Assembly (NCBI GenBank): GCA_031272505.1
Contig: JAISTQ010000020.1
Span: forward strand, 62,001-126,000
DNA from: Propionibacteriaceae bacterium
GTDB taxonomy: Bacteria; Actinomycetota; Actinomycetes; Propionibacteriales; Propionibacteriaceae
Direction: 5' to 3'
DNA length: 64,000 nt
Shown here piece by piece: positions 1-64,000 of the stretch. Under the pieces are notes generated by a model that searched no databases, was not told the DNA's origin, and worked only from the letters and a program-made list of their open reading frames with translations. The translations under genes were made by a program, and so were the position numbers. Position 1 is the stretch's first letter. Every line of letters begins with the position of its first letter.

Positions 1-2454
1 CGGCATTATCGGCAAGCGGGCATCGGGCTGAGCGGGGTGCTCACCGCCCGCTGGCAGCACGCCTGGAAATCCGGGGACCTGGAGGCCGCCAAGGAACTGC
101 GCGAAATCATGCTGGACACCAAGCGCGACGCCTATTCGCACTGTGACGCTTGTATCCGCTCCGAGTTGGCCGGGTTCGCCCTCGAAGTCGGCGAGCCGGA
201 GGTGGCGTTGGAGTTGGTCAAGGAGATCGTCGAGGGCGGTTATTCTTGCGGCGAGGAGCCCGAGCACGCGCTCTCGCGCACCTTGGTGGCGAAACTGCGC
301 GCGGGGAAGTTTGACGACGCGAAGTTCTCGCACGTCCGCAGCTACCGGCTGGCCCGCTCGAATCCGGACAACATCGAAATCCTGGCCGACAATCTGGCCT
401 TCTGCGCGATCACCGGCAATGAGGCGCGCGGCCTGTCGTTGGTGGAACGCCACCTTAACTGGCTCACCCATGACGCGCTGAACGAATCAGGCCGCTACAC
501 CCTGCTGTTGGCCATCGCCCAGGTGATGGAGGCGGTGGACCGGGCCGGGTATGGCGAGCAGATCGTCAGGGGCGCCAACGAGGTCGTCACCCAGCTAAAG
601 CCGGACGAGACGGGGGATGAGCCGTTCACCGTCACCCAGGTGGCGGCGTTCGCCTGGCAGACGGCCGGGCAGATCGCCACCGCCTTTGACGAGCGCAACG
701 GGAACGACTACTACGCCAACGGCATCGAGCAGGCCAAGCAGTTGCTCGAAGAGCATTATGACGTGCCGCTCGGCTCGGATGTCTTCCTGCCCACTCCGCC
801 TCCGGTCGTCGAACCGCAGACCCCGGCGCAGTGGCTGGAGCACGCGCAGAACTGCCTGGTCTCCGGAATGCTGGAAGCGGCAATGGAGGCCGCAGAGCGG
901 GCGATGGCCGATCCGGAGTTGACGCTGAAGGCGCTGCAGGTGCAAATCACCGCCCGGCTGGAACAGGAGGACCCTACGGCGGCCTTGCAGTTGGTCGAGG
1001 AGCGTTGCCAACTGCTGGAGCAAACGGGGGATGCCGAGCGGGCGGCTTATGAGCGACGGCTCGGGTTGAGCATCTACGGCAGCCTCACCGCTGACGATCT
1101 GAAGGTGCTTTCCGCGGTGTACGACGAATTGGCGCCCGCGGAGCCGTCCGAGTTGCGTTCCCAAGTGCAGCTCTACCTCTCGCTGGCGCTGGGGTACACC
1201 GACAATCACGAGAATCTGCATACCGCGCTCTCCTTGGCCTTGGAGGTGCTGCAGAGCCCGGAGGTGGACGCGGACACGCAGCTCAGCGCGGTGATGCAAG
1301 CCGCGAACCTGACGGCGGTGATGGGCCAGTTGGACAAGTCAATCGAGTTCTTGGACGAGGTGTTGGCAGAAGCGGACTTGATCGCCGGGAAACGGGCGGC
1401 CGCGCTGCGGCTCCGAGCCCGGGTGCGTGGGCTGCGCCAGGAGTACTTGGCTGGGGCGCAGGATGCCGACGAGGCGACCCGGATCAACGCGGAGTTGCAC
1501 TTCACCGGCTCGACGGCGACTGCCGCTTCGCTGGCCGGCTCGCTCTACCTGGACGCGAACTACCCGGAGACGGCGGTGCAGCGTTTCCGGTTCGCGTTGC
1601 GCGAGGCGGAGCAGTTGACGGCGAACCTGCTCGGGCTGCGTTTCGATTATGGCCGGGCGTTGCTGCTGGCGGGCCATCCGAATGCGGCGATCGAGGTCTT
1701 CGACGAGGTGTTCTCGGCGGAATCCACGGCGGACACGCTGCCGGGTGATCGCGGGCAGACCCTGGAATGGCTGGGCCGCGCTTACGAGGCGGCGGGCCAA
1801 TTCGGCACGGCGGTGGGCTGCTGGGCGGATGCCGCCAACCTGTTCGAGCAAGGAGAGTTGCCCGCCCAGGCGGCGCATGTGCTGGCTCGACGGGCCAGCT
1901 TGCTGCGGGCTTTCGGGGAGTATGACGACGCGCTCGCCGATTTGGATCGGGCAATGGCCTTGGCCGAATCGCTGCCCGACATGAACGGGCTGCTGGTGTT
2001 GGTGCTGGAGAGCCGCGGCATGTCGAAGGCCGACAACGAGGACAGTTCCGGCATCGCCGACATTGATCGGGCGATCCAGATCGCCGAGGGCGACGGGCAG
2101 GAGTGGCGGGCCGCCGACCTGATCGATTCCAAAGCCCGGGCGTTGAGCGCGCTGGGGCGCCATGACGAATCCGTGCGGCAATTCTTGACGTCCGCCGACG
2201 CCTACCTGGCCGCTGGCGATCCGGCATCCAGCGCCCGCGCCGAATCCTTCGCCGCCCAGGTTCTCACCGTCCAAGAGAAGCTTGACGAAGCGGCCAGCGT
2301 CTTCTCCGGCGCCCTCGACCGCGTCGAGGCAATCACCACCGCGCAACCCGAAGTAGCCGAACTCCGCGCCTCCATCGCCCTGAAACTCGGCGACGTCCTC
2401 GAATCCCTGGGCCGCCCCACCGAAGCCGCCGAAATCCGCAAAAAAGCGCAGTAG
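1..2454 (+). CDS. Tetratricopeptide-repeat protein, 5' end outside window
   Basis: The frame is open from the first base, so the gene very probably starts upstream of the window; an internal GTG at 37 would give 805 aa. The protein is acidic, Ala/Leu/Glu-rich and almost entirely helical. It shows repeated 34-residue TPR-like units, with blocks such as ALRLRARVRGL and AYEAAGQFGTAVGCW spread along its length. I see no enzymatic motif, signal peptide or membrane segment, so a cytoplasmic protein-protein scaffold is the most that can be inferred. The role is unknown. The next gene is 246 bp downstream and is probably a separate transcription unit. Confidence 0.75.
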   Translation, partial: RHYRQAGIGLSGVLTARWQHAWKSGDLEAAKELREIMLDTKRDAYSHCDACIRSELAGFALEVGEPEVALELVKEIVEGGYSCGEEPEHALSRTLVAKLRAGKFDDAKFSHVRSYRLARSNPDNIEILADNLAFCAITGNEARGLSLVERHLNWLTHDALNESGRYTLLLAIAQVMEAVDRAGYGEQIVRGANEVVTQLKPDETGDEPFTVTQVAAFAWQTAGQIATAFDERNGNDYYANGIEQAKQLLEEHYDVPLGSDVFLPTPPPVVEPQTPAQWLEHAQNCLVSGMLEAAMEAAERAMADPELTLKALQVQITARLEQEDPTAALQLVEERCQLLEQTGDAERAAYERRLGLSIYGSLTADDLKVLSAVYDELAPAEPSELRSQVQLYLSLALGYTDNHENLHTALSLALEVLQSPEVDADTQLSAVMQAANLTAVMGQLDKSIEFLDEVLAEADLIAGKRAAALRLRARVRGLRQEYLAGAQDADEATRINAELHFTGSTATAASLAGSLYLDANYPETAVQRFRFALREAEQLTANLLGLRFDYGRALLLAGHPNAAIEVFDEVFSAESTADTLPGDRGQTLEWLGRAYEAAGQFGTAVGCWADAANLFEQGELPAQAAHVLARRASLLRAFGEYDDALADLDRAMALAESLPDMNGLLVLVLESRGMSKADNEDSSGIADIDRAIQIAEGDGQEWRAADLIDSKARALSALGRHDESVRQFLTSADAYLAAGDPASSARAESFAAQVLTVQEKLDEAASVFSGALDRVEAITTAQPEVAELRASIALKLGDVLESLGRPTEAAEIRKKAQ

Positions 2455-2464
2455 CATAAGTCTT

Positions 2465-2488
2465 CCGGCACTCACTGGCCGTCATCCT
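2465..2488 (+). repeat. Partial copy of dispersed intergenic repeat family B
   Basis: These 24 bases match 58241-58264 at 21 of 24 positions and share the core GGCCGTCATCCT. The internal palindrome seen in fuller copies is missing here. The rest of the 2455-2700 gap holds no gene that I can see; a TAGAAT at 2648-2653 could be a -10 box for the methyltransferase gene. Confidence 0.5.
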
Positions 2489-2700
2489 GTAAGACTTGAT
2501 TTGGCTGACCTGTGGTTAGCTGGCAGGGTGGGTGTTGGTCGGTGGTTGAGTCCCACAACCCCGTCAATGAAGATCTCTATAAACGAAACAGCAAACGCAA
2601 CCACGAGCACAGCGGGTTGTGGAAGGTGAGACGACAGGCGGGGGTCGGTAGAATGTGGGCGTTGCTGGAAGGTTGATGAAATGAGGGCGGAGAAAGCGCA

Positions 2701-3324
2701 GTGATCAGTGAGGATGAGGTGGCGGCGTTCGCCAGTCCGGGGGTGGGGCCGCATCCGGAGCCGTGGCCGGAAGGTGAGCAGTATGATCCGGAGTTGCTCG
2801 CGCAGGGGGATCACCGGAACGTCATCGACAAGTATCGGTACTGGACGGTGGCGGCGATCCGGGCGGATCTGGATGCCACCCGCAGCAAGTTGCATGTGGC
2901 GATCCAGAATTGGGAGCACGATTTCAACATCGGCTCGATTGTGCGCACCGCGAACGCGTTCAACGTGGCGGCGGTGCACATCATCGGCAGGCGGCGCTGG
3001 AATCGGCGCGGCGCGATGGTGACGGATCGGTACCTGCACGTCATCCACCACCCGGACGAGGCCAGTTTCTTCGCCTGGCTGCGCGAACGGGAGATCGCGG
3101 CCGTCGCCGTCGACAATCTGCCGGGCTCCGTCCCGCTGGAAACTGCCGAACTGCCCGAAAGCTGCTGCCTGATCTTCGGCTCGGAGGGCCCCGGCCTCAC
3201 CGAGGCGATGGTAACCGGCGCCGAGCTGCTGGTGGCGATCACCCAACACGGCTCCACCCGCTCCTTGAACGCTGGCGCGGCAGCTGCCATTGCCATCTAC
3301 CACTACAATCTTGCGCATGGATGA
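2701..3324 (+). CDS. SpoU/TrmH-family RNA 2'-O-methyltransferase
   Basis: 207 aa. The three SPOUT signature motifs are all present and in order: NIGSIVRTAN (about residues 80-89), FGSEGPGL (about 159-166) and STRSLNAGAAAAIAIYHY near the C-terminus. They build the knotted SAM-binding fold that methylates ribose 2'-OH in tRNA or rRNA. There is no N-terminal L30e-like substrate-binding domain, so this is the short, TrmH/TrmL-like form. The start is GTG with GGAG about eight bases upstream. The target nucleotide cannot be told from sequence. The stop overlaps the next start by 8 bp, so the two genes are probably co-translated. Confidence 0.88.
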   Translation: MISEDEVAAFASPGVGPHPEPWPEGEQYDPELLAQGDHRNVIDKYRYWTVAAIRADLDATRSKLHVAIQNWEHDFNIGSIVRTANAFNVAAVHIIGRRRWNRRGAMVTDRYLHVIHHPDEASFFAWLREREIAAVAVDNLPGSVPLETAELPESCCLIFGSEGPGLTEAMVTGAELLVAITQHGSTRSLNAGAAAAIAIYHYNLAHG

Positions 3325-3829
3325 GGTCGGGTTCTATTACGAGGAAGGCCGGGCGGCTGCCCAAATGCGGGCGGAACAGCTGAATCTGGTGATCCGCTTG
3401 GGCTACGCGATCTTGATCGCGGCGCTCGGATTCGTCGCCTGGGCGATATTCCCCAACGGGCTCGACTATGCCATCTGGTTCTGGATCGGCGCCGGGGTCT
3501 CGGTGCTGCTCTATGGCGGCATGGGCCTGATCCGCATCAGCAATGTGCGCAAAGACATCTCCCGGCAGACCCGTCCGTTGGCCGTCGGTTTGAACCGCGT
3601 CGGGCTGAAGGTGGGCGAGCTGTGGTGCGACTGGGTGGACGTCGCCCGAATCTCAATGCGTCCGGCCACCGCCGGGAGCGCGCTGCGGCTGGAGTTGCGC
3701 GGCCAAGACGGACGCACCTGTTGGGTGCCAATTGGCTACGCGGACGTCACCCCGGCCAGCCTGGATCAGTCGGTGAAGGCGTATTCTGCGGAGCTTTGCG
3801 GCGTCGACCTCTCAAGGCTCGACGTTTAA
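3317..3829 (+). CDS. Two-helix membrane protein of unknown function
   Basis: 170 aa from the ATG at 3317, which lies inside the end of the methyltransferase gene; an alternative start at 3290 would extend deeper into it. Two hydrophobic segments (about residues 24-44 and 50-70) form a hairpin with a short connecting loop. They are followed by a soluble domain of about 95 residues with alternating hydrophobic strands and a WVPIGYADV stretch. The layout recalls small proteins with a bacterial PH-like domain behind a membrane hairpin, but I cannot assign a family. The overlap suggests translational coupling to the methyltransferase. Confidence 0.65.
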   Translation: MDEVGFYYEEGRAAAQMRAEQLNLVIRLGYAILIAALGFVAWAIFPNGLDYAIWFWIGAGVSVLLYGGMGLIRISNVRKDISRQTRPLAVGLNRVGLKVGELWCDWVDVARISMRPATAGSALRLELRGQDGRTCWVPIGYADVTPASLDQSVKAYSAELCGVDLSRLDV

Positions 3830-3875
3830 GACTAAGATTGCTCCGGAACAAAGACCCCATACCTAAGGAGACTAA

Positions 3876-4897
3876 ATGCCTATTGCAAGCCCCGAGAAAT
3901 ATGCCGAGATGATTGACGCCGCCAAGCAGGGCTCGTTCGCCCTGGCCGCCATCAACATCACCTCTTCGCAGACTTTGAACGCCGCCATCGCCGGTTTCGC
4001 GGCCGCCGGCGCCGACGGCATCATCCAGGTGAGCACCGGTGGCGCCCAGTACGCTTCCGGCCCGACGATCAAGGACATGGTCACCGGCGCGGTCGCGCTC
4101 GCCGAGTACGCCCACATCGTCGCCAAGAACTACCCCGTCAACATCGCGGTACACACTGACCACTGCCCGAAGGACAAGCTGGACACCTACGTGCGTCCGC
4201 TGCTCGCCATCTCCAAGGAGCGCGTGGATCGCGGCGAGAATCCGCTTTTCCAGTCGCACATGTGGGACGGCTCGGCCATCCCGATGGAGGAGAACCTGGA
4301 GATCGCGCATGAGCTGTTGGCGTTGACGAAGTACAACCACCAGATCCTGGAGATCGAGGTCGGCGTGGTCGGCGGCGAGGAAGACGGCGTCTCCGCCGAG
4401 ATCAACGACAAGCTGTACACCACGGTGGCGGACGGGATGCGCACCGTCGAGATCCTCGGCCTCGGCGAACAGGGCCGCTACACCACCGCGTTGACGTTCG
4501 GAAACGTACACGGCGTCTACAAGCCGGGCGCGGTGAAGCTCCGCCCCGAGGTGCTGAAGGAAATCCAGGACGCGGTGGGCGCCAAGTACGGCGTCGACAA
4601 GCCGTTCGACCTGGTCTTCCATGGCGGCTCCGGCTCCACCGACCAAGAGATTTCTGACGCGGTGGATTACGGCGTGATCAAGATGAACATCGACACCGAC
4701 TGCCAGTATGCGTTCACCCGCCCGGTGGTCGATTTCATGATGCGCAACTATGACGGCGTGCTCAAGATTGACGGCGAAGTCGGCAACAAGAAGCAGTACG
4801 ATCCGCGCGCTTGGGGCAAAGAGGCGGAGGCCGCGATGAGCGCCCGCGTCGTCGAAGCCTGCGAGCAGCTCCGTTCGGCTGGAAAGTCCATCGGCTG

Positions 4898-4898
<1 letters not shown>
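3876..4898 (+). CDS. fba: Class II fructose-1,6-bisphosphate aldolase
   Basis: 340 aa, normal for the long (class IIA) aldolases. It cleaves fructose-1,6-bisphosphate to DHAP and glyceraldehyde-3-phosphate in glycolysis and runs in reverse in gluconeogenesis. HTDHCPK near residue 92 holds the metal and catalytic region. EVGVVGGEEDGV and FHGGSGS match the zinc-ligand and phosphate-binding segments of the family. TAAGGAG lies seven bases upstream of the ATG, a strong ribosome binding site. The stop shares one base with the next start (TGATG), so fba and the DsbA-like gene form a coupled pair. Confidence 0.95.
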
Positions 4899-8315
<3,417 letters not shown>

Positions 8316-8338
8316 CGCCCGCGCGAAAGGAGGTCAAA

Positions 8339-9754
8339 GTGAGCGTTCCCAACGTCCTGGCTACCCGGTATGCGTCGGCGGCGATGCGCGAGATTTGGTC
8401 GCCCGAAGAGAAGATCAAGGCCGAAAGGCGGCTGTGGATCACGGTGTTGCAGGCGCAGGCGGAGCTGGGCGTGCCGGTGGATCCGCAGACCATCGCGGAT
8501 TATGAGCGCGTGGTGGGCGAGGTCGATCTGGATTCGATCAACGCCCGCGAGCGCGTCACCCGCCACGACGTGAAGGCCCGCATCGAGGAGTTCAACGCGC
8601 TAGCTGGCCACGAGGAAATCCACAAGGGGATGACCAGCCGGGATCTCACCGAGAACATCGAGCAGGCGCAACTGTTGGCGGCGATGCAGTTGATCCGGCA
8701 GCGCACCCTCACCGTGCTGGTGAACCTGGCCCGGCTGGCCCAGCAGTATCGCGACCAGCCGCTCACCGGTCGCAGCCACAACGTCCCGGCCCAGCTCACC
8801 ACGCTGGGCAAGCGCTTCGCCAACGCCGCCCAGGAGACGCTGCTCGCCTACCACCGGCTGGACGATCTGATCGCCCGCTATCCGTTGCGCGGCATCAAAG
8901 GCCCGATGGGCACCGCCCAGGATGCCCTCGATCTGCTCGCTGGCAGCGTGGCGGTGGATTCGTTGGAGCAAAAGGTCGCCGCGAAACTGGGCTTCACCAA
9001 GACGTTGACGTCCGTCGGCCAGATCTATCCGCGCTCGCTCGATTACGAGGTGCTCTCCGCGCTGGTGCAGGTGGCCGCCGGCCCGTCCTCGCTGGCCACC
9101 ACGATTCGGCTGATGGCTGGCCAGGAGCTGGTCACCGAGGGCTTCAAGGAAGGCCAGGTGGGCTCGTCGGCGATGCCGCACAAGATGAACGCCCGGTCTT
9201 GCGAGCGGGTGAACGGCCTGGCGGTGGTGTTGCGCGGCTATGCGGACATGGCCGCCCAGTTGGCTGGGAACCAGTGGAACGAGGGGGACGTCTCCTGCTC
9301 GGTGGTGCGCCGGGTGGCGCTGCCGGACGCTTGCTTCGCGCTCGACGGCCTCTTTGAGACTTTCTTGACGGTGCTGGACGAATTCGGCGCCTTCCCCGCC
9401 GTCATCGAGGCTGAGCTGGCCCGCTACCTGCCTTTCCTCACCACCACCAAGGTGCTGCTGGCGGCGGTGCGCAACGGGGTCGGACGGGAGGTGGCCCACG
9501 AGGCGATCAAAGGCCATGCCGTCGCCGTCGCCCTCGCCTTGCGCAATGGCGCCCACACCAATGACCTGTTGGAGCGGCTCGCCGCTGATCCCGTGCTCGG
9601 ATTGAGCGCGGAGCAGTTGGCCGCCGCCACCGCTGATCCGCTCTCGTTGACGGGCACCGCCCGCGCCCAGGTGGATCAGATCACCGCCGAAATCCAACAG
9701 TTGGCCGCCCAGTATCCCGAGGCGGCCAGCTACCATCCCGGAGCGCTGCTCTAG
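8339..9754 (+). CDS. purB: Adenylosuccinate lyase
   Basis: 471 aa. It cleaves SAICAR to AICAR plus fumarate and adenylosuccinate to AMP plus fumarate. The GTG at 8339 is chosen because AAAGGAGGTC ends four bases upstream; an upstream GTG at 8309 lies inside purD and has no such site. Signature motifs: TSRDLTENIEQAQ, and the signature loop GSSAMPHKMNARSCERV carrying the catalytic Ser. The next gene, purC, makes SAICAR, the substrate, so three consecutive genes serve connected steps. Confidence 0.96.
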   Translation: MSVPNVLATRYASAAMREIWSPEEKIKAERRLWITVLQAQAELGVPVDPQTIADYERVVGEVDLDSINARERVTRHDVKARIEEFNALAGHEEIHKGMTSRDLTENIEQAQLLAAMQLIRQRTLTVLVNLARLAQQYRDQPLTGRSHNVPAQLTTLGKRFANAAQETLLAYHRLDDLIARYPLRGIKGPMGTAQDALDLLAGSVAVDSLEQKVAAKLGFTKTLTSVGQIYPRSLDYEVLSALVQVAAGPSSLATTIRLMAGQELVTEGFKEGQVGSSAMPHKMNARSCERVNGLAVVLRGYADMAAQLAGNQWNEGDVSCSVVRRVALPDACFALDGLFETFLTVLDEFGAFPAVIEAELARYLPFLTTTKVLLAAVRNGVGREVAHEAIKGHAVAVALALRNGAHTNDLLERLAADPVLGLSAEQLAAATADPLSLTGTARAQVDQITAEIQQLAAQYPEAASYHPGALL

Positions 9755-9775
9755 CGCCGCAACCCCCAAGAAAAG

Positions 9776-10621
9776 ATGAGTCTAGAACTAATACACACCG
9801 GCAAGGTCCGTCAGCTCTACCGCTACGCGCCGGGCCAGATCCTGATGGTCGCCACCGACAACATCTCCGCCTTCGACTTCGTGCTCTCCACCCCGATCCC
9901 AGACAAGGGCAAGGTGCTCACCCAGTTGTCTTTGTGGTGGTTCGAGCAGTTGGCGGGCGTGGTGGAGAACCACGTCATCTCCACCGACGTGCCCGCCGAG
10001 TTCGCCGGCCGAAGCGTCATCGTCGAGGAGCTGCAGATGGTGCCGGTGGAGGCGATCGTGCGCGGCTACCTGACCGGCTCCGGATTGGCTGAATACCGCA
10101 AGTCGGGCACGGTGACGGGCATTGACCTGCCCGCGGGTTTGACGGATGGCTCGCGGCTGCCGGAGGCGATCTTCACCCCGTCCACCAAGGCGGAAATCGG
10201 CGCGCATGACGAGAACATCTCGTTTGCGACTTTGACCGGCATCATCGGCGCCGAGCTGGCCGAGCGGGTGCGCGCCACCTCGCTGGCCGTCTACACCAAG
10301 GCTGAGGAAATCGCCCGCGCGCGCGGCATCATCTTGGCGGACACCAAGTTCGAGTTCGGCCTGCGTCCCGACGGCACACTGGTGTTGGCCGACGAGGTGT
10401 TGACGCCCGATTCGTCCCGCTTCTGGGATGCCGCCACCTGGGCGCCGGGCGGCCCCCAGCCGTCCTTCGACAAACAGTATGTGCGCGATTGGCTCAGCAA
10501 GGAATCGGGCTGGGACAAAGCCTCCGACACTCCCCCGCCGCCGCTGCCCGCCGAGGTGGTCGCGGCCACCCGGGCCCGCTACCTGCAGGCGTATCGGCTG
10601 CTCACCGGCAGCGAGTTGTGA
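9776..10621 (+). CDS. purC: SAICAR synthetase
   Basis: 281 aa. It condenses CAIR with aspartate using ATP. The N-terminus HTGKVRQLYRYAPGQILMVATDNISAFD and the segments VRGYLTGSGLAEY, DTKFEFG and DEVLTPDSSRFW are the conserved purC sequence. The ribosome binding site is weak (AAGAAAAG). The last codon and stop overlap the thpR start by one base (TGATG), so the RNA-end enzyme is coupled to the purine run. Confidence 0.96.
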   Translation: MSLELIHTGKVRQLYRYAPGQILMVATDNISAFDFVLSTPIPDKGKVLTQLSLWWFEQLAGVVENHVISTDVPAEFAGRSVIVEELQMVPVEAIVRGYLTGSGLAEYRKSGTVTGIDLPAGLTDGSRLPEAIFTPSTKAEIGAHDENISFATLTGIIGAELAERVRATSLAVYTKAEEIARARGIILADTKFEFGLRPDGTLVLADEVLTPDSSRFWDAATWAPGGPQPSFDKQYVRDWLSKESGWDKASDTPPPPLPAEVVAATRARYLQAYRLLTGSEL

Positions 10622-11127
10622 TGCGGCTCTTCATCGCCATCCCGATTGCGGCGGAGTTGCTGGAAGCCTTGGAGGCCGTCCAACAGCAACTCAAGGCGCA
10701 GGGCGTGCGCGCCCACTACACCCGGCTGGAAAACCTGCACATCACGCTGGCGTTCATTGGCAATTCCGAACGGGTTGACGAGGCCGCCGCCGTGATGCGC
10801 CAATTCCCGCTGCCCAAACAGCCGGTGGAGTTGGCCGGTTTCGGCCATTTCGGCAAGGGCCGCTCGTTAACGCTCTGGGTGGGCCTCAAAGAGCACCGCG
10901 AACTGTCTAACTTGGCCGTCAACCTGCAAACCGCCCTCCGCGAAGCCGGTTTCGACATCGACGTCCGCCGCTTCCGCCCCCACATCACCATCGCCCGCCA
11001 AGCCCAAGACATCCGCGACGCCTGGGTCGAAATCCCCGCCCGCTCCCAACCCATCAGCAACATCATCCTCTACCGCTCCGACGTCACCAACGGCCGCCGC
11101 GTCTACACCCCCCTCGAAACCGCCTGA
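10621..11127 (+). CDS. thpR: RNA 2',3'-cyclic phosphodiesterase (2H family)
   Basis: 168 aa from the ATG overlapping the purC stop. Two HxTx motifs, HITL (about residue 40) and HITI (about residue 120), are the catalytic pair of the 2H phosphoesterase superfamily. ThpR-type members open 2',3'-cyclic phosphates in RNA and were first described as 2'-5' RNA ligases. The length is typical. Its place after purC looks like operon hitch-hiking rather than a purine function. Confidence 0.88.
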   Translation: MRLFIAIPIAAELLEALEAVQQQLKAQGVRAHYTRLENLHITLAFIGNSERVDEAAAVMRQFPLPKQPVELAGFGHFGKGRSLTLWVGLKEHRELSNLAVNLQTALREAGFDIDVRRFRPHITIARQAQDIRDAWVEIPARSQPISNIILYRSDVTNGRRVYTPLETA

Positions 11128-11180
11128 CCCCCGAAAAACCAAGAATCAGCGGACGATCTGAGGCTGCCCATTTGAAGGTC

Positions 11181-11210
11181 TTGGCGTTTTCGATTTTTTT
11201 GATTTATGAT
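11181..11210 (+). promoter_or_regulatory. Promoter of the toxin-antitoxin pair, leaderless
   Basis: A -35-like TTGGCG at 11181-11186 and a -10 TATGAT at 11205-11210 are separated by 18 bases. The ATG at 11217 lies six bases after the -10 box, so the mRNA should start on the start codon. This spacing decides between 11217 and the upstream start at 11172. Confidence 0.6.
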
Positions 11211-11216
11211 GGTGGT

Positions 11217-11657
11217 ATGAGTTTGCTGATCACCGTGCCGGACGAAGTGAAAGCTGCCGCTTCTGTCGCCCAGTCACTGTCGGCGACTGATGACGCGACG
11301 GTTGTCGTGCCCGGAAAGGAACCTGTCAGGCTGCCGCAGCCCTTGCTGAAAGTGCTCTCGGCTGCTGCGCAGGCCTTTGCTGAAGGCAAGGAAGTCGTGG
11401 TCGGTTCTCAAGACACATTCCTGACCACGCAGGAAGCCGCCGACATAATCGGGGTCTCGCGTCCGACCATGGTAAAGCTGCTGGAAAGCGGCGAGGTGCC
11501 GTTCGAGCGTCCGAACAGCCACCGCCGGATTCGCCTTGGGGATCTGGCTGCTTACGACGCTGCCGAGAGTTCCCGTCGTCGTGCCGTCCTGGACCAGATG
11601 AGCGAGGACTTCTCCGACCTAGCCCGCCACCCTGAAACCTTTATCCAAACCCGCTGA
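11217..11657 (+). CDS. Excisionase/MerR-type HTH antitoxin
   Basis: 146 aa. The C-terminal half is a helix-turn-helix of the DNA-binding excisionase type: FLTTQEAADIIGVSRPTMVKLL followed by the wing-like PFERPNSHRRIRLGDL. The N-terminal half (MSLLITVPDEVKAAASVAQSL) has no clear match. It ends one base into the start of a PIN-domain gene, the usual layout for an antitoxin that also represses its own operon. Sequence use is less GC-skewed at third positions than neighbouring housekeeping genes, in keeping with a mobile module. The start is set by the leaderless promoter. Confidence 0.8.
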   Translation: MSLLITVPDEVKAAASVAQSLSATDDATVVVPGKEPVRLPQPLLKVLSAAAQAFAEGKEVVVGSQDTFLTTQEAADIIGVSRPTMVKLLESGEVPFERPNSHRRIRLGDLAAYDAAESSRRRAVLDQMSEDFSDLARHPETFIQTR

Positions 11658-12043
11658 TGGCTGAGCGTGTGCTGCTTGACGCTTGCGTCCTGGTTCCGAT
11701 CTCCCTGACGGACGTACTGCTCGATTTAGCCGACGCTCGTCTGCTCGATCCTGCTTGGTCACCGATGATCCTCGAAGAAGCCAAGCAAGCATTGACAGAG
11801 AAGCGGGGCCTTCCACAAGAACGCGCCCAGCGCCGCATCGACCAGATGGTTTCCGCGTTTCCGCACGCTAGTATCACCGGATTCGAGCACCTGATCGACA
11901 GCATGAACAACCATCCCAAAGACCGCCACGTTCTGGCTGCGGCAGTTCAAGGTAAGTGTTCTAAGATCGTCACGGCCAACCTCGGCGATTTCCCGTCCCG
12001 CTCCATCGAAACCGCCTGGTTGCGCGCCGCTTTTCGGAGATAA
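11657..12043 (+). CDS. PIN-domain ribonuclease toxin
   Basis: 128 aa, coupled to the antitoxin (TGATG overlap). The PIN fold acidic residues are visible: Asp8 in LLDACVLVP, Glu40 in the MILEEAKQAL helix, Asp89 in KDRHVLAAAV, and the IVTANLGDFP strand with Asp111. VapC-like PIN proteins cut tRNA or rRNA when freed from the antitoxin. The last roughly 100 bp overlap, on the other strand, a fragment of a sigma factor, so the 3' end may sit on an insertion junction. Confidence 0.82.
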   Translation: MAERVLLDACVLVPISLTDVLLDLADARLLDPAWSPMILEEAKQALTEKRGLPQERAQRRIDQMVSAFPHASITGFEHLIDSMNNHPKDRHVLAAAVQGKCSKIVTANLGDFPSRSIETAWLRAAFRR

Positions 12044-12228
12044 GCCTTCCAGTTGCGCACTTTTCCAAGGGCGGGCTCTTTGAGCGAAGCGAAGACCTCG
12101 TGCACTACATCCTCCGCCCAGTTTTGGGCTCCGAATGCCTTTAGAACAAAATACGCTTCCCAGTACGCTGTCTCGCGATGCTCCTTATAGAGCGCAGCCA
12201 CGTCGAATTCCCGCTTCTCGTCCTCCAA
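11947..12228 (-). pseudogene. Truncated ECF sigma factor, region 2 only
   Basis: Read on the minus strand, the translation carries YKEHRETAYWEAYFVLKAFG, then AEDVVHEVFASLKEP and WKAYLRKAARNQAV. These fit sigma-70 regions 2.1-2.4, including the AEDxxQEVF-like core. Region 4 is absent: the frame stops soon after, in antisense to the PIN gene. A TTG at 12228 has AGGAGG six bases upstream, so the start still looks usable. The likeliest reading is a sigma gene cut short when the toxin-antitoxin pair arrived. A short functional anti-sigma-binding piece is possible but unproven. Confidence 0.5.
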
Positions 12229-12402
12229 CAGTAGCCTCCTCACGGTAGTTTCCTGGTGGCATCCCGGTCGGCTTGGCACCTTGGCCGATCTGGTTGCTAC
12301 TACTTAGTCGCTCGAGATGAAGAAAAGTTTAGCCCCGGTGTATCTGCTAGCGGAGTAGGCTAGGGAGTGACGAGGTTGGAAAGCTGGCGAGGAGGGCTGC
12401 CG

Positions 12403-12939
12403 GTGCGGAGAACGATGGCTTTGATTACGCTGACGATTGTCGGGCTGTGGGCGACGACGGGGTGTGCTTTTCTGTCTGAGGCCCCGCCGGAGGCGTCTTC
12501 GCCTGCGGTGACTGCGACGCCCAGCGAGTTCTACATAGCTGAAAGCCCAGATGTGTTTCCCACGCATTTTGGCTGCTACGACCTGCTGGACTACCCTCAG
12601 TTACCTCCAACCGCGACGGGCGGTGGAGACATAAATATCAGCAATCTAGGAACCAAAATTGCTACCTATCACCACCAAGAAGGCACTCCCTACGAGCCTC
12701 CTTCGCAGGCGCAAGCTGTGGATGCGGGCAGCGGGTACTGGGTAATCGCCGCGGTGGCTTATGGGGAGACGACCACTTGGCTGGCCTGGGGCAACAACCC
12801 AGATCCGGACATAGTGTTCGATGAGCCTTACGGGAATTGGGCACACTTTGCTGAGATTACGGATCCCGAGAATTGGGATGGAGGAGAGGCACGGTATGGC
12901 GTGGAGGCATTGCAGAAGGCTCTCGCTTGCATCAAGTGA
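12403..12939 (+). CDS. Secreted lipoprotein, unknown function
   Basis: 178 aa from the GTG at 12403, chosen because GAGGAGGG lies seven bases upstream; a GTG at 12367 would add 12 residues with no good site. A basic start (RRTMA), a hydrophobic stretch and the lipobox TTGC at about residue 21 mark a lipoprotein. A Pro/Ser/Thr linker (EAPPEASSPAVTATPS) follows and then a domain of about 130 residues with several Trp and two further Cys that might form a disulfide. I do not recognise the domain. The upstream region 12229-12402 has no other gene. Confidence 0.7.
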   Translation: MRRTMALITLTIVGLWATTGCAFLSEAPPEASSPAVTATPSEFYIAESPDVFPTHFGCYDLLDYPQLPPTATGGGDINISNLGTKIATYHHQEGTPYEPPSQAQAVDAGSGYWVIAAVAYGETTTWLAWGNNPDPDIVFDEPYGNWAHFAEITDPENWDGGEARYGVEALQKALACIK

Positions 12940-12945
12940 CAGTAC

Positions 12946-13002
12946 AGAATGAGCGATTCCGGCGGCCAAAACCGCCGAGTTGGCACCGGAACTGCTCATT
13001 CT
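12946..13002 (+). repeat. Imperfect inverted repeat (family A), possible terminator
   Basis: AGAATGAGC...TTCCGG at 12946-12962 pairs with CCGGAACTGCTCATTCT at 12986-13002 with two mismatches. A second nested stem, CGGCGG (12960-12965) with CCGCCG (12972-12977), sits inside. Related sequence occurs at 41605 and 43099. It follows the lipoprotein stop by seven bases, so it may end that transcript, but no long T-run follows. Confidence 0.6.
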
Positions 13003-13149
13003 TTGACGGAGGTGGGGGAAGCCGGCTGGCGGGATGAGGGTTGACGGGCGAGTACAACGATCAGTTAACGATGGTGGGGTTTGGTGAATTGCCTGGGGCG
13101 ATGGCCGTAGGGTAGGGGGCGGCGTGATCGGAACAGTCTTGGAGTTGGC

Positions 13150-14808
13150 ATGGACGAGAAAAACTGGTGGCGGGATGCGGTGGTTTATCAGATCTATCCG
13201 CGGTCGTTTGCGGACAGCAACGCGGACGGGATCGGGGATCTGAACGGGATTCGCGCGAAGGTCGGCTATCTGCGCGATCTGGGCGTGGATGCCGTCTGGC
13301 TGTCGCCGTTCTATCCGTCGGCGCTCTATGACGGCGGCTACGACGTGGACGACTATCGGGCGGTCGATCCGCGGATCGGCTCCATCGAGGATTTTGACGC
13401 GCTGGTGGACGCGCTGCACGCGCAGGGCATCAAGATGATCGTCGACATCGTGCCGAACCATTCGTCCATCCACCATGAGTGGTTCCAGGCGGCCTTGGCA
13501 TCCCCGCCGGGCTCACCGGAGCGGGATCGCTACATCTTCCGCGACGGCTTGGGGCCGGACAAGGCGATTCCGCCCTCGGATTGGGGGGCGACTTTTGGCG
13601 GCCCGGCCTGGGAGCCGGTCGGCGACGGGCAGTTCTACTACCATCTGTTCGCCCCCGAGCAGCCGGATTGGAACTGGGACAACCCCGAGGTGCGCGCTGA
13701 TTTCCTGCGGACGTTGCGTTTCTGGGCGGATCACGGGGTGGACGGCTTCCGGGTGGACGTGGCCTTCGGGCTGGCCAAGGATTTCTCGGCCGATCCGCTG
13801 CCGACTGCCGCGCAGCTCGCCCAGATCAAGGCCGGGCCCGATCATCCCTACTACGACCGCGACGAGGTGGACGACATCTACGCCGAATGGCGGCAAGTTT
13901 TCGACGAGTATGATCCGCCGCGCTTTGCCGTCGGGGAGGTCTGGGTGGAGATTCCCTCGCGCCGGGCCCGCTACGCCGTGCCCACCTCGCTGGGCCAGGC
14001 TTTCAACTTCGACCTGCTGCGGGCGAACTTCGACGCGGTGAACTTTTTCCGGATCGTCGACGAGAACCTCACCTCGGCGGACGAGGCGGGCTCATCGTCC
14101 ACCTGGGTGTTCTCCAACCACGACGTGATCCGCTCCGCGACCCGACTGGGCCTGCCCCCGGCCACCCCGGAAAACTCCGACATCAAGAACTCGCAGGGCA
14201 CCACCTGGGATCGGGATCGCCGCTGGCTGCTTTCCGGCGGGACGTATCTGCCGCTTGACGCCGAAGCCGGCTTGGCGCGCTCCAAGGCCGCCCTCGCCTT
14301 CGCGCTGGCATTGCCGGGCAGCACGTATATCTACCAAGGCGAGGAATTGGGCCTGCCCGAGGTGTTGGAAATCCCCGATGCGGAACGCCAAGACCCCGCC
14401 TTCTATCGCAACGCCGGCCTGGAGGTGGGCCGGGACGGCTGCCGGGTGCCGCTGCCGTGGACCCCGGCGGGCACCTCGTTTGGCTTCGGGGAGAACGGCT
14501 CCCACCTGCCGCAACCCGATTGGTTCGGCCAGTACGCTGTCTCGATCCAAGCTGACGATCCCGCCTCCACCTTGGCCTTCTTCCGCAAAGCCCTCGCGCT
14601 GCGCAAACAGTTGCTGCCCGCCGCCGTGGACGCCCACTTCGCCTGGCACGATTCGCCGCCCGGCACGCTGCACTTTTCGCGGGGCGAATGGCACACCTTC
14701 ACCAACTTCACCGACGCGCCCGCGCCGCTGCCCGCCGGGGAGATCCTGCTCTCCACCGCCGCGCCCGCTGACGTCGCCCCGCCGAACACCACCATTTGGT
14801 TCCGGTAG
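13150..14808 (+). CDS. GH13 alpha-glucosidase
   Basis: 552 aa, cytoplasmic (no signal peptide). The family 13 (beta/alpha)8 barrel motifs are intact: DIVPNHSS (region I), DGFRVDV with nucleophile Asp203 (region II), VGEVW with acid/base Glu263 (region III) and FSNHD with Asp325 (region IV). The N-terminus WWRDAVVYQIYPRSFADSNADG is typical of oligo-1,6- and alpha-1,4-glucosidases that release glucose from short maltodextrins. Exact linkage preference cannot be read safely. TTGGAG lies seven bases before the ATG. No sugar transporter or regulator is adjacent; the neighbouring xyl genes are on the other strand. Confidence 0.92.
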   Translation: MDEKNWWRDAVVYQIYPRSFADSNADGIGDLNGIRAKVGYLRDLGVDAVWLSPFYPSALYDGGYDVDDYRAVDPRIGSIEDFDALVDALHAQGIKMIVDIVPNHSSIHHEWFQAALASPPGSPERDRYIFRDGLGPDKAIPPSDWGATFGGPAWEPVGDGQFYYHLFAPEQPDWNWDNPEVRADFLRTLRFWADHGVDGFRVDVAFGLAKDFSADPLPTAAQLAQIKAGPDHPYYDRDEVDDIYAEWRQVFDEYDPPRFAVGEVWVEIPSRRARYAVPTSLGQAFNFDLLRANFDAVNFFRIVDENLTSADEAGSSSTWVFSNHDVIRSATRLGLPPATPENSDIKNSQGTTWDRDRRWLLSGGTYLPLDAEAGLARSKAALAFALALPGSTYIYQGEELGLPEVLEIPDAERQDPAFYRNAGLEVGRDGCRVPLPWTPAGTSFGFGENGSHLPQPDWFGQYAVSIQADDPASTLAFFRKALALRKQLLPAAVDAHFAWHDSPPGTLHFSRGEWHTFTNFTDAPAPLPAGEILLSTAAPADVAPPNTTIWFR

Positions 14809-14810
14809 CC

Positions 14811-15299
14811 TCAGCGCGCGATGTCGGCCACCTGCGCTCCGGTGAGCCGCAACAGGTCGGCGGGAGCCAGCTCGATCGTCAACCCGCGCCGGCCGCCGGA
14901 GACGAACACGGTGTCATACAACTCGACGGTCTCGTCGATCACCGTGGGCGCGGGACGCTTCTGCCCGAGCGGGGAGATGCCGCCGACGATGTAGCCGGTG
15001 GCCCGTTCGGCCAACGCCGGATCGGCCAGCTCGGCTTTCTTGCCGCCCAGCGACTTCGCGAACGCCTTCAGATCCAGCCGCCCGGAAGCCGGGACGCAGC
15101 CGACCGCCAACTCGCCGTCGACGTCGACCATCAAGGTCTTGAAATTGCGCTCGGGCTCAATGCCGAGCACGTTCGCGCTCTCCAAGCCGAAACCGACCGT
15201 CGAGCGCGGATCGTGCGCGTACTCGTGGATTTGGTAGGGGACGCCAGCGGCGTCTAGCGTCTGCAGCGCCGGTGTCCCCCCGCCTCCTTTTTTAGCCAT
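14811..15299 (-). CDS. ybaK: YbaK/EbsC Cys-tRNA(Pro) deacylase
   Basis: 162 aa from the ATG at 15299, which overlaps the xylB stop by one base. The fold is the INS-like editing domain that hydrolyses Cys-tRNA(Pro) formed by mistake by ProRS. Seen motifs: GVPYQIHEY, KTLMVDVDG, and the conserved GYIVGGISPLGQKR loop with the substrate Lys/Gly region. It is the last gene of the xylA-xylB-ybaK direction and ends two bases from the convergent glucosidase stop. Confidence 0.9.
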   Translation of the reverse strand: MAKKGGGGTPALQTLDAAGVPYQIHEYAHDPRSTVGFGLESANVLGIEPERNFKTLMVDVDGELAVGCVPASGRLDLKAFAKSLGGKKAELADPALAERATGYIVGGISPLGQKRPAPTVIDETVELYDTVFVSGGRRGLTIELAPADLLRLTGAQVADIAR

Positions 15300-16711
15300 C
15301 AGGCGTATTCGGCAGCCACCAGTTTCGCCGCGGCCACATACTGCTCGCGAACCACCGGCTCCGGATCGGCCGGCTTGCTGGCCAGCATCTCCACCGGCCA
15401 GGTGGGCCGCTCGCCCGTCAACGCCCAAGCAGCCTGGCGAGCCGCGCCGTCAGCCACATACTCGCCGGGAGTCGGGATGTCGATCTGGACGCCGAAGACG
15501 GTGGCGGCGATTGCCTGCACCGCCGGGTTGGCGGCAGCGCCGCCGGTGAGCAGGATCCGCCGCGCTTTGACGCCCAGGCGGGCCATCGCCTCGTAGCCGT
15601 CGGCCAAGCCGCAGAGCATTCCCTCGATGGCGGCCCGAGCCAGATTCTCCGGATCGGTGTTCGCCAAGGTGAGGTTGCGCAGCGACGCCTTCGCGGTGGG
15701 CAGGTTGGGAGTGCGCTCGCCCTCAAAGTAGGGCACCAGCACCGCGCCGCCCGCGCCCGGCTGGGCGGCCAGCGCCAGGGAAGCCAACTCGTCAAACGAG
15801 ACCCGCAGCACCTTGCAGATCGCATCGAGCACCCGCGCGGCGTTCAACGTGCAGACCAGCGGCAGGAAGTTCCCGGTGCAGTCCGCGAAACCGGCGACCG
15901 TGCCGGTGACGTCCCGGCAGACGGTTTCCGTCGACGCGAAGACGGTGCCCGAGGTGCCCAGCGAGACCACCACGTCACCCGGCGAGGCATCCAGCCCCAT
16001 ACCGGAGGCGGCGTTGTCGCCGGCGCCCGGCCCCACGATGAAGCCCGGACCCGGCACCGACTCGCTCGGCCCCAAGACCCGCGGCAGGATGGCGTCATGT
16101 CCGAGCGCCAGCTTGAGCAGCTCGCGATCATAGCCGCCCGAATCCGGCGACCAATACGCGGTACCCGAGGCGTCCGAACGGTCGGTGACCAACTCGTCAA
16201 GATTCGGCCCCAGCTCGGATTCGCCCGCCGGGCCGTAACCGCGCAGCCGCCACGTCAACCAATCGTGCGGCAACGCCACCGCCGCCACCTTCGCCGCGTT
16301 TTCCGGCTCGTTATCGCGCAGCCAGCGCAGCTTAGTGGCCGTGAACGACGCCACCGGCACCACGCCGGTGCGGCTGGCGTACTCCGGGGCGCCGACTTCG
16401 GCGATCAGATCGAGGGCCGCTTGGGCGCTGCGGGTGTCATTCCAGAGCAGCGCGTCGCGAATCACATTGCCTTGGGCGTCGAGGGCGACCATGCCATGCT
16501 GCTGGCCGCCTACCGACACCGACTCCACGCCGTCCAGCCCGCCGGCTTGGATCAAGGCGTCTTGGAACGCCGCCCACCAATACTTCGGATCGACGGAGGT
16601 GCCGTCGGGGTGCTTCGCGCGCCCGGATGCCAGCAACTCGCCAGTCGCCGAATCGCGGACGACCACTTTGCAACTCTGCGTTGAGGTGTCAACGCCGATT
16701 ACCTTTGCCAT
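15299..16711 (-). CDS. xylB: Xylulokinase
   Basis: 470 aa FGGY-family sugar kinase that phosphorylates D-xylulose for the pentose phosphate pathway. The N-terminal [13 protein letters not shown] phosphate loop, [12 protein letters not shown] substrate region and the later [24 protein letters not shown] signature region are present. AAAGGAG lies a few bases before the ATG. Its upstream neighbour xylA makes the substrate; 77 bp separate them with no obvious terminator, so they are one operon. Confidence 0.95.
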
Positions 16712-16788
16712 TACTCTCCTTTGAGATTTGTTTTAGGTAAGCCAAAGGGGACGGCCAGGCGGCTGTCCCCAATGACTTTGGATGAAAT

Positions 16789-17979
16789 TTAGCGAGCGCC
16801 GGTGAGGTGCTCGGTGACCAACTGCTGCAGCCGCACGAAGCCGAAGCCCTTGCCGCCGTAGTAGAGCGAAGGATCGAACTCTTCCCAAGCGGAACGGTCG
16901 GCGATGATGTCGTCATAGCTTTCGCCGGGGCCGAAGGTCGGGACGCTCAGCTCGTCCACCTTGGCGGCCTGCAACGCTTCCTGCACCTCGGGATCGGCGC
17001 GGAATGACGCGGCGCGCTCCTTCAGGATGAGGTAGTTCGCCATGTTCGCCTTGGCGGATTCCCAAACACCCGACTCGTCCTCAGTGCGGGACGGCTTGTA
17101 GTCGAAGTGACGCGGGCCGGTGTAGGCGGGGACGCCGCCGGGGCCGCCGAACTCCAGCAGATCGACCAGCGCGAAGGCGTTGTAGATGTCGCCATGGGCG
17201 AAGACCAGATCCTGATCGTACTTGATGCCCCGCTGGCCGTTCAGATCGATGTGGTAGAGCTTGCCGTGGTAGAGCGCCTGCGCGATGGCGGCGGCGAAGT
17301 TCAGCCCGGCCATCTGCTCGTGGCCGACCTCCGGATTCAAGCCGACCAACTCCGGGTGCTCCAGCGACTCGATGAAGGCCAACGCATGGCCGACCGTCGG
17401 CAGCAGGATGTCGCCGCGCGGCTCGTTCGGCTTCGGCTCGATGGCGAAGCGGATGTTGTAGCCCTTGTCGAGCACGTACTGGCCGAGGAAGTTGACGGCC
17501 TCGCGGTAGCGCTCCAGCGCGGCGCGGATGTCTTTGGCCTGATCGTATTCGGCGCCTTCACGGCCACCCCACATCACGAAGGTGGTGGCACCAAGCTCAG
17601 CGGCGAGATCCAGGTTGCGCAGCACCTTGCGGACGGCGAAGCGGCGGACCGCCCGGTCATTGGAGGTGAAGCCACCGTCTTTGAAGACCGGATGGCTGAA
17701 AAGATTGGTGGTGATCATCGGGATCTTCAGGCCGGTGGCGGCCAGCGCGCCCTTCAAGCGCTCGATCTCGTGACGACGCTGCTCTTCGGTGGAGCCGAAG
17801 GCGAAGAGGTCGTCATCGTGGAACGTCATGCCGTAAGCGCCGATCTCGGCCAGCTTCTCGACGACATGCACGGTGTCCATCGATGGGCGGGTCGGCGGAC
17901 CGAACGGATCGTTGCCGCCCCAGTTCACAGTCCAGAGACCGAAGGTGAATTTATCTGCAGGAGTAGGAGTAGGTACCAT
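16789..17979 (-). CDS. xylA: Xylose isomerase
   Basis: 396 aa, the short class I type found in actinobacteria. It converts D-xylose to D-xylulose with two divalent metals. Visible elements: [17 protein letters not shown] at the N-terminus, MTFHDDDL with the catalytic His, [14 protein letters not shown] with a metal-ligand Glu and HIDLNGQ with later ligands. GAGAGAAAG lies before the ATG. No XylR-type regulator or xylose transporter gene is in the window, so control and uptake must be encoded elsewhere. Confidence 0.97.
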
Positions 17980-18126
17980 GGTTTTGGTCTTTCTCTCGTC
18001 AATGAGTATTTGGTCAGATGAAACTCTACCTCAGCCAAGCGGCGGGAGACAGGGCGATTCAATAGAAATATTTACGTGCTGCTGGACAGCGCCGCAACCG
18101 ACTTGAATCCTCGCTATGGTGACGAG

Positions 18127-18225
18127 GTGAAGAAGATCCTGTTCCTGCTCGTCATCGCCGCAGTGGCGCACGTCATCTACCATCGTCGTCGGGCCGCCGC
18201 GGACGCCGACTGGAGCTACGCCTGA
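18127..18225 (+). CDS. 32-aa single-pass membrane peptide
   Basis: GTG start with the -10-like TATGGT (18115-18120) exactly six bases upstream, the same leaderless spacing as many genes here. The product begins KKILFLLVIAAVAHVIYHRR, a positively charged start, one membrane helix and a basic turn, then an acidic tail ADADWSYA. It resembles the short actinobacterial DLW-39-type peptides in shape but lacks the DLW residues. It fills part of the gap between xylA and cimA. Confidence 0.5.
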   Translation: MKKILFLLVIAAVAHVIYHRRRAAADADWSYA

Positions 18226-18235
18226 GGCGCCTGAG

Positions 18236-19819
18236 CTACCGGTTCACCACGCCTGCGTGCAGCAGGCCGTAGTTGAGCGCGTCAGTGAGCGCCTCCCAGG
18301 AGGCCTCGATCACGTTCGTGCCCACGCCCACAGTGCGCCAAGACGCCTTGCCAGCCCGGCTTTCAATCATGACGCGGGTGGAGGCGTCGGTGCCCGAATC
18401 GGAATCCAAAATGCGGACTTTGTAATCCACCAGCTTGATCGCCTCCAGCTCCGGGTAGACCGGTAGCAGCGCCTTGCGCAACGCGGCGTCAAGGGCGTTC
18501 ACCGGGCCGTTGCCCTCGCCGGTGGCCACGAAGCGCACCCCGCCGGCGACCAGCTTCACGGTGGCCTCGGAGACCGTCTCGTCATCGCCCCCGCCGACCG
18601 TCTCGGAGATCGTCCGCCAGGATTCGACGGTGTAGTACGACGGTTTGACGCCCGTCAGCTCGCCGCGCAGCAGCAGCTCGAAGGAGGCGTCGGCCGCGTC
18701 AAAGGTGTAGCCCTGCGCCTCCAACTCCTTGACCTTCTCGGTGACGCGGGTGAGCACCTCGTCCTGCCCGGTGAGATCAATGCCCAGCTCTTTGCCCTTC
18801 AGCTCGATGGAGGCCCGCCCGGCCATCTCCGAGACCAGCATCCGCATGTCGTTGCCGACGCGCAGCGGATCGATGTGCTGGTACATGTCCGGATCGATGC
18901 GGATCGCGGAGGCGTGCAGCCCGGCCTTGTGCGTGAAGGCGCTCTGGCCCACGTAGGGTTGGCGCGCGAAGGGGGCGATGTTGGTGATCTCCGAGATCGA
19001 GTGGGCGGTGTTCGTCAGCTCGGCCAGCTTGCCCGCGGGCAGCACTTCGAGACCGTATTTAATTGCCAGGTTGCCGACGACGGTGGTCAGGTCGGCGTTG
19101 CCGGTGCGCTCGCCATAGCCGTTGAAGGTGCCCTGCACTTGGGTGGCCCCGGCCTCCACCGCTGCCAAGGTGTTGGCCACCGCGCAGCCAGTGTCGTTGT
19201 GGCAGTGGATGCCCAGCCGGGTATCCAGCCGCCCGTGTACCGCCGCGGTGATCTCGGCGATCCAGGCGGGAATCATGCCGCCGTTGGTGTCGCAGAGCAC
19301 CAGCACCTCGGCCCCGGCATCGGCGGCGGCCTGTAGGCAATCGAAGGTGTAGGCAGAGTCGAAGCGCCAGCCGTCAAAGAAATGCTCGGCGTCCACGAAT
19401 ACCCGCCGGCCCTCGGAAACCAGCAGCGCCACGGTGTCGGTGATCATGGCCAGGTTTTCCGCGCGGGTGGTCTGCAGCGCGCGTTCCACATGCCGCACAT
19501 CCGACTTCGCCACCAGGGTGACGACCGGAGCTCCCGACTCCAGCAGCGCTTTCACCTGGGCGTCCGAATCGGCAGACTTGTACGCCTTCCGCGTCGACCC
19601 GAACGCCGCCAGCGTGGCATGGCGCAGGCTCAGCTCGGCAGCCGCGCGGGCGAAGAACTCGGTGTCTTTCGGAATCGCGCCCGGCCAGCCGCCCTCGATG
19701 AAGCCGACGCCCAAGTCGTCAAGCATCCGCGCGATGGCCAGCTTGTCGGCCACCGAGAGATTCATGCCCTCCTGTTGGGCGCCGTCCCGCAACGTCGTGT
19801 CGTAGACCTGAAAACTCAT
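18236..19819 (-). CDS. cimA: (R)-citramalate synthase
   Basis: 527 aa. It condenses pyruvate and acetyl-CoA to citramalate, giving 2-oxobutyrate for isoleucine without threonine. The N-terminal TIM barrel has YDTTLRDGAQQEG and the metal motif HCHND; the C-terminal LeuA-like dimer domain (from about residue 390) carries the allosteric site. The GGWPGAIPKD segment fits the CimA group rather than isopropylmalate synthase. AGGAGGACAG precedes the ATG. The upstream leader with Ile, Val and Leu codons fits an enzyme of isoleucine synthesis. Confidence 0.92.
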   Translation of the reverse strand: MSFQVYDTTLRDGAQQEGMNLSVADKLAIARMLDDLGVGFIEGGWPGAIPKDTEFFARAAAELSLRHATLAAFGSTRKAYKSADSDAQVKALLESGAPVVTLVAKSDVRHVERALQTTRAENLAMITDTVALLVSEGRRVFVDAEHFFDGWRFDSAYTFDCLQAAADAGAEVLVLCDTNGGMIPAWIAEITAAVHGRLDTRLGIHCHNDTGCAVANTLAAVEAGATQVQGTFNGYGERTGNADLTTVVGNLAIKYGLEVLPAGKLAELTNTAHSISEITNIAPFARQPYVGQSAFTHKAGLHASAIRIDPDMYQHIDPLRVGNDMRMLVSEMAGRASIELKGKELGIDLTGQDEVLTRVTEKVKELEAQGYTFDAADASFELLLRGELTGVKPSYYTVESWRTISETVGGGDDETVSEATVKLVAGGVRFVATGEGNGPVNALDAALRKALLPVYPELEAIKLVDYKVRILDSDSGTDASTRVMIESRAGKASWRTVGVGTNVIEASWEALTDALNYGLLHAGVVNR

Positions 19820-19844
19820 CTGTCCTCCTAAAGTGCTCGGGCAA

Positions 19845-19870
19845 CAAAAAACCTCCTGGGTCGCAGGAGG
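19845..19870 (-). terminator. Attenuator terminator of cimA
   Basis: On the minus strand, CCTCCT (19870-19865) pairs with AGGAGG (19857-19852) around a seven-base loop and is followed by six T (19851-19846). A second GC-rich stem lies between it and the leader stop at about 19876-19905. This is a classic intrinsic terminator placed 26 bases before the cimA start. Confidence 0.85.
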
Positions 19871-19899
19871 TGCGCGCGCCGGGGCTTGTCCCTGACGCG

Positions 19900-19950
19900 C
19901 TAGGTAATGATGATGCTCAGCACGTAGACGATTGTCTCATACTCGTCCAA
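19900..19950 (-). CDS. Ile/Val/Leu-rich leader peptide of cimA
   Basis: A 16-codon frame starts at TTG (19950) with GAGGTGG six bases upstream and ends TAG. It reads DEYETIVYVLSIIIT after the start, with four Ile, two Val and one Leu, three Ile in a row just before the end. A shorter GTG start (19923) would give LSIIIT. Stalling at these codons when charged tRNA-Ile is scarce would favour an alternative fold over the terminator downstream. This is direct sequence evidence for transcription attenuation; regulation itself is inferred. Confidence 0.8.
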   Translation of the reverse strand: MDEYETIVYVLSIIIT

Positions 19951-19974
19951 CTATTGCCACCTCACTCCGTGGAG

Positions 19975-19992
19975 AGGTTGTATATACAACCT
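19975..19992. promoter_or_regulatory. 18-bp perfect palindrome, probable repressor operator
   Basis: AGGTTGTATATACAACCT is its own reverse complement. It lies between the divergent cimA leader and gldA and overlaps a -35-like TTGTAT (19978-19983), 18 bases before a -10-like TATGGT (20002-20007). A GntR-type dimer would be a natural candidate because such operators often contain TTGT...ACAA. No regulator gene is adjacent. It could serve one or both directions. Confidence 0.7.
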
Positions 19993-20065
19993 GGTATCGG
20001 GTATGGTGGAAGGAGAGTCAGCGTTGACTCGGCCGGAGAGACCGGCAAACCTACAAGGAGGGCAA

Positions 20066-21157
20066 ATGCCAAAGAAGGCAATCTCACTTCCGCGCAAATT
20101 CATTCAAGGGCGCGGAGTCATCGAAGAAATCGGCGCATACGCGGCGATGCTGGGTAAGAAAGCAGTGGTGCTCTGGGGCACGCGGGCGAAGGCGGCCGTG
20201 GGCGAGCAAGTCGCCAAGTCGCTGGATGCGGCCGGAGTCGAGCTGGTGGACGTCCCGTTCGGGGGCGAGACCACCCACGCCGAGGCGGAGCGCGTGGCGG
20301 CCATCGCTAAGGACGCGGCGATGGTGATCGGCATCGGCGGCGGCAAGTGCATTGACGCGGCGAAGGCGGCGGCGATCTACAACAAGCTGCCGCACATCAT
20401 CGTGCCGACGGTAGCGTCGAATGACGCTCCCACGTCAGCCTGCACCGTCTGGTACGACCCGGACGGCGTGATGATCGGCTTCGACATGTGGGACGCGAAC
20501 CCGGATTACATTCTGGTGGACACCGACGTCATCGTGAAGGCTCCGGTGCGGCTGTTCGTGGCCGGCATCGGCGACGCGATCGCCACCTGGTACGAGGCCG
20601 AGGCCTGCCGCCAGTCCCGCGCGATCACCTGCACCGGCGGGGTCGCCTCGCTGACGGCGCTGGCCATGGCCGAGCTGTGCCGCGATGTGCTCTTGGAGCA
20701 CGGCCTGCGCGCGATCGCCGACGTGAAGCTGGGCGCGGCCACCCCGTCCGTCGAGAAGGTCGTCGAAGCGACGACGCTGCTCTCGGGCATCGGCTGGGAG
20801 TCCGGCGGCCTGGCCACCGCGCACGCGATGGGCAACGGCTTGCCGATGCTGCCGGAGACGCACGGCTATTACCACGGTGAGAAGGTGGCGTTCGGCCTGC
20901 TCACGCAGCTTTGCCTCGATGACGACGTGGAGCCGGCGGATATCGACGAGATCGCGGGCTTCCTCACCGAGGCTGGCCTGCCCACCACGTTCGCCGATCT
21001 CAACATCGAAGGCCTCGGCGAAGAGCGGATGAAGCTCTTCTCCGCCGCCGTGGCCGGCGAAGGCTCCTTCGTCCACAACCACCCGTTCGCCGTCACCCCG
21101 GCCGATCTGTACGACGCCATGATGTCCGCAGACGCCAAGGGCCGCGAATACAAGTAA
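20066..21157 (+). CDS. gldA: Glycerol dehydrogenase
   Basis: 363 aa iron/zinc-type alcohol dehydrogenase that oxidises glycerol to dihydroxyacetone with NAD. GIGGGKCIDAAKAAA is the NAD loop, and PTVASNDAPTSACTVWYDPDG fits GldA. The metal ligands are Asp in GIGDAIATWYEAEA and the His in AHAMGNGL and HGYYHGEKVAFG. AAGGAGGG precedes the ATG at 20066; the longer reading from 20003 would start inside the promoter. The operator upstream suggests induction. No dihydroxyacetone kinase is adjacent. Confidence 0.94.
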   Translation: MPKKAISLPRKFIQGRGVIEEIGAYAAMLGKKAVVLWGTRAKAAVGEQVAKSLDAAGVELVDVPFGGETTHAEAERVAAIAKDAAMVIGIGGGKCIDAAKAAAIYNKLPHIIVPTVASNDAPTSACTVWYDPDGVMIGFDMWDANPDYILVDTDVIVKAPVRLFVAGIGDAIATWYEAEACRQSRAITCTGGVASLTALAMAELCRDVLLEHGLRAIADVKLGAATPSVEKVVEATTLLSGIGWESGGLATAHAMGNGLPMLPETHGYYHGEKVAFGLLTQLCLDDDVEPADIDEIAGFLTEAGLPTTFADLNIEGLGEERMKLFSAAVAGEGSFVHNHPFAVTPADLYDAMMSADAKGREYK

Positions 21158-21171
21158 ACCTAACCCCGTAC

Positions 21172-21202
21172 CGGGCCCGATTCAGACTCCCTGGATCGGG
21201 CC
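21172..21202 (+). terminator. Possible terminator after gldA
   Basis: GGGCCCGAT is followed 13 bases later by ATCGGGCC, forming a GC-rich hairpin 15 bp after the gldA stop. There is no T-run, so it may only stabilise the 3' end. Confidence 0.4.
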
Positions 21203-21255
21203 TGGGTACTGTCCGGTTCGGTGGTTCGGGGTAGCAGGGTCGGTAGGCTGGGGGG

Positions 21256-22011
21256 ATGGAGTTGGTTGAGAAGCGGAGGGCGGGGGCGCCGCGCGGGTTT
21301 TTTGCGGCGGAGGCGGCCGGGCTGCGGTGGTTGCGGGTGGACGGTGGAGCCCAGGTGGTGCGGGTGCGGCAGGTGGATGGCGAATCGATCAGCGTGGAGC
21401 GGGTGTATCCGGGGACGCCGACGCGCGAGGTGGCGGCGCGGTTCGGGGCGGAGTTGACAGTGACGCACGACGCCGGGGCCGCAGGTTTTGGGGCTCGGCC
21501 CGAGGGCTATGACGGCGACTGTTTCATCGGGGATGCGGAGTTGCCGATGCCGACCACACCGTTGCCGAACTGGGGAGAGTTCTATGCCCGCTATCGGGTG
21601 TTGCCCTACGTTGAGCAGGCGGCGCAGCGGCGGTTGATCCGCAACACCGCGCCGTTCGAGCGGGTCGCCGAGCGGCTGATCAATGGGGAGTTTGACGACG
21701 CTGCTCCCCCGGCGCGGATCCACGGCGATCTATGGGCGGGCAACGTGCTCTTCACCGCTGCGGCGGCGGTGCTGATCGACCCGGCGGCCCATGGCGGACA
21801 CCGCGTCACCGACTTGGCGATGCTGGCCCTCTTCGGCTGCCCGCACCTGGAGACGATCTACGCCGCCTACGAAGCCAACTCCGCACATCTGCCCGCCGAC
21901 TGGCGCTCACTGATCAAGCTGCACCAGATCCATCCGCTGCTGGTGCATGTGGTGTTATTCGGCTCCGGTTACACTTCGCAGGCCGAAGCCGCCGTCAAAC
22001 CGTACCTTTAA
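21256..22011 (+). CDS. Fructosamine/ketosamine-3-kinase family protein
   Basis: 251 aa, a little shorter than the usual 280-300. The aminoglycoside-phosphotransferase-like catalytic segment ARIHGDLWAGNVLF and the metal loop VLIDPAAHGGHRVTDLAML are well preserved. These enzymes phosphorylate sugars attached to protein amines so they fall off, a repair of glycation; some act on other substrates. The N-lobe is short and its ATP-contacting strands are hard to place. TAGGCT (21244-21249) six bases upstream of the ATG supports the start. murT follows 18 bp later. Confidence 0.85.
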   Translation: MELVEKRRAGAPRGFFAAEAAGLRWLRVDGGAQVVRVRQVDGESISVERVYPGTPTREVAARFGAELTVTHDAGAAGFGARPEGYDGDCFIGDAELPMPTTPLPNWGEFYARYRVLPYVEQAAQRRLIRNTAPFERVAERLINGEFDDAAPPARIHGDLWAGNVLFTAAAAVLIDPAAHGGHRVTDLAMLALFGCPHLETIYAAYEANSAHLPADWRSLIKLHQIHPLLVHVVLFGSGYTSQAEAAVKPYL

Positions 22012-22028
22012 GGGACCTTAGTGAAAGA

Positions 22029-23294
22029 ATGGGGGGCGTGAGCGAGCGGCATCATTCCCGGCCTGGGGTGCGGGTGCGGCTGGGGGCCGCGCTGGGCGAG
22101 GTGGCGGCGCTGGGCTCGCGGCTGGCGCGGCGCGGCTCCGGGGCCTCGATCCGGGGGCAGGTGTTGACGCGGGTGGCTCCCCAGGCGTTCCGGCATCTGC
22201 TCGCGGGACGCCGGGTGCTGGCGGTCTCCGGCACCAACGGCAAGACGACCACCACGCACCTGCTCGCGGCGGCGGTGCGGGCGGCAGACGTGGGTGACGT
22301 GGTGAGCAACGCGGATGGCGCGAACCTGAGCTACGGCATCGCCTCGGCGTTGAGTACGGATCGGCACGCCCCCATCGCGGTGTTGGAGACGGACGAGCGG
22401 GTGGTGCGGGACATGATCGAATATGGCCGCCCCGAGGTGTTGGTGTTCCTGAACTTCAGCCGCGATCAGTTGGACCGGCATCACGAGATCAAATCGCTGG
22501 CGAAATCTTGGCGACGCGCCCTGGAGGATGCCGGGGCGACCGGCCCGGTGATCGTCGGGAACGCCACTGACCCGCTGGTGGTCTGGGCGGCGCAAGGAGC
22601 CCGCAAGGCTATCTGGGTGGAGACGGCGACGAAGTGGAACGAGGATTCGGCCCTCTGCCCCGAATGCGGGGCGATGCTACAGGTTGACGACGGCGCTCGG
22701 CCGCGCTGGTACTGCGCTGAGTGCGGGCTGCGGCAACCGGAGGCGGAATACACGGTGGCGGGCAACGCGATCCGGCTCAGTTCGGGCGAGCTGATCGATC
22801 CGCAGTTGAACGTGCCGGGCTATTTCAACGTCTCGAACGCGGCTTGCGCGCTGGCCGCGGCGGTGGAGTTCGGCATCTCGGAGACTGACGCGGTCAGCGG
22901 GTTCGCCACCGTCACCTCCCCGGCGGGCCGCTTTGCCACCGCGAAGATCGGGAAGGCGCAGGCGCGGTTGATCCTGGCGAAGAATCCGGCCGGCTGGGCG
23001 GAGGCGCTGCCGTTGATCGAAACCGATCCGGTGGTGCTGGCCATCGATTCGGTGGCCGCCGACGGCAAGGACGTCTCCTGGCTGTGGGACGTGCCCTACG
23101 AGGTGTTGCGGGGCCGGAACGTCATCTGCGCTGGCCCGCGGGCGCAAGACTTGGCCGTCCGGCTCAGCTACGCGGAAGTGGAGCACGAGGTCGTCCCCGA
23201 TCTTTTCGACGCCGTCAATTACGCCAAGCAAACTGACGTGGTGGCCACCTACACCCCGTTCCAGCGCTACCTGAAGCTGGGAGGGCTGCGATGA
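22029..23294 (+). CDS. murT: Lipid II isoglutaminyl synthase, MurT subunit
   Basis: 421 aa from the ATG at 22029; a GTG at 22038 is an equally possible start. Mur-ligase P-loop GTNGKTTTTH (Lys72), then a Cys4 ribbon (Cys210, Cys213, Cys229, Cys232) inserted in the middle domain as in known MurT proteins, and a C-terminal DUF1727 domain. Together with GatD it amidates the alpha-carboxyl of D-Glu in lipid II, using ammonia from glutamine. The stop overlaps gatD by 4 bp, as expected for two subunits made in equal amounts. The longer frame starting in the kinase gene is a shadow. Confidence 0.93.
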   Translation: MGGVSERHHSRPGVRVRLGAALGEVAALGSRLARRGSGASIRGQVLTRVAPQAFRHLLAGRRVLAVSGTNGKTTTTHLLAAAVRAADVGDVVSNADGANLSYGIASALSTDRHAPIAVLETDERVVRDMIEYGRPEVLVFLNFSRDQLDRHHEIKSLAKSWRRALEDAGATGPVIVGNATDPLVVWAAQGARKAIWVETATKWNEDSALCPECGAMLQVDDGARPRWYCAECGLRQPEAEYTVAGNAIRLSSGELIDPQLNVPGYFNVSNAACALAAAVEFGISETDAVSGFATVTSPAGRFATAKIGKAQARLILAKNPAGWAEALPLIETDPVVLAIDSVAADGKDVSWLWDVPYEVLRGRNVICAGPRAQDLAVRLSYAEVEHEVVPDLFDAVNYAKQTDVVATYTPFQRYLKLGGLR

Positions 23295-23995
23295 AACGGA
23301 TTGTGCTGATCTACCAATCGCTGCTCGGCCTCTATGGAGATCGCGGCAACGCGATGGTGTTGCGCTCACGGCTGGAGGCGCGGGGGATCGACGCGGAGAT
23401 CATCGCCGTCGAGCCCGGTGACGAGGTGCCGCCCGACGGGTTGGTCTATCTGCTCGGCGGGGGCGAGGACGCCGCCCAGATCTCGGCCGTCAAACTGCTC
23501 AAGGACGATGGCACCATATATAAGGCCATTGACGGCGGCGCGGTGCTCTTCGCGGTCTGCGCGGGCTACCAGATCACCGGAAACAGTTTCACCGTCGGCG
23601 ATGACGACCGGGTGATCGAGGGCTTGGGGCTGCTGGACGTGGACACCCGGCGCGGCCCGGAGCGCGCGGTGGGCGAGATCCTCACCCGCTGGCGTCGTCC
23701 GGACGGCTCGGATTACCTGATCACCGGCTTTGAGAACCACGGCGGCTTCACCACCCTCGGCCCGCAGGCCCAGGCGCTGGCCACCGTCGAGGTGGGCGTC
23801 GGCAACGCCAACGACGGCACCGAGGGGGCAGTGCAGGGGCACGTCATCGGCACCTACCCGCATGGCCCGGTGCTGGCCCGCAACCCCGCCCTGGCCGACC
23901 ACCTGCTGGAGTTGGCGCTCGGGGAAACACTTTCCGAGCTGCCCAGCGCGGAGATTGAGGAGTTGCGGCGGCAGCGGATCGCTTTTGTGCGCTGA
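23291..23995 (+). CDS. gatD: Lipid II isoglutaminyl synthase, glutaminase subunit GatD
   Basis: 234 aa class I glutamine amidotransferase of the cobyric-acid-synthase-like type. Nucleophile Cys90 lies in FAVCAGYQ and His191 in GTYPHGP. It supplies ammonia to MurT. The N-terminus IYQSLLGLYGDRGN matches the family well. The 105-bp gap to the transcarboxylase gene has no strong terminator. Confidence 0.94.
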   Translation: MKRIVLIYQSLLGLYGDRGNAMVLRSRLEARGIDAEIIAVEPGDEVPPDGLVYLLGGGEDAAQISAVKLLKDDGTIYKAIDGGAVLFAVCAGYQITGNSFTVGDDDRVIEGLGLLDVDTRRGPERAVGEILTRWRRPDGSDYLITGFENHGGFTTLGPQAQALATVEVGVGNANDGTEGAVQGHVIGTYPHGPVLARNPALADHLLELALGETLSELPSAEIEELRRQRIAFVR

Positions 23996-24099
23996 ACATT
24001 CGTTCAAGCTGTCCCGCCTGCTGAGAACAGGTGTCCGAAGAGCGTCCATTAGTAAAGTTTGCTGGCGACACCCGACCGAAAAGTGGAAAGATTGCGCTC

Positions 24100-25602
24100 A
24101 TGAGTCAGCGAAAAATTGGAGTAACCGAGCTCGTCCTGCGTGACGGCCACCAAAGCCTGCTAGCCACCCGCATGGCCCTTGAGGACATGGTCGATGCCTG
24201 TGCGGACATCGATGCGGCAGGGTATTGGTCAGTCGAATGCTGGGGCGGTGCGACGTACGATTCTTGTATCCGTTTCCTCAACGAGGATCCCTGGGTGCGC
24301 CTGCGCACCTTCCGTGAACTGATGCCCAACTCCCGGCTGCAGATGTTGCTGCGCGGGCAGAACCTGCTGGGCTATCGTCACTACCAGGACGAGGTGGTGG
24401 ACCGCTTCGTCATCAAATCAGCCGAGAACGGCATGGATGTCTTCCGGGTGTTTGACGCCCTGAACGACCCGCGTAACTTGGAGCGGGCGATGCGCTCGGT
24501 GCAGCAGGCGAAGAAGGTGAATCCGAACGTCCACGCCCAAGGGACGATCTGCTACACCATCTCCCCGGTGCACACTGTCGAAGGCTATGTGAAGACGGCC
24601 GGCCGCCTGCTGGAAATGGGCGCCGAGTCCATCTGCCTCAAGGACATGGCCGCGTTGCTGCAGCCGCAGCCCGCGTACGACATCATCCGCGGCATCAAGG
24701 AGGCTTACGGCGAAGACACCCAGTTGCAGGTCCACTGCCACGCCACCTCCGGCGTCACCCTGGTGGCTTTGCAGAAGGCGATCGAGGCGGGCGTCGACGT
24801 GGTCGACACCTCCATCTCGTCAATGTCGCTCGGCCCGGGCCACAACCCGACGGAATCCCTGGTGGCCATGCTGGAAGGCACGCCCTACACCACCGATCTG
24901 GATTACGACCGGCTGCTGAAGATCCGCGATCATTTCGCGAAGATCCGCCCGAAGTACAAGAAGTTCGAATCCGCGGTGCTCGTCGACACTGACATTCTGA
25001 AGAGCCAGATTCCCGGCGGCATGTTGTCCAACCTGGAGAGCCAGCTCAAGGCTCAGGGCGCGGGCGACAAGCTGCGCGAGGTGATGGAAGAGATTCCGCG
25101 CGTCAAGGCTGACGCCGGGCATCCGCCGCTGGTCACGCCGTCGTCGCAGATCGTCGGCACCCAGGCGGTTTTCAACGTGCTGATGGGCCCCTACAAGCGG
25201 ATGACGGCCGAGTTCGCCGATCTGATGCTGGGCTACTACGGTGAGTCGCTGGGCGAACGCAACCCGGACGTCATCAAGATCGCCGAGCAGCAGTTCAACA
25301 AGGAGCCGATCACCGCCCGGCCGGCCGATTACCTGCCGCCCGAGTGGGATCACCTGAAGGAGGAAGCCTCCAAGCTCGACGGCTTCGACGGCTCCGAGGA
25401 AGACGTGCTCACCTACGCGATGTTCCCGAATGTCGCCCCGGTGTTCCTGGCTGAACGCGCCGAAGGCCCGAAGTCGGTGGCGATGACGGACGCCCAGGTG
25501 GCGGCCGAGGCGGAGGCTTCCGGTTCGGCGCTCTCCGGCCCGATCAGCTACAAGGTCTCGCTCGGTGGCCGGGAGCATACCGTCAAGGTGGAGCTGGCGT
25601 AA
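24100..25602 (+). CDS. Methylmalonyl-CoA carboxyltransferase 5S subunit
   Basis: 500 aa. It moves the carboxyl group from carboxybiotin on the 1.3S subunit to pyruvate, forming oxaloacetate. TELVLRDGHQSLLATRMA, ECWGGATYDSCIRFLNEDPW, LLRGQNLLGYRHY and LKDMAALLQPQPAYD are the carboxyltransferase barrel motifs, with the metal-binding HCHATSG. Similarity by eye to the Propionibacterium 5S protein is very high. The ATG at 24100 has GGAAAG upstream; the frame extends further but those residues are not conserved. It overlaps the 12S gene by one base. Confidence 0.94.
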   Translation: MSQRKIGVTELVLRDGHQSLLATRMALEDMVDACADIDAAGYWSVECWGGATYDSCIRFLNEDPWVRLRTFRELMPNSRLQMLLRGQNLLGYRHYQDEVVDRFVIKSAENGMDVFRVFDALNDPRNLERAMRSVQQAKKVNPNVHAQGTICYTISPVHTVEGYVKTAGRLLEMGAESICLKDMAALLQPQPAYDIIRGIKEAYGEDTQLQVHCHATSGVTLVALQKAIEAGVDVVDTSISSMSLGPGHNPTESLVAMLEGTPYTTDLDYDRLLKIRDHFAKIRPKYKKFESAVLVDTDILKSQIPGGMLSNLESQLKAQGAGDKLREVMEEIPRVKADAGHPPLVTPSSQIVGTQAVFNVLMGPYKRMTAEFADLMLGYYGESLGERNPDVIKIAEQQFNKEPITARPADYLPPEWDHLKEEASKLDGFDGSEEDVLTYAMFPNVAPVFLAERAEGPKSVAMTDAQVAAEAEASGSALSGPISYKVSLGGREHTVKVELA

Positions 25603-27161
25603 TGGCAGCCAAACCGATTCCCATGAGCAAGCGCATCGAAGCGCTGAATGCCGCCCGCGCCAAGAATCAGGCCGGGGGCGGCGAGAAGCGCATCGAGAAG
25701 CAGCATTCGCAAGGCAAGCTCACCGCCCGCGAGCGGATCGACGCTTTGCTTGACGAAGGCAGCTTCAACGAGGTGGGCCTCTTCCGCAAGAACCGCACCA
25801 CCACCTTCGGCATGGACAAGGCTGATATGCCCGCTGAGGGCGTGGTCACCGGCTCGGGCACCGTGCTCGGCCGTCCGATCCACGTCGCCAGCCAGGATTT
25901 CACCGTGATGGGCGGTTCCGCCGGCGAGAGCCACAACAAGAAGGTCGTCGAGCAGATGTTCTCGGCGATGGCGGCGGGCACTCCGTTCGTCATCTTCAAC
26001 GATTCCGGCGGCGCCCGCATCCAGGAGGGCATCGATTCGCTCTCCGGCTACGGCCAGGTGTTCTACGCGAACGTGCAGGCCTCCGGCGTCATTCCGCAGA
26101 TCTGCATCATCGCCGGCCCGTGCGCTGGTGGCGCGGTGTACTCCCCCGCGCTCGCTGACTACGTAATCCAGACGCGCAAGGCGCAGATGTTCATCACCGG
26201 CCCGAACGTCATCAAGCAGGTGACGGGCGAGGAGATCTCCGGCGAGGCGCTGGGTGGCGCGGATGCCCACCAGGCGATTTCCGGCGTGAACCACTTCGTC
26301 GCCAATGACGACGAAGAGGCCATCCTGATCTGCAAGAAGCTGCTCTCGTTCCTCCCGCAGAACTGCGACGAGTACCCCGAGATCATCGACACCGATCCGG
26401 ACATGTCATACGATCCGGAGCTGGCGAACATCGTCCCGGTGGAAGACAAGCAGGGCTACGACGTCCGCGATGTGATCAAGCGGATCGTCGACTGCGAGGA
26501 TTTCCTCGAAGTGCAATCCGGCTACGCGAAGAACATCGTGGTGGGCTACGCGCGCATCAACGGCCGTTCGGTCGGCATCGTGGCGAATCAGCCCTCGCAG
26601 TTGGCGGGCGTGCTGGACATCAACGCCTCGGACAAAGGCTCGCGTTTCGTGAACACCTGTGACGCCTTCAACATCCCGATTGTGACGCTGGTGGACGTCC
26701 CCGGTTATCTGCCGGGCGTCTCCCAGGAGCACGGCGGCATCATCCGCCACGGCGCGAAGATGCTGTACGCCTACTCGCGGGCTACCGTCCCGCTGGTGAC
26801 GGTGGTGCTGCGCAAGTCGTACGGCGGCTCGTATCTGGCGATGGCCGCCCGGGATCTGGGCGCGGATCGGGTTTTCGCCTGGCCGACGGCCGAGATCGCG
26901 GTGATGGGCGCCGAGGGCGCGGCCGCGGTGGTCTTCCGCAAGGAGATCGAGGCCGCCGAAGATCCAGAGAAGGCCCGCGAAGAGAAGATCGCGGAATACC
27001 GCGACACCTTCTCCACGCCGTTCATGGCGGCCGCCCGCGGCCTGGTCGACGAGATCATTGATCCCGGCGAGACGCGGCTGAAGATCGCGAACGCGCTGGA
27101 GTTGTTGGCAAACAAGCGGAAGGCTGGCCCGCACAAGCGGCATGGCCTGGAGCCGGTGTAA
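25602..27161 (+). CDS. Methylmalonyl-CoA carboxyltransferase 12S subunit
   Basis: 519 aa carboxyltransferase with two crotonase-fold halves. It takes CO2 from methylmalonyl-CoA onto biotin, giving propionyl-CoA. Oxyanion-hole and CoA motifs: FNDSGGARIQEGIDSLSGYG, AGPCAGGAVYSPAL, DVPGYLPGVSQEHGGIIRHGAK and SYGGSYLAMA. With 5S and 1.3S it forms transcarboxylase of the Wood-Werkman cycle. The same family also serves propionyl-CoA carboxylase, but the neighbouring 5S gene supports transcarboxylase. Confidence 0.94.
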   Translation: MAAKPIPMSKRIEALNAARAKNQAGGGEKRIEKQHSQGKLTARERIDALLDEGSFNEVGLFRKNRTTTFGMDKADMPAEGVVTGSGTVLGRPIHVASQDFTVMGGSAGESHNKKVVEQMFSAMAAGTPFVIFNDSGGARIQEGIDSLSGYGQVFYANVQASGVIPQICIIAGPCAGGAVYSPALADYVIQTRKAQMFITGPNVIKQVTGEEISGEALGGADAHQAISGVNHFVANDDEEAILICKKLLSFLPQNCDEYPEIIDTDPDMSYDPELANIVPVEDKQGYDVRDVIKRIVDCEDFLEVQSGYAKNIVVGYARINGRSVGIVANQPSQLAGVLDINASDKGSRFVNTCDAFNIPIVTLVDVPGYLPGVSQEHGGIIRHGAKMLYAYSRATVPLVTVVLRKSYGGSYLAMAARDLGADRVFAWPTAEIAVMGAEGAAAVVFRKEIEAAEDPEKAREEKIAEYRDTFSTPFMAAARGLVDEIIDPGETRLKIANALELLANKRKAGPHKRHGLEPV

Positions 27162-27172
27162 AGGAGCGCATG

Positions 27173-27388
27173 ATGAGTAAAGAACAAGAGCTCGCCGAGC
27201 TGGTCAAATCACTCAACGACCGCATCAAGGATCTGGAGTTTCAGGTGAAATCCCTGAAGTCGAAGACCGAAGATGTGCCGCCGGAGCACCTGATCGCCAT
27301 CGCCGCCGGGGTAGCCGCCTATTTGGGCTACGCCGGTGAGCCGCGGCAGCCGCACTTCAACGCCCCCAAGACGTCCAACGCCCGATAA
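27173..27388 (+). CDS. 71-aa protein between 12S and 1.3S subunits
   Basis: The ATG at 27173 is preferred over 27170 because AAGGAG then has a spacing of six bases. Residues 4-35 look like a coiled coil (LAELVKSLNDRIKDLEFQV), followed by PPEHLIAIAAGVAAYLGY, a segment also seen in small subunits of decarboxylases and acyl-CoA carboxylases, then a short basic tail. Its place in the operon suggests an assembly or accessory subunit of transcarboxylase. No catalytic residue is visible. Confidence 0.8.
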   Translation: MSKEQELAELVKSLNDRIKDLEFQVKSLKSKTEDVPPEHLIAIAAGVAAYLGYAGEPRQPHFNAPKTSNAR

Positions 27389-27406
27389 GCATCGAGAGGA
27401 AAGAAA

Positions 27407-27769
27407 ATGAAACTGAAAGTAACCGTCAACTCGGTGCCTTACGAAGTTGATGTAGAAGTCGTGAAGGAGAATCCGGCCTTGGGCGCCGTCGTCATCGGTG
27501 GCGGTGGCGGCCCGGCCCCGGCAGCCCCGGCTGCTGGTGGTGGGTCGGCCGCAGGTGGCGCGGGCATCCCGGCCCCGCTGGCGGGCACCGTGCTGCGCAT
27601 CCCGGTCGAGGTCGGCCAGGCCGTCAAGGCGGGCGACGTGGTGCTGGTGCTGGAGGCCATGAAGATGGAGACGGAGATCAACTCCCCCTCCGATGGCACG
27701 ATCAAGTCGATCAACGTCGAGGTCGGCCAGGCCGTCCAGGTGGGCCAAGGGCTTATCGAAGTCGAGTAG
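27407..27769 (+). CDS. Transcarboxylase 1.3S biotin carrier
   Basis: 120 aa. The C-terminal biotinyl domain has EAMKMET with the biotin attachment Lys86. Residues 30-55 are a Gly/Ala/Pro hinge that lets the biotin swing between 5S and 12S. The N-terminal MKLKVTVNSVPYEVDVEV contacts the large subunits in the known complex. GAGAGGAAAG precedes the ATG. Biotin would be added by BirA, encoded at 45688. Confidence 0.94.
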   Translation: MKLKVTVNSVPYEVDVEVVKENPALGAVVIGGGGGPAPAAPAAGGGSAAGGAGIPAPLAGTVLRIPVEVGQAVKAGDVVLVLEAMKMETEINSPSDGTIKSINVEVGQAVQVGQGLIEVE

Positions 27770-27798
27770 CGTCTCGTATCCGCTCAGGGATCATAACG

Positions 27799-28266
27799 CT
27801 ATGCGTCGCACCCCGCTTGCGCCTCGCTCATCGCGGTTGCGGCGGCGGTGAACTCGCTGGTCGTCATCGCGACGGAAGCTTGGGCGATGGCCGTCGGGTC
27901 ACCCGTGGCGGTGGCAGTCGCCATTGAGTTGTAGGCGTCACGCAGGACCTGCAAGTGCGGCTTGAGGTCGTCGGGCGCGGATTGCAACAGGGTGTCCAAC
28001 GCCGTCACCAATTGCTGCAGCGAGGCGGTCGCCACGGTGTAATCGGGGTTCTCCGGGCTGAGTTGGCTCAGCGCCTGCGCTTCGTCCAGCATCGCGCCGG
28101 CGGCGTTCTTCAGATCCGCGCAGAATTCGCCAGTGGATTCCATCTCGTCCAAAGTGACCGTGGTGTCGGGGGTGGGCGTGTTTGTGATGTCAACCTCCAC
28201 CGCGCCGCTGCACCCCGCAAAAGCCAGCAGGCCGATGGTCATGATCGCAGTGATACGTCTAAACAT
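27799..28266 (-). CDS. Small lipoprotein, unknown function
   Basis: 155 aa from the ATG at 28266, set by TACACT (28273-28278) six bases upstream. FRRITAIMTIGLLAFAGCSG is a lipoprotein signal with the Cys near residue 19. The mature part has a short acidic Thr/Pro linker and then an all-helical Ala/Thr/Gln-rich domain with a Cys pair (EFCAD and AGCDA) that might form a disulfide. Function unknown. It is divergent from the MFS gene and shares a 51-bp promoter region with it. Confidence 0.72.
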   Translation of the reverse strand: MFRRITAIMTIGLLAFAGCSGAVEVDITNTPTPDTTVTLDEMESTGEFCADLKNAAGAMLDEAQALSQLSPENPDYTVATASLQQLVTALDTLLQSAPDDLKPHLQVLRDAYNSMATATATGDPTAIAQASVAMTTSEFTAAATAMSEAQAGCDA

Positions 28267-28317
28267 GTGACGAGTGTAGCCGTTCTGGTTTTGAGTCGCT
28301 CGTGATAGCATCGCCGG

Positions 28318-29469
28318 ATGCAGGCTTTACGGTCACGAACAGCTTTCTGGGCAACTTGCCTGCTTTTCGTATATAACGGCGTGGTGGTGGGCGCTTTCGA
28401 CGGGTCGCTGCCGATCACCCGGGCGCGGCTGCACATTGGTGATGAGCATATCGCCATCCTCTTGGTATGCACTGGCTTGGCGGCGATTCTGGGGATGCAG
28501 ATCATGGGGCGGCTCGCGGATCGGGTGGGAGCCCGGCGGCTGGCCTTGATCGGCTTTGCCCCGTTGACGTTGGGGGCGCTCGGCTATTCGATGGTGGGCG
28601 ACTATTGGGCGCTGCTGGTGGTGGGGGCGGTGTACGGGTTCGGCAACGGCAGCCTGGACATCACCATGAACGCCATCGCCGTGCAGGTGGAGAAGAGCCG
28701 GGATCGGCTTTGGATGAGCTTCTTCCACGGCAACTGGTCGATCGGCAACTTCATCGGCTCGTCGCTGATCGTGCTGATCGCCTACACTTTCCGCCTTGAC
28801 GATCCGGCCACGCTGGTCACCACGCTCTGGGTGATCACCGGGCTGGGGCTGGCCGCGTTCGCGGTGGCCTTTTTCATCACCCCGGAGACGGAGGTCGTCG
28901 AACACAAACAGGAGAAAGACAAGAAGGCCAAGCTGCCCAGCTTCGTCTATGTGCTGGCGCTGATGGCCATCGCCTTCGGCCTGGGCGAGGGCACCGGCTT
29001 TGATTGGTCGGCGCTGCACGTCACCACCATCACCGGCGTCCCCGAGGCCACCGGCGCGCTGGCCGTCACCTCAATGAGCCTGTGCATGGTGCTGATCCGG
29101 CTCACCGGCGACTGGATCGTCACCAGGATTGGCCGCCGCGCCGTCGTCTTCTACGGCGGCATCATCGCGGTAGCCGGCTACGCCATCGCCTCCACCGGCA
29201 CCGAGTTCTGGCTGCTGTTGGTCGGCTGGGCGCTGGTCGGCCTCGGCATGGGCGTGGTCGCCCCGCAGATCTACGGCATCGCCGGCCACATGGCGGGCGG
29301 CCGCGGGCTGGCCACCGTCGTCACCTTCGGCTACGCCACCTTCCTCGCCGCCCCCGCCCTGATCGGCTTCCTCGTCAAACTCCTCGGTATCCAACACGCC
29401 ATGATCATCCCCGGCACCCTCCTCGTCGGCCTCGTCATCCTCAGCCGCTTCATCCCGAAGGATGAGTGA
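28318..29469 (+). CDS. MFS transporter
   Basis: 383 aa with about 12 hydrophobic segments and the MFS motif A equivalent GRLADRVGARRLAL in the loop after helix 2. A charged cytoplasmic loop (EVVEHKQEKDKKAK) separates the halves. It resembles the fucose/glucose-permease-like and fosmidomycin-type groups, but substrate cannot be set. The start is set by TAGCAT (28306-28311) six bases before the ATG. The gene is convergent with an SDR gene. Confidence 0.85.
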   Translation: MQALRSRTAFWATCLLFVYNGVVVGAFDGSLPITRARLHIGDEHIAILLVCTGLAAILGMQIMGRLADRVGARRLALIGFAPLTLGALGYSMVGDYWALLVVGAVYGFGNGSLDITMNAIAVQVEKSRDRLWMSFFHGNWSIGNFIGSSLIVLIAYTFRLDDPATLVTTLWVITGLGLAAFAVAFFITPETEVVEHKQEKDKKAKLPSFVYVLALMAIAFGLGEGTGFDWSALHVTTITGVPEATGALAVTSMSLCMVLIRLTGDWIVTRIGRRAVVFYGGIIAVAGYAIASTGTEFWLLLVGWALVGLGMGVVAPQIYGIAGHMAGGRGLATVVTFGYATFLAAPALIGFLVKLLGIQHAMIIPGTLLVGLVILSRFIPKDE

Positions 29470-29472
29470 GCA

Positions 29473-30204
29473 TCATTTGATGCGGAAGGTTTTGAACTGG
29501 GCGGCTTGGGCGCGCGGGCGGATGGTGAGGCGGTCGATGTTGACGTGTTTGGGGCCGGTGGCCATGAAGGCGATGGCGCGGGCGACGTCTTCGGCGAGCA
29601 GTGGATTGGGTACCCCGGCGTAGATGGCGTCGGCTTTGGCTTGGTCGCCGAGGCGCACCACGGAGAACTCCGGGGTGTGCACCATGCCGGGACAGATCTC
29701 GGTAATCCGCACGGGCTGGTCGTAGAGCTCCAGCCGCATGGATTGCACCATGGAGCGCTCGGCGGCTTTGGCGCCGCAGTAGCCCGCCCCGCCCTCGTAG
29801 CCGGCGTCGGCGGCGGTGGAGGTGACGAAGACGATCACCCCTTCGGCGGCGAGCAACGCGGGCAGTAGCGCCTGGGTGACGCGGGCGGTGCCGATCACGT
29901 TCAGCTCGTACATCCGCTCCCACAGGCTCAGATCCGCCTGGGCGACCGGCTCCATGCCGAAAGCGCCACCGGCGTCATTGATCAAGATGTCGACGTGGCT
30001 GCCGGCGACCTCAGCGAGGTGGGCGACGTCGGCGGGATTGGTGATGTCCACCTGGACGGCGATGCCGCCGATCTGCTCGGCGAGCGCGGTGATCCGATCC
30101 ACCCTTCTTGCCGCGCAGATGACTTGATAACCCGCTGCCGCCAACTCTTTCGCGGTGGCTTCGCCGATACCGGAAGACGCGCCGGTGACTACTGCAATGC
30201 TCAT
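29473..30204 (-). CDS. Short-chain dehydrogenase/reductase
   Basis: 243 aa Rossmann-fold enzyme of the YdfG-like classical SDR type. TGASSGIGEA (residues 7-16) binds NAD(P), NDAGG is the structural motif, and Tyr142-x-x-x-Lys146 (YCGAK) with a preceding Ser/Thr makes the catalytic set. ARR after the second strand suggests NADP. Known relatives oxidise L-allo-threonine, serine or 3-hydroxy acids. The start is set by TACGAT (30211-30216), which lies just before the ispF stop. Confidence 0.88.
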   Translation of the reverse strand: MSIAVVTGASSGIGEATAKELAAAGYQVICAARRVDRITALAEQIGGIAVQVDITNPADVAHLAEVAGSHVDILINDAGGAFGMEPVAQADLSLWERMYELNVIGTARVTQALLPALLAAEGVIVFVTSTAADAGYEGGAGYCGAKAAERSMVQSMRLELYDQPVRITEICPGMVHTPEFSVVRLGDQAKADAIYAGVPNPLLAEDVARAIAFMATGPKHVNIDRLTIRPRAQAAQFKTFRIK

Positions 30205-30219
30205 GCGCTAATCGTAGCG

Positions 30220-30690
30220 TCAGCGCGTGGCTTCAATTAAAGCCGTCGCAAACGCGGCCAAACCCTGTCCTTGCCCGGTGAACCCGAGCGAATCAGTGGT
30301 GGTGGCGGTGATGGAGACCGGAGCCCCCAGCGCATCGCTGAGCACCTGCTCGGCTTCGGCGCGGCGGGCCGCCAGACGGGGCCGTTCGCCGATGATCGCC
30401 ACCGTGGCGTTCACGCACTGGTACCCCGCGGCTTCGATGCGGCTGCGCGTCTCGGCTAGGAAGGCCAAGCCGGAGGCGTCCGCCCACTGCGGCGCCGAAG
30501 TGCCATAGTTGGAGCCCATGTCCCCCAGCCCGGCCGCGCTGAGCAGCGCGTCACAGAGGGCGTGGGCGGCGGCGTCACCATCTGAGTGGCCTTGCAGGCC
30601 GACGGTTTCGTCAGGGAAATGCAAACCCGCCAAGTGCATGGGTACGCCAGCGGCGAAGGCATGGGCATCGAATCCGTTACCGATCCGCAC
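30220..30690 (-). CDS. ispF: 2-C-methyl-D-erythritol 2,4-cyclodiphosphate synthase
   Basis: 156 aa, standard length. It closes the cyclodiphosphate ring in the MEP isoprenoid pathway. GFDAHAF gives the zinc ligands Asp8 and His10; GHSDGDAAAHALCDALLSA and TATTTDSLGFTGQGQG are the other family motifs. The start is GTG with GGCGGG upstream. In many actinobacteria carD, ispD and ispF sit together; here ispD is not between carD and ispF, so it must be elsewhere or replaced. Confidence 0.95.
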   Translation of the reverse strand: MRIGNGFDAHAFAAGVPMHLAGLHFPDETVGLQGHSDGDAAAHALCDALLSAAGLGDMGSNYGTSAPQWADASGLAFLAETRSRIEAAGYQCVNATVAIIGERPRLAARRAEAEQVLSDALGAPVSITATTTDSLGFTGQGQGLAAFATALIEATR

Positions 30691-30736
30691 TTTTCCCGCC
30701 CATCCTCGCTACCTTTACGGCTTACGAATCGACTTG

Positions 30737-31237
30737 TTAGGCGGCGGCAGGCTCGGTGGCGAGGACTTCGTCAAGCAGAATCTCGGCGTGCGACTCGTCT
30801 ACCTTTTCGGCTAGCGCCAGCTCCGAGACCAAGATCTGCCGAGCCTTGGCCAGCATCCGCTTCTCGCCGGCGCTCAGGCCCCGGGTGCGCTCGCGGCGCC
30901 ACAGATCACGGACAACTTCAGCCACCTTGAGCACGTTGCCCGAGTGCAGCTTTTCGACATTCGCCTTGTAACGGCGGGACCAGTTCGTCGGCTCTTCGGC
31001 GTGCGGCGTCTGCAAAACGGAGAAGACGCGCTCCAAACCCTCTGCGTCCACCACATCACGCACCCCGACTAGATCGAGGTTGCAGGCTGGAACCCGCACC
31101 ACCAGATCGTTCTGCCCGACGATGCGGAGCACCAAATACAACTGATCCTCGCCCTTGATTTTGCGGGTCTCAGTGGCCTCGATTACGGCTGCTCCGTGAT
31201 TGGGGTAAACAACTGTCTCGCCAACGGTAAATGTCAT
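30737..31237 (-). CDS. carD: CarD-family transcription regulator
   Basis: 166 aa. The N-terminal Tudor-like RNA polymerase interaction domain ([17 protein letters not shown]... to about residue 60) binds the beta subunit. The C-terminal helical domain ([24 protein letters not shown]) binds DNA upstream of the -10 and stabilises open complexes at rRNA and other promoters. AAAGGGG lies before the ATG. It is essential in mycobacteria. Confidence 0.94.
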
Positions 31238-31321
31238 CTAAAATGGCCCCTTTCGCTACTCAATCTTACCACGCGCGCTCAACCCGGACCGGTCGTCTTG
31301 ATCTTTGGGGGATGATCGTCC

Positions 31322-31421
31322 TCGCTTCGCTCGGGCGCTCTTTGTTCGCTCCAAGTACCTTCGGTACGTCGCGAACTGGATTCCCGACCTTCGGTCGAGA
31401 ATGACGGCGAAGCGGTGACCT
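31322..31421 (-). repeat. Full-length copy of intergenic repeat family B
   Basis: About 100 bp in opposite orientation to the copy at 58243-58350. Shared blocks include GTTCGCTCCAAG, GTCGC and the core GGATTCCCGACC...GGTCGAGAATGACGGC, whose middle is a small palindrome. It accounts for most of the 187-bp gap between carD and ridA. Confidence 0.65.
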
Positions 31422-31424
31422 TGA

Positions 31425-31916
31425 TCAGAAGGAGGCGGCGTTCGCTTCGGCGACCAAATCGAGTTCGACGGGGGTGTTCATGGGGAGTTCGGCGACGCCG
31501 ATGGCGGTGCGGGCATGGCGGCCCCGGGAGCCGAAAACCTGGATCAGGAACTCGGAGGCGCCGTTGGCCACCGCGGGCTGATCGGTGAAGCCGGGAGCGG
31601 AGTTGACGTAGACCGTCAGCTTCAGGATGCGGCGCAGCCCGTCCACCCCTTCGACGACGGAGGCGGCCGCCGCCAGCGCGTTCAACGCCGCGATGCGGGC
31701 CAACTCCTGGCCTTGGGCCACGGTGATCTCCGCGCCCAGTTTCCCGGTGGCGGGCAGCTTGCCATCCACAAACGGAAGCTGGCCGGACGTGATCACCTGG
31801 CCCGACGCGGTGATCGCGGGCACATATGCGGCCACCGGCGTAGGCACGGCGGGAAGCGTCACTCCCAGCTCGGCGAGGCGCTGGGAGACCGGTACCTCGT
31901 TCAGCTCTTCGTTCAT
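31425..31916 (-). CDS. RidA-family protein (YjgF/YER057c/UK114)
   Basis: 163 aa from the ATG at 31916, overlapping the gpmA stop by 4 bp. It carries an N-terminal extension, then the chorismate-mutase-like fold with [25 protein letters not shown] and [23 protein letters not shown]. The canonical Arg of RidA (in RTAIGV) that binds substrate carboxylate is present. RidA deaminates reactive enamine/imine intermediates, but the longer family members vary in activity. It is translationally coupled to gpmA. Confidence 0.87.
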
Positions 31917-32656
31917 TTCTTGCCCTGGTTCTTCACGGCCTCGATAGCCGCCTTCGCCGCTTCCGGATCGAGGTAGCGCGACGAGATCGGCTTCAAGGCG
32001 TCGTCCAACTCGTAATAGAGCGGAATGCCGGTGGGGATGTTCAGCCCGGCGATGTCGGCATCCGAGATGCCGTCCAGGTGCTTCACCAGCGCCCGCAGCG
32101 AGTTGCCGTGCGCGGCCACCATCACCACCTTGCCCTCGTTCAGATCGGGGACGATGGCGTCGTACCAGTAGGGCAGCATCCGCTCCACCACGTCCGCCAG
32201 GCACTCCGTCAACGGCCGCAGCTCCGGCGGCAGATTCGCATAGCGCGGATCGTTGAACTGCGAGTATTCGTCGTCCGCCGCGATCGGATCCGGCGGGATG
32301 TCATAGGAGCGCCGCCACTGCATGAACTTCGCTTCGCCGTACGCCTCCAGCGTCTGCGCCTTGTTCTTTCCCTGCAAGGCGCCATAGTGACGCTCGTTCA
32401 GCCGCCAGGAGCGACGCACCGGGATCCAGTGCCGATCACAGCCGTCCAACGCCAGATAGGCGGTGTGGATCGCCCGGCGCAACACGGAAGTGTGCACCAC
32501 GTCAGGCAGCAGCCCCTCGGCCAGCAGCAGCTGCGCGCCGCGTTTCGCCTCGCCGACGCCCTTCTCGTTGATGTCCACATCCACCCAGCCGGTGAACAGA
32601 TTCTTGGCATTCCATTCGCTCTCGCCATGGCGGAGCAGTATCAGTTTCGAAGTCAT
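31913..32656 (-). CDS. gpmA: 2,3-bisphosphoglycerate-dependent phosphoglycerate mutase
   Basis: 247 aa glycolytic enzyme interconverting 3- and 2-phosphoglycerate. [18 protein letters not shown] holds the phosphorylated His10; [24 protein letters not shown] and the second catalytic His in [14 protein letters not shown] are all present. TAGCCT (32663-32668) lies six bases upstream of the ATG, giving a leaderless start. Confidence 0.96.
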
Positions 32657-32715
32657 GGGTAAAGGCTACCGCGCGGCGGCTCTGGAGCGGGGTTGTCTCC
32701 CGAAAACCTCGCAAT

Positions 32716-32806
32716 GCCGCGCGTATACGGCGGTGATGTGGTCAGCGGCTACCGCTATCACATTTTCCAACCCTTTTGACGGACCAAATGTAACGTTTTC
32801 CAAGAT
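32716..32806 (-). pseudogene. Deletion scar of an AAA+/DUF4143 ATPase cassette
   Basis: Read on the minus strand this region repeats both ends of the ATPase locus at 41.7-43.1 kb, joined directly. First come GGAAAACGTTACA (32801-32789) and, exactly 33 bases on, GGAAAATGTGATA (32768-32756), matching two boxes and the start-codon box of the intact cassette. Then GGTAGCCGCTGACCACATCACCGCCG-like sequence matches the intact gene's 3' end at 24 of 26 positions. The coding body is missing. This suggests an internal deletion between short GC-rich repeats. The rest of 32657-33111 has no gene. Confidence 0.65.
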
Positions 32807-32998
32807 CTGCGCGGGGCTACGCCCGTGATCGAGGTTCAGATTTGAGGTCTTGCACTTTCGATCGGCGTGTCACGACAACAACTCATCACCGTAGAACGGG
32901 ACGGGACCACGAGCACAGAGTTCTAGCGAGGTGAGACGGTTTGAGGACTGCAAATGGCAATGCAACCACAAGCTCACGCGCCCAGCTCCTCCGATTCA

Positions 32999-33052
32999 CC
33001 AGCAGATCCAGACCTAACTTGTCCAAACGGAAGTTAGGTCCCAATTTGCTGG
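32999..33052. repeat. Long imperfect inverted repeat upstream of proC
   Basis: GACCTAACTT (33011-33020) and AAGTTAGGTC (33031-33040) form a perfect 10-bp stem with a 10-base loop. Pairing continues outward: CCAGCA (32999-33004) with TGCTGG (33047-33052). It lies 60 bp before the proC ATG, with TAGGAT (33078) between. It could be a mobile-element remnant, an operator or an RNA hairpin. Confidence 0.6.
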
Positions 33053-33111
33053 TCGGCGCGGGCCGTTGGGGGCTGCGATAGGATGGCGCAAGCCGAAGAA
33101 GGGGGAGAGAC

Positions 33112-33906
33112 ATGACTATCGCGATTCTGGGTGTCGGGGTGATGGGTGAGATCATCCTGGGCGGGCTGTTGGCTTCGGGGACGGAGCCGAGCGACATTCG
33201 GGTGACCACCCGGCGGCCGAAACGCCAAGTGCGGCTGGCCGAGCAATACGGCGTCACCGTCACTTCGAACGCGGAGGCGGTCGTCGGCGCGGACACTGTG
33301 CTGATCTCGGTGAAGCCGCAAGACGTGACCGACATCCTCGCCGAAATCTCGCCCGCGCTGGCCCCGGACGCGCTGGTGGTCTCGGTGGCTGCCGGGGTGA
33401 AGACCTCGTCAATCGAAGCCGGGCTGCCCGCTGGACACGTGGTGGTGCGGGTGATGCCCAACACTCCGGCGAGCGTCGACGAGGGCATGGCCGCCATCTC
33501 CGGCGGAAAAAATGCCACCCGCGAGCATTTAGACCGGGTTAGCGACATCCTCACCGCCGTCGGCCAGGTGATGATCGTGCCCGAGAAATACCAAGACGCG
33601 GTGACGGCTATCTCCGGCTCCGGCCCCGCCTACGTGATGTTCGTGGTGGAGGCGATGATCGACGCCGGAGTGCTGCTCGGCCTGCCGCGCGCCACCGCCA
33701 CCGAGTTGGTGATCCAGACAGTCTTCGGCGCCGCCAAGCTGCTGCGCGACACCGGCGAACACCCCACCATCCTGCGCGAGAACGTCACCTCGCCCGGCGG
33801 CACCACCACCCGCGCCATGCGCGCCTTCGAAGACCACCGCGTCAAAGCCGCCTTCATGGACGCCCTCGAAGCCGCCGCCCTCCGCAGCGAAGAACTCGGG
33901 AGTTAG
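33112..33906 (+). CDS. proC: Pyrroline-5-carboxylate reductase
   Basis: 264 aa. Last step of proline synthesis with NADPH. The N-terminal Rossmann loop ILGVGVMGEIILGGLL, the VRVMPNTPASVDEGM segment and the signature SGSGPAYVMFVVEAM with TSPGGTTTRAM are present. GGGGGAGA precedes the ATG. It is close to gltA-acn-icd and proB-proA, which complete the route from citrate via glutamate. Confidence 0.95.
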   Translation: MTIAILGVGVMGEIILGGLLASGTEPSDIRVTTRRPKRQVRLAEQYGVTVTSNAEAVVGADTVLISVKPQDVTDILAEISPALAPDALVVSVAAGVKTSSIEAGLPAGHVVVRVMPNTPASVDEGMAAISGGKNATREHLDRVSDILTAVGQVMIVPEKYQDAVTAISGSGPAYVMFVVEAMIDAGVLLGLPRATATELVIQTVFGAAKLLRDTGEHPTILRENVTSPGGTTTRAMRAFEDHRVKAAFMDALEAAALRSEELGS

Positions 33907-33930
33907 CTACACCCGCGTCCACCTGCCAGC

Positions 33931-35121
33931 TCAGGCCAGGCGGGAGGCGATGGCGGCGATGAATTCCTGGGTGCCGAGTTTGCGCTTGGCGCCCAGAGTG
34001 GACAACCCGAAGAGGTCGCCGGTCAATTCGCCGGCGGCGATGGTGTCTTTGACGGCCGCCTCCAAACTGTGCGCGAAGGCGGTCAACTCGGGGAGCGAAT
34101 CGAGCTCGCCGCGTTTGGCCAGCGCCCCCGTCCAGGCGAAGATCGTGGCCACCGAGTTGGTGGAGGTGGGCTCGCCCGCCCGGTGCTTGTAGAAGTGACG
34201 GGTGACGGTGCCGTGCGCCGCCTCGTATTCCCAGGCGCCCGTCGGGGAGACGAGCACGCTCGACATCATCCCCAGCGAGCCGAAGGCGGTGGCCACCATG
34301 TCGCTCATCACGTCACCGTCATAGTTCTTGCAGGCCCAGATGAAACCGCCGGACGAACGCACCACCCGGGCGACCGCGTCGTCAATCAGGGTGTAGCTGT
34401 AGCTGATGCCAGATTCGGCGAAACGCTCCCGGTACTGCGCGAAGACCTCGGCGAAGATGTCCTTGAAGCGGTGGTCGTAAGTCTTGGAAATGGTGTCCTT
34501 GGCGCCGAACCAGATGTCTTGGCCGGTGTCCAGCGCGTAGGCGAAGCAGGAGTGCGCGAAGGCGGCGATGGAGGCGTCGGTGTTGTGCACCCCCTGCACG
34601 ATGCCATCGCCGTCAAACTCGTGGATGGTCACCCGCCGCTCGGCGCCGTCCCGCGCGGTGACCACCAGCTCCGCCTTCTCCCCGGCCGCGGTGCGCAGCT
34701 CCACGTTGCGGTAGATGTCGCCGTAGGCGTGACGGGCGATGGTGATCGGGCTGGTCCAGGTGGGGATGAGCGGCTCAATGCCGCGCACCAGGATCGGGGC
34801 GCGGAAGACGGTGCCGTCCAAGATGGCGCGGATGGTGCCGTTGGGGGATTTCCACATCTGGCTGAGCCCATATTCGGCCACCCGGTCGGCGTTCGGGGTG
34901 ATGGTGGCGCATTTCACGCCCACCCCGAGCCGCAGGATGGCATTCGCGGCGTCGACCGTCACCTGGTCGGCGGTGCGCTCGCGGTTTTCCAGGCCGAGGT
35001 CGTAATACTCGGTGCGCAGATCCACGAACGGCGCGATCAACTGGTCTTTCACCAACTGCCAGATGACCCGCGTCATCTCGTCGCCGTCAAGCTCGACGAG
35101 CGGGGTTCGCATCGCGATCAA
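33931..35121 (-). CDS. icd: NADP-dependent isocitrate dehydrogenase
   Basis: 396 aa, of the eukaryote-like dimeric IDH1 group. It makes 2-oxoglutarate from isocitrate. ELDGDEMTRVIWQ, the substrate Ser in KSPNGTIRAIL and the metal Asp in NYDGDVMSD are clear; GTVTRHFYKH and STNSVATIFAW belong to the NADP-binding end. The TTG at 35121 is preferred: GAGGAGG lies five bases upstream, while the ATG at 35112 would be 14 bases from it. Ten bases separate it from acn, so it is the last gene of gltA-acn-icd. Confidence 0.95.
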   Translation of the reverse strand: MIAMRTPLVELDGDEMTRVIWQLVKDQLIAPFVDLRTEYYDLGLENRERTADQVTVDAANAILRLGVGVKCATITPNADRVAEYGLSQMWKSPNGTIRAILDGTVFRAPILVRGIEPLIPTWTSPITIARHAYGDIYRNVELRTAAGEKAELVVTARDGAERRVTIHEFDGDGIVQGVHNTDASIAAFAHSCFAYALDTGQDIWFGAKDTISKTYDHRFKDIFAEVFAQYRERFAESGISYSYTLIDDAVARVVRSSGGFIWACKNYDGDVMSDMVATAFGSLGMMSSVLVSPTGAWEYEAAHGTVTRHFYKHRAGEPTSTNSVATIFAWTGALAKRGELDSLPELTAFAHSLEAAVKDTIAAGELTGDLFGLSTLGAKRKLGTQEFIAAIASRLA

Positions 35122-35131
35122 GGCATCCTCC

Positions 35132-37054
35132 TCACAGGGTATTCAGCAGGCCACCGGCCAGCAGGTAGCGGCGGTTGCGCGCGGAGACGTCCAACAGCAG
35201 CTCGAACTCCGCGCCGCTGGCCAAGTCGGTGAGCACGATTGGCTTGCCTTCGGTGACGCGCTCGCGGAGGTCGGGCAGCGTCAACTCGTCCCCCAGGCTG
35301 ATCTTGTCGTAGTCGGACGGGTCGGCGAAGGTGAGCGGCAGGATGCCGTTGTTGACGAGGTTCTGCTTGTGGATGCGGGCAAAGGATTTCGCGATCACCG
35401 CCTTCACCCCCAGGTACAGCGGCACCAGCGCGGCGTGCTCGCGCGAGGAGCCCTGGCCGTAATTCTCCCCGGCCACCACGAAGCCTTGGCCGGCGGCCTT
35501 GGCGCGGGCGGGGAAGTCGCGATCCACCACCAGGAAGCAGAAATCGCTCATCGCCGGGATGTTGGAACGCAGCGGCAGCACCTTCGCCCCGGCGGGCATG
35601 ATGTGGTCGGTGGTGATGTCGTCGCCCACCTTCAGCAGCACCGGCGCGGTGAGCGCGTCGGGCAGCGGCTGCCCTTGCGGGAACGGCTTGATGTTTGGCC
35701 CGCGCACCACCTGCAGCTGCTCGGCAGCAGCGGGCGCGGCAGGCGGGACGATCATGTTGTCGTTCACCTCGAAACGCGGCAACTCCACGTCCAGCGGTTT
35801 GTCCAGGGTGGTCGGATCGGTGAAGACCCCGGCGATGGCGCTGGCGGCGGCCGTCTCCGGGGAGACGATGTACACCTGCGCGTCCTTGGTGCCCGAACGG
35901 CCCTCGAAGTTGCGGTTGAAGGTGCGCAGCGACACCGCCCCCGAAGCCGGAGCCTGCCCCATGCCGATGCACGGGCCGCAACCGGATTCCAGCAACCGCG
36001 CCCCGGCATCGATCAGGGTGGCCAACGCCCCGTTGCGGGCGATCATGGCGAGCACCTGCTTCGAGCCCGGCGACACGGTGAGCGACGTCCGCTCGGCGAC
36101 CGTCTGCCCCTCCAAGATGGCGGCGATGCGCATCAGATCCACGTATGACGAGTTCGTGCAGGAGCCGACGCACACCTGGTCGACCGGCAGCCCGGCCAGC
36201 TCGGCGACTGGTTTGACGTTGTCGGGGCTGTGCGGGCAGGCGGCCAGCGGCACCAGCGCCGACAAATCGATAGCCATCTCCTCTTGGTAGCTGGCGTCCG
36301 CGTCGGCGGCCAGCGGCACCCAGTCGTCACCGCGCCCCTGCGCCTCCAGGTAAGCCTGGGTCTGCGCGTCGGAGGGGAAGATTGACGACGTCGCCCCCAA
36401 CTCGGCGCCCATGTTGGTGATGGTGGCCCGCTCCGGCACGCTCAAGGAAGCGACTCCCAGCCCGGCGTACTCGATCACCTTGCCCACGCCGCCTTTCACT
36501 CTCAAGCGCCGCAGCAACTCCAGGATCACGTCCTTCGCGGAGACGGACGGGGACAGCTCCCCGGACAACTCCACCTTCAACACCGCCGGACGGGCGATGA
36601 AGTAGGGGCCCCCGGCCATGGCGACAGCCACGTCCAGGCCACCAGCGCCCATCGCCAGGCAGCCCATCCCACCGGCGGTCGGGGTGTGCGAATCCGAGCC
36701 GATCAGGGTCTTGCCCGGCTTGGCGAAACGCTCCAGGTGCACCTGGTGGCACACTCCCGCGCCGGGGCGCGAATACCAGATGCCGTGTTTCTTGGCCACC
36801 GAGGCGATGTAGGCGTGGTCGTCAGCGTTGGCGAAATCCGTTTGCAGCATGTTGTGGTCGACGTAGGCCACCGACAGCTCCGTCGCCACCTGCGGCTGCC
36901 CGATCGCCTCGAACTGCAGGTAGGCCATGGTGCCGGTGGCGTCCTGGGTGAGGGTTTGGTCGATGCGGATGCCGATCTCGTGGCCCGGCGGGTCGGCCAG
37001 GCTGCCCTCCAGCAGGTGCGCGGCCAGGATTTTCTCGGTCAGATTCAGTCCCAT
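35132..37054 (-). CDS. acn: Aconitate hydratase, short type
   Basis: 640 aa, shorter than the 890-aa AcnA of many bacteria and like the Aquifex-type/mitochondrial-length group. It converts citrate to isocitrate using a [4Fe-4S] cluster; the ligands are the Cys in VCVGSCTNSS and the pair in ESGCGPCIGM. SDSHTPTAGGMGCLAMG and AGENYGQGSSREHAALVPLYL are substrate motifs. The true start is the ATG at 37054 (AGGAGAGAC upstream); the frame continues into gltA as a shadow. Confidence 0.94.
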   Translation of the reverse strand: MGLNLTEKILAAHLLEGSLADPPGHEIGIRIDQTLTQDATGTMAYLQFEAIGQPQVATELSVAYVDHNMLQTDFANADDHAYIASVAKKHGIWYSRPGAGVCHQVHLERFAKPGKTLIGSDSHTPTAGGMGCLAMGAGGLDVAVAMAGGPYFIARPAVLKVELSGELSPSVSAKDVILELLRRLRVKGGVGKVIEYAGLGVASLSVPERATITNMGAELGATSSIFPSDAQTQAYLEAQGRGDDWVPLAADADASYQEEMAIDLSALVPLAACPHSPDNVKPVAELAGLPVDQVCVGSCTNSSYVDLMRIAAILEGQTVAERTSLTVSPGSKQVLAMIARNGALATLIDAGARLLESGCGPCIGMGQAPASGAVSLRTFNRNFEGRSGTKDAQVYIVSPETAAASAIAGVFTDPTTLDKPLDVELPRFEVNDNMIVPPAAPAAAEQLQVVRGPNIKPFPQGQPLPDALTAPVLLKVGDDITTDHIMPAGAKVLPLRSNIPAMSDFCFLVVDRDFPARAKAAGQGFVVAGENYGQGSSREHAALVPLYLGVKAVIAKSFARIHKQNLVNNGILPLTFADPSDYDKISLGDELTLPDLRERVTEGKPIVLTDLASGAEFELLLDVSARNRRYLLAGGLLNTL

Positions 37055-37062
37055 TGTCTCTC

Positions 37063-38445
37063 CTATGCGGCTTCCTCGATGACCCGCAGCCCGCTGCTGC
37101 GGTCGTCCATCCCCACATAGTCGCGGCCGACGCAGATGCTCTTGTACGCCGGACGGATGATCTTCCCGCCGGAGACCAGTTCCTCGATGCGGTGGGCGCA
37201 CCAGCCGGCCACCCGGGCTACCGCGAAAATCGGGGTGAACAGCGCCTCGGGGATGCCGAGCATATCGTAGACGAAACCGGAGTAGAAATCGACGTTCGCG
37301 CACACCGGTTTCATCACCTTGCGCCGCTCCTGCAGCAGTTGGGTGGCGATGCGCTCGACGCCGCGGTACAGCTCGAACTCCTCCATCCGGCCTTTCTCGG
37401 CGGCCAGCTTGCAGGCGTATTCGCGCAGCACCTGGCAGCGCGGGTCGGAAAGCGTGTAGACCGCGTGGCCCATCCCGTAGATCAGCCCGGAGCCGTCAAA
37501 AGCCCGTTTCTCCAACTGCGCGGTGAGGTAGTCGCGCACTTCGTCGTCGTTGTCCCAATGCTTGACATGCTGCCGCAGATCGGCGAACTGCTTGGCCACT
37601 TTGATGTTCGCGCCGCCGTGGCGCGGGCCTTTCAGCGAGCCCAGCGCGGTGGCGATGGCCGAGTAGGTGTCGGTGCCGGTGGAGGTGACCACATGGGTGG
37701 AGAAAGTGGAGTTGTTGCCGCCGCCATGCTCGGCGTGCAGCACCAGCGCGGTGTCCAGGGTGCGCGCCTCCAGCGGCGAATAGTTGTTGTCGGGGCGCAG
37801 CATGTGCAGGATGTTCTCGGCGATGCCGAGCTCCGGCTCCGGCGAGTGGATCCACAGGCTCGCGCCCTCGTGGTAATGCTGGGCGGCTTGGTAGCTGTAG
37901 ACGGCGAACCGCGGGAAGACGGAAATCAACTGCAAGCTCTGCCGCATCACATTCACGATCTCGGTGCTGTCCGGCTGCTCGTCATACGAGTAGAGGGTGA
38001 GCACGCAGCGGGCCATCGCGTTGATCATGTCCGGGCTGGGGGCTTTCAGAATGACGTCGCGGGTGAAGCCCGAGCGCAGCTCCCGGCATTCCACCAGCCG
38101 TTGCTTGAAACCCGCGAACTCGGCGGCATTGGGCAACTCCCCGAAAAGCAACAGGTAGACGGTCTCCTCGAAGCCGAACCGCTCTTGGGCGGCGCAACCG
38201 TTGATCAGCTCGCGCACGTCATAGCCGCGATAGCGCAGGCTGCCCGCGCACGGCACCTTTTCGCCGTTTTCGTATTCGTAGGCTTTCACCTCGGCGATGC
38301 CGGTGATGCCGGCCAGCACCCCGGTGCCGTTGGAGTCACGCAACCCGCGCTTGACCTCATATTTGACGAAAAGCTCGGGCGGAATCAGGGCACGCCGCTC
38401 GGCCAACCCCGCGTAGTCGGAAGACGTCCTCGTCTGTGTGTTCAT
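37063..38445 (-). CDS. gltA: Citrate synthase
   Basis: 460 aa. It condenses oxaloacetate and acetyl-CoA. The catalytic His and Asp lie in HAEHGGGNNSTFSTHVV, KGPRHGGAN, GMGHAVYTLSDPR and CANVDFYSG. The form with a long N-terminal region (SLRYRGYDVRELI) is common in anaerobic Gram-positives. AAAGGAGACTGCC precedes the ATG. It heads gltA-acn-icd; no other TCA gene is in the window, so the set may serve glutamate supply rather than a full cycle. Confidence 0.95.
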   Translation of the reverse strand: MNTQTRTSSDYAGLAERRALIPPELFVKYEVKRGLRDSNGTGVLAGITGIAEVKAYEYENGEKVPCAGSLRYRGYDVRELINGCAAQERFGFEETVYLLLFGELPNAAEFAGFKQRLVECRELRSGFTRDVILKAPSPDMINAMARCVLTLYSYDEQPDSTEIVNVMRQSLQLISVFPRFAVYSYQAAQHYHEGASLWIHSPEPELGIAENILHMLRPDNNYSPLEARTLDTALVLHAEHGGGNNSTFSTHVVTSTGTDTYSAIATALGSLKGPRHGGANIKVAKQFADLRQHVKHWDNDDEVRDYLTAQLEKRAFDGSGLIYGMGHAVYTLSDPRCQVLREYACKLAAEKGRMEEFELYRGVERIATQLLQERRKVMKPVCANVDFYSGFVYDMLGIPEALFTPIFAVARVAGWCAHRIEELVSGGKIIRPAYKSICVGRDYVGMDDRSSGLRVIEEAA

Positions 38446-38592
38446 GGCAGTCTCCTTTCGACTGGTATGGCCTGGTTACGCCGCTATTGCTCCTTTGTTC
38501 GCCTTGCACGGAACCTAAGACTTGCAACTCTGCCAACTTGATGTGACCGGCATGTTACGAACTTTTCGCACCGCTGCCACTACGATGAACGG

Positions 38593-39741
38593 GTGTCGCG
38601 AACTCCGATAAAATCCCGCGCCGAGCTGGCGCAAGCCCCATTGTTGGTGGTGAAAGTCGGCACTTCCTCCCTCACTGACGCCACCGGGCACCTCGATGTG
38701 GGCCGGTTGGACGCACTGGTGGCGGCGCTGGCCGAACACATCCATACCGGGCGGCAGTTGGTGCTGGTCTCGTCGGGCGCGCAGGCGGCGGGGATGCCCG
38801 CGCTGGGGCTGAGCCGCAAGCCGGCCAACTTGGCGCAGGCGCAGGCAGCCGCTTCCGCCGGGCAGGGCTTGCTGATGGCGCATTACACCCGGGCGTTCGC
38901 GCAGGCGGGCCTGGCAGTCGGCCAAATCCTGCTCACCGCCGAGGACGTCATCCGCCGCAGCCACTACCGCAATGCGCTGCGGGTGTTCGAGGAGTTGCTG
39001 CGGTGTGGAATCGTGCCGGTGGTGAACGAGAACGACGCGGTGGCCACCGACGAAATCCGCTTCGGCGACAACGACCGGCTGGCCGCCCTCGTCGCGCACT
39101 TGGTGCGGGCTGACGCGCTGGTGCTGCTCACCGACGTGGATGGCCTGTACACCGCCAGCCCGGCCGTCCCCGGCGCGCAGCGGGTGGACGAAGTTCGCGC
39201 TTTTGACGAGCTGGAGCGCTACCACGTCACCAGCCGTGGCTCAGCGGTGGGCACTGGCGGGATGGTGGCGAAAATCCACGCCGCCGCGATGGCCTCTTCG
39301 TCGGGCATCCCAGTGCTGTTGACGGCGGCAGACCAGGTGCGGGCCGCCTTGCGCGGGGAGGACGTGGGCACTTTCTTCCACGCCACCGGGCGCCGGGTTC
39401 CCGCGCGGCAGCTCTGGCTGGGATATGCCGCCCGGATGCGCGGCCGGCTGGTGGTGGACGCCGGGGCCGCCAGCGCCATCACGAAAGGCAAGAAGTCGCT
39501 GCTGCCCGCCGGGGTGGTCAAGGTGATCGGGATCTTCGGGGCCGGGGAGCCGGTGGAGATCGCTGACGAATCCGGCACCGTGCTGGCCCGCGGGCTGGCG
39601 GGGTACCCCACCGAAGACTTGGACGCCGTCAAAGGCAAATCGCTCGACGCCATCGGCGAACTGCTGGGGGCGGAGCGGGCCGTGCCCGCCGTGCACCGTG
39701 ACGAGCTGGTGGTGCAGGCTTCCGCCCGTCGCCCATCCTGA
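38593..39741 (+). CDS. proB: Glutamate 5-kinase
   Basis: 382 aa with the amino-acid kinase domain (about 1-265) and a C-terminal PUA domain (about 285-375). It makes glutamyl-5-phosphate, the first step of proline synthesis, and is usually inhibited by proline. VVKVGTSSLTD, VSSGAQAAGM, PVVNENDAVATDEIRFGDND and GTGGMVAKIHAA are diagnostic. The GTG start has TACGAT (38581-38586) six bases upstream. It is divergent from gltA. Confidence 0.95.
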   Translation: MSRTPIKSRAELAQAPLLVVKVGTSSLTDATGHLDVGRLDALVAALAEHIHTGRQLVLVSSGAQAAGMPALGLSRKPANLAQAQAAASAGQGLLMAHYTRAFAQAGLAVGQILLTAEDVIRRSHYRNALRVFEELLRCGIVPVVNENDAVATDEIRFGDNDRLAALVAHLVRADALVLLTDVDGLYTASPAVPGAQRVDEVRAFDELERYHVTSRGSAVGTGGMVAKIHAAAMASSSGIPVLLTAADQVRAALRGEDVGTFFHATGRRVPARQLWLGYAARMRGRLVVDAGAASAITKGKKSLLPAGVVKVIGIFGAGEPVEIADESGTVLARGLAGYPTEDLDAVKGKSLDAIGELLGAERAVPAVHRDELVVQASARRPS

Positions 39742-39759
39742 CCACGATAGAGTTCAGCC

Positions 39760-41031
39760 ATGGAAGAGACTGTTGCCCACGCGGTGCGCGAGACGGCGCT
39801 GCGGGCGAAGGAAGCCGCGAAGGCGCTGACGCTCGCCCCCCGGTCAGTGAAAGACGCCGCCCTAGCGGCCATCGCGGCGGCGCTGGAGGCAAACACCGCC
39901 GCAGTGGTGGCGGCAAACCAGCTGGACATCGCGGCGGGGCGGGACAACGGCCTGACGGATGGGCTCATCGACCGGCTCACCCTCACCGACGCGCGGATTC
40001 GCGGCATCGCGCAGGCGTTGCGCACCCTGATCGCCTTGCCGGACCCGGTGGGCGAGCTGGTGCGCGGGGCGACCCTGCCGAACGGGCTGAAGCTACGGCA
40101 GGTGCGGGTGCCGATGGGGGTAGTGGGCATGGTGTACGAAGCCCGGCCGAACGTCACGGTGGACGCGGCGGGGTTGGCCTTGAAGAGCGGCAACGCGGTC
40201 ATCTTGCGCGGTGGCAGCGCTGCCGAAAACACCAACGCCGCCATCGTCAAGCTGCTGCGTGCGGCGGTCGCCGCGGTTGGATTGCCCGAGGACTGCGTGC
40301 AGACCATCGACGCGCTGGGCCGCGCCGGGGTGACAGCGCTGCTCCAGGCGCGTGGGCTGGTGGACTTGGTGGTGCCGCGCGGCGGGGCCGGGCTGATCCA
40401 GACGGTGGTGGCTCAGGCGTCCGTCCCCGTCATTGAGACAGGGGTGGGCAACTGCCACGTGTATGTGGACGCGGCGGCCGACTTGACGAAGGCGCTAGCT
40501 ATTGCCGTCAACGCGAAAACCCAGCGGCCCAGTGTCTGCAACGCCGCCGAGACGCTGCTGGTACACCAAGAGATCGCCGCGGAGTTTCTGCCTGCCGCGC
40601 TCGCCGAGCTGCACCGGCTCGGGGTGCGGCTGCATCTGGACGCCGAGGCGCTGGCACTGCTGCCGGGCGGCATTCCCGCCGAGCCCGCCCTTGCCGACGA
40701 CTGGGCGCGCGAGTATCTCGACCTGGAGCTGGCGGTGGGCGTCGTGCCCAGCCTGGACGCCGCCATCGCCCACATCGCCCGCTACAGCACCGGCCACACC
40801 GAGGCCATCGTCACCGAAGACCTCGCCGCCGCCCAGCAATTCACCGACCAAGTGGACGCCGCCGTGGTGATGGTGAACGCCTCCACCCGCTTCACCGACG
40901 GTGGCGAATTCGGCCTGGGCGCCGAACTGGGCATCTCCACCCAGAAACTCCACGCCCGCGGCCCCATGGGCCTGGCCGAACTGACCTCCACCAAATGGAT
41001 CGTGCTCGGCAGCGGCCAAGTGCGCACCTAA
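39760..41031 (+). CDS. proA: Glutamate-5-semialdehyde dehydrogenase
   Basis: 423 aa. It reduces glutamyl-5-phosphate with [37 protein letters not shown], and the catalytic Cys in [12 protein letters not shown] are in place; the C-terminus ends [18 protein letters not shown] as in the family. TAGAGT (39748-39753) six bases before the ATG suggests its own leaderless promoter inside the proB-proA gap of 18 bp, so it may be transcribed both with proB and alone. Confidence 0.96.
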
Positions 41032-41130
41032 ACCCGACCCCTCCCTCCCCCGCCCCCCAATCCGTCATCGCGAGCTGTAGGCTCGGAGGACGAAGCCAGT
41101 ACGCAGCAAAAGTCTCCCCGTAGCCCCCTC

Positions 41131-41162
41131 GCCGTCATCCTCGGACGAAGTCCGGGGATCCA
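41131..41162 (+). repeat. Copy of intergenic repeat family B
   Basis: GCCGTCATCCTCG and GGGGATCCA flank a short palindromic centre (GGACGAAGTCC), as in the 58.2-kb copy. A weaker half copy lies at about 41063-41085. The stretch 41032-41230 holds no gene that I can see. Confidence 0.55.
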
Positions 41163-41235
41163 TCGCGGAGGAAGCCGAAGGCACTCCGACGCCAGTGGAA
41201 ACTTCTCCCTCGACATCTACACCAGTGACTGTTAC

Positions 41236-41602
41236 ATGGTGCGGGTGCGCTACGGCGGCTCAGGCGGGGTGCCCTTCACTGTGGACGGCAAAACGACTAC
41301 GCCGGCAACCAGATACGTAGCCCAACTCGACGGTGACGGCGAAGCTGGCCAAGGCCACGGTGAAGTCTTCGGCGAAAGCGTCGGTGAAGGTGACGGTGAA
41401 GGCCACCGGTTTGAAGCCGGGCGGCAAGGTGAAGGTCACGTATGGGAAGAAGTCGGTGACCGCGACGGTGAAGTCCGGCAAGGCGACGGTGAAGCTGCCG
41501 AAGCTGAAGAAGGGCAAGTACACCCTGAAGGTCACCTATCTGGGCTCCACCGAAACGAAGAAGGCCACCTACAAGAAGACCCTGAAACTCAAAGTCAAAT
41601 AA
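41236..41602 (+). pseudogene. Remnant of an Ig-like-repeat surface protein
   Basis: In the frame starting GTG at 41333 the translation reads KATGLKPGGKVKVTYGKKSV, then VKLPKLKKGKYTLKVTYLGS and a Lys-rich end: one bacterial Ig-like domain of the sort repeated at the C-termini of secreted actinobacterial proteins. No signal peptide or long upstream frame exists; that frame has a stop at 41318. The neighbouring frame (41236 on) gives VPFTVDGKTTTPATRYVAQLDG, which fits the piece just before it, so a frameshift is likely. Only the end of a larger gene survives. Confidence 0.5.
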
Positions 41603-41604
41603 CC

Positions 41605-41659
41605 ATGAGCGGTTCCGGCGGCCACTGATCGCGGATCAACGCTGGAACTGCTCATTCTT
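41605..41659 (+). repeat. Inverted repeat family A, copy before the ATPase
   Basis: ATGAGCGGTTCC (41605-41616) pairs with GGAACTGCTCAT (41644-41655) with one mismatch. It resembles the hairpin at 12946-13002 and begins three bases after the stop of the Ig-like remnant. Directly downstream lies the left 36-bp direct repeat of the ATPase cassette. Confidence 0.6.
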
Positions 41660-41695
41660 CGCGCCCGCAGCCCTGTTCCCCGTTTCGTTCTTGGA
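41660..41695 (+). repeat. 36-bp direct repeat, left boundary of ATPase cassette
   Basis: These 36 bases (starting CGCGCCCGCAGCCCTG, ending CGTTCTTGGA) are identical to 43172-43207. The two copies enclose the ATPase gene and its promoter, 1512 bp from copy to copy. Confidence 0.85.
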
Positions 41696-41771
41696 AAACG
41701 TTACATACAGACACCTTTTCAACATGGAAAATGTTACAATTGACTCGTCGAAAGGGTTGGAAAATGTTACA
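41693..41771 (+). promoter_or_regulatory. Three GGAAAAYGTTACA boxes at exact 33-bp spacing
   Basis: GGAAAACGTTACA starts at 41693, GGAAAATGTTACA at 41726 and again at 41759. The step of 33 bp is close to three helical turns, so a bound protein would sit on one face of the DNA. The third box contains the ATG of the ATPase gene; AAAGGG before it can serve as ribosome binding site. The likely role is control of the ATPase, possibly by the ATPase's own product, but that is inference. Confidence 0.7.
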
Positions 41772-43065
41772 GCGGAAGGCTTGGGAGCGGCTGGTCCAGT
41801 GGAAGGAGCGGACGGCGCCCACCGGGTTGTTGATCACGGGTGCTCGGCAGGTGGGTAAGACGTTCTTGGTGCAGGAGTTCGCCAAGAAGCACTACTCCAG
41901 CTTCGTTGAGATCAACTTGGTTGAGAATCGGAAGGCTGCGGGGATCTTCGACCAAGCGCAGGATGCAGCCGATTTGTTCGCCCGCATCTCGTTGACTGCC
42001 GGGGCTGAGTTGATTCCGGGCGAGACGCTCATCTTCATCGACGAAGTGCAAGTGGCCAAGGAAGTGGTAACCGGCGTCAAGTTCCTCGTCCAGCAGCACG
42101 ATTATGACTTCATTCTCTCCGGTTCGATGTTGGGGGTGGAGTTGCGTGATGTCCGCTCGGTGCCGGTGGGCTATCTCGATGTGGTGGAGATGTTCCCGAT
42201 GGATTTCGAGGAGTTCGCCTGGGCGAACGGGGTGAGCCAGCAGCTGTTCGCCGATGCCGTTGCGGCGGCACGGCAGCGAGAGCCAGTGCCCGAGTATCTG
42301 CATGAGCGGCTGTTGGAACTGTTCCACAAGTACCTGATCGTAGGTGGGATGCCTGCCGCGGTGGACGAGTTCACCCGCACCTCGAACTTGCAGCAGGTTC
42401 GCCGCATCCAGGAGAACATCATCCAGTTGAACCGGTGGGACATTTCCCAATACGCCAAACGGGACGCGCTAGCCATCAAGGAGATCTACGACCTGATCCC
42501 TTCCGAGCTGAATCAGCAGAACAAGCGGTTCGTGTTGAAGAACCTCAACCGGCACGGGCGCTTCAACCGCTACGAAGAGAAGTTCGTGTGGCTGGCCGAC
42601 GCCGGCGTGGCACTGCCGGTCTATAACGTGACCGAACCCACCTACCCGTTAAAGCTGTCCAGCCAGTCGAACCTGTTCAAATTGTTCATGGCCGATGTGG
42701 GCCTGCTCACCAGCACCTTCATCAAGGACGTCTCGGAGCGGATCCTCGCCAAACATCCCGACATCAACTATGGCTCGATCTATGAGAACGCGGTGGCCAC
42801 GGAGTTCGCCGCCCAGGGCCGCAGCCTGTACTTCTACCGCAACAAGCGCCTCGGCGAAGTGGACTTCATCATCGAGAAAGACGACGGCACCGTCATCCCC
42901 ATCGAGGTGAAATCCGGCAAGACTTACGACCGGCACGTCGCTATAAACAACCTGCTCACCAGCCCCGACTACCGGATCCCCGAAGGAATCGTCCTCGCCG
43001 AAGCCAACGTCACCACCCACGACAAAGTAACCTACCTCCCCATCTACCTCGCCGGTAGCCTCTAA
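41764..43065 (+). CDS. AAA+ ATPase with DUF4143 domain
   Basis: 433 aa from the ATG at 41764 (an ATG at 41731 is also possible and lies in the second box). The N-terminal ATPase has Walker A GARQVGKT (26-33) and Walker B TLIFIDEVQ (Asp93, Glu94). The C-terminal half is DUF4143 with a GEVDFIIE...IPIEVKSGK segment that looks like a PD-(D/E)xK nuclease core. Proteins of this kind are common, often in multiple copies, and poorly understood; mobile or defence-linked roles are suspected. Direct repeats bound the gene and a decayed relative lies at 32.7 kb. Confidence 0.88.
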   Translation: MLQRKAWERLVQWKERTAPTGLLITGARQVGKTFLVQEFAKKHYSSFVEINLVENRKAAGIFDQAQDAADLFARISLTAGAELIPGETLIFIDEVQVAKEVVTGVKFLVQQHDYDFILSGSMLGVELRDVRSVPVGYLDVVEMFPMDFEEFAWANGVSQQLFADAVAAARQREPVPEYLHERLLELFHKYLIVGGMPAAVDEFTRTSNLQQVRRIQENIIQLNRWDISQYAKRDALAIKEIYDLIPSELNQQNKRFVLKNLNRHGRFNRYEEKFVWLADAGVALPVYNVTEPTYPLKLSSQSNLFKLFMADVGLLTSTFIKDVSERILAKHPDINYGSIYENAVATEFAAQGRSLYFYRNKRLGEVDFIIEKDDGTVIPIEVKSGKTYDRHVAINNLLTSPDYRIPEGIVLAEANVTTHDKVTYLPIYLAGSL

Positions 43066-43098
43066 CCACATCACCGCCGCACACATTATTCGGGAAAA

Positions 43099-43207
43099 AT
43101 GAGCAATTCCGGTGCCGCCTGATCGCGGATGACGGCAAATGGGTGCCTGGAGACTCACCTCTCGGACTTCGCGCGCCCGCAGCCCTGTTCCCCGTTTCGT
43201 TCTTGGA
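43099..43207 (+). repeat. Family A half copy plus right 36-bp direct repeat
   Basis: ATGAGCAATTCCGG at 43099 and CTGATCGCGGAT about 20 bases later match the left flank of the cassette. The end, 43172-43207, is identical to 41660-41695. The right arm of the hairpin is degraded. This fills the gap between the ATPase and the biotin carboxylase gene. Confidence 0.75.
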
Positions 43208-43214
43208 GCGGGGC

Positions 43215-44978
43215 TCAGACGATGTTGAGGAGGGTTTGGCCGGTTTCGACTTCGTCACCGGGTTTGACGGCGACGTTGACGAGTTTGCCGGAGCGGTGGG
43301 CGGCCAGCGGGAGCTGCATCTTCATGGCCTCCATCACGATGAGCTGGTCGCCTTCGTTGACATAGCGGCCTTCCTTGATCAGCACCTTTGAGATGCGGCC
43401 GTGCAGCGGCGCGGTGAGGGCGGTCGAGGATTCGGCCTGGGCTTCGTCGACCGGGGCGACGGCCACAGTGGGACGCTCGGCTGCCTTCGGGGCTTCCTTG
43501 GGCGGCTCGGGAGCGGCCAACGCCTTCGGCACCCGCAGCGGGACGCGGCGACCGTCCAACTCAATCCACCAGGTGACCAGCGGATCGGGCTCGGAGGTGT
43601 GCATCGCCCCCGAATACGGGGTGATGGTGTTGTTGAAATCGGTCTCGATCCACCGGGTGTGGACGCGGAAGTTGCCATCTTCGGCGACGAAGTCTGGGTC
43701 TTCGAGCACCGCGCGGTGGAAGGGCAGCACCGAGGGCATCCCGTCGATGCGGGCTTCGGCCAGGGCGCGGCGGGCCCGCTGGATGGCCTGTTGGCGGGTG
43801 GCACCGGTGACGATGATCTTGGCCACCAGCGAATCGAAGGCGCCCGGAATCACCATGCCGGTGCGGTACCCCTCGTCGGTGCGCACGCCCGGCCCGGTGG
43901 GCAGCCGCCAGCCTTCCAAGGTGCCCGGCGAGGGCATGAAGTTGCGCCCGGCGTCCTCGGCGTTCAGCCGGAACTCGATGGAATGGCCGCGGATCGGCGG
44001 ATCGTCGTAATCCAGCTCCTGGCCGTCGGCGATGCGGAACATCTCGCGCACCAGATCGATGCCGGTGACCTCCTCGGAGACCGGATGCTCCACCTGCAGC
44101 CGGGTGTTCACCTCCAGGAAGGAAATCACGCCGTCCTCACCCAACAAGAATTCACAGGTGCCCGCGCCCACGTACTTGGATTCGCGCAGGATCGATTTCG
44201 ACGCCCGATAGAGCCGCCGCGTCTGTTCGTGGGTCAGAAAGGGGGCGGGGGCTTCCTCGACGAGCTTTTGGTTGCGGCGCTGCAGCGAGCAATCGCGGGT
44301 GGAGACCACCACCACGTTGCCGTACTGATCGGCCAGGCATTGCGTCTCGATGTGACGCGGGCGATCCAAGAAGCGCTCCACGAAGCACTCGCCACGTCCG
44401 AACGCGGTAGTGGCCTCGGAGACGGCCGCCTGGAATTGCTTCGGGATCTCTTCGAGCGTGCGCGCCACCCGCATCCCGCGGCCGCCACCGCCAAAAGCGG
44501 CCTTGATGGCGATCGGCAAGCCGTACTGCTCGGCGAAGGCCACCGCCTCGTCAGCGTCGGCGATTGGATCGGCGGTGCCGGGGACGAGCGGGGCGCCCAC
44601 CTGCTTGGCGATATGCCGGGCCTTCACCTTGTCCCCCAAAGCCTCGATGGCGGCGGGCGGCGGGCCGATCCACTTCATCCCGGCGTCGATGACGGCCTGG
44701 GCGAACTCGGCGTTCTCGGCCAGGAAGCCGTAGCCGGGATGGACGGCGTCGCACTTGGCCTTGGCGGCGATGGCGAGCAGCTTCTCGGCGTCCAGGTAGG
44801 TATCCTTCGGGGTGGCCCCATCGAGCGACCAAGCCTCATCGGCGCGCTGCACGAACAGCGAATCGGCATCTTGATCGGCGTAGACCGCCACCGATTTCAG
44901 CCCAGCGTCTTTGGTGGCGCGGATCACCCGCACCGCGATCTCGCCCCGATTGGCGACAAGCACTTTAGAAATACCCAC
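43215..44978 (-). CDS. Acyl-CoA carboxylase alpha chain (biotin carboxylase + BCCP)
   Basis: 587 aa. Biotin carboxylase domain 1-450: [28 protein letters not shown], the ATP loop [12 protein letters not shown] and [14 protein letters not shown]. After a Pro/Ala linker comes the biotinyl domain with MEAMKMQ and biotin Lys553. It charges biotin with CO2 for a carboxyltransferase beta chain such as AccD. The partner beta and epsilon genes normally near actinobacterial homologues are not here; the nearest beta-like protein is the 12S subunit. The start is GTG with CGGGAG upstream. It may be co-transcribed with maf. Confidence 0.92.
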
Positions 44979-45047
44979 TTCGGCACTCCCGTTTCACGTC
45001 TGTGCTGGCAGTTTATCGCGAAACCGCACCTGCCGTGAATGCGCGGG

Positions 45048-45653
45048 CTAATTCGCCCAGAGGGACGCCCAGGGCACCCCGAGCGCGCGCAGCATTTCGC
45101 GCAGCAGCGGCAGCGAGATGCCTACCACGTTGTGGTGATCGCCGCGCAAACCGGCGATGAACGGCCCGCCCAGCCCGTCAATGGTGAAACCGCCGGCCAC
45201 CTGCAGCGGCTCCCCGGTGACGACGTAGGCGTCGATCTCATCGTCGTCAAGCTGCGCGAAGGTGACCTCGGTGCTGCCCACCGCGTTGCGTTCCCGCCGG
45301 GTGCCGCCGTCCAGTTTGATCACGTGGTGCCCGGTGAGCAAGGTGCCCGTCTGCCCGCTCATCATTTTGGCGCGGGCGGCCGCGGACTCCGCGGTACCGG
45401 GCTTGCCGTACACCTGCCCCGCGTAGACGAACAGCGAATCGCAGCCGATCACTAAGGTGGGGATGGACGACGCGGGCAGCGAGTCAGCCACCGCCGTCGC
45501 CTTCGCTTGGGCCAGCTTGGCGACCAACTCGGTGGGATCGGCAGCGGTGATCGCATCCTCGTCCACCCCGGAGACGATTACCTCGGCATCCACCCCGGCA
45601 TTCCGCAATGTGGACAGGCGGGCTGGGGAAGCCGAGGCCAAAATGATTCGCAT
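45048..45653 (-). CDS. maf: Maf-family nucleotide pyrophosphatase
   Basis: 201 aa. Maf proteins hydrolyse dTTP/UTP or modified nucleoside triphosphates to monophosphates. LASASPARLSTLRNAG (the SxxR motif), GCDSLFVYAGQVYGKP and QVAGGFTIDGLGGPFI are typical. The ATG at 45653 gives the normal N-terminus. It is divergent from birA; the starts are 34 bp apart. TATGCT lies seven bases upstream, a near fit to the leaderless rule. Confidence 0.92.
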   Translation of the reverse strand: MRIILASASPARLSTLRNAGVDAEVIVSGVDEDAITAADPTELVAKLAQAKATAVADSLPASSIPTLVIGCDSLFVYAGQVYGKPGTAESAAARAKMMSGQTGTLLTGHHVIKLDGGTRRERNAVGSTEVTFAQLDDDEIDAYVVTGEPLQVAGGFTIDGLGGPFIAGLRGDHHNVVGISLPLLREMLRALGVPWASLWAN

Positions 45654-45687
45654 GGGCAAGAGCATAGCCATCGAATACAATTGAAAT

Positions 45688-46416
45688 GTGGATTTCTATG
45701 TGAGGTGGGAATCGGAAACGGGCTCAACTAACTCCGATGTAATGAAAGCCGCCAAAGCGGGCGCAAAAGAAGGTCTGGTGATCACCGCCAACCACCAAAC
45801 CGGTGGCCGGGGTCGTTTCGAACGGCAGTGGGTGGCCCCTCCAGACAAGACCCTTTCGATGTCGGTGCTGCTCCGGCCGGCCCGTCCCCTGGAACGCTGG
45901 GGCTGGCTGCCGTTGATGGCGGGGGTGGCGGTGGCGGACGGCATCCGCTCCTCGGCGGTGGTGCGCACCGAGTTGAAGTGGCCCAACGACGTGCAGGTTG
46001 CCGGAAAGAAGATCAGCGGCATCCTGCTCGAAGTCGGGCAGGACGCACCGCCGGCGGAAAGCAAGTTCGCGGTGATCGGAATCGGGATCAACACCGGGCT
46101 GCAAGCCGATGAGCTGCCCACCGAGAACGCCACTTCGATCCTGCTGGAGGGAGGCCGGGTGGAACGCCGCCATTTGATGACGGCGGTGTTGGAATCCCTG
46201 GAGTCGTGGTACCGCCGCTGGACTGGCGGCGAGGATCTGAGCGAGCCGTACTTGCAGCGGTGTGCCACCATCGGCAAGCAGGTGCGCGTGATCGTCAGCG
46301 AAAATGAGGTCTACGAAGGACGGGCCGAGGGGATTGACGGCGAAGGCGGGCTGTTGGTCCGCGTGGGTGACCAGCTTCGGGCGTTTGCGGCGGCGGACGT
46401 GCTGCACTTGAGATAA
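45688..46416 (+). CDS. birA: Biotin-protein ligase
   Basis: 242 aa, the single-domain form with no HTH repressor domain. It activates biotin to biotinyl-AMP and attaches it to the BCCP lysines encoded at 27407 and 43215. GSTNSDVMKAAKAG, the loop HQTGGRGRFERQWVAPP and KWPNDVQVAGKKISGILLE are the catalytic motifs. TACAAT (45676-45681) is six bases before the GTG start. Adjacency to the biotin carboxylase is functionally meaningful. Confidence 0.93.
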   Translation: MDFYVRWESETGSTNSDVMKAAKAGAKEGLVITANHQTGGRGRFERQWVAPPDKTLSMSVLLRPARPLERWGWLPLMAGVAVADGIRSSAVVRTELKWPNDVQVAGKKISGILLEVGQDAPPAESKFAVIGIGINTGLQADELPTENATSILLEGGRVERRHLMTAVLESLESWYRRWTGGEDLSEPYLQRCATIGKQVRVIVSENEVYEGRAEGIDGEGGLLVRVGDQLRAFAAADVLHLR

Positions 46417-46423
46417 TAAGCGC

Positions 46424-46942
46424 ATGGGACTTAGCAAAAAGCTGCTCGGTGAGGGCGAAAAAGAGATTCTGCATCTGCATACCCACATGAAGAAGCTGTT
46501 CTTGCCGATCTTCGTGTTGATCTTGGAGGCGGTGGCCTTGGGGCTGGGGCTGGCGCTCACCCCCGATACCTGGCATCCGTCCATCAAGATCATCGAGATC
46601 GTGCTCGCCTTGATCATCTTCGTGATGTGCGTGTTCATCCCCTACCTGAAATGGCGCACCACCACCTACACCTTCACGGATCGGCGCATCATCACCCGCA
46701 AGGGCATCATCAACAAGGACGGCCACGATCTGCCGCTCAGCCGCATCAACGACATCTCGTACGAGCGCTCGCTCACGGATCGGATTCTGGGCTGCGGCAC
46801 GCTGGTGCTCACCACCGCCTCGGAAAAGCCGGTGAAACTGGACGACATCCCGCACGTGGAGCAGGTACACGTAATGATGACGGAGCTGCTCTTCGGCTCC
46901 GAAGACCGCGATCCCTCCCCGCTCCCGGACGAGGGCGTGTAG
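46424..46942 (+). CDS. PH-domain (bPH2) membrane protein
   Basis: 172 aa. Two membrane helices (about 26-46 and 52-72) are followed by a bacterial PH-like domain with TYTFTDRRIITRKGIINKDG and LPLSRINDISYERSLTDRILGCGTL. Its function is unknown; neighbours in other actinobacteria are birA, purK and purE, and this gene keeps the same place. GATAAT (46412-46417) lies six bases before the ATG. Confidence 0.88.
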   Translation: MGLSKKLLGEGEKEILHLHTHMKKLFLPIFVLILEAVALGLGLALTPDTWHPSIKIIEIVLALIIFVMCVFIPYLKWRTTTYTFTDRRIITRKGIINKDGHDLPLSRINDISYERSLTDRILGCGTLVLTTASEKPVKLDDIPHVEQVHVMMTELLFGSEDRDPSPLPDEGV

Positions 46943-46946
46943 GCCG

Positions 46947-47660
46947 CTAGAGCAGGAGCGTCTCCTCGGCTTGCACCAGCACGCCGGAGGCCGTCGGCTC
47001 GGTGGACGGGATCACCTGGTAGATTTGCGAGCCTTCGCGCTCGGTGTAGAAGCCTTCCAGCTGCCCGTCGACATAGTGGATGAGCGCGCCGTCGTCAGCC
47101 GCGTATCCGCCCGGCAGCACCCCGGTGGCCACCGCCTCGGTATAGACCGGGGCCCGCAGCGCCTCGCCGTCAAAATGCGAGCAGAAGCTGCCCGGCACCA
47201 AGCCCAGCCCACCGCTCCAAGCCGCCGGATCGCCGAAGGTGTCCGTCACCGTGCCCTCATAGAAGCAGCCGCCCCCGGCCGCCACGCCCGCGAGCACCAC
47301 ATCGCCGGCGGCCATCCGCGCCGCGATCTCCTGATCCGCGCCATGGGCCTGCAGCAGGGCCATCAGGTTCACCGTCGAACCCAGGCCGATCAGGATCAGA
47401 TCCGCCTCCTTGATGCGGGCCACCGACGAGGCGGCATTGTGCCACAGCGTCAACACCATCGGCCGCACATGCAACTGCCCGTAGGCGAGCAGGAAGCGGT
47501 TGATGTAGTTCGGGTCGTCCGCGCTGGCGGTGGGCGCGAAACAGACCTTCGGGGAGGACTTGCCCGTCAGCTCGACGAGATAGCGATCCAAGGCGGTGGG
47601 AGCGCCGGAATCCGACATGGAAAACCCGCCACCACCGGCGGCGACGATGTGCGTTGTCAT
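46947..47660 (-). CDS. Peptidase S51/PepE-like protein lacking the active serine
   Basis: 237 aa with the alpha/beta fold of dipeptidase E: HIVAAGGGGFSM, PKVCFAPTASADDPNYI, IGLGSTVNLMALL and GSFCSHFDGE, the last fitting the catalytic His region. The nucleophile elbow usually reads GxSAG; here it is GVAAGGGC with Ala127. The codon is GCG, one base from TCG. The protein is probably a non-catalytic or altered family member. TAGGAT (47667-47672) sets the ATG. It occupies the place where many actinobacteria keep purK. Confidence 0.8.
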   Translation of the reverse strand: MTTHIVAAGGGGFSMSDSGAPTALDRYLVELTGKSSPKVCFAPTASADDPNYINRFLLAYGQLHVRPMVLTLWHNAASSVARIKEADLILIGLGSTVNLMALLQAHGADQEIAARMAAGDVVLAGVAAGGGCFYEGTVTDTFGDPAAWSGGLGLVPGSFCSHFDGEALRAPVYTEAVATGVLPGGYAADDGALIHYVDGQLEGFYTEREGSQIYQVIPSTEPTASGVLVQAEETLLL

Positions 47661-47724
47661 GGCCTTATCCTAGTAGCCCACTAAGCTAAGAGCAGACAGA
47701 TGCGGAGCAAATCGGGAGGACGAA

Positions 47725-48228
47725 ATGTCGGATGCGCCACTGGTAGGCATAATCATGGGCTCGGATTCGGATTGGCCGGTGATGCAGGCGGTCGGCGAGG
47801 CCCTGGATGAGTTCGGTATCAGCTGGGAGGCAGACGTGCTCTCCGCCCACCGGATGCCGCTGGACACCTTGGAGTATGCGAAGCAGGCGGCCGGGCGCGG
47901 GCTGCGGGTGATCGTCGCGGGCGCGGGCGGGGCGGCCCATCTGCCCGGGGTGTTGGCCGCGGCCACGGTGCTGCCGGTGATCGGGGTGCCCATCGCATTG
48001 AAGACGCTCGACGGGATGGATTCGCTGCTCTCCATCGTGCAGATGCCCGCTGGGGTGCCGGTGGCCACCGTCGGCATTGGCAACGCCCGCAATGCCGGGC
48101 TACTGGCCGTGCGGATTTTGGCCGCCTCCGATCCGGCGCTGCAAGCCAAGATCACCAGTTTCCAGAGCGAGTTGCGCGACAAGGCGATGGCGAAGGGGGC
48201 GGTGGTCCGTCAACACAATAAGCCCTGA
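47725..48228 (+). CDS. purE: N5-CAIR mutase
   Basis: 167 aa class I PurE. It moves the carboxyl group to form CAIR, the substrate of pur[31 protein letters not shown] and [12 protein letters not shown] are the conserved active-site segments. GGAGGACGAA precedes the ATG. purK, normally adjacent, is missing here; the organism must keep purK elsewhere. Confidence 0.95.
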
Positions 48229-48321
48229 TCCACACCCACCATTCCCACGGCGACGCGACACCCGCTCCGCGTGTCAATTCCCCCTACTTCCGCCATCCCC
48301 GGCGATACTTGAGAGGTGGTC

Positions 48322-49887
48322 ATGAGGGAAGCCTCCGCTGAGCTGCGCAGTGCGGGAGTGTCAACACGCCGGGGTTTGGCGTTGCCGTTGATGGCTTTGG
48401 TGCTGCCCGGTTCGGCGCAATTGGCGGCCGGTAGCCGCCGGCTGGGCAAGTGGGCGATGCGGCTGCTGATCCCCTTCGAGGTGATCGTCCTCGTGCTTTT
48501 GCTGCTCTTCCTGCTGAACCGCTCCTGGCTGCTCAGCCTGGGCACCAGCCCGTTCGTGCTCTCCATCGCCACCAACATGACGTGGCTGACGGTGATCAAA
48601 TGGCTGATCGCGGTGCCGCTGGTGTGCTGGGGGTTGTTGATCCTGGACGCCTGGCGGCTCGCCTCCCCAGGCAAGATGACGTGGCCGGGCCGCATCATCA
48701 CCGGCGTGATCTCGCTGGTGCTGGCCTTCGCCTTCTTCTGGGTCTCCTGGTTCGTCTTTTCCACCATCTCCACCACCACCAAGACGGTGGAGACGGTCTT
48801 CACCGGCACCGGCCCGCTGGAGGTGAAGGCGGAACGCTACAACATCCTGCTGATTGGGGCGGACGCGGACGCCGACCGGGTGGGCATCCGTCCGGACACC
48901 ACCATCGTCGCCTCGGTGGCCGCCGACACGGGGCGCACCATTCTCTTCTCGATCCCGCGCAACATGCAGCGGCTGCCCTTCCCGAAGGATTCGCCGCTAT
49001 ATAAGGAGTACCCGGACGGCTTCTACTGCTACGACACCCGGCCCACCGACCCGTGCATGACGAACTCGATTTACACCGAGGCCGTCAACTACGCGAAGAA
49101 GCACAAGAACGCTTGGCCGGACGACGTCGACCCGGGCATCGAGGCCACCCGGGGTGCGATCGCGGAGACGCTCGGGCTGGACATTCCCTACTATGCGATG
49201 GTCGACATCCAGGGCTTTGAGCAGTTGATTGACGCGCTGGGCGGCGTGTACATCACCGTCAACGTGGAGATCGGCATCGGCTATTCGTCGAAGCCGTCCG
49301 CGTGGATCAAGCCGGGCAAGAACAAGCACATGAACGGCTACAAGGCGCTCTGGTTCGCCCGCTCGCGCACGGTGCGCGTCAACGGCGAGAAGGGCGGCAG
49401 CGATTACGGGCGGATGGAACGGCAGAAGTGCCTGCTCAACGCCATCGCCAAGCAGCTCGATCCGGCCACCGTGTTGGCCAACTTCAACGCCATCGCCGAG
49501 GCCGGGCAGCACAACGTCAAGATGAATCTGCCCGCCGAGGGCATCCCGCAGTTGCTGGAGACCGCCCAGAAGGCCAAGGAGCTGCCGATTGAGTCGGTGA
49601 ATTTCATGCCGCCGCTGATCCCGAAGACCTACGATCCGGATTTCAAGAAGATCCGCAAGATCGTCAAGGACACCATCGCGAAGAGCGAGGCCATCGATCA
49701 TCCGACGGCCACGCCGACCCCGACGGACAGCGCGGGTACTGCCACCGTCACCGAGCCGGTGGCTTCCGAGGCGGCCACCACCGCCGCCGAGCCGAGCCCG
49801 ACGTCCACCAAGAAGAAGAAATCCACGCCCAGCCCGAGCTCCTCGACCGTCACCCAGACTGACGACCTGAGCAAGGTCTGCAGTTAG
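48322..49887 (+). CDS. LytR-CpsA-Psr (LCP) cell-wall glycopolymer ligase
   Basis: 521 aa. The ATG at 48322 is preferred over GTG 48316 because GAGAGG then has a six-base spacing. Four hydrophobic segments lie in the first 140 residues, more than the single anchor of most LCP proteins. The LCP domain (about 175-440) has RPDTTIVASV, ILFSIPRNMQ and the Arg/Asp-rich pocket FARSRTVRVNGEKGGSDYGRMERQ. These enzymes move phosphate-linked polymers from lipid carriers to peptidoglycan. The C-terminus is a Ser/Thr/Pro-rich tail. manC nearby may feed the same polymer. Confidence 0.92.
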   Translation: MREASAELRSAGVSTRRGLALPLMALVLPGSAQLAAGSRRLGKWAMRLLIPFEVIVLVLLLLFLLNRSWLLSLGTSPFVLSIATNMTWLTVIKWLIAVPLVCWGLLILDAWRLASPGKMTWPGRIITGVISLVLAFAFFWVSWFVFSTISTTTKTVETVFTGTGPLEVKAERYNILLIGADADADRVGIRPDTTIVASVAADTGRTILFSIPRNMQRLPFPKDSPLYKEYPDGFYCYDTRPTDPCMTNSIYTEAVNYAKKHKNAWPDDVDPGIEATRGAIAETLGLDIPYYAMVDIQGFEQLIDALGGVYITVNVEIGIGYSSKPSAWIKPGKNKHMNGYKALWFARSRTVRVNGEKGGSDYGRMERQKCLLNAIAKQLDPATVLANFNAIAEAGQHNVKMNLPAEGIPQLLETAQKAKELPIESVNFMPPLIPKTYDPDFKKIRKIVKDTIAKSEAIDHPTATPTPTDSAGTATVTEPVASEAATTAAEPSPTSTKKKKSTPSPSSSTVTQTDDLSKVCS

Positions 49888-51285
49888 TCACTTCACCAAA
49901 CGGGCGACGATGGTGGGCTTGCCGTTGTAGCCGTAGTATTCGAGCTTCACCCCGCCCGAACCGGCGGTGACGATGTAGGGCACCCCGTCGATCTCGTAGT
50001 AGATGTCCACATGGTTGATGTACTTCAACCCCTTGCGTTCCTTCGGGAAATCGTAGAAGAGCAGATCGCCGGTCTTCAGCTTCGCGGAGGTGGAGATGGT
50101 CTTCTTCTTCGCCTTCATCCAGGCGGCCTGCGACTTCGAGGACTTCGGGATGGAAATGCCCACCTGGTTGTAGGCCCACCACACCAGCGAGGAGCAATCC
50201 GCGTAGCCGGTCTGGAAGCGTTTCGCCTGCGAGTAGGCGTCGCCGATGCGCAGATACGCCCACTGGGCGGCCAGCAGCGCCTTTTGCGACTTCGCAATCG
50301 ACTTCTTCACCGTGAACTTCCCCGAATAGGCAAGCGCGGTGCCGGCGGAGTTCTTCACGAACACCTGGAAGGTCTTGGTGCCGACGCTCAGCTTCTTGAA
50401 CGAGAGCGCCGCCCGGACTTTGAACAGATCATAGGTGTAGCCGGCGGACGTCCAAGTGCCAGAGGCTTTCTTGGTGACGCTGGCCTCGACTTTCCCTTTC
50501 GCGTTCAGCACCTTGAGCACGATGCCTTTGATCGACTTGGTGGAGAGCACCGTGCCGGCGATCCGGTTGTCGCGGCCTTTGAGCTGCGTCTGCGGCGGCG
50601 TGATCGAAGTGGCGTTGGCGGTGTACGCCGGATCAAAGCTGGCCGCCACCGACACCTTGGTGGTGGCCGTCGGGCCGGACCAACTGGTGAAGGTGACGTT
50701 CGCCGTCCCGCCGCCTACCGCCGTCACCTTGCCGCCCGCGTCCACGCTGACGACCGCCGGATTCGAGGAAACCCAGTTGCCGTACTTCTCCGAGGAACCG
50801 GTGGTGACGACGTTGGGCGCGTCTTTCGGGCTGCGCAGCGTCAACTGCAAGGAATCCCCGATGTTCAGCCGGGCGCTGGAGATCAGCGGGGCCACCGACG
50901 TCATTCCCGGCGCGGTGCTGGAAATCGAGACGGTATCGGTGACGATCTTGCCGTTGTAGCTGCCGGTGGCCTGGAGTTGGTAGTACGGGTATTCGCCGAT
51001 CATCGGCAAGGTGGTGTCCAGGTAGGAAGTGCCCAGGCCGGAATAGAGCGTGGTGGTGACCATCGCCCAATTGGCGTCGTACGACACCTCCAGCAGGGTG
51101 TAGTTGGTGGCGGTGAAGCCGGTATCCGGCACCCAGGAAAGCAGCACGCCGTTGGTGCTGGTGGTGGCCGTCAAAGAGACGTACCAGCCGCTTCGCGGGC
51201 CGTCAATGATGTCCGCCTGCGCGGCCGGCAGCCAGGCGCTGGTGAGCGCGATGGCTAGAATCCCCCCGGTAAGCCGTTTCAGCAT
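49888..51285 (-). CDS. Secreted NlpC/P60 peptidoglycan hydrolase with Ig-like domain
   Basis: 465 aa. Signal peptide (LKRLTGGILAIALTSAWLPAAQA), a fibronectin/Ig-like N-terminal part, a Big_2-like domain (NIGDSLQLTLRSPKDAP... GGTANVTFTSW, about 140-205), an Ig-like spacer and a C-terminal NlpC/P60 domain. The catalytic Cys364 is in YADCSSLVW and His425 in YINHVDIYY. It should cut stem peptides in the wall. TAACCT (51292-51297) six bases upstream sets the ATG. Its stop abuts that of the LCP gene. Confidence 0.92.
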   Translation of the reverse strand: MLKRLTGGILAIALTSAWLPAAQADIIDGPRSGWYVSLTATTSTNGVLLSWVPDTGFTATNYTLLEVSYDANWAMVTTTLYSGLGTSYLDTTLPMIGEYPYYQLQATGSYNGKIVTDTVSISSTAPGMTSVAPLISSARLNIGDSLQLTLRSPKDAPNVVTTGSSEKYGNWVSSNPAVVSVDAGGKVTAVGGGTANVTFTSWSGPTATTKVSVAASFDPAYTANATSITPPQTQLKGRDNRIAGTVLSTKSIKGIVLKVLNAKGKVEASVTKKASGTWTSAGYTYDLFKVRAALSFKKLSVGTKTFQVFVKNSAGTALAYSGKFTVKKSIAKSQKALLAAQWAYLRIGDAYSQAKRFQTGYADCSSLVWWAYNQVGISIPKSSKSQAAWMKAKKKTISTSAKLKTGDLLFYDFPKERKGLKYINHVDIYYEIDGVPYIVTAGSGGVKLEYYGYNGKPTIVARLVK

Positions 51286-51294
51286 GTAATAAGG

Positions 51295-52185
51295 TTACCA
51301 ATCCGACCCCGCGGAAATCAGGTCGTAGACCCAACCGCCGATGGCGTCCAGCGTCTCCTTGCCGGTGTCGAAATCCGGGAAGCGGCCCATGATGCAGAGC
51401 CGATAGTGGGCGTTCTCCCCCCAGACCTCGCCCATGGTGTTCACGGCCCAGAGCCCGTCAGTGGATTCGAACTGCACCCAGCCGTTCTTCAGCCAGACCC
51501 GTTCACCGTGCTCGCGCGGCGCGGTGCCGACCCCCCAGGCTTGATCGCCGGACACGTGGCCCATCAGATCGGAGAGGAAGAGGAAGTCTTCTGCCGTCAA
51601 CTCCGGATTCGCGGCGGGGACGGGCTGGGCCAGATCGATGATCCGCATCAATTTGACCTGGTCTTCTGGGGTCGTCCACGTCCACGACCAGAAATCGCGG
51701 GCCGGATCGGCGTGGGAATCCAGCAGGCCGAGCATGGTGGCCAGCGAATCATAGCCGCCCGAGGAACCCGCATACGCCCAGAGCTCGTCCGCGGCGTCGT
51801 TGTCCGAATCGATGATCGCCGCCTGGGCCAGCCCCTTGTACTCGTCGCTCAAGCGCACGCTGTCCGGATTCTCGGCGTCGGTTGGCTGCCCGCCGTCCGC
51901 CCGCGCCTGGCGCAGCGCCATCAGCACGATCATCGGCTTGGCCATGGAGGCCGACTGCGAGGTGTAGCCGTGCGAATACGCCCACGCCTTGCCTTCGATG
52001 GGCTGTTCGTCATCGCCCACCAACTCCAGGTAGGCGCCCACCTCTTTGTTGTCCCCGATGATCAGCTTGGTGACTTTCTGCAACTGGATGGGCAGCGAGC
52101 CGGTGGGAGTTTCCGTCACTTCCGGGACCCCGCCGGAGCATCCGGCCAACAGCAAAGCCAATCCGATCAACGTCACTCTTCTCAT
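51295..52185 (-). CDS. Penicillin-recognising serine hydrolase, lipoprotein
   Basis: 296 aa with the lipobox LLAGC at Cys16. The class A beta-lactamase/DD-peptidase triad motifs are complete and spaced well: SMAK (Ser80, Lys83), SDN (Ser127) and KNG (Lys233-Gly235). There is no Glu166-type omega-loop motif that I can place, so beta-lactamase activity is uncertain; a cell-wall DD-peptidase or esterase role is as likely. TAGACT (52192-52197) sets the start. It is divergent from manC with only 31 bp between starts. Confidence 0.85.
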   Translation of the reverse strand: MRRVTLIGLALLLAGCSGGVPEVTETPTGSLPIQLQKVTKLIIGDNKEVGAYLELVGDDEQPIEGKAWAYSHGYTSQSASMAKPMIVLMALRQARADGGQPTDAENPDSVRLSDEYKGLAQAAIIDSDNDAADELWAYAGSSGGYDSLATMLGLLDSHADPARDFWSWTWTTPEDQVKLMRIIDLAQPVPAANPELTAEDFLFLSDLMGHVSGDQAWGVGTAPREHGERVWLKNGWVQFESTDGLWAVNTMGEVWGENAHYRLCIMGRFPDFDTGKETLDAIGGWVYDLISAGSDW

Positions 52186-52216
52186 GCCCTCAGTCTATTT
52201 GGCGTAGGCTGTGGGT

Positions 52217-53290
52217 ATGCGTTATGTGGTGATTATGGCGGGTGGCTCCGGGACGCGGCTGTGGCCGCTTTCGGTCGCGGGGACGCCGAAGCAGTTGTTG
52301 CCGATTCTGGGTGGGAAGAGCCTGTTGCAGAAGGCTTTCGAGCGGGCCACCGCGCTGGTGCCCGCCGAGCAGGTGTTGGTCGTCACCTCGGCTTCCTATG
52401 CGGAGCAGGTGGCCGCCCAGCTCCCCGGGTTGCTGCCCGAAAACCTGTTGGGCGAGCCCGAGGGCCGCGATTCCCTGAACGCCGCCGCCTGGCCCGCCGC
52501 GGTGCTGGCCGCGCGGGATCCGGATGCCGTCATCGCCCAGATCACCGCCGACCAGCTCATCGACCCGCTGAAGAAGTTCGTCAAAGCGTTCGAGCGGGCG
52601 TTCACCCTCGCCGTGTCGACGGATCTGCTGGTCACCTTGGGGATCGTCCCCACCCACGCGCACACTGGGTTTGGCTACATCCGCCGCAGCGAGAAGATCG
52701 AGGACGTCAAAGGCGCCTACCTGGTCTCCAAGTTCGTCGAGAAGCCGAAGCGGAAAGTGGCCGAGGAGTATCTGGAATCCGGCAAGTACTGGTGGAACGC
52801 CGGGCTGTTCGTGTGGAAGGCGGCCACCTTCTTGGAGCACCTGCGCGAGCAGGAGCCGGAGGTGTTTGACGGTGTGAGCCAGATCGCCGCCGATCCTTCC
52901 CGTTTGGGCGAGATTTTCCCCACGTTGAAAAAGACTTCCATCGACTACGGCATCATGGAGCCGCTGGCCGGCAAGGGCAGCAAGTCCAAGGTGGCCGTGG
53001 TGGCGCTGAACGCCGATTGGCGGGACGTGGGCGGCTACCCGTCGCTGGGCGACATCTTGGAGAACGACGAGTCGAACAACTCGGTGATGGGCCAGGTGGT
53101 CTCCGTCGCCGCGAACGACAACATCATCATCAATGACGATCCGGACACCGTGATCGGCGTGGTCGGCATTGAGGGCTTGGTGGTCGTCCGGACGGGCAAG
53201 GCCACCTTGGTCGTTCCGGTGGACCAAGCCGAGAAGATCAAGAAGCTGGTGCCCCGGGTGGCCGAGGCGGTCGGCGAAGAATTCGTCTAA
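52217..53290 (+). CDS. manC: Mannose-1-phosphate guanylyltransferase
   Basis: 357 aa. It makes GDP-mannose from mannose-1-phosphate and GTP for cell-envelope mannans and mannosylated lipids. AGGSGTRLWPLS is the nucleotidyltransferase loop; TADQLIDPLKKF, GYIRRSEKI and FVEKP are family segments. No C-terminal isomerase (cupin) domain is present, so it is monofunctional. The ATG at 52217 is set by TAGGCT (52205-52210); the GTG at 52211 would have no room for a site. Confidence 0.94.
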   Translation: MRYVVIMAGGSGTRLWPLSVAGTPKQLLPILGGKSLLQKAFERATALVPAEQVLVVTSASYAEQVAAQLPGLLPENLLGEPEGRDSLNAAAWPAAVLAARDPDAVIAQITADQLIDPLKKFVKAFERAFTLAVSTDLLVTLGIVPTHAHTGFGYIRRSEKIEDVKGAYLVSKFVEKPKRKVAEEYLESGKYWWNAGLFVWKAATFLEHLREQEPEVFDGVSQIAADPSRLGEIFPTLKKTSIDYGIMEPLAGKGSKSKVAVVALNADWRDVGGYPSLGDILENDESNNSVMGQVVSVAANDNIIINDDPDTVIGVVGIEGLVVVRTGKATLVVPVDQAEKIKKLVPRVAEAVGEEFV

Positions 53291-53364
53291 ATCGGCGAAG
53301 TTCGCTTGACAAGGGCAGCCAGCGCGCTCGCCCAAAAGAATTTGTCCAGATTTTGTAAACCGAC

Positions 53365-53406
53365 TTGACGGCGTGTCGTCTTGACGATAGTTTGATGTAA
53401 ATCACA
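53365..53406 (+). promoter_or_regulatory. whiB promoter with CRP/FNR-type box
   Basis: TTGACG (53365-53370) and TAGTTT (53388-53393) are 17 bases apart. TTTGA-N6-TCACA at 53391-53406 matches the CRP/GlxR consensus TGTGA-N6-TCACA at 9 of 10 positions and also fits TTGAT-N4-ATCAA at 9 of 10. It overlaps the -10 box and the predicted start of transcription, a position suited to repression. Confidence 0.6.
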
Positions 53407-53444
53407 TCCATGTTATTTAGAGATGCGAACGAGGGAGGCCGCAC

Positions 53445-53699
53445 ATGTCGTTGTCGTTGATCATAGGTGCTGAAAGCCTCCCCAACTGGCGGGAGCGGGC
53501 GCTTTGCGCGCAGACGGATCCCGAGGCCTTCTACCCCGAGAAGGGCGGCTCCACCCGCGAGGCGAAACGGGTCTGCCATTCCTGCGAGGTGCGGGCTGAA
53601 TGCCTGGAGTTCGCGCTGCGGCATGACGAGCGCTTCGGCATCTGGGGTGGCATGAGCGAGCGGGAGCGCCGCCGCTTGAAGAAGGCGCGTACTGCGTAA
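53445..53699 (+). CDS. whiB: WhiB-family iron-sulfur regulator
   Basis: 84 aa. Four Cys (21, 44, 47, 53) in the WhiB pattern hold a [4Fe-4S] cluster; FGIWGGMSERERRRLKK is the G[VI]WGG turn and the basic DNA-contacting end. WhiB proteins bind the sigma factor region 4 and control division or redox genes. Its position near manC recalls WhiB2, the cell-division type, but subtype by synteny is inference. GAGGGAGG precedes the ATG. The promoter has a CRP-like box. Confidence 0.93.
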   Translation: MSLSLIIGAESLPNWRERALCAQTDPEAFYPEKGGSTREAKRVCHSCEVRAECLEFALRHDERFGIWGGMSERERRRLKKARTA

Positions 53700-53726
53700 G
53701 CGCCGCCGCACCGATAGAATCAGCTT

Positions 53727-56480
53727 GTGACCAACACAGCCGATACCCTCGACGGAGCTTGGGATTGGCTGAATGAAGACACTGAAGAGCCGATAGAGCT
53801 GGCGTCAATCCGGGTCACCGCCCTGATTTTGGAGGCTGGCCGTTCGCATTCGCTGGCCGAGCAGGCCCTGGCGAATTCCAAGTGGGCGCCGGACACCATC
53901 ATCCATCCGAACAAGAAAGAGTTCCAGCCGGTCTATGCCGATTGGGTCTGGGTGTTGACGGCCGACAGCGAGCCAAAAGCGGACGCGCTGGCCAAACTCG
54001 TCACCACCGCCAGCCGGAACCCCGAATATGAGGTGATCGGCGCGCTCACCTTGGAGACCCGCTCGCGGATGCCGGTGGACGTGGTGCGCTGCTATGGGGT
54101 GACCGTCTCCGGCTCCGGCCGCCCGCACTCGCTGACCACGCCCGGCGAGCTGCAGCAGGGCCAACTGCGGACGGTGGAGGCGCTGGCCGCCCCGGCCACC
54201 GGGATGCTGATCCGCGCCGAGCTGTGGAACTTCCTGGAGGGCTTCAACTTTGCGCTGCCCCGCGAAGTCTGGGGGCTGGATTTCGGCTGGCGGGCGAATC
54301 TCACCGGGGCGAAGGTGCTGATCGAGCCGGACGCGGAGATCGTCGACGACCATCTGGTCGACCTGGCGCACGAAAAGGCCGGCGGGATGATGCTGGTGAG
54401 CGCCCACTCCCGCCCCTGGGGCAAGCCGCTGCGCGCCATCTCGATGACGTTCTGGACGCTCGTCTCGATGCTGGGCTTCGCGCTCGGCAAGGATTTTTTC
54501 CGGGCCGGCGAAGAGGGCCGCGCCTGGGTGCAGTGGCTGCGCAGCGGCAAGCTGCGCCGTTCGATCACCGCCAGCCTCGCCCGGCTGCCGATCCGGGATC
54601 GGGAGCGGACCCGCAAGCTGCGCGCCCACCCGTTCAGCGACGCCAGACGCACCGTCCATCTGGTCTTCTCCCGGTTCGCCGACTGGGTGGCGTCTTTCTC
54701 CGGGAAATCCGAGGCGGACATCTCCCTGGACGATCTCACCAGCGACGACTACGTCACCAACAGCGCCAACGTGAAGCGGTGGTCGACGCTCGCCATCGGC
54801 TCGGTGGTAAGCCTGATCGGGGCTTTCCTCGCCGCCCGCCACCTGTTCGGCCCTGGGGAGCTGAGCGGCGCCTGGCTGCTGCCTGCGCCGGATTCGTCAA
54901 TAGAATTCCTGGGCAACTATCTGTACAGCCTGCCCGGCGATCCGACTTCGCCCACCCCCGCTTGGGCGGGGATCACCGCGCTGGCGTCATTCATCACCTT
55001 CGGGAACCCGGATTGGCTGATCTCGCTGGTGCTGCTCTTCGGGGTGCCGCTCACCTGGCTGCTCGCCTACCGGTTCGCGCGCACGCTGATCCCGGACGGG
55101 CTGGTGGCCGCCTTCGCCGCGGCCGCCTACGCTTTGCTGCCGGTGCTGCTCGGGGCCTACAACGCGGGCGGATATTCGGTGGTGCTGTACGCCATGCTCT
55201 TGCCGCTGGCCGGGTTCAGCGCCTGGTGGTGGCGCGGGCCGGGGTTGCGCACTTGGCGGGGCGCGGGCGTGTTGGCGCTGTGGCTGTTGGGGCTGGTGGC
55301 GTTGCTGCCGCTCACCTGGGTGCTGGCGTTTGTCTGCCTCGCCGCGTTCGTGGCGCTGCGCTTTTCCTGGCGCAACCTGCTGCAGAGCGTCCTGATCCTG
55401 GTGGTGCCAGGGCTGCTGCTGATCTGCCCGTGGTTCACCACGCTCACCTATTATCCGGGGCGGCTGCTCACCGGTGCTTCGCCGATGCTGCACACTTCGG
55501 TGCCGGAGCCGTGGCTGGTGCCTTTCCTGGCCGGGAACACTTCCGTGGGGGTGCCGCCGCAGTGGCTTTCGATTTCGGTGCTGAGCGTGCTCTGGCTGGT
55601 CGCCTTCGTCGCCGCGTTCCGCCGGTTGAAAGCCGGGCTGTGCCTGGTGGCGGCGGCGCTGCTACTGGGCGTGATCATCGCGATGCGGCTGCTGGAGTTG
55701 GAGGTCTCGCCGGGGGTGAAGGTGCATCCGGACGGCGCGGAGCTTTCGATGCTCATGGGCGGGCTGCTGCTCGCGGGCACCGCGATCGGGATGCGCGGCT
55801 TCTTGACGAATCTGCGCAAGCTCTCGCTCGGTTTGAAGCACTTTGGGGTGCTGGCGGTGGCGATTGTCTCGCTGGGGGCGGTGTGCCTGGCCAGCGGGTG
55901 GTGGATTTGGGACGGCACCGCGCAGCTCACCCGCGCCCCGGTGGGCCAGTTGCCCACCTTCCTCGTCAACGCGATGGAAGACGAGGGGCAGGTGGTGCTG
56001 GCGGTGCAGGTGGTTGAGTCGGAGGGCGCTTACGGCGCGAGCCACCAATCCACCTGGGCGCTGCTGCAGGATGGCTATCCGCGTTTGGGCCAAGAGGAGA
56101 CGTCCGCCTATTGGGGTGGTGGCAACGCCGACGTGGCCGGTTCGGTGGTGCGACGGCTGCTGGTGGGCAGCCAAGACGAGGAGATTCTGCCCGAATTGCA
56201 GAACCTCGGGGTGGCGTATGTGTGGCTGCAGAACGGTACCGCCACCCAAATCCACGCGATCTCGAACACGCCCGGTTTTGGGGCGCCGACGACGGTGGGA
56301 GACAGCACGGTGTGGCCGCTTTCGGATTTCCTCGGCTGGGCGGAGTTGGCCCCCAACTCTGATTACACCTGGGCGTATTTGCAGTTGGCGGGCGCGGTGC
56401 TGCTGCTGTTGCTGGCGTTGCCGCAGGTGCGGGCCCGTACCGACGTCACTGGGCCCCGGCGAAGTGCGGGGGGTGCGTGA
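53727..56480 (+). CDS. Large membrane glycosyltransferase, GT2-like
   Basis: 917 aa. An N-terminal soluble GT-A-like domain (to about 240) has VYADWVWVLTADSEP where the acidic metal site of GT2 enzymes would sit and WGLDFGWRANL in the acceptor part. A first helix pair follows, then about ten membrane segments (from about 350 to 730) and a final extracytoplasmic domain. In other actinobacteria this type of gene lies near whiB2. It likely builds a wall polymer; donor and acceptor are unknown. The start is GTG with TAGAAT (53715-53720) six bases upstream. Confidence 0.82.
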   Translation: MTNTADTLDGAWDWLNEDTEEPIELASIRVTALILEAGRSHSLAEQALANSKWAPDTIIHPNKKEFQPVYADWVWVLTADSEPKADALAKLVTTASRNPEYEVIGALTLETRSRMPVDVVRCYGVTVSGSGRPHSLTTPGELQQGQLRTVEALAAPATGMLIRAELWNFLEGFNFALPREVWGLDFGWRANLTGAKVLIEPDAEIVDDHLVDLAHEKAGGMMLVSAHSRPWGKPLRAISMTFWTLVSMLGFALGKDFFRAGEEGRAWVQWLRSGKLRRSITASLARLPIRDRERTRKLRAHPFSDARRTVHLVFSRFADWVASFSGKSEADISLDDLTSDDYVTNSANVKRWSTLAIGSVVSLIGAFLAARHLFGPGELSGAWLLPAPDSSIEFLGNYLYSLPGDPTSPTPAWAGITALASFITFGNPDWLISLVLLFGVPLTWLLAYRFARTLIPDGLVAAFAAAAYALLPVLLGAYNAGGYSVVLYAMLLPLAGFSAWWWRGPGLRTWRGAGVLALWLLGLVALLPLTWVLAFVCLAAFVALRFSWRNLLQSVLILVVPGLLLICPWFTTLTYYPGRLLTGASPMLHTSVPEPWLVPFLAGNTSVGVPPQWLSISVLSVLWLVAFVAAFRRLKAGLCLVAAALLLGVIIAMRLLELEVSPGVKVHPDGAELSMLMGGLLLAGTAIGMRGFLTNLRKLSLGLKHFGVLAVAIVSLGAVCLASGWWIWDGTAQLTRAPVGQLPTFLVNAMEDEGQVVLAVQVVESEGAYGASHQSTWALLQDGYPRLGQEETSAYWGGGNADVAGSVVRRLLVGSQDEEILPELQNLGVAYVWLQNGTATQIHAISNTPGFGAPTTVGDSTVWPLSDFLGWAELAPNSDYTWAYLQLAGAVLLLLLALPQVRARTDVTGPRRSAGGA

Positions 56481-57814
56481 TGGCGTTTTCGAGACGTTGG
56501 GTCTTGCCGTTGGTGGCGGCCGTGGTGGCCGGGGCGGCGGTGCTGATGGGCGGCTCCGTCAACGTGCCTCCCGCGCAGACCACCACCGAGCCGGTGATCG
56601 AGACCCGCGAGCAGTTGGCGTGCCCGTCGTTGGATTCGGATTTGCTCACCCAGCAGTTGCTGGTGGCCAGCATGGACCGGGATGTGACGGTGCGGTCGCT
56701 GGATTCGGCTGCGGAGGCTCTGAGCGGGCAGCAGTTGAAGCTGGACGATCCGGGCGCGAAACGGGTGCTGGGCTGGCGGGGGGACCGCTTCGGGGCTTCG
56801 GCGTGGGCTTGGGCGGAAACCGGCTCCGAGCGCGGGCTGTCGGCGGTGAGCTGTGTGGCGCCCGATTCGGTGGGTTGGATCACCGGGGTGCTTTCCGATG
56901 CTGACAACGTGGCCGAGTTGCTGCTGGAGAACCTCGATCAGCAGGACGTCACCGTCGATCTGACTTTCCACACCTTCGCCGGGGAGCAGGTGCCGCAGGG
57001 CTCGCGCGGGGTGATCGTGCCGGCAGGTGCCATCTATACTGTGCCGCTGTCGCAGGTGCTGGAACAGGACACGCCGTTCACCGTCGAGATCCAGGCTTCC
57101 GGGCGGATCGCCGGGTTCGTGCGGCAACACTATTTCAAGGGCGTCACCGCGCTTGGGGCTGAGTGGGCGCAACCGGCGGCGGCTTCCGAGGCTTTGATTA
57201 TTCCGGGCATTCCGGCGGGGGCGTCGGCCTACACGCTGGTGGTGACGAACACCAACGAGAAAATGGTGAGCGCCGACATCCGCCTGCTCACCGCCGACGG
57301 GGCGTTGGATCTGGTGGGGGCGGAATCCGTGGATCTGCCCGCCGGCTCCACCCGCTACCTGTCGCTGCCCACCGATTTCGCCGATGACACCGCCGCGCTG
57401 AGCCTGAGCGCCGAGTTCCCGATCACCGCCGCGGTGCTGATCACCGGGGCTGGGAAGCAGCCCGACCGTGCGATCGCGGTGGCCGCTCCGGTACTGCCCG
57501 CCCCGGCGACCGCGTTTACCGCGCAGGGCGAGTCGGTGCTCTCCTTTGCCAATCCGACCGATGCCGCAGCCATCGTCAGCTTGGAGCATTTCGGGGCTGG
57601 CGAGGTGCCTGACGAGGTGGTCGTCCCCGCCACCGGCACCGCTTCCGTGCCGCTGCCCATTGACACCACCGTGAGCGTGGACGTCGGGGCCACGAAGGTG
57701 GCGGTCGCCGTCCTCACCACCGCCGACACCGGCTTCTCCGTCATTCCGCTGGTTTCCCAGGCGCCACCCACGGCCGCCGAACCCGTCACCTACAATCCCA
57801 GGACCGCAAGTTGA
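56477..57814 (+). CDS. DUF5719-family secreted protein
   Basis: 445 aa, starting 4 bp inside the glycosyltransferase end. An N-terminal hydrophobic segment (RWVLPLVAAVVAGAAVLMGG) acts as signal or anchor. The rest is beta-rich, with repeated VxVPAG-type turns such as GVIVPAGAIYTVPLSQVL and SVDLPAGSTRYLSLP. Members occur almost always directly after the large glycosyltransferase, so the two probably work together. No enzyme motif is visible. Confidence 0.82.
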   Translation: MMAFSRRWVLPLVAAVVAGAAVLMGGSVNVPPAQTTTEPVIETREQLACPSLDSDLLTQQLLVASMDRDVTVRSLDSAAEALSGQQLKLDDPGAKRVLGWRGDRFGASAWAWAETGSERGLSAVSCVAPDSVGWITGVLSDADNVAELLLENLDQQDVTVDLTFHTFAGEQVPQGSRGVIVPAGAIYTVPLSQVLEQDTPFTVEIQASGRIAGFVRQHYFKGVTALGAEWAQPAAASEALIIPGIPAGASAYTLVVTNTNEKMVSADIRLLTADGALDLVGAESVDLPAGSTRYLSLPTDFADDTAALSLSAEFPITAAVLITGAGKQPDRAIAVAAPVLPAPATAFTAQGESVLSFANPTDAAAIVSLEHFGAGEVPDEVVVPATGTASVPLPIDTTVSVDVGATKVAVAVLTTADTGFSVIPLVSQAPPTAAEPVTYNPRTAS

Positions 57815-57824
57815 AAGGAACAAC

Positions 57825-58142
57825 ATGCTAATCTCAACCACCCGCTCCGTCGAGCCCTACGCCATCGCCCAGAATCTCGGCATTGTGTTTGGCATCACGT
57901 CGCGCGCCCGCCACATCGGCTCCACCATGGGCGCCGGCTTCAAGGCAATCGTCGGCGGCAACATCGGCGCCTTCGAGAAACTCGCCCAGGAAACCCGTGA
58001 CGAAGCCATGGGCAAACTGGTCGCCAACGCCACCGCCATGGGCGCGGACGCCATCGTCGGCCTCAACTTCGACACCGAAACCATCGGCGACACCATGAGC
58101 ACCGTCGTCGCCTACGGCACCGCCGTCCGCCTCCAACGCTAA
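57825..58142 (+). CDS. YbjQ-like UPF0145 protein
   Basis: 105 aa, cytoplasmic. ISTTRSVEPYAIAQNLGIVFG and ARHIGSTMGAGFKAIVGGNI with MGADAIVGLNFDTE are the family core, a pentamer-forming beta fold. It has been called heavy-metal-binding, but function is not settled. AAAGGAAC precedes the ATG. It may be in the same transcript as DUF5719. Confidence 0.92.
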   Translation: MLISTTRSVEPYAIAQNLGIVFGITSRARHIGSTMGAGFKAIVGGNIGAFEKLAQETRDEAMGKLVANATAMGADAIVGLNFDTETIGDTMSTVVAYGTAVRLQR

Positions 58143-58242
58143 TTCCAGATCTAGGTAATACCCCAGCCCCTTTCCCGTCACCGACGGAGCGCCTGCCCCC
58201 TTCCCCCGTCATCCTCAGGAGCAGCCCGAAAGAGAGTCTCCC

Positions 58243-58350
58243 GGCACCCCTTGGCCGTCATCCTCGACCGCAGGTCGGGGATCCAGTGAGCGACGCGCGC
58301 TAGCGCTTGGAGCGAACAGTGGGTGCCTGAGCGAACGAAGTGAGCGAAGA
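58243..58350 (+). repeat. Full-length copy of intergenic repeat family B
   Basis: GGCCGTCATCCTCGACC, a GGTCGGGGATCCA half and downstream CTTGGAGCGAAC match the reverse complement of 31322-31421; the first 22 bases match 2465-2488. A second GTCATCCTC lies at 58208. It fills the gap between two convergent genes and may act as a bidirectional terminator-like hairpin. Confidence 0.65.
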
Positions 58351-58351
58351 C

Positions 58352-58777
58352 CTAATACTCCAGCGACGGATCAATATCCCCAACCGACGTGCCGGTGATC
58401 GCGCTCAATTGCTCCACAATGGTGCGGTAGACCAACCGCCGCAGGTCATTGGGGGAGGCGGCCCGCCGCTCGAGCGGACGCCGGTAGAGCACCACCCGGC
58501 CGCGCTGGTCGGGACGGGCGGGAATGGCCGAGCCCAGCGGTACCCGGGCAGCCCAGTCGTCAATGTGCGCGGGGACGTCCTCAAAACCGATGTCGATACC
58601 GGTGAGCGTGTCCGCGTTGTTGTCGGCCACCCGATCCACCGCCGCGATGATGCACGCCTGGAAGAACGCCTGGGGCGTGCGCGTCGCCCGCAGCGGCACC
58701 GGCACCCCGGTGAGCCGATTGGGATAGGCAATCGGGCCGCGCAACCCGCGGCGATGCCGATCCCGTCGTCTATTCAC
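58352..58777 (-). CDS. Metallopeptidase-family (PF06262-like) protein without a clear HExxH
   Basis: 141 aa. RRRDRHRRGLRGP, a FFQACIIAAVDRVADN helix and RVVLYRRPLERRAAS fit the small zincin-like family found next to DUF3499 in actinobacteria. Where distant members have HExxHH, this one reads VYRTIVEQLSAITG, so zinc binding is doubtful. Many actinobacterial members appear similarly altered. TACGAT (58784-58789) sets the GTG start. Confidence 0.75.
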   Translation of the reverse strand: MNRRRDRHRRGLRGPIAYPNRLTGVPVPLRATRTPQAFFQACIIAAVDRVADNNADTLTGIDIGFEDVPAHIDDWAARVPLGSAIPARPDQRGRVVLYRRPLERRAASPNDLRRLVYRTIVEQLSAITGTSVGDIDPSLEY

Positions 58778-58850
58778 CCGCTAATCGTAACTCGCAACTC
58801 ACCGGCGTGGGGTGATGCCCGTGACAAGCGGTGTTCGTTAGCATACGAAT

Positions 58851-59207
58851 GTGATTCTGCGAAGTTGCTCGAAGACGACTTGCTCGTCCCCGGCCGTGGC
58901 GACGCTGGAAATGAGCTATTCGGATTCGACGGCGGTGATCGGCCCGCTGGCGCTGCAACCCGAGCCCGGCACCTACGATCTCTGCCTGGAGCACGCCACC
59001 AACCTGACGGTCCCGAACGGCTGGGAGGTCGTCCGCCTCCCCGGCGAACTCGATTCCCCCCAAGTCTCCGAACCCAACCTCGCCCACCTCACCGACGCCA
59101 TCCGCGCCGCCGGCTTCTCCTACCTCGACGAACTCCCCGCCCGCCCCCTCCCCGAATCCGCCGCCCTCTCCCGCCGCCGCCGCCACCTCGCCATCGTCGC
59201 TGATTAG
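58851..59207 (+). CDS. DUF3499 protein
   Basis: 118 aa. RSCSKTTCSSPAVATL with Cys pair and YDLCLEH with a further Cys/His suggest a small zinc-binding fold; DSTAVIGPLA and NGWEVVRL are strongly conserved in DUF3499. Function unknown. The GTG start has TAGCAT (58839-58844) six bases upstream. It ends 100 bp before the tracrRNA. Confidence 0.88.
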   Translation: MILRSCSKTTCSSPAVATLEMSYSDSTAVIGPLALQPEPGTYDLCLEHATNLTVPNGWEVVRLPGELDSPQVSEPNLAHLTDAIRAAGFSYLDELPARPLPESAALSRRRRHLAIVAD

Positions 59208-59280
59208 CGGCAGCGAACATCGTCTCCACGTCACCTATCATCAGCACCTGTGGCACGAGATCCGCAACAAGGTTTCCCAC

Positions 59281-59309
59281 TTGAAGCAGATTGCCGAAGA
59301 TGGTAGCCT
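59281..59309 (+). promoter_or_regulatory. Possible tracrRNA promoter
   Basis: TTGAAG (59281-59286) and TAGCCT (59304-59309) are 17 bases apart. A start near 59316 would give an RNA of about 75-80 nt ending at the terminator. The -10 fit is modest. Confidence 0.4.
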
Positions 59310-59310
59310 T

Positions 59311-59390
59311 CAATCGAACTAATACCTAACAAGTCAGGACTCGATAGCCTGATTGATTTCTCCAAGAAGGGCCTCCGGGCCCTTCTTCAT
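59311..59390 (+). ncRNA. Predicted tracrRNA of the type II CRISPR system
   Basis: From 5' to 3': an anti-repeat candidate (about 59311-59330); a nexus-like hairpin TCAGG (59334-59338) pairing with CCTGA (59348-59352); a TTGATTTCTCC linker; and a terminator stem AAGAAGGGCC/GGCCCTTCTT (59364-59373 and 59378-59387). From memory, the Corynebacterium diphtheriae Cas9 guide scaffold has the same order: AAGC, a stem ending CTCG, then TTGATTGCTCC and a GC-rich hairpin. The anti-repeat predicts repeats that begin roughly GTTAGGTATTAGTTC. The exact 5' end is a guess. Confidence 0.68.
59364..59390 (+). terminator. Intrinsic terminator ending the tracrRNA
   Basis: A perfect 10-bp stem (AAGAAGGGCC / GGCCCTTCTT) with a TCCG loop is followed by a short T-rich tail. 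It isolates tracrRNA from cas9 and is followed at once by the cas9 promoter. Confidence 0.8.
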
Positions 59391-59418
59391 TGTTGGCACA
59401 GCTGCGCTTCTGTAGTAT
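59390..59418 (+). promoter_or_regulatory. cas9 promoter, leaderless
   Basis: TTGTTG (59390-59395), 17 bases, TAGTAT (59413-59418), six bases, ATG at 59425. No purine-rich ribosome binding site precedes the ATG, which supports a transcript starting on the start codon. Confidence 0.55.
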
Positions 59419-59424
59419 TGATTC

Positions 59425-62400
59425 ATGGCACTTGAATATCGAATCGGCATCGACGTCGGTTTGAACTCTGTAGGTTTCGCCGCGATCAAGGTGGATGCAG
59501 CGGGGTCTCCTGAAGAACTACTGTCTTGCATGTCTCTTGTGCATGATGCTGGGGTAGATCCGAGCAAGCGAAAACAGCGGGAGACTAGGTTGGCGTCCTC
59601 TGGCTTGGCTCGGCGGGTACGTCGACTGAATCGATCAAGAAAGAAGCGGCTCCGGCACTTGGATTCGCTGTTGCAGTCGCTCGGTTGGCCAGTCCCTCTT
59701 TCAGATCCTTCTACATCTCCAGTCGATCCATCTGACCCATCCGCACCTTGGAAGATCCGAGCTGAGTTGGCTGATTTCCTGATTGACGACGATGCGGAAA
59801 GACTAGAGAAGTTGAGTGCTGCTGTGCGGCACATCGCCCGGCATCGGGGCTGGCGAAACCCGTACGAAACGGTAAGAATACTGCATGAAGTTAGGCCGGA
59901 TTCAGAAAAAATGACAGGCTTCCGGGAACGAGTTGACGAAGCCATAGGAATGCGTCTGCCAAGCACGCTTACCGTGGGCCAACTCGTCGAACAGATCCTT
60001 GAGTTGAACCCATACCACCCATTGCGACGGAAGGTATCCGACAAGAAGAAAGCCGAGAATAAACAGGCGAACGACGAAGGAAGACCTTCTCCATGGCTTG
60101 AACCACTCATCGGCGTGATCGAACAATCTGATTACGCGAACGAACTGCATCGAATCTTCGAGGTTCAGGAAGTGCCAGAAGAAATAGGACGACGGATCAT
60201 CGATTCCGTCTTCTTCCAGAAGTCTCCGAAGGGCTCGTGGGCAGGAAGAGTCGGGAAAGACCCCTTGAACGGGAAGCCGCGTGCTCCGAAGGCGCATCGA
60301 GCCTTCCAGCGCTACCGGATGGCCACCCTGCTCGCGAATCTTCGGATCGATGGGCGTCAACTCACGGTTACAGAACGAAATCAGGTTTTCGATTTCCTGT
60401 GGAACCACGATCTAAGGAGCGATCCATCCTGGGATGATGTCTGCGATGAGCTCGGGATTTCGCGAGGTCAACTCCAGGGTACAGCGCAGCTAACTGAGGA
60501 CGGTGAACGCGCCTCAGCCAGGCCTCCGGTGAACAACACCGACCGGCTGATTCGGGAGAAGGCTCCGAAGGCTGTCAAGGACTTCTGGAGTGCCGCAAGC
60601 GATTTGGAGCAAGATGCGCTGGTGCTGGTGATTAGTAACGAGAGCGATCCAGAAGAATCGGCGGTAGACACTTTCTTGAGCGGCTTGTCTGCAGCAGATC
60701 TCCAATCACTTGATGACACCAAACTCCCGGCAGGGAGGGCTTCTTACTCCGCGGAGACACTTGATCGAATCGCCGACATCGTGCTCAGTTCTGAGAAGGG
60801 CTTATTCGATGCGCGGTTGGATCTATTGAAAGAGCGAGCGGCTAGCGAGCGTGGCGTCCTTGTTGCTGATCTTCCTGCCAGCGTAGTTGACGAGCTTCGA
60901 GATTGGCGTCCTCCTGCCGATCCGATAGGGGAACCTGTGGGAAACCCAGCGGTGGATCGAGTTACCAAAGCTGTGAATCGCTGGATTCTTGCCGCCGAAA
61001 AGGAATGGGGGTTACCCCAATCGGTAACGATTGAACACGTTCGAGCGGGACTGGGGTCAGCGAAGCTTGCTCATGAATTGGATGTTGAGAACCAGAATCG
61101 ATTCAAACAGCATCGGAAAGTCTTCGAAGAGATCGCGGCTCGGACGGGAGTGCGGACTACCTCCCGTAACGACTTGCGTCGGTATCAGGCCATAGTTCGA
61201 CAGAACTGCCAATGCCTTTATTGCGGTGGAACGATCAGCTTCAGGAACGCGGAGATGGATCACATCGTTCCGCGCGCCGGAGCGGGCTCCAACAACCGCA
61301 GAGAGAACTTGGTAGCGGTGTGTCACCGCTGCAATCTCGCTAAAGGGAAGCGACTGTTCTCGGAGTGGGCTGTCAGTTCCGGCATTCCGGAAGTGTCTTT
61401 AACTGACGCAATTGAGCGGGTGAAACACTGGCTGGACGACGGTTCAGTGGGGAACAAGAAGGCTTGGCGCGAATACACTCAGGCTGTCATAGCGCGCCTG
61501 AAGCGGAAGGACGAAGATCCTGAGTTTGACGGTAGGTCCTTGGAATCAGTTGCTTGGATGGCAACTGCGCTACGGCATCGGATTGCCGCTCACTACGACG
61601 TCATTGATCCTGACAGCGATGATGGTGTTCACGTTGATGTGTACCGAGGTGCTCTTACCGCAGAAGCACGTAAAGCGTCTGGCATCGAGAGTCGCCTGGC
61701 GTTGATCGCAGGCGGTGGCAAGACGCGCTTGGATCGTCGCCACCACGCGGTAGATGCTTGTGTGATTGCTCTTTTGAACCGTTCTGTTGCCGTTACGCTC
61801 GCTGAACGAATCGCCATCCGTGACGAGGAAGGGAAGGAAGCCCGAAGAGACGACAACGGCAACTGGGTGAAGCCAACTTGGAAGACGCATGAAGGCTCTA
61901 CTACAGCAGCACAAGGAAAGTATAAGCAGTGGCTCGAGGACATGAACAAGCTACTCGAACTCATCAACGCCGGGTTGGAAGCAGACACAATTCCAGTGGT
62001 GCGGCAGTTGCGATTGAGATTGGCGAATTCCAGTGCACACAAGGACACTATTGAGCCCTTGGCTAAACGCAGGGTGGGGGATCATCTCCCAGCTAAGCTC
62101 ATTGATCGAGCTTCGACGCCCGCGCTCTGGTGTGCCCTGACAAGCCATCCAGACTTCGACGCGACCGAAGGATTGCCAGAGGACAGAAGTCGTAGGATCC
62201 GATTGCATGACCGCTGGCTAGAAGCTGACGACAGGATCGGGTTCTTCGCCAAATCTGCGGCGTCTATTCAAGTCCGGGGTGGATCAGTAGAGGTTGGTGA
62301 TTCTGTACACCATGCGCGGGTGTATCGGTACTACCAGACAGACGGATCGGGAAAACGCACAGTTCTTTACGGTTGGATGCGGGTATTCGCTGCAGACCTG

Positions 62401-63102
62401 AAGGAGTACCTGCGGCTGCATCAACTTGAAGAGAAGCAGCATCGGAAAATGTTACCCACCGGGCTGAAGAGAAGTCCGATACAGAAGGCGGACAGAGGAA
62501 TCGATCTGTTCTCCGTTGAGTTGCCACCGCAGTCGCTGTCGAGACGGTATTGCGAAGGAAAACTCAGACAGGCGCTCGCTGAGGGCACGGCTGAGTACTT
62601 GGGCTGGTTGACCCTTGGTGACGAACTGGAACTCGACATGTCGAAGCAGACCAAAGATAAAATTGCCGAGTTTCTGAACGCAGAATTGACTCGGGTTCGA
62701 GTATCAATCGACGACGCTACTGGAGAGATTCAGGATGTCGGCGAGCCTCAAGTGATCGGTAAGCCGTTCGCTGAGACTACTCGTTGGGTACTGGACGGAT
62801 TCGAGTCAGAAACCAGCACAAGGCTTCGCCCAGTAGTTTTATCAAGTGAAGGCATCGCTAGATTCCCATACGTTGATTCCCTGGAAGCCGAAAGAGGAAT
62901 CCAGGAGAATGAAAAATGGGAGGTAAAGCTAGAGTCAGGGGCGGTCCAAACAATCATCGACAGTCGAGGCTGGCGTCCCTCCATCAACCCACTGTTCACA
63001 GAATGCAACCCGAAGATCATTCGTAGAGACACCTTGGGAAGGGTCCGAACAGTCGCCGGGTCGCACCTTCCAGTCTGTTGGAGTGTTGCCTCCATGGAGT
63101 GA
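59425..63102 (+). CDS. cas9: Cas9 endonuclease, type II-C-like
   Basis: 1225 aa, longer than the 1080-1100 aa usual for actinobacterial II-C Cas9. RuvC-I YRIGIDVGLNSVG with Asp10; an Arg-rich bridge helix (KRKQRETRLASSGLARRVRR, about 50-75); a helical REC lobe to about 520; RuvC-II SVTIEHVR with Glu537; the HNH domain with His613 in EMDHIVP and Asn637, framed by a zinc-type Cys597/Cys600 and Cys633/Cys636; RuvC-III HHAVDACV with His774 and Asp777. All nuclease residues are intact, so it should cut both DNA strands. The C-terminal PAM-reading part (about 850-1225) is not recognisable beyond the family. GC content looks lower than in the flanking genes. Confidence 0.96.
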   Translation: MALEYRIGIDVGLNSVGFAAIKVDAAGSPEELLSCMSLVHDAGVDPSKRKQRETRLASSGLARRVRRLNRSRKKRLRHLDSLLQSLGWPVPLSDPSTSPVDPSDPSAPWKIRAELADFLIDDDAERLEKLSAAVRHIARHRGWRNPYETVRILHEVRPDSEKMTGFRERVDEAIGMRLPSTLTVGQLVEQILELNPYHPLRRKVSDKKKAENKQANDEGRPSPWLEPLIGVIEQSDYANELHRIFEVQEVPEEIGRRIIDSVFFQKSPKGSWAGRVGKDPLNGKPRAPKAHRAFQRYRMATLLANLRIDGRQLTVTERNQVFDFLWNHDLRSDPSWDDVCDELGISRGQLQGTAQLTEDGERASARPPVNNTDRLIREKAPKAVKDFWSAASDLEQDALVLVISNESDPEESAVDTFLSGLSAADLQSLDDTKLPAGRASYSAETLDRIADIVLSSEKGLFDARLDLLKERAASERGVLVADLPASVVDELRDWRPPADPIGEPVGNPAVDRVTKAVNRWILAAEKEWGLPQSVTIEHVRAGLGSAKLAHELDVENQNRFKQHRKVFEEIAARTGVRTTSRNDLRRYQAIVRQNCQCLYCGGTISFRNAEMDHIVPRAGAGSNNRRENLVAVCHRCNLAKGKRLFSEWAVSSGIPEVSLTDAIERVKHWLDDGSVGNKKAWREYTQAVIARLKRKDEDPEFDGRSLESVAWMATALRHRIAAHYDVIDPDSDDGVHVDVYRGALTAEARKASGIESRLALIAGGGKTRLDRRHHAVDACVIALLNRSVAVTLAERIAIRDEEGKEARRDDNGNWVKPTWKTHEGSTTAAQGKYKQWLEDMNKLLELINAGLEADTIPVVRQLRLRLANSSAHKDTIEPLAKRRVGDHLPAKLIDRASTPALWCALTSHPDFDATEGLPEDRSRRIRLHDRWLEADDRIGFFAKSAASIQVRGGSVEVGDSVHHARVYRYYQTDGSGKRTVLYGWMRVFAADLKEYLRLHQLEEKQHRKMLPTGLKRSPIQKADRGIDLFSVELPPQSLSRRYCEGKLRQALAEGTAEYLGWLTLGDELELDMSKQTKDKIAEFLNAELTRVRVSIDDATGEIQDVGEPQVIGKPFAETTRWVLDGFESETSTRLRPVVLSSEGIARFPYVDSLEAERGIQENEKWEVKLESGAVQTIIDSRGWRPSINPLFTECNPKIIRRDTLGRVRTVAGSHLPVCWSVASME

Positions 63103-63104
63103 CG

Positions 63105-63158
63105 ATGCCAAGCTATAGCCCAAAGCTCTACTTGAGAAACCCCTTGTCGCTTGCGTAA
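63105..63158 (+). other. Possible 17-aa frame between cas9 and cas1
   Basis: Two bases after the cas9 stop an ATG opens MPSYSPKLYLRNPLSLA. The nine bases ATGCCAAGC recur at the cas1 start (63219-63227), and CCATGGAGT precedes both (63092 and 63189). This looks like a small duplication of the gene junction rather than a conserved gene. The rest of 63103-63218 shows no other feature. Confidence 0.3.
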
Positions 63159-63218
63159 AACGCTTGTAAAAAGCTCCGATTGCACCGACCATGGAGTTGT
63201 TCGATCCAAGGAGCGGTT

Positions 63219-64000
63219 ATGCCAAGCAAGTGGAGAGTGATCGACCTTACTGCATTCGACGGTGCTCTGACTACACGCAGAGGACAGCTCGTCGTAGAGA
63301 GAAACGATGCCGAGCCCAACTACCTGCCTTGGGCAGAGCTGGCGATGGTATTAGTTGGCACCCGGACTAAACTGGGGGCCTCTGTGCTACATGTCGCAGC
63401 CGAACAAGACGTGGTTATCATGACGGCGGATTGGCGCGGAGTTCCCAAAGCAGCGTCTTATGGCTGGAATGACCACAGCCGGGTAGGTGCCAGACAATTG
63501 GCACAGGTCAACCTCACCGTGCCACGGCGAAAGAACGCCTGGATGCACTTGATCAAAGCGAAGGTTACTGGGCAAGCGAGGGTGTTAGATCTGCTGAACC
63601 GACCAGGAGCCAAACGTCTACTTGAAATGGCGAAACAAGTACGTTCCGGCGATCCAGACAACATTGAAGCGCAGGCTTCGAGATTGTACTGGGCGCGGTT
63701 GTTTGCGAAGTTCTCCAGAGATACTGACGGCGGCGACGAACGTAACGCAATGCTGAACTACGGATACGGAGTCTTACGCGGCCATGGCATTCGAGCCGTT
63801 CTGGCTGCTGGACTGTTGCCCGCGCTGGGTGTTTTCCATCATGGGAGATCGAATCAATTCAATCTCGTGGACGACTTGATTGAGCCTTTCCGCCCGGTAA
63901 TTGACTTCGCCGTTGGATCAATGCCCGACGGGGTCAGCTTGGAGGACCCTGTGGTCAAACGAAGGCTCGTCGCGGCTGCAGCAGATCATTACGATGAGGC
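63219..64000 (+). CDS. cas1: Cas1 integrase, 3' end outside window
   Basis: The frame from the ATG at 63219 is open to the window end (260 codons). AAGGAG lies five bases upstream. The helical C-terminal domain holds the metal site: Glu150 in NIEAQASRLYW, His207 in GVFHHGRSN, and Asp219/Glu222 in LVDDLIEPFRP. LNYGYGVLRGHGIRAVLAAG is the family core. With Cas2 it inserts new spacers. It follows cas9 in the same direction; cas2 and the array are expected just beyond the window. Confidence 0.94.
   Translation, partial: MPSKWRVIDLTAFDGALTTRRGQLVVERNDAEPNYLPWAELAMVLVGTRTKLGASVLHVAAEQDVVIMTADWRGVPKAASYGWNDHSRVGARQLAQVNLTVPRRKNAWMHLIKAKVTGQARVLDLLNRPGAKRLLEMAKQVRSGDPDNIEAQASRLYWARLFAKFSRDTDGGDERNAMLNYGYGVLRGHGIRAVLAAGLLPALGVFHHGRSNQFNLVDDLIEPFRPVIDFAVGSMPDGVSLEDPVVKRRLVAAAADHYDE

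What the first reader, a model, noticed from the sequence alone, without database searches (positions are those of the whole stretch)
32716..32806. Scar of a second ATPase cassette with the coding region deleted
On the minus strand two boxes 33 bp apart are followed directly by sequence matching the 3' end of the intact ATPase gene (24 of 26 bases around its stop). The open reading frame between is gone. Retention of the control boxes after loss of the gene shows the family multiplies and decays in this genome, and the leftover boxes could still titrate the regulator.
Basis: seen in the sequence. Interest (0 to 1): 0.66.

Follow-up and report, generated by a model that had tools for sequence, protein, structure and literature searches.

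The report
Deletion relic of a defence-candidate ATPase
Beside a sugar-metabolism gene lies a 76-base remnant of a lost ATPase gene of a very common but untested anti-phage candidate family: only its two control boxes and the last bases of the gene are left, and similar leftover control boxes occur in unrelated bacteria.

Summary
On the minus strand, 32803-32728 is a gap-free 76-nt fusion of the two ends of the intact DUF4143 ATPase cassette at 41.7-43.1 kb: 43/52 matches to 41724-41775 (two boxes 33 bp apart and the first codons), joined at a CGG shared by both ends to 22/24 matches to 43056-43079 (stop codon plus 14 bp). The total is 65/76; the next best place in the window scores 37 and shuffles at most 40. 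About 1280 bp of ORF is missing. Neither end occurs elsewhere in the genome. The simplest reading is an internal deletion of a second, diverged cassette. Whether it decayed in place or arrived already deleted cannot be told: no relative read has proC next to gpmA. "Multiplies in this genome" overstates it (one intact copy, one scar); titration is untested. Two wider results. The ATPase belongs to PDC-S01, a widespread, unvalidated phage-defence candidate; 33 of 43 homologues across phyla carry upstream direct repeats (31 at 32-34 bp) with differing boxes, often over the -35. Orphan arrays occur elsewhere: L057 keeps 114 bp of cassette front (93%) without its ATPase; L051/L053 have a two-box copy behind the gene. 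I read the arrays as autoregulatory operators (inferred).

The parts
32771..32803 (-). Scar repeat unit A: box TTGGAAAACGTTACAT plus spacer; corresponds to intact unit 2 (26/33), its first 16 nt identical to intact box 1
32752..32770 (-). Scar box B with the former start region (TTGGAAAATGTGATAGCGG; intact TTGGAAAATGTTACAGCGG). Both differences make stop codons (TGA, TAG) after the old ATG
32752..32754 (-). CGG shared by both arms: deletion junction (intact 41773-41775 and 43053-43055; 1280 bp between absent)
   Evidence: read from the sequence
32728..32751 (-). Remnant of the ATPase gene 3' end: last codons, stop (TGA in place of TAA) and 14 bp beyond (22/24)
31913..32656 (-). gpmA-type phosphoglycerate mutase (His_Phos_1), the gene downstream of the scar on the same strand
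33112..33906 (+). proC-type pyrroline-5-carboxylate reductase on the other side; not next to gpmA in any relative read
41691..41773 (+). Intact control array: three boxes starting at 41691, 41724 and 41757, 33 bp apart, the third holding the ATG at 41764
41764..43065 (+). Intact AAA_14-DUF4143 ATPase (433 aa), PDC-S01 family
43066..43079 (+). CCACATCACCGCCG: 14 bp after the stop kept 14/14 in the scar; right limit of the shared cassette
41660..41695 (+). Left copy of an exact 36-bp direct repeat that flanks the intact cassette and ends inside box 1 (TTGGA)
43172..43207 (+). Right copy of that 36-bp repeat, 106 bp after the stop

Best explanation
The feature is the internally deleted relic of a second cassette of the PDC-S01/DUF4143 ATPase now intact at 41.7-43.1 kb. 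A cassette is a tandem array of operator-like boxes, the ATPase ORF and a few bases past the stop. Shown: both cassette ends are present at 32803-32728, fused at a CGG found at both breakpoints, with about 1280 bp of ORF missing; the remnant differs by 14% from the intact copy and has stops after the old start. Inferred: a deletion between short identical sequences removed the ORF from a diverged copy that sat upstream of gpmA, and the remnant then drifted. Inferred for the boxes: each PDC-S01 gene carries its own tandem boxes about three helical turns apart over its promoter or start, and they serve as an operator bound cooperatively by the ATPase itself or a dedicated factor, so the gene stays low until induced. 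The orphan box pair would keep some affinity for that factor but probably has no strong role now.
For: 65/76 gap-free match to the composite of both cassette ends against 37 for the next place and at most 40 for shuffles; both arms unique in the genome; box pair absent from the other genomes of the phylum searched apart from background-level hits. Homologue pairs in different surroundings share the array plus ORF and little else, starting at the first box and ending at the stop (L044/L069, L034/L045), the same limits as between scar and intact copy. Repeat score at least 12/14 upstream of 33 of 43 homologues against 14 of 472 control pieces, period 32-34 in 31 of the 33. The -35 TTG lies in a repeated 12-mer in 17 of 31 loci with a promoter call, against a 31% background. 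Independent relic: L057 4463-4576 matches the array front of L031/L039 at 92-93% over 114 bp, the two boxes included, stops at the -10 and has no ATPase after it, and those boxes occur nowhere else in that genome.
Against: No strain or relative with an intact copy at gpmA is available, and the gpmA-proC junction is unique to this genome among those read. Searches of 16 genomes with other boxes found arrays only at ATPase genes, so relics are not common everywhere. No binding or expression data exist; that the ATPase binds its own boxes is inference. A standard sigma-70 scan finds no promoter in the scar region.
Confidence: 0.8

Rival explanations
1. The 76-bp unit is a mini-element (MITE-like): a deleted cassette that moved to gpmA in deleted form, carried by the ATPase of an intact cassette acting on the two ends.
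For: Scar and intact copy share sharp limits at both ends (TC plus box 1 on the left, 14 bp after the stop on the right), and array-plus-ORF units recur in different surroundings elsewhere.
Against: No convincing target-site duplication at scar or intact copy, no terminal inverted repeats seen, no transposase domain, and only one copy of the mini-form in the genome.
Confidence: 0.08
2. The leftover boxes have been kept as a working regulatory site, placing gpmA under the control of the ATPase or its regulator in trans.
For: The boxes lie on the gpmA strand about 100-150 bp upstream of its start and keep the 33-bp spacing; in RptR two direct repeats suffice for full repression (PMC12255303).
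Against: gpmA keeps its own start-proximal -10-like TAGCCT/TAGGCT seen in relatives without boxes (read by eye); box B has changed at two positions and unit A at seven; no promoter call in the region.
Confidence: 0.08
3. The arrangement is chance or a gene-conversion patch rather than a cassette relic.
For: The second arm alone is short (24-26 bp), and the 14-mer ACCACATCACCGCC has one further exact match in the genome.
Against: Composite 65/76 against at most 40 in shuffles; the 26-mer has no third copy; two separate cassette ends in the right order, strand and distance are not expected by chance or from one conversion tract.
Confidence: 0.02

Closest known systems
PDC-S01 (PADLOC phage-defence candidate, AAA_14-DUF4143 ATPase)
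   Same: The intact gene matches a PDC-S01 profile over its whole length (1.4e-185); abundant, horizontally spread, experimental validation pending (PMC12988326, PMC13356809).
   Different: I found no description of tandem 33-bp boxes or of relic arrays for this family in the papers searched.
RptR direct-repeat operator of a phage-defence island
   Same: Direct repeats over the promoter of a defence locus; two repeats are enough for full repression.
   Different: RptR is a separate 9-kDa repressor with 9-bp repeats close together over the -10; here the boxes are about 14-19 bp at 32-34 bp spacing, often over the -35, differ from gene to gene, and no small regulator was identified.
MITEs and other internally deleted mobile elements
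   Same: Both ends kept, middle lost.
   Different: No inverted repeats, no target duplication, a single copy.
Walker-type archaeal ATPases 2qen / 2fna and ORC/Cdc6, TnsC-type AAA+ ATPases
   Same: Fold of residues 1-320 (VIA-align Z 16.3 and 15.1, rmsd 5.0 and 4.3; ORC, Cdc6 and TnsC among Foldseek hits).
   Different: Shared fold shows no function; the C-terminal part with the conserved D367...E381-x-K383 pattern was hardly covered by these matches.

Membership tests
PDC-S01 / AAA_14-DUF4143 ATPase (intact parent gene) | AAA_14 and DUF4143 domains over Pfam cut-off; PADLOC PDC-S01 profile over full length | tested here: met
PDC-S01 / AAA_14-DUF4143 ATPase (intact parent gene) | anti-phage activity | not testable with these tools
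   literature calls it a candidate with validation pending
Deletion relic of a PDC-S01 cassette | both cassette ends present in the right order and strand | tested here: met
   43/52 left, 22/24 right, gap-free
Deletion relic of a PDC-S01 cassette | intact copy at the same site in another strain | tested here: inconclusive
   site unique to this genome; no second strain held
MITE-like mini-element | target-site duplication | tested here: not met
   nothing beyond a 5-bp CGCGC out of register
MITE-like mini-element | several copies in the genome | tested here: not met
   one copy
Autoregulatory direct-repeat operator (RptR-like in working) | direct repeats over the gene's own promoter or start | tested here: met
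   for the family; for the window gene (third box holds the ATG)
Autoregulatory direct-repeat operator (RptR-like in working) | repressor that binds the repeats | not testable with these tools
   needs binding or reporter assays

The most novel reading that the evidence does not exclude
PDC-S01 genes are portable array-plus-ORF cassettes, each with a private 33-bp-spaced operator, that are repeatedly lost by deletion while the operator is left behind; such orphan arrays, here upstream of gpmA, can draw neighbouring genes into the network of a defence ATPase or act as decoys for it.
Probability: 0.2. Interest if true: 0.75.

Novelty: new variant of a known kind. Interest (0 to 1): 0.5.

Why it matters
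The scar itself is an ordinary deletion relic. It marks the limits of the cassette (first box to just past the stop), and following it showed that one of the commonest untested phage-defence candidates carries a conserved tandem-box control region whose sequence changes from gene to gene. That gives a direct handle on how PDC-S01 is regulated, which I found described nowhere, and orphan arrays give a record of past cassettes that gene annotation misses.

Tried and rejected
Target-site duplications or terminal inverted repeats at scar and intact copy: none convincing. Orphan arrays in 6 Bacteroidota and 10 mostly Bacillota genomes searched with their own boxes: only the arrays at ATPase genes matched. 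An ATPase or box next to gpmA in relatives: none; gpmA neighbours differ from species to species. Known RNA family at the scar: none (only sub-threshold hits to a palindrome at 33000-33051). Solved homologue by sequence: none. Promoter or terminator consensus in the scar region: none. The repeats in L032 (4567) and L059 (4539) have a 33-bp period without an ATPase after them, but I could not tie their sequence to a known cassette, so they are not counted as relics. The excess of 33-35-bp repeats in flanks over other periods is modest by count alone; the case rests on sequence identity in L057 and L051/L053. The PD-(D/E)XK nuclease reading of the C-terminus rests on the D367/E381/K383 pattern, not on a fold match.

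Full report
Observation. The minus strand at 32803-32728 reads TTGGAAAACGTTACATTTGGTCCGTCAAAAGGG TTGGAAAATGTGATAGCGG TAGCCGCTGACCACATCACCGCCG. The two boxes start 33 bp apart. The last 26 bases match 43054-43079, around the stop of the intact ATPase, at 24/26, and no third copy exists in the genome within three further mismatches.

More than chance. I joined 41724-41775 (intact units 2 and 3 with the first codons) to 43056-43079 (stop region) and slid this 76-mer over both strands. The scar scores 65/76 without gaps (43/52 and 22/24); the next best unrelated place scores 37, and 300 shuffled versions reach at most 40. The box pattern occurs nowhere else in the 2.23-Mb genome. In 396 genomes of the phylum the spaced pair is found in this genome and as two single hits elsewhere, the same number as the reversed-pattern control gives.

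What happened. Both breakpoints carry CGG (41773-41775 and 43053-43055), so the join is what a deletion between short identical sequences would leave; 1280 bp is missing. The scar has two units where the intact array has three; its first unit begins like intact box 1 (16/16) and continues like unit 2, as slippage between units would give. The scar differs from the intact copy by 14%. Its stop is TGA instead of TAA, and the two changes in box B create TGA and TAG directly after the old ATG. These fit a relic of a diverged copy that has drifted since.

Where it sits. The scar is between gpmA and proC. In the 19 relatives whose gpmA surroundings were read, proC is not the neighbour; many have a short-chain-dehydrogenase-like reading frame there instead (read by eye), and none has boxes. 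The junction is therefore special to this genome and the proposed test (an intact copy next to gpmA) cannot be run: one genome per species is held. The closest homologues of the ATPase are only 60% identical (a Clostridia genome), 52% (Bifidobacterium hapali) and 51% (a species of the same genus), which suggests horizontal acquisition. The six other DUF4143 loci of the genome belong to other subfamilies and lack these boxes.

The wider pattern. The intact protein is an AAA_14-DUF4143 ATPase and matches PADLOC's PDC-S01 over its full length. PDC-S01 is reported as the fourth most common defence across prokaryotes, with experimental validation pending for most such candidates (PMC12988326), and as the most frequent individual locus in rumen genomes (PMC13356809). 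Upstream of 33 of 43 homologues from many phyla I find a direct repeat of at least 12/14, against 14 of 472 control pieces; the period is 32-34 bp in 31 of the 33. Box sequences differ between genes: TTGCGCTTTTTTAATATTT, TTGCGTATTAAG, TGCGCATTGCAG, TTGGATAATGTAAC and others. Where a sigma-70-like promoter can be called, the -35 TTG falls in a repeated stretch in 17 of 31 loci against a background of 31%. Pairs of homologues in different surroundings share the array plus ORF and lose similarity at the first box and at the stop (L044/L069, L034/L045). In closer pairs such as L033/L039 similarity runs on past the stop, so the right limit is not fixed in all subfamilies.

Other relics. L057 carries an intact cassette of one subfamily and, behind it, 114 bp that match the array front of another (93% to L031, 92% to L039), two boxes included; the match breaks off at the -10 and no ATPase follows. 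Those boxes occur nowhere else in that draft genome. L051 and L053 have a two-box copy of their own array directly after the ATPase stop, with no ORF behind it on that strand. In L067 the ATPase front is replaced by what looks like the end of an IS605-type element (identified by eye). The intact window gene is itself flanked by an exact 36-bp repeat that ends inside box 1. Orphan boxes are thus seen in at least three lineages (this genome, L057, L051/L053), though not everywhere they were sought.

Mechanism. Tandem boxes about three helical turns apart over the promoter or the start codon are most simply an operator for cooperative binding and autoregulation. The described case nearest in working is RptR, which represses a defence island through three direct repeats, two being enough (PMC12255303). 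The AlphaFold model (mean pLDDT 88.9) has an AAA+ part that matches archaeal Walker-type ATPases 2qen and 2fna best, with ORC/Cdc6 and TnsC among the hits; DNA binding would be in keeping with this but a shared fold does not show it. That the ATPase is the binding factor is inference. For the scar I consider a present role unlikely: gpmA keeps its own start-proximal -10-like element and the remnant has drifted. Titration needs an assay.

Verdict. Its main value is that it led to a conserved control array of a very common defence candidate and to further orphan arrays.

Noticed in passing
41660-41695 and 43172-43207: Exact 36-bp direct repeat on both sides of the intact ATPase; the left copy ends inside box 1, so recombination between the copies could remove the cassette. 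An older 81% repeat (41605-41636 / 43099-43130) lies outside each copy.
   Followed up: partly
43123-43173: Part of a dispersed repeat family with copies (81-88% identical) on several other contigs of the genome.
   Followed up: no
32998-33053: Imperfect palindrome (23-nt arms, 83%, 10-nt loop) between the scar and proC; no Rfam family reaches its cut-off.
   Followed up: partly
L057:4463-4576: Array front of another PDC-S01 subfamily (two boxes 33 bp apart) without an ATPase, next to an intact cassette.
   Followed up: yes
L051:4367-4420 and L053:2603-2656: Two-box copy of the gene's own array directly after the ATPase stop.
   Followed up: partly
L032:4567-4650 and L059:4539-4625: Three-copy repeats of 33-bp period without an ATPase behind them; not tied to a known cassette.
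   Followed up: partly
L067:60-212: IS605-type element end appears to interrupt a PDC-S01 ATPase that is 97% identical to the L057 gene.
   Followed up: partly
L143:3001-4194: Unannotated PDC-S01-like stretch on a Segatella copri plasmid lacking its N-terminus in the match, beside WYL and DUF262 genes.
   Followed up: no
41300-41600: Short repeat-rich coding-like stretch just upstream of the intact ATPase that looks like part of an Ig-like repeat protein, without an obvious full-length ORF.
   Followed up: no
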